The notes beneath the pieces were generated by a model. It was not told the DNA's origin and made no database searches. It worked only from the letters and a program-made list of their open reading frames with translations. Both the position numbers and the translations under genes were made by a program. A stretch of DNA of 33,687 nucleotides. Origin: Bermanella sp. GTDB taxonomy: Bacteria; Pseudomonadota; Gammaproteobacteria; Pseudomonadales; Oceanobacteraceae. Below are positions 1-33,687 of the stretch, piece after piece (positions within the stretch are counted from its first letter, which is position 1; each line of letters starts with the position of its first letter). The stretch lies in contig NYTP01000088.1 in NCBI GenBank assembly GCA_002683575.1, positions 1 through 33,687 of the forward strand, given 5' to 3'.

Positions 1-30
1 AAAAAAACCCAGCATAAGCTGGGTTTTTTT
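1..30. terminator. Bidirectional intrinsic terminator
   Basis: AAAAAAACCCAGC-ATAA-GCTGGGTTTTTTT perfect stem flanked by A/T runs, just downstream of the minus-strand ORF ending at 55. Confidence 0.9.
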
Positions 31-54
31 ATTACAACGAAAAGACCGTAAAGA

Positions 55-984
55 TTATTTAGCTTTCTTTGCGGTGGTTTTCTTTGCTGTAGACTTTTTC
101 GCTGTTGTTTTCTTAGCGGTGGTCTTTTTAGCAGTGGTTTTCTTCGCTGTGGTTTTTTTAGCAGTCGTCTTTTTAGCGGTGGTTTTCTTTGCTGTAGACT
201 TTTTCGCTGTGGTTTTCTTAGCGGTGGTCTTTTTAGCAGTGGTTTTCTTCGCTGTAGACTTCTTAGCAGTGGTCTTCTTCGCTGTGGTTTTCTTCTCAGC
301 GGTTTCGTCTTCTGCTTTTACCGCTGCTTTTTTAGCAGTGGTTTTTTTCGCGCTTGTTTTCTTAGCGGTGGTTTTCTTCGCAGTGGTTGCTTTAGCGGCT
401 GTTTTCTTAGCGGCTTTGGCTGGTTCTGCTTTTACTTCAGCTTTGGCAGCCTGAGGTTTTACACCACTTTTAACGAATTCAGCGGTTTCAGCCATGCGCT
501 TTTTCTGCGCTGCATCTAACTTGCCAATTCGATCAAGGTTTTGCAGACGCTTAAGCTCTTTTTTCGCTTCGGCGATCTGTTTTTTCAGTTCTTTCTTGTC
601 TTGCTGTTCTTGCTTAAGCTTTTCTTGCTCTTCTTTATAGCGCGCTTCACGCTCTTCTTGCTGCTTGATCAGGTCTTGCTGAAGTTTGCGGCGCTCTTCT
701 TCGCGAGCCGCGCGCTCTTCAGCACGTTCTGCTTCAAGTGCTTCAATTTCTGCCTTACGTGCTGCACGCTCGTCTTCCAAGCGCTTTTGTTCCTCTGCAT
801 CAACTTGAGGCTCAGCTTTGGCTTTAACCACTTCCTTAGAATCATCGCTGCCGCCACCTAGTAGAGCTTCCAATGCCGCGATTTGATCGACAATGTTCTC
901 TGGTTGGCTTTCTTGCTGCTTGATGATTTTTTTATAGGAAGGGCGTTTCTGTGATACTTTTGAACGCTTGCCAGGTTTAGCCAT
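55..984 (-). CDS. AlgP/histone H1-like protein with Lys/Ala/Thr-rich KTTAKK repeat C-terminal domain
   Basis: 309-aa ORF; charged coiled-coil-like middle ([29 protein letters not shown]) and C-terminal [12 protein letters not shown] repeats typical of AlgP/H1-like proteins. Confidence 0.8.
61..410. repeat. Imperfect 15-bp tandem repeat encoding (K)TTAKK pentapeptides
   Basis: Recurrent gtggttttcttAgc / gtggtcttttt units; 71-150 and 176-255 match at 79 of 80 positions (offset 105 bp = 7 x 15). Confidence 0.85.
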
Positions 985-1215
985 GAATCAGTTGCTCACT
1001 CCTGAAATAGTTTTGAGGGCGGTATATCTAGTCGCGCGTATTATACGCATCTTCACCCAATAGGCCAAAACTAATACAGTTAAATATGTAATTACTCACC
1101 CTTTTGAGGCTTATAGGTCGGCAATCTGGCCATAATTTGGAAGATTGCCTGACAAAACCACTCAAAAACGAGACATTAAGGTTTATTAAAGACCATTTAT
1201 TGAAACGCTGCCGAC

Positions 1216-2181
1216 TTATTTAAGTAACGGCTCACCTTTCATTTGTTGATCTGCATGGTAGGACGATCGCACCATTGGGCCACTGGCCACTCGCTTGAAT
1301 CCCATTTGCTTCGCAAGCTCACCCAACTCATCAAATTCATCAGGGTGTACGAAGCGCTCTACTGCCAAGTGATGTTTACTTGGCTGTAAATATTGCCCAA
1401 GGGTGATCATATCAATATCGTGATCGCGCATATCTTGCATCACTTGAATGACTTCTTCCTTGGTTTCGCCAATGCCGAGCATTAAACCAGACTTGGTCAT
1501 AACATCAGGGCACTGTTCTTTGTATTTTTTCAATAAATCCAATGACCATTGGTAATCAGACCCAGGGCGCACCTTTTTATACAAGGAAGGCACTGTTTCT
1601 AGGTTGTGATTAAATACATCCGGCGGGGTTTGCGCCAAGATGTCGACCGCGATGTCCATGCGACCACGAAAATCCGGTACTAGAATTTCCATCTCAAGGC
1701 TTGGGCTTAACTCACGGGAATATCGAATACAGTCAGCAAAATGCTGGGCACCACCGTCACGTAAGTCATCACGGTCAACTGAGGTAATCACGACGTACTT
1801 AAGGCCCATATCCGCAATGGCCGTGGCCAATTCTTTTGGCTCATCTTCATTAAGAGGGTTCGGTCGACCATGGCCCACATCACAAAACGGACAGCGACGC
1901 GTACAAATATCACCCATGATCATAAAAGTTGCTGTTCCGCCACCAAAGCATTCACCAATGTTAGGGCAAGATGCCTCTTCGCAAACGGTGTGCAAGCCAT
2001 GCTTTCGCAGCTTTTGCTTAACGTCGTTGATTTTTGGGCTGGCAGGAATGCGCACGCGGATCCAATCTGGTTTACGCGGCATGGTTTCCGTTGGAATCAC
2101 TTTTATTGGAATACGGGCAACCTTGTCGGCGCCACGTTTCTTTTCACCTTGAACCACTTTGGCTTTTTTCTCTGTACTCAT
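1216..2181 (-). CDS. lipA: Lipoyl synthase (radical SAM)
   Basis: [12 protein letters not shown] and [10 protein letters not shown] cysteine motifs characteristic of LipA. Confidence 0.97.
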
Positions 2182-2822
2182 GGTAAGTGATGACCTAAAT
2201 CTTGGGTGCCTTTATAAGGCAAACAGGTTGCAAGTTGATCGACCAGCTTTTGGCCAACGACCTTTATATCGGGCTTGGGTGTAAACTCAGCCATATGTGT
2301 CATGTTCATTCCCGCATATCCACATGGGTTAATGCGCTGAAAGGGCTCTAGATCCATATCGACATTTAAAGCAAGGCCATGAAAACTATAGCCCTTGCGT
2401 ATGCGTAATCCAAGTGACGCAATTTTGCTCTGCCCCACATACACGCCCGGTGCATCGGCTTTTGGGTAAGCTTGAATGTCGTATTGATCCAGTAATGTTA
2501 CCAAGCTGTTTTCGATGGCATCAACGAGTGTTCTTGGACCTAAGTCTAAACGCTTTAAGTCTGCCATGAGATAAGCGGTAATTTGACCAGGGCCATGATA
2601 CGTTACCTGGCCGCCGCGGTCAGCTTGAACCACAGGAATATCGCCGGTAAATAGCAGGTGTTCAGGTTTTCCTGCTTGTCCTTGAGTAAACACCTTTTGG
2701 TGTTCAAGGATCCATACCTCATCTTGGGTATGTTCGTCTCTGGATTCAGTAAACGCTTTCATCGCCTGCCAAACGGGCTCGTAGGCTTGCTCACCGTCTA
2801 AAAAACGAACACCCAGTTTCAT
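2178..2822 (-). CDS. lipB: Octanoyl-[ACP]:protein N-octanoyltransferase
   Basis: [19 protein letters not shown] motif; overlaps lipA start. Confidence 0.96.
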
Positions 2823-3097
2823 TACATAACCATCTTAATACGGTCATGCTGAATAAAGTCGGCATGGAGCTGCTCTAACTGCTGCTGAGAAGTAGCGGTT
2901 ATAAAAAAAGTAATGGAGGTGAAGCGCCCATTACTGCTGTGATTGATCTTGATGCGTTCCACATCAAAGTCTGGGTCATGAACACGCATAATGTCGATGA
3001 CAAAGGATTCATAGTCATCACCAGACTGACCGAGTACTTTGACTGGGTAGTTGGGACATGGAAATTCAATCTTAGGGGGTTGTGATTTGTGAGCCAT
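2822..3097 (-). CDS. ybeD: DUF493/YbeD family protein
   Basis: [22 protein letters not shown]... is YbeD-like; conserved position between dacA and lipB. Confidence 0.88.
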
Positions 3098-3159
3098 AAT
3101 ACGTCTGATGTTAGCCTGCTTTACCCCAATATGGTTGCAAAACAGGCAAATGCAAGGTC

Positions 3160-4302
3160 TTAACTAAATAAGGAGTAAAAGAACAGCTTGATATAATCCA
3201 CGATACGAGAGAAAAAGCCGGCTTCTTCTATGTCGTTAAGGGCGATTAAGGGTTTATCCATTAAGACGTCATCACCCAGTGAAACCGTCATATGGCCATA
3301 TTCCATTCCCTTGATAATAGGGGCTTTGATTACATCATCAATACTGTACTGAACATCTAGGTTACCTTTTTGACCGCGAGGAATGGTGATGTATGCACCG
3401 TCTTTCACACCTAGTTCCAACTCGTCTTTTTCGCCCATCCAAACAGGGTGAGTTTGAAGGGTTTCTTGAGCGTCATACAGTTTGTGACTTTCATAGTAAC
3501 GGAAACCATAGGTCAGTAATTTTTGCGATTCACGAGCACGGGCTCGTTCAGACTTGGCCCCCATCACAACAGAGATCAAACGCATGCCGTCTTCTGTCGC
3601 ACTGGAAACCAAACAAAAGCCGGCTTCTTCTGTGTGACCTGTTTTAAGGCCATCGACTCTTGGGTCCCAGAATAATAGAAGGTTCCGGTTGGATTGCTCG
3701 ATGTTGTTGTATTTGAACTTTTTCTGTTTATAAAGCGGGTAGTACTTCCCGTGATCACTGATGATTCGATTTGCGAGCAAAGATAAATCACGAGCAGTGG
3801 AAGCATGACCTTTTGCAGGAAGACCCGTGGCATTTTTAAAGGTGGTATTGCTCATACCAAGAGAAACAGCATATTGGTTCATGATATCCACAAACGCTTC
3901 TTCGGTGCCGCTGACGTATTCGGCTAATGCAATGCTGGCATCGTTACCCGATTGAATGATCACGCCTTTTAACAGGTCAATTACAGGAACATAGGTGCCT
4001 TCACGAATAAACATGCGTGAACCTTCTGACTTCCACGCTTTTACACTAATACGGGTAAGGTCATCTTCTTTAATGTTGCCATAGCCTAGCTCTTCATAAA
4101 CAACAAAGGTGGTCATCATCTTGGTTAAGCTGGCAGGCGGTAACACTTCGTCAGCGTTATGCTCTACCAGTACCTCACCGCTATTAGCGTCGATTAAGAT
4201 ATAGGAGCTGGCTGCTAAAACAGGCGGCTTTGGAATGATGCTAGGAGCAGCAAATGTCAGGGATGAAAACAGTAGAACCAAGCAAACAGTAAGTAAACGC
4301 AT
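3160..4302 (-). CDS. dacA: D-alanyl-D-alanine carboxypeptidase (PBP5/6 family)
   Basis: Signal peptide from MRLLTVCLVLLF; PPASLTKMMT (SxxK), SGND (SxN) and DGLKTGHT (KTG) motifs. Start moved from ORF start 4347 to 4302. Confidence 0.94.
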   Translation of the reverse strand: MRLLTVCLVLLFSSLTFAAPSIIPKPPVLAASSYILIDANSGEVLVEHNADEVLPPASLTKMMTTFVVYEELGYGNIKEDDLTRISVKAWKSEGSRMFIREGTYVPVIDLLKGVIIQSGNDASIALAEYVSGTEEAFVDIMNQYAVSLGMSNTTFKNATGLPAKGHASTARDLSLLANRIISDHGKYYPLYKQKKFKYNNIEQSNRNLLLFWDPRVDGLKTGHTEEAGFCLVSSATEDGMRLISVVMGAKSERARARESQKLLTYGFRYYESHKLYDAQETLQTHPVWMGEKDELELGVKDGAYITIPRGQKGNLDVQYSIDDVIKAPIIKGMEYGHMTVSLGDDVLMDKPLIALNDIEEAGFFSRIVDYIKLFFYSLFS

Positions 4303-4371
4303 ATGACCGTATTTAACTATTAATAAAAGTTGGGCGCATTGTAGCACGCTTATTGGGTTTGTTAAGGATGC

Positions 4372-5133
4372 CTATGGGCCGATCAAGGTAGAATGAATAT
4401 CTTGTGCTTGCAACGTGCCTTGCACACCTTCTAGCTTGTCAGGGCTGAGTGGTCCGATGCGAACTTTATGCAGCCACTTACCGTCATGAGCATCCTTAGT
4501 GATATACACCGGCTCTTCGACCACGCCTGCAAGCTTTTGTTTCATTCGAAGCGCAGAAGGTTCGGCCTCAAATGCAGCCACTTGCAAAAACAAGTAATCG
4601 CGCTCGGTTAAAGGTGGCGCTAACAAATCGACTTTCACATTGGCTGTGCCTTGCTTGGCAAAATCCAAACGCACCGCTGCCGCATAGGATAAGTCAATTA
4701 AGCGATCGTCATGAAACGGGCCACGGTCGTTTACTCGCACCACTAGGCTTTTGTTGTTATCCAGGTTCGTAACACGCACATAGCTGGGTAATGGCAAGGA
4801 TTTATGGGCGGCACTAAATTGATAAACATCAAACCGCTCACCATTACTGGTGTCATGGCCATGAAATTTTTCACCGTACCAAGAGGCAATGCCTTGCTGT
4901 GAATACTCGGTTAAGCCTTTATTTACTTCATAAGACTTTCCCCAAACCTCGTAGCGATCAGGGTTGCCTCGACGAGACATGGGCTCACGTATGGGCTTAG
5001 GCTCAGGTAAGTTGAGAATGCTTTGCTGAAAAATAGGGGTGCTATCGTGTGCTTGCTGATAACGAGAAGGGGTGGAACAAGCTTGCACCAAAATCATGAT
5101 TAATATTAGGCTACAAGCTTGTATGGTTTTCAT
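4372..5133 (-). CDS. rlpA: RlpA family septal ring lytic transglycosylase with SPOR domain
   Basis: GIASWYGEKFHGHDTSNGERFD and VRVNDRGPF motifs, lipoprotein-type N terminus (VQACS), C-terminal SPOR-like region. Confidence 0.94.
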   Translation of the reverse strand: MKTIQACSLILIMILVQACSTPSRYQQAHDSTPIFQQSILNLPEPKPIREPMSRRGNPDRYEVWGKSYEVNKGLTEYSQQGIASWYGEKFHGHDTSNGERFDVYQFSAAHKSLPLPSYVRVTNLDNNKSLVVRVNDRGPFHDDRLIDLSYAAAVRLDFAKQGTANVKVDLLAPPLTERDYLFLQVAAFEAEPSALRMKQKLAGVVEEPVYITKDAHDGKWLHKVRIGPLSPDKLEGVQGTLQAQDIHSTLIGP

Positions 5134-6101
5134 GGTTGTTTCAATATCTCGCTGAAATCAGAGACTGCGCGTGCATACATGCTGCTGCGATTATAGCGGG
5201 TGATGACATAAAAGTTTTTATAGGCTAACCAGTATTCTGTGCTGTCTTCTAGGTCGTAGCGAAATAATGCTGCATCTCGGTCGTCCATACCTTTAGGCAC
5301 ATTCACTCCGCGCTTTTTCCACTCGGAAACTGTGGCTGTTAATGACAAACTTTTACTGGCCAGTTTATCGGCGTCTGCATTATACAAAGAAACCGGGCTC
5401 GCAATAGGCTCACCTGTTTGCCAGCCATAGCGTTTGAAGTAATAGGCAACACTGGCAATGGCGTCGTCCACGTTATTCCATAAATCTTTTTTACCGTCGC
5501 CGTCATAATCCACCGCATAACTAATATAGCTTGAGGGAATGAATTGCCCCAAACCCATGGCACCGGCATACGAGCCCTTAATATCAAGTGCGTCTAGGTT
5601 GTTGTCACGCACCATTAAAAAGTAGTTTTTAAGCTCACGGTAAAATAAGGAGCGTTTAGGGTAATCAAACCCTAACGTGGCAAGGGCATCTATGACTCGG
5701 TAACTTCCGGTGATGCGGCCATAAAACGTTTCTACACCAATAATGGCAGCAATGATTTCACGTGGCACGCCGTACTTTTTTTCAACCGCATCAAAGGTGT
5801 CTTTGTGTTCGATCAAAAAGGCTTTACCAGCTTTTGCGCGTTTTTCCGTTAGGAAAATATCGCGGTATTCATGCCAAGGCTTAACTTTTTCAGCTGGGCG
5901 AGAGATTGCCTCTAAGATGCGTTCCTTGCGCTCCGCTTGGGATAATATATCCCGTAAGACTTTTTCATCGTAATTATGCTCTTTTACCATTTCGGCAATG
6001 AAGGGTTCATACTTAGGGTGATCGGTATAATTTTCCGCCGATACTGAAATACTACTTAACATTAAAACTAAACTGGCTGCTAACACATTAGACCTCAACA
6101 C
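5130..6101 (-). CDS. mltB: Lytic murein transglycosylase B
   Basis: GVPREIIAAIIGVETFYGRITG and GAMGLGQFIPSSY motifs. Confidence 0.95.
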   Translation of the reverse strand: MLRSNVLAASLVLMLSSISVSAENYTDHPKYEPFIAEMVKEHNYDEKVLRDILSQAERKERILEAISRPAEKVKPWHEYRDIFLTEKRAKAGKAFLIEHKDTFDAVEKKYGVPREIIAAIIGVETFYGRITGSYRVIDALATLGFDYPKRSLFYRELKNYFLMVRDNNLDALDIKGSYAGAMGLGQFIPSSYISYAVDYDGDGKKDLWNNVDDAIASVAYYFKRYGWQTGEPIASPVSLYNADADKLASKSLSLTATVSEWKKRGVNVPKGMDDRDAALFRYDLEDSTEYWLAYKNFYVITRYNRSSMYARAVSDFSEILKQP

Positions 6102-6106
6102 AATCT

Positions 6107-7237
6107 TTAAATCCTTCGGTGCATATAAACCGACATAATAACCCCAAATGCCGCCATTAACGTCACTATGGATGTTCCACCATAACTGATTAACGGTAGC
6201 GGCACACCTACAACTGGTAATATTCCACTCACCATACCTATGTTAACAAACACATAGATGAAAAACGTGACGATGAGCGCACCCGCAAACAGTCTTGCGA
6301 ATGTATCTCGACCACGAGATGCCATATAAATTCCCCGCATAACAATCAACAGGTACAGCATGAGTAAAATTAACACACCTATCAAACCATGTTCTTCTGC
6401 GTAAACCGCAATAATAAAGTCGGTATGGCGCTCTGGTAAAAACTCCAGTTGAGACTGGGTACCTTGCATCCAGCCTTTACCTTCTAAGCCACCTGAGCCT
6501 ATGGCGGTTTTACTTTGAATGATATTCCAACCGGAGCCGAGCGGATCACTTTCCGGGTCCAAAAAGGTCAATACCCGCTGTTTTTGGTAGTCATGCATCA
6601 CGCCATACCACATGATGGGGGCCACCGCTAAAACCGTCACCACCGCAATGGCGATCCATTTACTGCTTAAGCCAGCAAACAATAAGACAAAAATACCCGC
6701 CGACGAGACCAACAAAGCCGTACCCAGATCCGGCTGTTTAAAAATGAGCAATGCCGGTAAGAATACAAGCATCAACACACTAGAAATCACTTTTAACCTA
6801 GGTGGCAACAACTTCGAAGACAAATACCAAGCCACCATCATGGGGGTAATCAATTTCATAATTTCTGACGGCTGAAAACGAAATACACCAAACACACTGA
6901 GCCAACGCTGCGCGCCTTTTGCCCCGACACCCACCAATAAGACCAATATCAAAGCAATAATACCCGCGCCATACATCCAGGGTGCTGCCATGTGAAACCA
7001 TCTTGGGTCAACTTGTGCAATCACAATCATAATGAAAAAACCCAGGGCAAAATAAATCATTTGCCGATTCACCATGCCCATATTCTGACCGCTAGCACTG
7101 TATAAGATAAATAATCCACCAGCGCACAGTACCAACAATAAAAACAACATTGTGATGTCGATATTCATACGATGCAAAATACTGCGACCGCGTTGCATGC
7201 TGGCATCATCAAGCTGACGAATAAAATCACCGGCCAT
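6107..7237 (-). CDS. rodA: Rod shape-determining SEDS glycosyltransferase
   Basis: Multi-TM SEDS protein with FQPSEIMKL, PDLGTALL and PLPLISYGGTS motifs. Confidence 0.95.
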   Translation of the reverse strand: MAGDFIRQLDDASMQRGRSILHRMNIDITMLFLLLVLCAGGLFILYSASGQNMGMVNRQMIYFALGFFIMIVIAQVDPRWFHMAAPWMYGAGIIALILVLLVGVGAKGAQRWLSVFGVFRFQPSEIMKLITPMMVAWYLSSKLLPPRLKVISSVLMLVFLPALLIFKQPDLGTALLVSSAGIFVLLFAGLSSKWIAIAVVTVLAVAPIMWYGVMHDYQKQRVLTFLDPESDPLGSGWNIIQSKTAIGSGGLEGKGWMQGTQSQLEFLPERHTDFIIAVYAEEHGLIGVLILLMLYLLIVMRGIYMASRGRDTFARLFAGALIVTFFIYVFVNIGMVSGILPVVGVPLPLISYGGTSIVTLMAAFGVIMSVYMHRRI

Positions 7238-7284
7238 GCTTCACCTCACTCATAATGCTGAATCTAAATTGGGCGCTGAAGTGT

Positions 7285-9141
7285 TTAAAAGTCATAGGCA
7301 ATGCCTTTTGGTCGATCATCGTTCAAGAATCGATCGGTGACTTTTTTTGCAATTGGCCCCGCCGTTTTACCTGCGGACTCGCCGTTTTCAACCACAGCTG
7401 CGACCGCGATCTTCGGGTCTTTAATGGGTGCAAAGCTGACAAACAAGGCATGGTCACGTTGACGCTCAAGAAGGGCTTCTGAGTCGTACTCTTCATTTTG
7501 CTTAATTCCCACCACTTGAGCCGTACCGGTTTTAGCGGCCATGCGATAATTTAAATTACGCTTTAAGCTTCTAGCGGTGCCTTGGTAATGAGTAATCACC
7601 CCTTCCATTGCGCGATCCATTTCATCCCAATTAGCAGGATTTTTTAGCACGATGTTGTCGGGCTTATTCTCTTCTTGCACCGCAACACCATCAATAAACT
7701 GAACTAATTTAGCTCGATGCCACTCACCCCTTGCGGCATAAACACTGGTGGCGGTGGCAAGCTGCAATGGGGTCGCCAGCATAAACCCTTGGCCTAGCGC
7801 TAAGTTAAGCGTATCCCCTGCATACCATGAACGCCCGCGGTATGCTTTTTTCCATTCTCGATCCGGCAGTAAAGCGGGCAAGGCATTGCCAATATCCAAG
7901 CCTGTGTTTTGACCAAAACCAAATTGCGCAAGAAATGGATGCAGATTGTCGATACCGGTTCGAAACGACATCTCATAGAAATAGGTATCGCAACTTTGAA
8001 TGATGGCATCACGCAAATGTATGTGTTCACCGTGACCTGTTCGTTTCCAATCACGATAGACTCGCTCATCACTTTCTAACATGTACCAACCAGGGTCTTT
8101 AATTTCTTCTTCCCAGTTTGTCACGCCACTTTCTAAAAAGCCCAGACCAATAAAGGGCTTCATGGTTGAACCCGGTGGGTATTGCCCGCGAGTGGCTCGA
8201 TCAAACAGTGGTACATCTAAGGAGTCACGAAGTGCGTTGTAGTCTTTGTAGCTGATGCCGTTTACGAATAAATTAGGGTCAAACGAGGGGCTAGACACCA
8301 TAGCCAGTACACCACCGGTTTTGGGGTCCATGGCCACTAATGAGCCTCGGCGACCATCAAAAGCTTCCATAGCAGTGCGCTGTAAACGTGCGTCTAAATT
8401 CAGAATTAAATTTTTACCAGGGATGGAGCTTTGTTTTTCAAGGACTTTTAAAATGCGCCCTTGAGCATTGGTCTCAACTTTTTGGTAACCCACCTGACCA
8501 TGCAGCTCTTTTTCATAATATCGTTCAATGCCAATCTTGCCGATGCGCCGAGTGATTTTATATTGAATAGGGTCTAAACGTTTTTTCTCCGCCTCGTTCA
8601 TTTGCCCCACGTATCCCAGCACATGAGCAAAGTCTTTGCCCATGGGATAATGTCGAACTAATTCGGCTTCTACTTGTACGCCGGGCAAGAAGAAATCATT
8701 CACCATGATTTTGGCGATTTCATCCTCTTCAAGTTGGAATTTTAACGGAATAGCTTCATAAGGGCGGCGATAGGATTTCACGCGTTTTTCAAAACGTGCG
8801 CGCTCATCATCTGTGATGCCGATCAAGGCTTGAATCAGCCCTAGGGTTTTTTGCATGTCTTTCACACGCTCAGGCACGATGGTTAAACTATGACTGGGCA
8901 GGTTTTCCGCCAGCAGTACGCCGTTACGATCAAAAATCAAACCACGAATGGGCTCTACGGTTTTAAGTTGTACTCGGTTATTTTCTGACTTACTGGCATA
9001 CAGCTCGTACTGGGTAACCTGTAAGAACACCATACGCCCAGCCAAGACACACAATAGAATAAAGACAAACAAGCCCGCTAAATAAGCGCGCTTGGTAAAG
9101 ATGTCTTTTTCAACTCGTGCGTCCTTTGAGGCAAAACTCAT
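7285..9141 (-). CDS. mrdA: Peptidoglycan transpeptidase PBP2
   Basis: PPGSTMKP (SxxK), SCD, and AAKTGTAQ (KTG) motifs; adjacent to rodA. Confidence 0.95.
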   Translation of the reverse strand: MSFASKDARVEKDIFTKRAYLAGLFVFILLCVLAGRMVFLQVTQYELYASKSENNRVQLKTVEPIRGLIFDRNGVLLAENLPSHSLTIVPERVKDMQKTLGLIQALIGITDDERARFEKRVKSYRRPYEAIPLKFQLEEDEIAKIMVNDFFLPGVQVEAELVRHYPMGKDFAHVLGYVGQMNEAEKKRLDPIQYKITRRIGKIGIERYYEKELHGQVGYQKVETNAQGRILKVLEKQSSIPGKNLILNLDARLQRTAMEAFDGRRGSLVAMDPKTGGVLAMVSSPSFDPNLFVNGISYKDYNALRDSLDVPLFDRATRGQYPPGSTMKPFIGLGFLESGVTNWEEEIKDPGWYMLESDERVYRDWKRTGHGEHIHLRDAIIQSCDTYFYEMSFRTGIDNLHPFLAQFGFGQNTGLDIGNALPALLPDREWKKAYRGRSWYAGDTLNLALGQGFMLATPLQLATATSVYAARGEWHRAKLVQFIDGVAVQEENKPDNIVLKNPANWDEMDRAMEGVITHYQGTARSLKRNLNYRMAAKTGTAQVVGIKQNEEYDSEALLERQRDHALFVSFAPIKDPKIAVAAVVENGESAGKTAGPIAKKVTDRFLNDDRPKGIAYDF

Positions 9142-9214
9142 TTAGTCATCACTTACTGGAGCAGATAATAGATTGCGTACCATTTAGGCTTTTTTATTAT
9201 TAAAAAACAAGTGG

Positions 9215-9682
9215 TTACTTATGATACGGATGATTACTAAGAATCGTCCACGCTCGATACAGCTGCTCAGCCAACAGTATGCGTACTAATGGATGAGGTA
9301 AGGTTAACGGCGATAATGACCACTTGTATTTTGCTTTGGCTGAACACTCTTTGCTTAAACCGTCAGGGCCGCCGATCAGCAGGTCCACATCTTGGCCAAG
9401 CATGCGCCAATCAGTGAGCTGCTCTGATAGTACTTCGGTACTCCAAGGTTTACCTAACACCTCCAGCGCCACACAGGTGTTTTGCGGTTTCATGGCCGCG
9501 AGCATAGCCTGGCCTTCTTTTTCGATGGCCTTGGCGGCAGACTGATTTTTACCTCTTGGACCCAGTGGTAATTCCACCAGCTCAAGGCGACAATCATTGG
9601 GTAAGCGCTTGGCATATTCGTTAAAGCCTTGCTCTACCCAGGAGGGCATTTTGCCCCCTACAGCGAGTATTCTAATTTTCAT
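9215..9682 (-). CDS. rlmH: 23S rRNA (pseudouridine1915-N3)-methyltransferase
   Basis: [26 protein letters not shown]... LLIGGPDGL... [18 protein letters not shown]. Confidence 0.96.
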
Positions 9683-9687
9683 GGGAA

Positions 9688-10023
9688 TTACTGCGCAACG
9701 CGCGGCTCACTCCATAAACGTTCTAGGTCATAGTGTTCACGAGCTTGGCTTGTCATAACATGGACAATCACATCGCCCAAATCAATCAAGACCCAGTCAC
9801 TGTTACCACGACCTTCAGAGCCTAGTGGCATTGCGCCGGCTGCTTTGGATTTTTCTGATACATTGTCGGCCACGGCTTGTACGTGACGACTTGATGTACC
9901 GGTAGCGATGATCATCATGTCGGTTACCGACGTACGATCAGCCACATCAATCGTGGTAATGTCTTGCGCTTTTAAGTCTTCAAGCGCGTCGATGACCACT
10001 TTAGTTAGATTTGCTGCATCCAT
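9688..10023 (-). CDS. rsfS: Ribosome silencing factor RsfS
   Basis: [12 protein letters not shown] and [17 protein letters not shown]-type sequence. Confidence 0.95.
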
Positions 10024-10028
10024 TGATT

Positions 10029-10691
10029 TCAGTTTTTACCTTCGTAGAGCCCATGTAGCTCAATATAGTTCATAACAGGCTGTGGCACATGGTGACCCAC
10101 AGTTTCTTGTTTGTGCAGGGCCTGTCGAATTTGAGTCGACGACACCACAACAGGCTCAAGTGCCAGTTGCATAAAACAGCCACTTGCTTGCTGTTTAAAA
10201 TGTTCTTTATCGATTACGCGCCTAGCTGGCCAGCTTTCACTGGTTTCTTCTGGCAAGACCTCGTTACCGCGATTAACCACTATAATGTTGGCCAATTCAA
10301 AGACCTGTTGCCAGTCTTTCCAATGACTTAAGCCCTTGGCCGCATCGGTTCCCAGTAGCCAACAAATGTGGGCATCTGGGCCTAACTCTTGGCGCAACTG
10401 CCTCAGGGTTTCCACGGTATACGTGGCCCCTGCTCGCTTGGTCTCGGTTGGGTCAGACTGTAATCTTGCCTCACCTTGCAAGGCCAAGTTAAGCATGGCT
10501 AACCTGTGCTGCGCTGAGGATGAGCCTTGTTTATGGTAAGCATCACCGCAGGGCATCATGTGAATACAAGAGTAATCCATTGCTTTGGCCAACGCATTGG
10601 CAGCATGGATGTGACCATTATGGACGGGATCAAACGTCCCACCCATCACTACATATTCAGTTTTTTGATCAGTGACGGATATGGCCATCAC
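10029..10691 (-). CDS. nadD: Nicotinate-nucleotide adenylyltransferase
   Basis: [13 protein letters not shown] nucleotidyltransferase motif; C-terminal [11 protein letters not shown]. Start ambiguous (10691 or 10688). Confidence 0.95.
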
Positions 10692-11925
10692 CTAGCACAA
10701 CCCATTTTTGCGAGGTTAAACCGTCAAGACCCACCGGTCCGCGGGCGTGAATTTTATCTGTACTGATACCAATTTCAGCACCTAACCCATATTCAAAGCC
10801 ATCGGCAAAACGGGTAGAGGCATTCACCATGACCGAGCTTGAATCCACTTGGCGCAAAAATTGGCGAGCCTTGGTGTAGTTTTCAGTAATAATGCTGTCG
10901 GTATGGTGAGAGCCATACTGATTAATATGCACAATGGCCTCGGCCATATCAGCTACCACTTTCACCGCCAAAACTGGCGCTAGGTATTCGGTTGACCAAT
11001 CTTCTGCCGTGGCCTCCTTCATACTGGCAACCTGCTCACGACTTTTCTCGCAGCCGCGCAATTCTACGTCCAGCTCACCAAATGCAGTAGCTAATTGAGG
11101 CAATACCTTTGCTGCCACACTTTCATTTACCAATAGGGTTTCCATGGTATTACAGGTGCCATAGCGATGGGTTTTTGCATTGATCGCCACATTGACAGCC
11201 TTACTTAAATCCGCATCGCTGTCGATATACACATGGCAAATACCATCAAGGTGCTTGATGACGGTAACTTTGGCATCTTTACTGATGCGCTCAATCAAAC
11301 CCTTACCGCCCCGGGGCACAATGACATCCACGTGTTCTTGCATGGTGATTAATTCACCCACCGCAGCTCGGTCTGTGGTTTCAAGCACTTGCACAACATG
11401 CTCAGGTAAACCAGATACCGCCAAGCCTTCTCGAATACACTTAGCCAAGGCTTGGTTCGATTCAATGGCTTCACTGCCACCACGCAAAATCGCCGCATTA
11501 CCAGACTTTAAACATAAACTGGCTGCTTCAATGGTTACGTTAGGACGAGACTCATAGATGATACCAATGACCCCAAGTGGCACACGCATCTTGCCCACTT
11601 GAATGCCTGACGGGCGATAATCAAGATCGGTGATGCCGCCAACCGGATCAGGAAGAGCCACTACCTGCTTTAAACCTTCAAGCATGCCGTCAATGCGGGC
11701 CGGTGTGAGCTCTAAACGGTCCAATAGCGCGGCATCTAAGCCATTCGCTTGACCGCGGGCCATATCTTTTTGGTTGGCCGCAATCAGTTCATCACGCGCC
11801 AGCTCAATGGCTTGTGCTATCGCTATTAATGCCTGATTTTTTTCACCGCTGTCCGCCTTTGCAATGGCAGCACTTGCTGCTCGGGCCTGTTGCCCTAACT
11901 GCAGCATGTAATCTTTTACATCCAT
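10669..11925 (-). CDS. proA: Gamma-glutamyl phosphate reductase
   Basis: [31 protein letters not shown] and VPRGGKGLI motifs. Start placed at MDVKDYML rather than ORF start 11979. Confidence 0.95.
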
Positions 11926-12140
11926 TTTGTTACCCAATCGCTGCCCCTGCTGAATATGTGGCCTAGGCCTTGGGGGCAAATCGTAAGAAAAGTGCGGGGA
12001 TTATACCCCATCAAAGGGCGTACCCAAACTATGATTCGCCCATGCTAGTATTAAACCTGTGACTCTGGGTAAGATAGCCCTACAATCGCCTAGCCAATGC
12101 CCTTGCTTTGGCGCTTGTTCAGCAAAAGGACCGCCTAAAC

Positions 12141-13043
12141 ATGCCTGCGTTAACGGTTGATCACATCCGCATTTTATTCTGTGCCATTGGGACGGTGATA
12201 TTGAGCCTCATCGCTTATATGGATTACCTATCTGGCTACAACATAGTGGCACTCATTACACTGAGCTTAGGCTTGGTACTGGCCTTAAATGGCCTGTACA
12301 TTTACTTAGGAAAAGAAGAGCAAGCAGGTCATCAAGTGGATGCCTTATTCTTAATCACCCTGTCGGCTTTTTCTTTGTTTGCTGCAGACTCCCAAGCCCA
12401 ACACAGCTACTGGTCGTATTTTTTCCCCATTGCGGCATTTTTTTTATTATCTTTGAGGAGTGCTATCTGGTGCGTGCTGGCTTATACGCCCTTGGCATTT
12501 TATATTCTCCTTGCATACAGCCCACCACTTATTCAGGCACAAACCCTGTTTAGCTATGCGGCCATCAGTACCATTGCCTTGTTTTTGGCCATGGTGAAGT
12601 CTCGAACCAACCAATTACTTGAACCTTTAATCAGTAGCGATGCACAAACCGGTGCGCAGTTAGAAAAGTTTTTACGCCCTGCATTGAATACCGAAATCAA
12701 CCGAGCCGAACGGGAAGGTACAGGATTGCTCCTAGTATATTTATCTCATCGCGCGCAAAACCTAAAAGGGGAAAACGCCATGCAACTGGTGAAGCAGTGC
12801 GCACAAGCCATTGCCCATTTCCTACGCCCTTTTGATCAATACTATCGCTTACAAAACGACAACTTTGCCATCATTATGCCCCACACCAATTCTGAAGACG
12901 CCCTTATCAAAGTCAAACAAATGATCGGTAAAATGCCGGCGGTGATTCAAAATGACATACAAGTGGGATGTGCCAGTTTAAACGTGGGCGATACCGAAGA
13001 CACCCTGCTTCAACAGGCACAGCAGGAGCTAGCGCATGTTTGA
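12141..13043 (+). CDS. Multi-TM membrane protein with degenerate C-terminal GGDEF-like domain
   Basis: Several hydrophobic segments; DAQTGAQLEKFL resembles the GGDEF-domain start (DxLTGLxNRR) and RLQNDNFAIIMP occupies the RxGGDEFAxxLP position. AAAAGGA precedes ATG 12141; the ORF track starts at 12108. Confidence 0.68.
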   Translation: MPALTVDHIRILFCAIGTVILSLIAYMDYLSGYNIVALITLSLGLVLALNGLYIYLGKEEQAGHQVDALFLITLSAFSLFAADSQAQHSYWSYFFPIAAFFLLSLRSAIWCVLAYTPLAFYILLAYSPPLIQAQTLFSYAAISTIALFLAMVKSRTNQLLEPLISSDAQTGAQLEKFLRPALNTEINRAEREGTGLLLVYLSHRAQNLKGENAMQLVKQCAQAIAHFLRPFDQYYRLQNDNFAIIMPHTNSEDALIKVKQMIGKMPAVIQNDIQVGCASLNVGDTEDTLLQQAQQELAHV

Positions 13044-14013
13044 AATAAGTATGGAAAAAGAGCCCGCATTGAGCTTGCTGTATGGCTTAATTGGAACGGC
13101 TATGGGTTTTTTATGCATCAGTCATTATTTCTTAGGGCACTTTGATGTTTTATTAATTCAGTTGATGACCATTGCCATTTTAATCTTTACGGCTGTTTTT
13201 TTGTTATTAAATCGCAACAGGGCCATAAGTCTTTACATTAATTTAATGACGCTCTCATCCATTGCTTTATTAATGCAGTATCAATTGCATTTCAATCCAG
13301 AATTATCGATGCATTGGATTTACGTTTTCCCCGTACTTAGTTACTTTGCCTTACCGTTACGCTGGGCTTTTTTACTCAATTTGGCGGTGATGCTTAGTAC
13401 GTTTTCTCAAATTTATTTTTTAGTTGAACTCATCAAATCAATCAAGTTCATGTTCATTTATTTGCTGCTAGGCATGTGTGCCCTGTGTTATGCCTATGTG
13501 AATAACTTAAAGCAATCGAACCTTTTAAAACTAGCGGTTACTGATCATCAATCAGGCGCTTACAACAGCCGATATTTATTACATAAATTACAACAAGAAA
13601 TCGCTCGCAGTGAAACCACCAGCCGTACACTCTCCATGCTGGCGATTACTATTGATGATTACCAGCAAATCCAGGATATACACGGCAAAAACGTGGGTGC
13701 TCGTTTATTAAAAATATTTCGTTATAAATTAATGTCTTTGTTAAGAGCCGGGGATGATATTTTTCACAATGGTAAAGGCACGTTTTATATTTTATTACCC
13801 AACTGCTCAATGGAGGGCGGTATTGTCTTAAAAGAGCGCTTGCTCAAAGAAATGGAAGAAGAGCACTGGGGGGATGTGGGTGATTTACAGCTTAACGTGG
13901 GCCTTGCAAGTTTAAACCACAAAGAAAATGCCGAAAGTTTTTTACATCGCGCCAGTGGTTTTGTACATAAACAACAACAAACAGCATTACGACTTATGTC
14001 GTTCAATCACTAA
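13036..14013 (+). CDS. Multi-TM membrane protein with degenerate C-terminal GGDEF-like domain (second of pair)
   Basis: DHQSGAYNSRYLLHKLQQEI resembles the GGDEF-domain start; HNGKGTFYILLP replaces GGDEF. Overlaps the preceding CDS by 8 nt. Confidence 0.72.
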   Translation: MFEISMEKEPALSLLYGLIGTAMGFLCISHYFLGHFDVLLIQLMTIAILIFTAVFLLLNRNRAISLYINLMTLSSIALLMQYQLHFNPELSMHWIYVFPVLSYFALPLRWAFLLNLAVMLSTFSQIYFLVELIKSIKFMFIYLLLGMCALCYAYVNNLKQSNLLKLAVTDHQSGAYNSRYLLHKLQQEIARSETTSRTLSMLAITIDDYQQIQDIHGKNVGARLLKIFRYKLMSLLRAGDDIFHNGKGTFYILLPNCSMEGGIVLKERLLKEMEEEHWGDVGDLQLNVGLASLNHKENAESFLHRASGFVHKQQQTALRLMSFNH

Positions 14014-14014
14014 T

Positions 14015-14629
14015 ATGATCGATAGTTTACTTGGCTTTTTAACGCTTCACCCTGAATATATCTTTTTAACCGTATTTGCTGTGGCTTTATGTGAGTCCCT
14101 TGCGGTGGTGGGCATTATTGTACCGGGCGTGGGGCTCATCACTGCGGCCAGCATGATGGCTGGGAATCTTCAGTTAAATGTAGGGATAATATTATTGTGC
14201 GCCATGAGCGGTGCATTTTTAGGCGATGCTATTAGCTTTTTATTAGGGCGTATTTTTCAGCCTCACCTGCCTCATGTTTGGCCCTTTAAACAACACCCTG
14301 ATTGGATTGAAAGCGGCCATGAATTTTTTATACGTCATGGTGGAAAAAGCATTTTCTTTGGCCGCTTTATCGGCCCTATAAGACCGTTTATTCCTATGGT
14401 AGCTGGCATGCTGGCCATGCCCATAAACCGCTTTATGATGTGGAATGGATTGTCGGCCGTGATCTGGGGGCTGGCGTATTTACTGCCTGGTTATTACCTT
14501 GGAGAGCAACTCAATATTAAATGGCTACTAAGCTGGCAAGGCTTGGCAGCATTATTAGTAATCTCCGCCGTGGCGGTGCTGGCCAGTTATTATGTGAAGC
14601 ACAGCAAACAACACACGCAAAAGCCATAA
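14015..14629 (+). CDS. DedA family membrane protein (SNARE-associated/VTT)
   Basis: FFGRFIGPIRPFIPMVAGM is a DedA signature. ORF track starts at 13928, but ATG 14015 directly follows the upstream stop. Confidence 0.9.
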   Translation: MIDSLLGFLTLHPEYIFLTVFAVALCESLAVVGIIVPGVGLITAASMMAGNLQLNVGIILLCAMSGAFLGDAISFLLGRIFQPHLPHVWPFKQHPDWIESGHEFFIRHGGKSIFFGRFIGPIRPFIPMVAGMLAMPINRFMMWNGLSAVIWGLAYLLPGYYLGEQLNIKWLLSWQGLAALLVISAVAVLASYYVKHSKQHTQKP

Positions 14630-14661
14630 AAAAAGGCCGTGAATCCTTCACGACCTTTTTA
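14627..14661 (+). terminator. Intrinsic terminator after dedA
   Basis: GGCCGTGAA-TCC-TTCACGACC (one wobble/mismatch) followed by T5 and preceded by an A run. Confidence 0.8.
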
Positions 14662-14753
14662 CCTAGGGCACCGCTATTTTCTAATTTTAATACTAGCCGA
14701 TTTAGGCCCTAGCTTTAGATTAAGTTCGATTAACAAAACAAGCTTCGCAGTTA

Positions 14754-15413
14754 TTATGGATTATAGCTTAGGGTGACAAACTGGCGGCTCACGTTATTCG
14801 CACTGTCGTACGCGGCCACTTGCAGTTGGTTCTCACCTCGATTCAAACGTACTTTAACATTGAAGTGTGTTGTGTATTCGAAGTGGCCTGGGAATATATC
14901 TCCATCGGCGTTTACTACTTGAATTTTCTTAACGCCCATCCCCATGTCAAAGGCCATGCCACGAATATCCACAATGCGCTGGTTAACAGATTCCGGCATT
15001 TCGATTACTTCAAGCACAGGTCCAGATTGATCAGGAAAGCTGTTTTTATTGTTGGGGTTGGTACCGGCTTGTAATTCATCTGCGTTACTAAAGCCATCGC
15101 CGTCACTGTCATCGTCTTGGGTATCACCCACCCCATCACCATCTACATCGGCGCTTTCTTGTGCGTTACGAGGGAAAGGGTCTTGCCAATTATTCACACC
15201 ATCACCATCGATATCCAGATCGTAGCCATCAGGAATGCCATCACCGTCTAAGTCGGCAGGCGTGCTCTTAGCGTCTTTAGGGTCGGTTTTTAATAGGCGT
15301 TCAAAGCGGTCGGCTATGCCATCGCCGTCGCTGTCCACGTCTTTTGCTTGAGAGTAGGAGCTGATTAAGCCAAGTGCACCAAAGCACACCAGTAATAAGG
15401 CAAATTTAACCAT
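14754..15413 (-). CDS. Secreted thrombospondin type-3 repeat (calcium-binding) protein
   Basis: Signal peptide, then repeated DxDGDGxxD motifs (DSDGDGIADRFE, DLDGDGIPDGYD, DIDGDGVNNWQD, DVDGDGVGDTQD, DSDGDGFSNADE) and a C-terminal beta-rich domain. Confidence 0.85.
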   Translation of the reverse strand: MVKFALLLVCFGALGLISSYSQAKDVDSDGDGIADRFERLLKTDPKDAKSTPADLDGDGIPDGYDLDIDGDGVNNWQDPFPRNAQESADVDGDGVGDTQDDDSDGDGFSNADELQAGTNPNNKNSFPDQSGPVLEVIEMPESVNQRIVDIRGMAFDMGMGVKKIQVVNADGDIFPGHFEYTTHFNVKVRLNRGENQLQVAAYDSANNVSRQFVTLSYNP

Positions 15414-15503
15414 GATAATATGCTTTTTTAATTATTATTTTTCGCCAGTCTACCACACACCAGTGGAAAGTCATCCATGGCCCACAGGGTCCAGACGGGC
15501 TTG

Positions 15504-15734
15504 CTAATAGTTCGATTGGCTCAATGTAGGTGGCTCAACCGATGTGGCACCTTCATCATCGGCTTGCAGTTTTGCCAGCGCCAATTTACGAGAGGTAATG
15601 CATTCTTTATAGGCGTGGCGGATACGGGTTTGTGTGTCCCCTTCTTGACCTTCGATGCTAATGAGCCACTGCTCAAACAGCCAAATTTCACGCTCTAATT
15701 TATGGATTTGCTCATCTTTATTATTGTTATTCAT
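15504..15734 (-). CDS. Small hypothetical protein
   Basis: MNNNNKDEQIHKLEREIWLFEQWLISIEGQEGD...; coding-like composition, no recognised family, start uncertain (ORF extends to 15794). Confidence 0.5.
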   Translation of the reverse strand: MNNNNKDEQIHKLEREIWLFEQWLISIEGQEGDTQTRIRHAYKECITSRKLALAKLQADDEGATSVEPPTLSQSNY

Positions 15735-15828
15735 AAGCTGAATCTTCGTTACTTCCATTCGCGAGCATTTTAAAACGCTGCCCACATTAATCAATAGGGT
15801 TGGCCATCCTTAGCCAACCCTCACGTTA

Positions 15829-16164
15829 CTATTGGCCAGGAGCGGGTAGATCTTTTGAACAAGCAATGGCGCGGTTTTTATCATCCACCAAAATTCCGGC
15901 TACAGCGGTACCTGATTGATTTTTTTCTGGGCGAACTAACAGGTAACCATCAACACAGAAGGCTTCTTTATTAGATGACTTAGGGGATACCTTGGTGGTG
16001 CTTTTGACATCCACTGACAGTAATTTAAAGTTCGCAATGACATTCGAATCATCTTCAGTCACATGTTTAATGTAGCCTTTCATATCAAGCATAATAACCG
16101 ATACCGCAAACGCCACGATGGCGGCAACAATGGCAACCTTGATATCTCGTTCAGTGAATTTCAT
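15829..16164 (-). CDS. Hypothetical protein with N-terminal TM/signal anchor
   Basis: MKFTERDIKVAIVAAIVAFAVSVIML; AGGAG ribosome-binding site upstream of ATG at 16164. Confidence 0.65.
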   Translation of the reverse strand: MKFTERDIKVAIVAAIVAFAVSVIMLDMKGYIKHVTEDDSNVIANFKLLSVDVKSTTKVSPKSSNKEAFCVDGYLLVRPEKNQSGTAVAGILVDDKNRAIACSKDLPAPGQ

Positions 16165-16248
16165 TTGGACTCCTAATCCGTTACTGCTGTTGTTAACTGT
16201 ACGCACGCTTTATTGCGATTTGATTTAACGTTATGAATCTGAATTTTA

Positions 16249-16869
16249 TCACTCGCCCCATAAGGGCATTAATTTCTGCTCAATGCCCAAATGATTAAGC
16301 ATTCTGGCCACCATGAAATCCACCAAGTCTTCAATCGATTGAGGGTTATGATAAAAACCCGGGCTAGCAGGCATAATCGTCACACCCATATTGGCGAGCT
16401 TAAGCATATTCTCAAGGTGTATAGGGCTAAACGGCGTCTCACGCGGCACCAATATCAATGTGCGTTTTTCTTTGATGGCAACGTCTGCAGCCCGTTCAAT
16501 TAAATTATTACTGGCACCTGTAGCAACGGCACTTAATGTCCCCGTAGAACAAGGGCATACAATCATCGGCCCTTTACGTCCTGAACCACTGGCCACTGGC
16601 GCAAACCACTGCTCGCGCCCAAAGACTTGTATTTGACCCTCTTCTGCCTGGCAATACTCACTGAGGTGCGCTTGCATCTTTTCAGCAGAACCCGGTAATT
16701 TAACCTGGCTTTCTGTGGCAAACACCACTTGTGCCGCTTTGCTGACCATCACATAGACAGGGCGTTTTGCCGCCACTAAACACTGTAATAATCGCAACGC
16801 ATAAGGCGCACCCGATGCACCTGTGATGGCTAAAGTAATAGGATCATGTTGTTCGTATTCAAACGCCAT
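16249..16869 (-). CDS. ubiX: Flavin prenyltransferase UbiX
   Basis: [55 protein letters not shown]. Confidence 0.95.
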
Positions 16870-18226
16870 AGTGGTCCTTTAAGGCTTGAGCAAGTTGTTG
16901 ATGAATACCGGCAAAACCGCCGTTACTCATCAGAACAATGGCATCACCCGCCTTAGCGTGCTCAACAAGGTGGGCGATTATAGCGTCTACGTCATCCATT
17001 AATAGTGCGGATTGACCTAATTCAGCACAACCCTCTATGACAGGCTGCATTTCCCAGTCCAGGCCCTTGGGCTGAAACCAAATACTGGTATCCGCATTAC
17101 GAACTGACTGAGGCAGTGCTTGTTTGTGTATACCCATACGCATGGTATTGGACCTTGGTTCTATGACCGCCCAAATATGTTGAGCGCACCCACTGTTTTT
17201 TACACCTGCCAAGGTACTCTCGATGGCCGTTGGGTGGTGAGCAAAGTCGTCATAGACCTCAATATCATTAACCTTACACACAAGTTCCATACGACGCTTA
17301 ACCCCTTCAAAGCGATTGAGAGCGTCGATGGCATCCTTGGGTAGAATCCCAACATGGTAGGCTGCAGCAATGCACACCAAAGCATTTTTAACATTATGTA
17401 AACCGGTTTGGCTCCAGTTGACCTCGCCCACGGCATTATCTTTTTGTAGAACTTTAAAGTGCGAGCCAGAGGCATCGATTAATTCATACTGCCAATCTAC
17501 GCCGATCTGCACTTTTGGTGTCCAGCAACCTTGCTCAAGGGTGGCTTGAATATGAGACTCATCCGCTGGGTAAATAATTTGGCCATCACCAGGGATCGTG
17601 CGCACTAAATGATGGAATTGAGTTTTAATGGCTTCTATATCGTTGAAAATATCTGCGTGATCAAATTCAAGGTTATTTAATATCACCGTACGCCCGTGGT
17701 AATGCACAAACTTTGATCGCTTATCAAAAAACGCGCTGTCGTATTCATCCGCTTCCACCACAAAGAAGTCACTTTTCCCCATACGCGCGGACACCCCAAA
17801 GTTTTTAGGCACCCCGCCAATTAAAAACCCCGGCTCGAAGCCGCAGTCTTCTAAGACCCAGGTCAACATACTGCTGGTGGTGGTTTTGCCATGGGTACCA
17901 GCTACTGCCATCACCCATTTATTTTTCAGAATATGTTCCGCTAAATAAGCCGGACCCGAGGTATAGGGAATTTGTTTGTTTAGAACATACTCCACCGCAA
18001 CATTACCGCGACTCATGGCATTACCAATCACAACAAGGTCGGGCTTGGGCTGTAAATGGACTTCCTCAAAACCTTGCATGATCTCGATACCAGCTTGTTC
18101 TAACTGGGTGCTCATGGGTGGATATACGTTTTGATCCGAGCCCGTCACACGGTGGCCTTGTGCCACAGCCAACTGGGCAAGCGAGCCCATAAAGGTGCCG
18201 CAAATACCTAAAATATGAATATGCAT
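16859..18226 (-). CDS. mpl: UDP-N-acetylmuramate:L-alanyl-gamma-D-glutamyl-meso-diaminopimelate ligase
   Basis: [18 protein letters not shown] terminus, [16 protein letters not shown]-binding motif, [10 protein letters not shown]. Confidence 0.95.
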
Positions 18227-18488
18227 GTGTTCTCAATCAACCTTTATTCTTGTGCGCCCATTTAAAACCAAAGGCCAGTGAATTGGTAGCGGCCCATAGC
18301 CTCTCAGATAAAACATCAGTACCAATAACAAACCTCACTTTATCATTTTTGCACCACTTCGTGATGCTCTAGCGATTTATTTAACCCATGCACGCCCTTT
18401 TTTAGCGCTTTTACATATATGTGCTACACCTAATGTATGGCCCAAGTCTTAACGGGCTGTTCATAAATCAATACAAATAGGATGAATT

Positions 18489-19730
18489 ATGGCGATGAAA
18501 TATATTGCCTGCGCGGCGGTCCCCTTATTGATGGCAGCCTTGCCAGCTCAAGCGGTGACTGTAGAGCAGCTCAACCAGCAAGTTCAGCAAATGAATAAAC
18601 GCATTTCTGAGCAAAATAACAAACTGCGCATCAATGGTTTTGCCAGTTTTGGTATGGCTATTTCTGATGAAGAAATGGCGTATAACGGTGTTAATGATGA
18701 AGTAACGTTTAATCGCTTCAGTAAAATGGGCGTTCAAATGTCATTCAACATTGATGCTAAAAATAGCGTTGTAATGCAGCTTGTCTCTCGTGGTAATGAA
18801 GGTTGGAATACAAACGCTGAGTGGGCCTACTTCAAGCATGACTTTGGCAGTGGTTTTTCAGGTAAAATTGGCCGCATACGTCTACCCGCATACCAGCTAT
18901 CTGAGTTCTTGGATGTTGGGTACGCCACTCCTTATGCTCAAGTGCCAGCAGAAACCTATGATTCGCTCGAACCTTTTGCCAACATGGAAGGTGTGGATTT
19001 ATCCTATAGCATGGACCTAGGCGACAATACGGCTCTGTTTCAAGTTGTATATGGACGTGCTAAAGATGATGAGTTTGACCTTAAAGACATAATAGGTTTA
19101 AGCGGTGTTCTTCAAGCTGACACATGGAATGTACGTGTTGCATTATCTCAAGCCAGTGTAAGCATAATACAAGCAGATGCTGCAGCAGTTGTTACCAACT
19201 TCTATCAAGCAGAAACAGAAGATCTTGATGGCAATTTTGCAAGTGTTGGCTTTACCTATGACCCAGGCGATTTGTACTTTACCACTGAATACACAACACT
19301 TGAGGCCGACGGCCAAGTTGTTGATGCCGACTCCATGTATGCCACATTTGGTTACCGTATGGGTCGATTCATGCCTACGCTAACTTATGCTATGGCTGAG
19401 TCTCAAGACGACGATGAACGTGAGTTAGCACCAGCTCAAGCTGCTGCAATAGCAGGAGCCTCTGGTGGCGCATTCACAACTGCTGATGTACTAACAGGTG
19501 CTGCCGGTATACAAGCCGCGAGCGATCGAAACACTACGCGAATAGGATTGGGCCTCAGATATGATATGTCTCCAGGTGCTGCTCTAAAAGTTCAGTATGA
19601 CATAATTGAAGTTGACGATGATAAGTCCGGGTTATTCGATGACACTGCATGGGCAACGAATGTCCTAACCGCTGGTGAAAATCCTGACGGTGCCAACATC
19701 CTAACTATTTCAATCGACACAGTCTTTTAA
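18489..19730 (+). CDS. Outer-membrane porin-like beta-barrel protein with N-terminal coiled-coil
   Basis: Signal peptide ending AQA; VEQLNQQVQQMNKRISEQNNKL coiled-coil followed by GFASFG and alternating beta-strand pattern; terminal Phe. Confidence 0.8.
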   Translation: MAMKYIACAAVPLLMAALPAQAVTVEQLNQQVQQMNKRISEQNNKLRINGFASFGMAISDEEMAYNGVNDEVTFNRFSKMGVQMSFNIDAKNSVVMQLVSRGNEGWNTNAEWAYFKHDFGSGFSGKIGRIRLPAYQLSEFLDVGYATPYAQVPAETYDSLEPFANMEGVDLSYSMDLGDNTALFQVVYGRAKDDEFDLKDIIGLSGVLQADTWNVRVALSQASVSIIQADAAAVVTNFYQAETEDLDGNFASVGFTYDPGDLYFTTEYTTLEADGQVVDADSMYATFGYRMGRFMPTLTYAMAESQDDDERELAPAQAAAIAGASGGAFTTADVLTGAAGIQAASDRNTTRIGLGLRYDMSPGAALKVQYDIIEVDDDKSGLFDDTAWATNVLTAGENPDGANILTISIDTVF

Positions 19731-19738
19731 GGGAGGAG

Positions 19739-20167
19739 ATGATTATGAAAAATTTAACATTTAAACTTCTAACAGCTCTTACCTTAGCCAGCTGTTTCGC
19801 ACTCACTCACGCAGGATCTGTAGTTGTAGTAGGTAAAGGCAGCCCAATCGGTGCATCCAACGAAAGCGATGTTGTGAAAGCCTTCTTAGGTAAAAAGAAA
19901 GACCTAGGTGGTGTCTCTGTCATACCGTTGGATCAAGGTGAAGGCAACCCTGCCCGTAATGATTTTTATGCCAATGTGGTGAAAAAATCAGAAGCGCAGC
20001 TTAAGTCTTACTGGTCTCGCTTGATTTTCACCGGTAAAGGCCAAGCCCCTCAAGTGGTGGGCGGCGATGCCGAAGTGAAAAACATGGTGGCCACTAATCC
20101 AAACATCATTGGTTACATTGATGAATCTGCCGTGGATGGTTCAGTAAAGGTTATTTATAAGCCTTAA
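19739..20167 (+). CDS. Short phosphate-ABC-transporter-like periplasmic substrate-binding protein
   Basis: Signal peptide; VVVVGKGSPI...VKAFLGKKKDL...NPARNDFYANVVKKSEAQLKSYWSRLIFTGKGQAPQVV resembles PstS-like small PBP proteins. Start 19739 or 19745. Confidence 0.75.
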   Translation: MIMKNLTFKLLTALTLASCFALTHAGSVVVVGKGSPIGASNESDVVKAFLGKKKDLGGVSVIPLDQGEGNPARNDFYANVVKKSEAQLKSYWSRLIFTGKGQAPQVVGGDAEVKNMVATNPNIIGYIDESAVDGSVKVIYKP

Positions 20168-20193
20168 TATCGTACAAGTTCCTACCAGAAAAT

Positions 20194-20227
20194 AAAAAAA
20201 CCAGACTCAAGAGTCTGGTTTTTTTTA
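20194..20227. terminator. Bidirectional intrinsic terminator
   Basis: AAAAAAACCAGACTC-AA-GAGTCTGGTTTTTTTT perfect stem. Confidence 0.9.
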
Positions 20228-20316
20228 TGCCGTATCAATTTACGTCTAATATTTTTATAAAACAAGCTACTTCAAATTCACCTTAATTTGACTCCCCCCC
20301 ATCTCCTCCTTTTTAA

Positions 20317-22020
20317 TCACTTAAATATAAAATAAATAAATCCAGCAATGATAACCGCTTCTATCACCGCTAACCCTTGCCAAAATCTCAAAGGATTTCG
20401 CTGTGATAGGGGTACAAACGCGGATTGTTTATATTCAGTATTTGGGCGCTGTAAATCAAATACAAATTCAGACATGGCATCTTGGCGATGTTCAGGCAGA
20501 GGTGATAATGCACGCTTCAATGCTTTATCCATCCAAGCTGGCACCATTGGGTTAAACTGTATAGCTGCTTGATACTTTAAACTTGATAGTTTGCGTTGGT
20601 CTTTAAGTTTTTCTAATTGATCACCAAAAGGCAACTTGCCTGTTAGCACTTCATACACGACTAATGCCAAACTAAATAAATCTGACTTTTTAGTTTTACG
20701 CATTCTAAAACGGGTTTCGGGCGCACTGTATACCGCAGTTCCTAATATATCGTCTCGATCGAATGGCGTATCAATTTCTTCAACCCCAGCAGCATAACAA
20801 GAACCAAAATCAATGATTTTAGGTATGCCATCAGCGGTTAACAAAATATTATCCGGCTTAATATCTTGATGTAAAATATCTTTGCGATGCAGTGCACGAA
20901 TACCGCGGCTAATTAATTCAGCTAGTCGCACAACCTCTTTAATATCTGGCTTTGGATTTTCTTTCATCCACTGCTCTAATGTTAAACCATCCACGTATTC
21001 CATTAAGGTATACAGGGCCGTCTTTTTTTTAGGCTCGATAATTTTTACCACATAGGGACTGTCAATACGCTTACCGATCCACTGTTCTAATACAAAGCGC
21101 TCAATATAGGCGGGATCATCTTCAAAATTAACAGAAGGCGTTTTTAAAATTAATCGCTCTCCTTCAATATTTTTAACTAAATAGACTTGGCTCCTTGGAC
21201 TTTCGTGTAGAACTTTAACAACCGTCAACCCATCTAAAATCTGTCCAACCGACAGCAGTGGAGGAAAAGACAAGTCACTTAATTTTTGATAGATTTCTTG
21301 ATTATTAGCATCAGGTAATGCATCCACACGAACTAACTGGCAACTCACATTATCATTAGTACCCGCAGCTAATGCTTTTTCATTTAAGTGTAGGCAACTG
21401 GCATTTAAATCTGAGCTAGTTTCTATTTCTGCCTGTATATCTTTAGGGCAAATAAAATCGTGTACACCATCGGTACTTAAAAAGAAAACATCACCCTGTT
21501 CGATTTCAAACTGCTGAAAATCCATTTCAAGATGATTATCCATCCCCATTGCACGAGATAAGTAGACAGTGTCTTTATTGATGCTAATTGAGTGATCCGT
21601 AGTTAGGCATTCAAAACTACCGTTTCTTAAACGGTAAATTCGAGTATCACCAATGTGAAAAATATAAGCGGTTTGTGACTTTAAGATTAACGCACTTAAC
21701 GTACTCACATGTCCTTTAATCTGGCTTTGACCTACTAGCCAACGGTTTAATGCTAATACAATTTTTTGCCCTGCCGTTTTTACTGACCAAGCATCAGGCG
21801 TTGCATAATAATCACTAATAAAGTTACGCACACACATTTCACTGGCTTCTTTGCCAGCTTCAGCTGCACTTACACCATCGGCAATCACAGCCACCGCACC
21901 TTTTATCGTTAAGGCAGGCTGATCTGGTATACGCATACCAATACAGTCTTCATTCTGTGGCTTTAAACCTGCACTGGTTGCCTGACCGACCGTTAATGCC
22001 AACTGTGCCTCTAAGTGCAT
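20317..22020 (-). CDS. Bifunctional PP2C-family phosphatase / Ser-Thr protein kinase with C-terminal TM helix
   Basis: PP2C motifs (ADGVSAAEAG, HIGDTRIYR, STDGVHDF, NDNVSC) then kinase motifs (LILK, HQDIKPDNILL, IIDFGS, SAPE) and a hydrophobic C terminus. Confidence 0.92.
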   Translation of the reverse strand: MHLEAQLALTVGQATSAGLKPQNEDCIGMRIPDQPALTIKGAVAVIADGVSAAEAGKEASEMCVRNFISDYYATPDAWSVKTAGQKIVLALNRWLVGQSQIKGHVSTLSALILKSQTAYIFHIGDTRIYRLRNGSFECLTTDHSISINKDTVYLSRAMGMDNHLEMDFQQFEIEQGDVFFLSTDGVHDFICPKDIQAEIETSSDLNASCLHLNEKALAAGTNDNVSCQLVRVDALPDANNQEIYQKLSDLSFPPLLSVGQILDGLTVVKVLHESPRSQVYLVKNIEGERLILKTPSVNFEDDPAYIERFVLEQWIGKRIDSPYVVKIIEPKKKTALYTLMEYVDGLTLEQWMKENPKPDIKEVVRLAELISRGIRALHRKDILHQDIKPDNILLTADGIPKIIDFGSCYAAGVEEIDTPFDRDDILGTAVYSAPETRFRMRKTKKSDLFSLALVVYEVLTGKLPFGDQLEKLKDQRKLSSLKYQAAIQFNPMVPAWMDKALKRALSPLPEHRQDAMSEFVFDLQRPNTEYKQSAFVPLSQRNPLRFWQGLAVIEAVIIAGFIYFIFK

Positions 22021-22166
22021 GGAATCCTCATTACATCAAAGTCATGCTTAATTTTAATTTATAAGAAATGAATAAAGAGCTTTAATACTTTACTTGCAAC
22101 GGTACAGTACTAAAACTCTTTATCAAAAAAAACGTTTTTAAACAATTAACGCATCAGTGATGTTTG

Positions 22167-23645
22167 TTATTTACCAACTTGAATCAACTCAATCGAACCA
22201 TCTTCATTTATCTCGGCAATATGACCTTTTGGCTCATCTAAAAAGGTAGCAATCAACCCCAAAACAATCGCACTGCATACGGCTATTACCGTAAAGAAAG
22301 TTTGTGCATCAGTAAGAGAGTAAACCAATAAAAATGTAGCCGCTCCCACATTACCATAAGCACCTGCCATACCGGCAATTTGTCCCGTTAAACGACGTTT
22401 GATTAATGGTACAACTGCAAATACGGCACCTGCCCCTGCTTGCACAAAGAACGAACATGGAATCACAACCGCTAATACCTGCCAAACAGACCAACTAGGC
22501 CCCATCAAACTCAAGAAGTAATAACCAATTGATGAACCCGCCAACACAATTAATAACGCAAGACGACGGCCCATTTTATCACTGAAGTAACCACCCAGTG
22601 GACGCGCAAATAAATTCATTGCCATAAATGACGCTGCTATTGCCGCGGCTTGCGCTAAAGGCCATTCAGGAAAGATGCTGGTAAAATGCAACGCCAACAT
22701 TGATACAACCGCCACTTCAGAACCAAATGTCACCATATACGCTACATTTAGTAGAGCAACCTGCTTAAATTTGTATTTATGGATATCCGCAGTACTACCA
22801 TCTAAGTTATCTTTGTTTATTTGAATAATTTTATAAACTTGTTGAAGAAAATAGACGCCTAGAAACACATAAACGCCATAGCTAAAATTATCACTTAACA
22901 GAGAGACTCCCGCTGGTGATAAGCGCCATGTTAAAATTGCTAGGGCTATGAACATAGGCGCTGTCATCAAGATATAGAGAACAAGATCAAAACGACTTGT
23001 AACCTCCATTGCGCCAATTTTCTTTGAGGTAAAATACGTACTACCTTTTGGTGTATTGGTAACAAAACGATAAAATATAAATGCATAAATAATAGCGACA
23101 ATACCAGCACAAGCTACGGCATAACGCCAACCTTCATCGCCACCAAATACACCAGCCAGCATAGGCAAAATAAAACCAGCAGCGGCCGCGCCAAAATTGC
23201 CCCAGCCACCATAAATACCTTGTGCCGTACCCGCTTGCTTAACTGGGAACCACTCTGTCATCAAACGAATACCAATAACAAAGCCAGCGCCAGAGAACCC
23301 CAAAAGAAAACGCATTAATGCTAGTTGTGTATAATTTTGCGCCAGTGCAAAACCCAAACAAAATATACCACTGATGATCAATAGCGCCGTAAACATAACG
23401 CGTGGACCATACTTATCAACCAACATTCCAACTACCGTTCGAGCGGGAATTGTTAACGCTACATTTAAAACCAGCAATGCCTTGGCTTCTGCCATGGTGA
23501 GCTGGAAATAGTCCTGAATCAAAGGCATCAATGAGGCATGACTAAACCACATAAAAAATGTGATAAAAAAGGCGATCCAACCAAGATGTAATATCTTGAT
23601 ATTTGCCTCCTTAAACTTAAATAGATTTAAGCCTACATCGGACAT
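22167..23645 (-). CDS. narK: NarK/NasA-type MFS nitrate/nitrite transporter
   Basis: 12-TM-like MFS protein; GGWGNFGAAAAGFILP and GAYGNVGAATFLLVYS resemble the paired nitrate-signature motifs. Confidence 0.9.
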   Translation of the reverse strand: MSDVGLNLFKFKEANIKILHLGWIAFFITFFMWFSHASLMPLIQDYFQLTMAEAKALLVLNVALTIPARTVVGMLVDKYGPRVMFTALLIISGIFCLGFALAQNYTQLALMRFLLGFSGAGFVIGIRLMTEWFPVKQAGTAQGIYGGWGNFGAAAAGFILPMLAGVFGGDEGWRYAVACAGIVAIIYAFIFYRFVTNTPKGSTYFTSKKIGAMEVTSRFDLVLYILMTAPMFIALAILTWRLSPAGVSLLSDNFSYGVYVFLGVYFLQQVYKIIQINKDNLDGSTADIHKYKFKQVALLNVAYMVTFGSEVAVVSMLALHFTSIFPEWPLAQAAAIAASFMAMNLFARPLGGYFSDKMGRRLALLIVLAGSSIGYYFLSLMGPSWSVWQVLAVVIPCSFFVQAGAGAVFAVVPLIKRRLTGQIAGMAGAYGNVGAATFLLVYSLTDAQTFFTVIAVCSAIVLGLIATFLDEPKGHIAEINEDGSIELIQVGK

Positions 23646-23692
23646 GTAGAACTCCTAATTTCATAAGGTTTTAATTTCATTAACCCCACTAG

Positions 23693-23708
23693 AGCAGGCA
23701 TCATGCCA
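23693..23708 (-). promoter_or_regulatory. Putative sigma-54 (-24/-12) promoter for narK-type transporter
   Basis: Minus strand TGGCATGATGCCTGCT, versus consensus TGGCAYRNNNNTTGCW; about 48 nt upstream of the CDS start. Confidence 0.6.
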
Positions 23709-24002
23709 AAACCATCAAATACGCCATTTACGCCTCTAAATACTAAAAAAGTGCATTAATTGTCAGACAATTACCGTAAATAAGCCCGAAAAACCCCACA
23801 TACGAGCACCATTTAAACCTAACACGCCTTAATTCAGTGCGTTTGGCGCGCACCAAAAATACATAACTAAATATCACTCCGCCCTTTTTTAGACCTAGGG
23901 TTTCGCACCATGATGACGACATTTTCAATTTTTGATTGATTTTTTGTGTCACTGTTGTGCATGCCATGCATTTCTATATTGGTTTATATTTTTTTTAAAC
24001 GT

Positions 24003-24018
24003 TGGCATATGCGTTGCT
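24003..24018 (+). promoter_or_regulatory. Putative sigma-54 (-24/-12) promoter for porin 24122
   Basis: TGGCATATGCGTTGCT, close match to TGGCAYRNNNNTTGCW. Confidence 0.75.
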
Positions 24019-24121
24019 CTAGGTAGATATCGAAAATTAAAAAATTAAAAACGTAACTAGATAGTAAAAAACTTAACTTACTTTTTGATCTCACCCTTAA
24101 AACCTATAAAAGGAAAACATC

Positions 24122-25282
24122 ATGAAAAAAACTTTACTGGCTACCAGCATTGCAAGTATCGCTTTAAGTTCTGCTATAAGTGTACAAGCCCAAAGCTTTG
24201 ATGAGCTTGTAAAAGGCGGCAGTGTTGATTTGAACTTCCGCTACCGTGTTGAAAGTGCCGATGTACAAGGTGGTGCGGATGCAGCACTAGCTAATACCTT
24301 GAAATCACGGGCGACAATTAAAACCGGCAACATGTATGGTTTCTCAGCATTGGTTGAAGGTGATAACGTTTTTCAACTAACCGACGACTTTTTTGACGGC
24401 GGTGATAATGGCAATGCAAACACCGAGTACGATTTGATTCTTGATCAAGAAACCACTCAAATAAACCAGGCATATCTTCAATATTCAGGTTTCTCTTCAA
24501 ATGTTAAGCTAGGTAATCAGCGTATTAATCTTGATAACCAGCGCCATGTAGGTGGTGTTGCTTTCCGTCAAGATGAAGCCACTTTCGATGCTATTTCGAT
24601 CGAAAATAAAGCCTTAGATAACACCACTATATTTGCCGCTTTTGCAAACAATCTAAACAATATCAAAAATGATAATGTCGAAGCAGATATTTCATTATTA
24701 AATGTTAAATACAGCATTAACAAAGACCTAGCTACAAGTGCCTTTTATTACAGAATTGATCCTGAGGCTGGCTCAAAATTAGATACATTTGGCCTTCGCG
24801 CAACAGGGATGGCTGCAGGCTTCGGCTTTGAAGCAGAAGTTGCAACCCAAGACAACGAAACCAATGACACTCTTTATTACCACTTAAACGGCTCTAAAAA
24901 AATTGGAGCGGTAAAAGCGACATTAGGTTATGAAGTTATGGGCAGTGACGATGGCGAAGCATCATTTAATACGCCCTTAGGAACTAATCATAAATTCCTA
25001 GGCTGGAGCGATGCTTACCTCAGTGCAGCTCAATGGGGAGCTAACGGTATCGAAGACATCTATTTTTCAGCGGTTACAAAAGTATCAAGTGTTAAGTTAG
25101 TTGGGCAGATTCACAACTTTAGTGCTAATGAAGGTAGTGCTGATTTAGGTACTGAACTAGGCTTTTTAGCCGCGAAAAACTTTGGTACTTACGGCGCTAG
25201 CTTTAAAGTTGCACAGCTTTCAGGTAGCGACACAAAAGAAGACACAACTAAAATCTGGTTAACCGCCAGCGCTAAGTTCTAA
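24122..25282 (+). CDS. Alginate-export-family-like outer-membrane porin
   Basis: Signal peptide ending VQAQ; FRYRVESADV, LKSRATIKTG, KLGNQRINLDNQRHVGGVAFRQDEATFDAI resemble alginate-export porins; terminal KF. Confidence 0.8.
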   Translation: MKKTLLATSIASIALSSAISVQAQSFDELVKGGSVDLNFRYRVESADVQGGADAALANTLKSRATIKTGNMYGFSALVEGDNVFQLTDDFFDGGDNGNANTEYDLILDQETTQINQAYLQYSGFSSNVKLGNQRINLDNQRHVGGVAFRQDEATFDAISIENKALDNTTIFAAFANNLNNIKNDNVEADISLLNVKYSINKDLATSAFYYRIDPEAGSKLDTFGLRATGMAAGFGFEAEVATQDNETNDTLYYHLNGSKKIGAVKATLGYEVMGSDDGEASFNTPLGTNHKFLGWSDAYLSAAQWGANGIEDIYFSAVTKVSSVKLVGQIHNFSANEGSADLGTELGFLAAKNFGTYGASFKVAQLSGSDTKEDTTKIWLTASAKF

Positions 25283-25295
25283 CTGCACTTAACAG

Positions 25296-25319
25296 TGAAA
25301 TGGCATTCGTGCCATTTCA
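25296..25319 (+). other. Perfect UUCG-tetraloop hairpin between porin and first P-box protein
   Basis: TGAAATGGCA-TTCG-TGCCATTTCA; no strong T run follows, so it may be a weak terminator or stability element. Confidence 0.65.
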
Positions 25320-25373
25320 TTGTCCCCTAGCTACATCCATCCAACTTTAGCAACCATGTAAAAGGACATTAGA

Positions 25374-26171
25374 ATGAAAGTTCTCATTTTAATTTGCACC
25401 CTTGCCTTAAGCTCATTTTCGATTCCAAGCTTTGCCGAAATCAATAGCCTATCTCAAGCCATTAACGAATCGGGTCGACTGCGCATGTTAAGTCAGCGTA
25501 TGGCAAAAGCGTATTTATTAAAAGCCATGGATATACAACCTGAGAAAGCCACGCAACAATTTACTAGCAGCTTTCAAAAATTTGAATCCAACCTTACTGA
25601 TTTAGGTCTATTTTCTATTGAACTTGGTTCACCTGCCGCGATAGATGCCAGCTTAACGGCCATACAAAACCAGTGGTCCATATATAAATCCGAATTAAAC
25701 AAGCAAGCAGACCAAAGCAGCACTGCAAATATTTTGGCCTTAAGTGATGAAACCTTACAAACGTGTGAAATGTTAGTCAGTGAATTAGAAAAAACCGCCG
25801 AACGAAATAGTGCACGCTGGGTCAATTTATCTGGTCGCCAACGTATGCTCAGTCAACGCATTGCCAAGTTGTACAGTGCCATCAGCTTATCAGGTGATAC
25901 TCAGCGCTATGATGATGAATTAAAACAAGCCATCGCTGAATTTGATCAAGCTTTAAACGAATTAATCAACAGCCCAGATAACACTCACTTTGTTAATCAC
26001 AAACTGAAAAAGGTTGCCACCCAATGGAATTTTTCAAAACAAGGTTTCAAAGTTTTAGATAAAGGTAGTAGTACGCCATTGGTCATTTCCATGACCACCG
26101 AGAGCATACTAAGACAAATGAACGATATTACTGCCTTATACGAAGAAATTGACCATAACAAAAATGGATAA
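25374..26171 (+). CDS. Secreted PilJ-N/NarX-like P-box protein, copy 1
   Basis: Signal peptide ending SFAE; two P-box-like motifs AINESGRLRMLSQRMAKAYL and VNLSGRQRMLSQRIAKLYSA; no kinase, HAMP or methyl-accepting domain in the ORF. Confidence 0.82.
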   Translation: MKVLILICTLALSSFSIPSFAEINSLSQAINESGRLRMLSQRMAKAYLLKAMDIQPEKATQQFTSSFQKFESNLTDLGLFSIELGSPAAIDASLTAIQNQWSIYKSELNKQADQSSTANILALSDETLQTCEMLVSELEKTAERNSARWVNLSGRQRMLSQRIAKLYSAISLSGDTQRYDDELKQAIAEFDQALNELINSPDNTHFVNHKLKKVATQWNFSKQGFKVLDKGSSTPLVISMTTESILRQMNDITALYEEIDHNKNG

Positions 26172-26252
26172 TGAAACTAACTTTATTCCCCTTTTTATTA
26201 TGACTACTCCTTATATCCTTTAATCATGCCCCGACTTAGGTATTGCTCGAAA

Positions 26253-26290
26253 AGTAGAGAAAGCATCACACTGCTACTCCTTTCTCTACT
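26253..26290 (+). other. 11-bp perfect inverted repeat upstream of copy 2
   Basis: AGTAGAGAAAG-(16 nt)-CTTTCTCTACT, ending 14 nt before ATG 26305. Confidence 0.65.
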
Positions 26291-26304
26291 ATGGGTGGTC
26301 TAAC

Positions 26305-27105
26305 ATGAAACCAAAAACATTCATGCTAAGCGTGCTATTAATCATTTTCAGTATTCCTACTTATGCACAGATCAACTCACTTTCACAGGCTATCAATGAA
26401 TCTGGTCGCTTGCGCATGCTCAGTCAACGTATTGCAAAGACCTATATTTTATCTCAACTTGATATTCAACCTGATAAAGCGCAGCAGCAATTTGAGCAAA
26501 GCTCTTTGTTGTTCAAATCTAATATTTTGCAATTAAAGCAGTTTAACAGTTCCATTAATCAGCCCACTATAAACAGTTATATTGAAAACATTGAACAAAT
26601 ATGGCGTTCTTATTCAGGCGCATTTAACCAACCATTTGATGGCCAAGCTTTAAGCAATATTCTCATGTTAAGCGATGCCACCATGCTCGCCAGCGAAGAT
26701 TTAGTTATCCAATTTCAAGCAGTCTCCAATACGAATAGTGCACACCTTGTCAGTATTGCAGGTCGCCAGCGTATGTTAAGCCAGCGCATTGCCAAGCTTT
26801 ATTCCGCCATGAGCCTGTCTGACCATGATCCACAACTATCCAGTGAACTTTTAGAGGCCATAAGTGAATTTGATACCGCGCTTAACCAATTAATACAAAG
26901 CAAACGCAATACACATTTCATCAGCTACAAGTTAAAACAGGTTAGTGCACAATGGAACTTCTCAAAACAAGGTTTTAAATCACAACATAACGGTAACAGT
27001 ACGCCTTTAGTTATTGCTGTAACAACTGAAAGTATTTTGCAGCAAATGGATGATATTACCGGCCTATATGAAGAGATAGATCAAAGCAGTAAAGCGGCAC
27101 TTTAA
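26305..27105 (+). CDS. Secreted PilJ-N/NarX-like P-box protein, copy 2 (paralog of 25374-26171)
   Basis: Same architecture: QINSLSQAINESGRLRMLSQRIAKTY and IAGRQRMLSQRIAKLYSAMSLS; shared C terminus (QWNFSKQGFK...TPLVI...TTESIL.QM.DIT.LYEEID). Confidence 0.82.
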   Translation: MKPKTFMLSVLLIIFSIPTYAQINSLSQAINESGRLRMLSQRIAKTYILSQLDIQPDKAQQQFEQSSLLFKSNILQLKQFNSSINQPTINSYIENIEQIWRSYSGAFNQPFDGQALSNILMLSDATMLASEDLVIQFQAVSNTNSAHLVSIAGRQRMLSQRIAKLYSAMSLSDHDPQLSSELLEAISEFDTALNQLIQSKRNTHFISYKLKQVSAQWNFSKQGFKSQHNGNSTPLVIAVTTESILQQMDDITGLYEEIDQSSKAAL

Positions 27106-27172
27106 CCCTCTTCTATTGGTGCAAATCAATAGCCAGACATTCACGCACCATTTTCAAGCAACGCCCTTCCTG

Positions 27173-27199
27173 CATTGCGCACCACAATGGTTCGCAATG
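27173..27199. promoter_or_regulatory. Putative NtrC-type enhancer site within a long palindrome
   Basis: CATTGCGcACCA-caa-TGGTtCGCAATG (11 of 12 arm pairs); core GCACCACAATGGTTC differs from GCACYANNNTGGTGC at one position. Centre about 129 nt upstream of the predicted nirB start site. Confidence 0.6.
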
Positions 27200-27288
27200 T
27201 TTCTTGTTCGCCCTCATTTCAATCTTTTTATCCTTCCCCTCCCTCAAAAAAACACACTAAACCCTTTAAAAACAATAAGTTAAGAACA

Positions 27289-27304
27289 TGGCACGGCCAT
27301 TGCT
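27289..27304 (+). promoter_or_regulatory. Sigma-54 (-24/-12) promoter for nirB
   Basis: TGGCACGGCCATTGCT fits consensus TGGCACGNNNNTTGCW exactly; predicted start about 27315, 47 nt before ATG. Confidence 0.88.
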
Positions 27305-27361
27305 GTAGATACATCAGATATAAACTTTGCCCGCCCGTTTAATTCGGCATGGAGAGAGAAA

Positions 27362-29908
27362 ATGACAAACAAACAAAACCTCATCGTGATTGGCAATGGC
27401 ATGGTGGGTCATAAATTTTTAGAAAGCCTTGTGGAATCAGAACAGGCACCCAACTTTAATATTACCGTTTTATGTGAAGAACCTCGCCCAGCATATGACC
27501 GTGTTTACTTATCGTCATACTTTTCAGGTAAAACGGCTGAAGACTTGAGTCTTGTGAGTGATGGCTTTTTTGAAACGAACCACATTCAATTAAAACTAAA
27601 CTGCAGCGCTGAACACATCGACCGACAAGGCAAAACCGTTACCACACAACAAGGCGAAATACTCAGCTATGACAAATTAGTATTGGCTACAGGCTCGTAT
27701 CCATTTGTACCACCCGTACCAGGGCACGAACGTGAAAATTGTTTGGTCTATCGCACCATCGAAGACTTAGAAGCCATAACTGCTGGAGCCAAAAATTCTA
27801 AGGTAGGTGTCGTTGTTGGTGGTGGACTGTTAGGCCTTGAAGCAGCAAACGCATTAAAAGATTTGGGCCTTGAAACTCATGTAGTGGAATTTGCGCCTCG
27901 CTTAATGGCCGTTCAAGTAGATGAAGCTGGCGGTGCATTATTAAAAAGTAAAATCCAAGAGCTTGGTGTACGGGTGCACACTAATAAAAACACACAAAAT
28001 ATTACGGACGGCGATACCTGTAAACATAAAATGGAATTTGCCGATGGTGAAAGCCTTGAAACCGACCTTATTTTATTCAGTGCAGGCATAAGACCTCAGG
28101 ATGCCATTGCCCGTCGCTGTGATTTAGAACTTGGGGCGCGCGGTGGTATTTCAATCAACAATCACTGCCAAACATCTGATGACAATATTTACGCCATTGG
28201 AGAATGTGCACTTTGGGGCGGCATGATTTATGGCCTTGTGGCGCCAGGCTACAACATGGCTAAAGTAGCAGCACAACATATATCAAATTCAGGGGCTGCC
28301 AGTTTTGAAGGTGCGGACATGAGCACCAAATTAAAATTAATGGGCGTCGACGTTGCATCCATTGGTGACTGCCATGCTCGTAGTGAAGGGGCGTTAAGTT
28401 ATGCCTACACCGATGAAGTCAATCAGGTTTATAAAAAAATTGTTGTAAGTGCAGATAAAAAATTACTGCTAGGTGCGGTGATGATTGGTGACGCCGAAGA
28501 TTACGGCAACCTACTACAAATGGCGCTAAACAATATTGAACTGCCAGCCTCACCTGAGGCGCTTATTCTGCCGACACTCGATGGGGCAGCTAAACCCATG
28601 CTAGGACCAGACGCCTTACCCGATAGCGCACAAATATGTTCATGCTACGACGTATCAAAAGGCGCGATTTGCTGCACTGTACAAGATGGTGCGCAAACCC
28701 TTGGTGATATAAAAGCCGAAACAAAAGCTGGCACAGGTTGCGGTGGTTGTACCGCGTTAGTGACGCAAGTCATGAACAGCGAACTGGCAAAACTGGGTGT
28801 GGAAGTTAATACCGATATCTGTGAGCATTTTGCCTATACTCGCCAAGATATTTACAACATTGTTCGCATTGAGGGCATAAAATCTTTTAGCGAATTATTA
28901 TCAAAATACGGTAAAGGCCATGGCTGTGAAATTTGCAAACCATTAGTGGGCTCTGTGTTAGCTTCTTGCTGGAACGAATACGTATTAGACAATAAACACA
29001 TTGGTTTACAAGACACCAACGATATCTACCTAGGTAACATGCAAAAGGATGGCACTTATTCCGTTGTGCCACGAATTCCAGGAGGCGAGATTACCCCCGA
29101 TGGTTTATTGGTGATAGGCCAAGTCGCAAAAGACTTTGGTTTATATACCAAGATAACCGGCGGCCAGCGCATTGATTTATTTGGTGCCCAGCTTCATGAG
29201 TTACCACAAATATGGGAGCGACTTGTGGCTGCCGGATTTGAAACAGGTCATGCCTATGGTAAATCCTTACGCACGGTAAAATCCTGTGTTGGCTCAACCT
29301 GGTGTCGTTTTGGTGTGGATGATTCCATGGGAATGAGTATTGAATTAGAAAATCGATACAAGGGTTTGCGCTCTCCACACAAAATCAAATTTGCCGTATC
29401 CGGTTGTACCCGTGAGTGCGCTGAAGCACAGTCTAAAGACGTAGGCGTGATTGCCACCGAAAATGGCTGGAACTTATATGTCTGTGGTAATGGCGGTATG
29501 AAACCTCGCCATACGGATTTATTAGCACAAGGCTTGGATAAAGAAACCCTCATCAAATACATTGATCGTTTTTTACTGTTTTATGTAAAGACCGCCGATC
29601 GCCTTCAACGCACCAGCGTTTGGATGGACAACCTTGAAGGGGGCTTAGATTATCTTAAGCAAGTGGTTATTGAGGACTCACTGGGTATGGCTGAGGAGTT
29701 CGAGCGTCAAATGGAAGCCGTTGTCGAAAGCTATCAGTGTGAATGGAAAACCACCATAGAATCCCCAGATAAATTGAAGCGCTTTAGCCACTTTATTAAT
29801 GCCGACAAACCCGATGAAAATGTTCAGTTTGTAAAAGAGCGTGGTCAGATTCGCCCTGCCAGTGAAAGTGAACGAATGAAAAAAGATAACTTAATAGCCA
29901 TTAGCTAA
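27362..29908 (+). CDS. nirB: NAD(P)H-dependent nitrite reductase large subunit
   Basis: FAD/NAD-binding N terminus, BFD-like [2Fe-2S] Cys motifs (CSCYDV...GTGCGGC), siroheme/[4Fe-4S] motifs (VKSCVGSTWCRFG, AVSGCTRECAEAQSKDVGV). ATG lies at 27361, so coordinates are as in the supplied track to within one base. Confidence 0.95.
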   Translation: MTNKQNLIVIGNGMVGHKFLESLVESEQAPNFNITVLCEEPRPAYDRVYLSSYFSGKTAEDLSLVSDGFFETNHIQLKLNCSAEHIDRQGKTVTTQQGEILSYDKLVLATGSYPFVPPVPGHERENCLVYRTIEDLEAITAGAKNSKVGVVVGGGLLGLEAANALKDLGLETHVVEFAPRLMAVQVDEAGGALLKSKIQELGVRVHTNKNTQNITDGDTCKHKMEFADGESLETDLILFSAGIRPQDAIARRCDLELGARGGISINNHCQTSDDNIYAIGECALWGGMIYGLVAPGYNMAKVAAQHISNSGAASFEGADMSTKLKLMGVDVASIGDCHARSEGALSYAYTDEVNQVYKKIVVSADKKLLLGAVMIGDAEDYGNLLQMALNNIELPASPEALILPTLDGAAKPMLGPDALPDSAQICSCYDVSKGAICCTVQDGAQTLGDIKAETKAGTGCGGCTALVTQVMNSELAKLGVEVNTDICEHFAYTRQDIYNIVRIEGIKSFSELLSKYGKGHGCEICKPLVGSVLASCWNEYVLDNKHIGLQDTNDIYLGNMQKDGTYSVVPRIPGGEITPDGLLVIGQVAKDFGLYTKITGGQRIDLFGAQLHELPQIWERLVAAGFETGHAYGKSLRTVKSCVGSTWCRFGVDDSMGMSIELENRYKGLRSPHKIKFAVSGCTRECAEAQSKDVGVIATENGWNLYVCGNGGMKPRHTDLLAQGLDKETLIKYIDRFLLFYVKTADRLQRTSVWMDNLEGGLDYLKQVVIEDSLGMAEEFERQMEAVVESYQCEWKTTIESPDKLKRFSHFINADKPDENVQFVKERGQIRPASESERMKKDNLIAIS

Positions 29909-29911
29909 GGA

Positions 29912-30244
29912 TTGATCATGAGCCATTTTATCGACGTGTGCGCACTCGATGACATTCACTTAGATACAGGTGTATGTGCATTAGTTAACGACCAACAGGT
30001 TGCCATTTTTCGCCCAGCTGCAACCGAGCAGGTCTTTGCCATCAACAATTATGACCCTATTGGTAAAGCCAATGTACTCAGTCGAGGGTTGATTAGTGAG
30101 GTTAAGGGGAACCTGACTGTGGCCAGCCCGCTTTACAAGCAACACTTCAGCCTAGATACCGGGTCATGCTTGGAAGATGAGTCTATCCGCATCACAACGT
30201 ACGCAACAAAAATTGAAAATAACCGTGTCTTGGTGGCCCTTTAA
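29912..30244 (+). CDS. nirD: Nitrite reductase small subunit
   Basis: Rieske-like NirD fold sequence (VCALVNDQQVAIFRP...VFAINNYDPIGKANVLSRGLI...VASPLYKQHFSL). Start 29912 or 29918. Confidence 0.92.
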   Translation: MIMSHFIDVCALDDIHLDTGVCALVNDQQVAIFRPAATEQVFAINNYDPIGKANVLSRGLISEVKGNLTVASPLYKQHFSLDTGSCLEDESIRITTYATKIENNRVLVAL

Positions 30245-30282
30245 ATAGCAACCATGATGTTTATAACGACTTAAACCATGTA

Positions 30283-30318
30283 GCGTTTTACCTCATCCAA
30301 ACGGACACCGTAAAATGC
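30283..30318 (+). promoter_or_regulatory. Leader hairpin upstream of terminator (candidate antitermination element)
   Basis: GCGTTTTAC-(18 nt)-GTAAAATGC, 9 bp allowing one G-U pair. Confidence 0.5.
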
Positions 30319-30345
30319 AACATCGCTTAAGGTAGAGACCCCTTT

Positions 30346-30381
30346 GGACCATCGGATGCCTATTCCGATGGTCCCTTTTTT
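30346..30381 (+). terminator. Strong intrinsic terminator/attenuator between nirD and the FAD reductase gene
   Basis: GGACCATCGGA-TGCCTAT-TCCGATGGTCC perfect 11-bp stem followed by CTTTTTT. Confidence 0.88.
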
Positions 30382-30420
30382 CTCTCACCTTAGTTCATTA
30401 TTCAGCATAAAGAGCAAAGC

Positions 30421-31680
30421 ATGACAGCCAAATTAGTGATGATTGGCAACGGTATGGCCGGTGCAAAACTATTAGACGAATTAACCCGAACCCAGCATAG
30501 ATATGACATCACTGTTTTTGGAAATGAACCGTATGGTAATTACAATCGCATCATGCTTTCACCTTTACTTGCAGGAGAAAAAACACTAAACGAAATAATG
30601 ATTCATGATCGTTCTTGGTATGAAGATAATGGTATTACTTTGCATGCAGGTTATGATGAAGCCATTGTAAAAATTGATCGAATAAAAAAGTGTGTCATCA
30701 CAAAAAATGGCGAAGTCACACCTTATGATCGCCTTGTGATCGCAACCGGTTCCAACCCCTTTATGCTACCTATTGACGGTGCATATTTAGAAGGTGTCAT
30801 GAGCTTTCGGGATATTCATGATGTGGAGAATATGATTCGCTTGGCAAGTCAGCATAAAAAAGCGGTGGTCATTGGTGCTGGTTTATTAGGCTTAGAGGCG
30901 GCCATGGGGTTATGCAACCGTGGTATGGACGTAACGGTTGTGCATAACTCAGACATCCCCTTAAACCGTCAACTTGACCAAGAAGCCGGCAAACTACTCA
31001 AACAGGCATTAGAAACAAAAGGCTTACACTTTAAGATGCAGGCTTCCACACAGTCCATTAAAGGGAATGGGCGCGTTGAAAAAGTCTGTTTTGCCGATGG
31101 CAGTGAGTTAGAAGCCGACCTAGTGATTATGGCCATTGGCATTCGGCCTAACATTCAACTAGCCCAAGACTGTGGTTTGTATTGTCAAAATGGCATTGTG
31201 GTGAGTGATACATTACAAACCTATGACCCGAGTATTTATGCGTTAGGCGAGTGCATCGAACATCGAGGCGAGACGTTCGGCCTAGTGGCACCTCTTTATG
31301 ATCAAGCAACCGTACTGGCCAATCATTTAAGTGAACATGGTGTTGCACAGTTTCAAACACTGCCAACGGCTACCAAATTAAAAGTGACGGGAATCAATTT
31401 ATTTTCTGTGGGTAACTTTTTAGGTACACCTGAAAGTGAGTACCTATACTATCGCCATTCTCAACAAGGTATTTATAAAAAAATCGTCATTGAGAACAAT
31501 AAAATCATCGGTGTCGTGTTATATGGTGACACACAAGAAGGGCCGTTTTATCATGAGCTTCTTGATGCACAAACGGATATCCAATCAATTCGTCCCTATT
31601 TAATGTTTGGCAAAGCATTATGCCAAGCTCAAAATAATGCAATGAATCAACGCGCTAAACATTCCGAGGTGGCCGCATGA
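30421..31680 (+). CDS. FAD/NAD(P)-dependent reductase related to the NirB N terminus; probable electron-transfer subunit of assimilatory nitrate reductase
   Basis: LVMIGNGMAGAKLLDEL dinucleotide-binding motif, ATGSNPF, VVIGAGLLGLEAA; overlaps the following nitrate reductase CDS. Confidence 0.85.
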   Translation: MTAKLVMIGNGMAGAKLLDELTRTQHRYDITVFGNEPYGNYNRIMLSPLLAGEKTLNEIMIHDRSWYEDNGITLHAGYDEAIVKIDRIKKCVITKNGEVTPYDRLVIATGSNPFMLPIDGAYLEGVMSFRDIHDVENMIRLASQHKKAVVIGAGLLGLEAAMGLCNRGMDVTVVHNSDIPLNRQLDQEAGKLLKQALETKGLHFKMQASTQSIKGNGRVEKVCFADGSELEADLVIMAIGIRPNIQLAQDCGLYCQNGIVVSDTLQTYDPSIYALGECIEHRGETFGLVAPLYDQATVLANHLSEHGVAQFQTLPTATKLKVTGINLFSVGNFLGTPESEYLYYRHSQQGIYKKIVIENNKIIGVVLYGDTQEGPFYHELLDAQTDIQSIRPYLMFGKALCQAQNNAMNQRAKHSEVAA

Positions 31681-33687
31681 GCGTTATCGCCTCAACTCAG
31701 TTGAACCAACACAAAAACGAAATAACCAAGCATACAACCTGTGCTTATTGCGGCGTTGGCTGCGGCATAAAAGCCACTGTAAATGAAACGGCTCGTACCA
31801 TGAGCGTAACCGGGCTTGATAACCACCCTGCTAATCTTGGCCGCTTGTGTTCTAAAGGCAGTGCCCTTGACCAAACGGTGTCACTCAATGAGCGTTTACT
31901 GGCACCTAAAATTAATAACCAGGTGGTTTCTTGGGACCAGGCCCTCGATAAAGTGGCCAGTGGCTTTAGTGACATCATAAAAAAACACGGCCCAGATGCC
32001 GTCGCGTTTTATGTTTCAGGCCAACTATTAACCGAAGATTATTACGTTGCTAATAAATTAATGAAAGGTTACATCGGCAGCGGCAATATCGATACAAATT
32101 CACGTTTATGTATGTCGTCATCGGTTGTGGGACATAAACGGGCATTTGGATCAGACACGGTACCCGGATGTTATGATGATTTTGAAAAAGCCGAATTAAT
32201 TACCTTGGTGGGCAGCAATACCGCTTGGTGCCACCCAGTATTATTTCAACGCATCAAAAAATATAAAGAAGCCAACCCTAGTGTCAAAGTGGTGGTGATT
32301 GACCCTCGGCGTACTCAAACCTGTGATATTGCAGATTTACATTTACCGCTTAATCTAGGTACTGATACTTGGTTATTCAACGGGCTACTAAACAGTATTA
32401 ACCAACAAAATAAAATCGATTCTGATTATGTGCAACAGTATTGTGATGGTTTAAGCGATGCCATCAGTGCTGCGCAAACCAGCAGCGGCAATATAAAAGA
32501 ACTAGCGGATACGCTGGGCTTAAATGAAGACGACTTAAAGCAATTTTACAACTGGTTTTGTCAAACACAAAAGAGCGTCACCCTTTATAGCCAAGGGGTA
32601 AACCAATCCAGTTCTGGCACAGATAAAGTCAACAGTATTCTCAATTGCCACCTCGCAACCGGTCGAATTGGTAAGCCCGGCATGGGACCATTTTCAATGA
32701 CAGGCCAACCTAATGCCATGGGTGGCCGTGAAGTGGGTGGTCTTGCCAATACTCTCGCAGCTCACATGGACTTTACCGACGACAGCATTGCCCGTGTTCA
32801 ACGGTTTTGGCAGTCACCTACCATGGCCACACAAAGTGGTTTAATGGCAGTGGACATGTTTGATGCCATTGATGAGGGCAAAATAAAAGCGGTTTGGGTC
32901 ATGGCCACTAACCCTGTGGTAAGTTTACCCAACGCAGACAAAGTAAAAAGTGCATTAGAAAAATGTGAGCTTGTGGTGAGCAGTGACTGTATTGACCAAA
33001 CCGATACCGGTGATTTAGCCCATGTCAAATTACCGGCCACTGGCTGGAGCGAAAAAGATGGCACGGTGACGAATAGCGAGCGGCGCATTTCTCGCCAGCG
33101 CGGTTTATTTCAACCCGCTTGCAATGCCATGCATGATTGGCAAATTATTTGTGATGTGGCAAAACGCATGGGTTTTAAAGACGGTTTTAATTACCAAAAT
33201 CAAGCTGATATTTTCCGCGAACACGCTGCCCTTTCTGGTTTTGAAAATTCTGACGCACCCAACCATAAACGTCGTGATTTTGATATTAGTGGTTTAGCTA
33301 ATTTAAGTAATGACGAATACGAAAATCTTGAGCCGATTCAGTGGCCAGTAAATTCAGAATTTCCAAAAGGTCGTGAACGCTTTTTTGCAAACGGTGATTT
33401 TTTCACGCCTAACCGCAAAGCAAAATTATTACCTATCACACCTAAATTGCCCATTAACTTGCCGACAAACGATTATCCGCTGCGTTTAAATACTGGCCGT
33501 ATTCGTGATCAATGGCACACCATGACACGCACAGCCCTCGCGCCACAATTAAACCAGCACATCAGCCAGCCTTACGTTGAAATGCATATAAAAGATGCTC
33601 AGTCTCGCGGTATAAATGATGGCCAATTAGTGAGTGTAAACAGTAAGTGGGGCAAGATGTTAGCCCCTGTTAGCATTAATCAAAACC
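31677..33687 (+). CDS. nasA: Assimilatory nitrate reductase catalytic subunit (molybdopterin), truncated by window end
   Basis: ATG overlaps the preceding stop (ATGA); translated N terminus TTCAYCGVGCGIKATV...RLCSKGSAL ([4Fe-4S] ligands), later MGGREVGGLANTLAAHM; not in ORF track because it runs off the end. Confidence 0.92.
   Translation, partial: MSVIASTQLNQHKNEITKHTTCAYCGVGCGIKATVNETARTMSVTGLDNHPANLGRLCSKGSALDQTVSLNERLLAPKINNQVVSWDQALDKVASGFSDIIKKHGPDAVAFYVSGQLLTEDYYVANKLMKGYIGSGNIDTNSRLCMSSSVVGHKRAFGSDTVPGCYDDFEKAELITLVGSNTAWCHPVLFQRIKKYKEANPSVKVVVIDPRRTQTCDIADLHLPLNLGTDTWLFNGLLNSINQQNKIDSDYVQQYCDGLSDAISAAQTSSGNIKELADTLGLNEDDLKQFYNWFCQTQKSVTLYSQGVNQSSSGTDKVNSILNCHLATGRIGKPGMGPFSMTGQPNAMGGREVGGLANTLAAHMDFTDDSIARVQRFWQSPTMATQSGLMAVDMFDAIDEGKIKAVWVMATNPVVSLPNADKVKSALEKCELVVSSDCIDQTDTGDLAHVKLPATGWSEKDGTVTNSERRISRQRGLFQPACNAMHDWQIICDVAKRMGFKDGFNYQNQADIFREHAALSGFENSDAPNHKRRDFDISGLANLSNDEYENLEPIQWPVNSEFPKGRERFFANGDFFTPNRKAKLLPITPKLPINLPTNDYPLRLNTGRIRDQWHTMTRTALAPQLNQHISQPYVEMHIKDAQSRGINDGQLVSVNSKWGKMLAPVSINQN

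What the first reader, a model, noticed from the sequence alone, without database searches (positions are those of the whole stretch)
25374..27105. Tandem secreted proteins with two NarX/PilJ-like P-box motifs each, and no signalling domain
Both ORFs are exported proteins of about 265 aa with two copies of a motif (AINESGRLRMLSQRxAK and xxxGRQRMLSQRIAKLYSA) resembling the NarX P-box (AINKAGSLRMQSYRL, recalled from memory). NarX binds nitrate between two P-box helices of a dimer. Having two motifs in one chain suggests a single-chain pseudo-dimer that could bind nitrate or nitrite. They lie between a porin and nirB in a nitrate-assimilation island and carry no kinase, HAMP or chemotaxis domain. 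They might act as periplasmic nitrate sensors, buffers or delivery proteins, or partner the nearby Ser/Thr kinase or an unlinked histidine kinase. The function is inferred.
Basis: partly seen in the sequence, partly recalled or inferred. Interest (0 to 1): 0.85.

Follow-up and report, generated by a model that had tools for sequence, protein, structure and literature searches.

The report
Secreted single-chain nitrate-binding protein pair
Two neighbouring genes in a marine bacterium (Bermanella) encode exported proteins that look like a nitrate sensor cut loose from its kinase, with both halves of the nitrate pocket in one chain; relatives sit inside nitrite-reductase operons or next to nitrate regulators and porins in several unrelated bacteria, but I found no report that anyone has described or tested them.

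Summary
ORF1 (25374-26171) and ORF2 (26305-27105) are secreted, effector-less proteins made of two PilJ domains (PF13675, E 2e-28 and 3e-27). The ligand residues of both boxes (GxxR) are invariant or nearly so across 75 homologues. Confident AlphaFold2 models (pLDDT 94) show two four-helix bundles. Over the full chain they resemble NasR's nitrate sensor (TM 0.61-0.64), not the tandem PilJ receptor (TM 0.26, ORF2 model), as a single-chain pseudo-dimer should. Context adds more: the gene forms a unit with an outer-membrane porin; it sits between nirB and nirD in nine of 23 positive genera of one family, beside narXL or an mcpN-like chemoreceptor in Pseudomonas/Stutzerimonas, and co-occurs with NarK-type transporters. 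The same module is fused to an ANTAR antiterminator in Variovorax. Conserved sigma-54 promoters precede the porin and nirB. Most homologous loci, however, show no nitrate gene within 10 kb. Nitrate/nitrite binding is likely (about 0.75). What binding is used for, capture for uptake or sensing through a membrane partner, is not settled. I found no paper on the free secreted form. Verdict: new variant of a known kind.

The parts
25374..26171 (+). ORF1: secreted tandem-PilJ protein, 265 aa
   Evidence: ORF; two PF13675 stretches, E 2.3e-28; AlphaFold2 pLDDT 94.5, pTM 0.90; homologues at the same place in five other Bermanella genomes
25374..25436 (+). ORF1 signal peptide (MKVLILICTLALSSFSIPSFA)
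   Evidence: sequence; no lipobox; no later hydrophobic segment in 74 of 75 homologues
25458..25508 (+). ORF1 box 1 (AINESGRLRMLSQRMAK), helix 1; predicted half of the nitrate site, G34 and R37
   Evidence: conservation; helix 26-51
25824..25868 (+). ORF1 box 2 (NLSGRQRMLSQRIAK), helix 5; predicted other half, G154 and R157
   Evidence: conservation; helix 145-173
26305..27105 (+). ORF2: second secreted tandem-PilJ protein, 266 aa, paralogue of ORF1
   Evidence: ORF; PF13675 E 2.6e-27; AlphaFold2 pLDDT 93.9, pTM 0.89; tree
26305..26367 (+). ORF2 signal peptide (MKPKTFMLSVLLIIFSIPTYA)
   Evidence: sequence
26389..26439 (+). ORF2 box 1 (AINESGRLRMLSQRIAK)
   Evidence: sequence; G34 and R37 invariant in alignment A3
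26752..26796 (+). ORF2 box 2 (SIAGRQRMLSQRIAK)
   Evidence: sequence; G153 and R156 invariant in alignment A3
24122..25282 (+). outer-membrane porin, relatives match Alginate_exp (PF13372); conserved partner gene
   Evidence: relatives immediately upstream of the family gene in Bermanella and Pseudomonadaceae; an Alginate_exp porin also lies between two family genes in Flavilitoribacter
24003..24018 (+). sigma-54-type promoter before the porin (TGGCATATGCGTTGCT)
   Evidence: 1 mismatch to TGGCACN5TTGCW; present before the porin in five of five Bermanella loci that have it
25292..25323 (+). perfect 14-bp hairpin between porin and ORF1
   Evidence: RNA fold of 25270-25376, z -4.29, none of 200 shuffles as stable
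27289..27304 (+). sigma-54-type promoter before nirB (TGGCACGGCCATTGCT)
   Evidence: exact match; exact matches also before nirB in the five other Bermanella loci
27362..29908 (+). nirB, NADH nitrite reductase large subunit
   Evidence: TIGR02374 1129.5 bits
22167..23645 (-). NarK-family nitrate/nitrite transporter (NNP)
   Evidence: TIGR00886 287 bits, just under its cut-off of 311.7
20317..22020 (-). PP2C phosphatase-Ser/Thr kinase fusion with C-terminal hydrophobic helix
   Evidence: PF13672 and PF00069

Best explanation
Each protein is a soluble periplasmic nitrate (possibly nitrite) receptor. An internal duplication has joined two NarX/McpN-type four-helix bundles in one chain, so that the two GxxR boxes (helices 1 and 5) form one binding site without pairing with another chain. 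It is made with an outer-membrane porin, probably under nitrogen control (sigma-54 promoter), and serves nitrate acquisition. My leading guess is that it captures nitrate that enters through the porin and keeps it available to the inner-membrane NarK/NNP transporter. Shown here: domains, conservation, model, gene order and co-occurrence. Inferred: the ligand, the binding, and what binding does.
For: PilJ domains in both halves; the family profile finds the nitrate-bound receptor McpN (8e-12) and NarQ (1.7e-4) among solved structures. Both GxxR pairs are invariant in the whole-protein homologue set, whereas in P. aeruginosa PilJ, which does not bind nitrate, the box is lost (PMC6381276). Models match NasR over the full chain (TM 0.64 and 0.61, prob 1.00) and McpN over one half (TM of target about 0.75), but not tandem PilJ (TM 0.26, ORF2 model). 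Tandem PilJ with both boxes is fused to ANTAR next to nrtA, NNP, nirB and nasA genes in Variovorax. nirB-X-nirD gene order in nine genera of one family. Beside narXL in Pseudomonas/Stutzerimonas and near mcpN-like MCPs. Co-occurrence with NNP: 27 of 29 genomes with the gene against 13 of 29 without; among order-level genomes 8 of 9 against 0 of 13, p 3e-5. Porin partner in Gammaproteobacteria and in a Bacteroidota genome.
Against: No binding data. Most homologues (40 of 50 loci with good flanks) have no nitrate gene nearby. One complete Bermanella genome (G002) keeps nirB and NNP but lacks the gene and the porin, so it is not needed for assimilation as such. Not every PilJ domain binds nitrate. 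The NasR likeness is structural only: profile comparison with NIT-ANTAR proteins finds no sequence relation. Arg-Arg distance in the model not measured. The co-occurrence test is not corrected for phylogeny.
Confidence: 0.5

Rival explanations
1. Sensor adaptor: the nitrate-loaded protein docks on a membrane receptor (PilJ-type histidine kinase, NarX, McpN-like MCP or another inner-membrane protein) and changes its output, as periplasmic GltB does for GtrS or cytoplasmic NreA for NreB.
For: Next to narXL or mcpN-like genes in Pseudomonas/Stutzerimonas; divergent neighbour of a NasT-like receiver-ANTAR gene in L131; NasT not found in ten of ten Bermanella genomes although it is found in related genera, so these genomes may need another nitrate input; the own genome holds an unlinked PAS-histidine kinase with a strict N-box.
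Against: No sensory gene is adjacent in Bermanella or in the nirB-X-nirD operons; the gene lies with structural genes and a porin; where an ANTAR-PilJ fusion exists nitrate sensing is already covered.
Confidence: 0.3
2. Periplasmic protein with a PilJ fold that binds another small anion or no ligand, for example a porin-associated envelope protein; nitrate linkage is secondary.
For: Porin pairing also occurs with no nitrate gene nearby, e.g. Pseudomonas L062, L069 and L081 beside glycerol genes; 40 of 50 loci show no nitrate genes; tandem PilJ of P. aeruginosa does not bind nitrate (PMC6381276).
Against: The residues that contact nitrate in McpN and NarX are among the most conserved positions; conserved nirB-X-nirD operons; co-occurrence with NNP.
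Confidence: 0.17
3. Remnant of a sensor kinase that lost its output and persists by chance.
For: No effector domain.
Against: The free form is the rule in 75 relatives from several proteobacterial orders and Bacteroidota, with intact frames, both sites conserved and conserved operon position.
Confidence: 0.03

Closest known systems
McpN nitrate chemoreceptor sensor domain (P. aeruginosa, PDB 6GCV)
   Same: PilJ four-helix bundle, N-box with GxxR, best profile hit in the PDB (8e-12); each half superposes (TM of target about 0.75)
   Different: McpN is a membrane chemoreceptor that needs two chains to form the site; here both halves are in one soluble secreted chain with no signalling domain
NarX/NarQ sensor domains
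   Same: P-box; box 1 of both ORFs carries the NarX-like GxLR form
   Different: Kinases with two membrane helices; site at a homodimer interface
NasR NIT domain (PDB 4AKK)
   Same: Single chain, two bundles, proposed nitrate site between helices 1 and 5; full-chain structural match TM 0.61-0.64
   Different: Cytoplasmic, fused to ANTAR; no sequence relation by profile comparison with NIT-ANTAR proteins and no PF08376 hit
PilJ pilus chemoreceptor periplasmic region (7ZJR)
   Same: Two PilJ domains in one chain
   Different: No N-box, no nitrate binding (PMC6381276), and the ORF2 model does not superpose over the full chain (TM 0.26)
ANTAR-tandem PilJ proteins of Variovorax and relatives (L135, L136)
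   Same: Same tandem module, 30% identity over 244 aa with both boxes
   Different: No secretion signal seen (cytoplasmic by inference), fused to an RNA-binding ANTAR domain
NrtA/NasF periplasmic nitrate-binding proteins; NreA
   Same: Soluble separate nitrate-binding proteins (analogy of role)
   Different: Unrelated folds

Membership tests
PilJ domain family PF13675 | Profile score above the curated cut-off | tested here: met
   99 and 95.6 bits against 26.6; two stretches in each protein
Nitrate-binding PilJ domains (N-box) | [IVL][ND]xAGxQRML[ST]Q around the ligand Arg | tested here: inconclusive
   GxxR and most positions met in all four boxes; the strict pattern is not met in any (S for A in three boxes, L for Q in both box 1 copies, S for N in ORF2 box 2). 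A relaxed pattern is met twice in 54 of 75 homologues
Nitrate-binding PilJ domains (N-box) | Binds nitrate | not testable with these tools
   needs purified protein
NarX/NarQ-type sensor kinases | Membrane anchor, HAMP, histidine kinase core | tested here: not met
   no such domain; no later hydrophobic segment
NIT family PF08376 (NasR sensor) | PF08376 profile match | tested here: not met
   no match; hhalign with NIT-ANTAR proteins probability 2%
NasR-like single-chain pseudo-dimer (architecture, not family) | Two bundles side by side in one chain | tested here: met
   TM 0.64 and 0.61 to 4AKK_B over 273-293 columns, against about 0.37 when one bundle alone matches (McpN) and 0.26 for PilJ
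NasR-like single-chain pseudo-dimer (architecture, not family) | The two Arg point at one pocket | not testable with these tools
   model coordinates not returned
Periplasmic substrate-binding proteins | Bilobal alpha/beta fold | tested here: not met
   all-helical models

The most novel reading that the evidence does not exclude
A widespread, undescribed class of periplasmic nitrate-binding proteins: a two-component-sensor ectodomain duplicated, fused into a single-chain dimer and freed from the membrane, working with a dedicated outer-membrane porin (and a NarK-type transporter) in nitrate acquisition, in effect a solute-binding protein built on a sensor fold.
Probability: 0.35. Interest if true: 0.78.

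Novelty: new variant of a known kind. Interest (0 to 1): 0.62.

Why it matters
Periplasmic nitrate sensing is attributed to membrane kinases and chemoreceptors, and nitrate uptake to ABC binding proteins or MFS carriers. A free, secreted, single-chain version of the sensor site that sits inside nirB-nirD-nasA operons and beside porins means that a conserved step of nitrate acquisition or sensing may have been missed. It is directly testable: a soluble protein with two predicted key arginines. It could also be a simple scaffold for nitrate biosensors.

Tried and rejected
Ser/Thr kinase as partner: kept with the transporter in G002 without the proteins, so not specific. Membership in the NIT family: rejected by Pfam and hhalign. 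PilJ-like arrangement of the two domains: disfavoured by structural search. Lipoprotein: no lipobox. First ANTAR search of the own genome was uninformative (controls silent); repeated with a NasT-like protein that does ring in sister genera. NIT hit in the own genome (C124) was marginal and not confirmed by Pfam. ABC-transporter neighbours (25 loci) are a mixed superfamily and were not counted as nitrate-linked. Low-identity NasA hits (25-27%) in Pseudomonas were treated as other molybdoenzymes. Literature searches for a free secreted PilJ protein found nothing.

Full report
WHAT IS THERE. ORF1 (25374-26171, 265 aa) and ORF2 (26305-27105, 266 aa) are intact, same-strand genes between a porin (24122-25282) and nirB (27362-29908). 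Each starts with a Sec-type signal and has no other hydrophobic segment, no lipobox and no signalling domain. Pfam finds PilJ (PF13675) twice in each (E 2.3e-28, 2.6e-27), and the halves of each chain align to each other (E 4e-10 and 3e-8). NCBIfam gives only a weak local hit of ORF1 to NarQ (1e-7, far below that model's cut-off). The window lies in a genome assembly of 158 contigs, 89% complete; the nearest named hits are Bermanella.

THE MOTIFS. In McpN one nitrate sits on the dimer axis, held by R61 with G58, A59 and M62 in contact, and R61A abolishes binding (PMC6381276). In NarX/NarQ the motif is G-x-x-R (PMC8199190). Both boxes of both ORFs keep GxxRM. In 27 homologues found by whole-protein search G34, R37, G154 and R157 are invariant; four more divergent or decayed hits (L030, L031, L034, L035) were left out, and in them the boxes are partly or wholly lost. 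In 75 homologues from the genome collection G34 and R37 are invariant, G154 is kept in 72 and R157 in 74; that set was recruited with patterns over part of the boxes. Bermanella box 1 has L at position 36 (the NarX form) where most members have Q (the McpN form).

THE FOLD. AlphaFold2 gives pLDDT 94.5 and pTM 0.90 for ORF1, 93.9 and 0.89 for ORF2: eight helices after the signal, box 1 in helix 1 and box 2 in helix 5. In the PDB, one half matches McpN (TM of target 0.73-0.76, prob 1.00). The best full-length match is the NasR antiterminator (4AKK_B, TM 0.64 and 0.61 by query length, prob 1.00), whose proposed nitrate pocket includes helix 1 and helix 5 residues (PMC7496416). The tandem PilJ receptor region does not superpose over the full length (TM 0.26, ORF2 model). 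Foldseek E-values are weak for helical bundles (none below 0.001), so I rely on TM and probability. Thus the two bundles are predicted side by side, as a single-chain pseudo-dimer requires. I could not measure the Arg-Arg distance. NIT-ANTAR proteins show no profile similarity, so the NasR likeness is of architecture and not of family.

THE SAME MODULE WITH AN OUTPUT. In Variovorax L135 and L136 a protein with an ANTAR domain carries a C-terminal tandem PilJ with both boxes, 30% identical to ORF1 over 244 residues, next to nrtA, NNP, kinase, nirB and nasA genes. Relatives of it recur beside NNP, kinase or nirB genes in further genera. Where this module has an output domain in these loci, it is a nitrogen-type RNA antiterminator.

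GENE NEIGHBOURHOODS. X stands for the family gene. (a) Bermanella: kinase, NNP, porin, X, nirB, nirD, FAD protein, nasA; in one species (G004) X follows an NNP-kinase pair and not the porin. (b) The family of genome G139 (one genome per genus): of 61 genomes, 23 have a match, and in nine genera X lies between nirB and nirD on the same strand, with a nasA match following in eight of them; Aquabacterium and two Variovorax show the same order, and a Comamonadaceae MAG shows X-nirD-nasA at a contig end. Several of these carry a twin-arginine start. (c) Pseudomonas/Stutzerimonas: narX-narL-(porin)-X, and in L061, L066, L092 and L100 an McpN-like MCP within about 1-1.5 kb. (d) napA (L088); nrtA with a NasT-like gene divergent from X (L131). 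(e) Porin-X alone in many Pseudomonas, and X-porin-X in the Bacteroidota species Flavilitoribacter nigricans. (f) Many solitary genes in housekeeping surroundings. Of 50 loci with at least 5 kb on both sides, 10 have a nitrate marker, 11 the porin, 5 both.

CO-OCCURRENCE. Of 58 relatives, 29 have X. NirB is in 28 of 29 with X against 18 of 29 without (p 0.0024); NNP in 27 of 29 against 13 of 29 (p 1.3e-4); among the 22 order-level genomes NNP is in 8 of 9 with X and 0 of 13 without (p 3e-5). In a class-level sample, after setting aside the own genome and one likely fusion (453-aa frame), 5 of 6 against 53 of 180 (p 0.012). These tests ignore shared ancestry.

REGULATION. An exact sigma-54 -24/-12 element lies before nirB in all six Bermanella loci examined, and a one-mismatch element before the porin in the five that have it; the count in the window alone is not above chance, the positional conservation is the evidence. 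A 14-bp perfect hairpin separates porin and ORF1 (z -4.29). A 100% complete Bermanella genome (G002) keeps nirB, NNP and kinase but lacks porin and X: they behave as one unit, dispensable for the pathway. NasT is found in related genera but in none of ten Bermanella genomes. The own genome also has an nrtABC-type nitrate ABC transporter.

HOW IT MOST LIKELY WORKS. Shown: secreted tandem-PilJ protein, both site halves conserved, side-by-side model, nitrate and porin linkage. Inferred: nitrate (or nitrite) binds between helices 1 and 5 of one chain (about 0.75). Position in structural-gene operons and with a porin favours a role in acquisition (capture or delivery to NNP) over sensing through a membrane partner, but only modestly; narXL/mcpN linkage and the absence of NasT in Bermanella favour sensing. 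A partnership with the Ser/Thr kinase has no specific support.

KNOWN OR NEW. The domain and the site are known; PilJ domains were reported in kinases, chemoreceptors, diguanylate cyclases and regulators (PMC6381276). I found no report of the free, secreted, single-chain form (open-access library only). New variant of a known kind.

Noticed in passing
L135:2914-4272, L136:2807-4339, also L162, L165, L168, L169, L173, L174: ANTAR proteins with a tandem PilJ module in Variovorax and related genera beside NNP, kinase or nirB genes: apparent NasT-like regulators with a built-in PilJ nitrate module.
   Followed up: partly
genus of the window (G000-G009): NasT-like ANTAR protein not found in ten Bermanella genomes although it is found in related genera; how nitrate induction works there is open.
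   Followed up: partly
window 24003-24018 and 27289-27304: Sigma-54 promoter elements conserved across Bermanella before the porin and before nirB.
   Followed up: yes
window 25292-25323, 27172-27200: Stable perfect hairpin between porin and ORF1, and an inverted repeat before the nirB promoter that may be an NtrC-type enhancer site.
   Followed up: no
L006:1384-3189 (own genome contig C47): Unlinked PAS-histidine kinase with a strict N-box (LVNQAGHQRMLSQ): a candidate nitrate-sensing kinase in the same genome.
   Followed up: no
window 18489-20167; L087:2776-4376: A porin gene followed by a small secreted protein (called PstS-like here by eye; no Pfam match) recurs near the NNP/kinase genes in Pseudoalteromonas denitrificans.
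   Followed up: no
window 20317-22020: PP2C phosphatase fused to a Ser/Thr kinase with a C-terminal membrane helix, conserved next to the NNP transporter in several lineages.
   Followed up: no
L127:2697-5134: Three tandem copies of the family in a Bacteroidetes MAG.
   Followed up: no
L123, L132, L134, L135, L136, L138: Members from Burkholderiales and relatives begin with twin arginines, suggesting Tat export of the folded protein.
   Followed up: partly
window 55-984: Lysine/alanine-rich AKKTTAKK repeat protein, histone H1-like.
   Followed up: no
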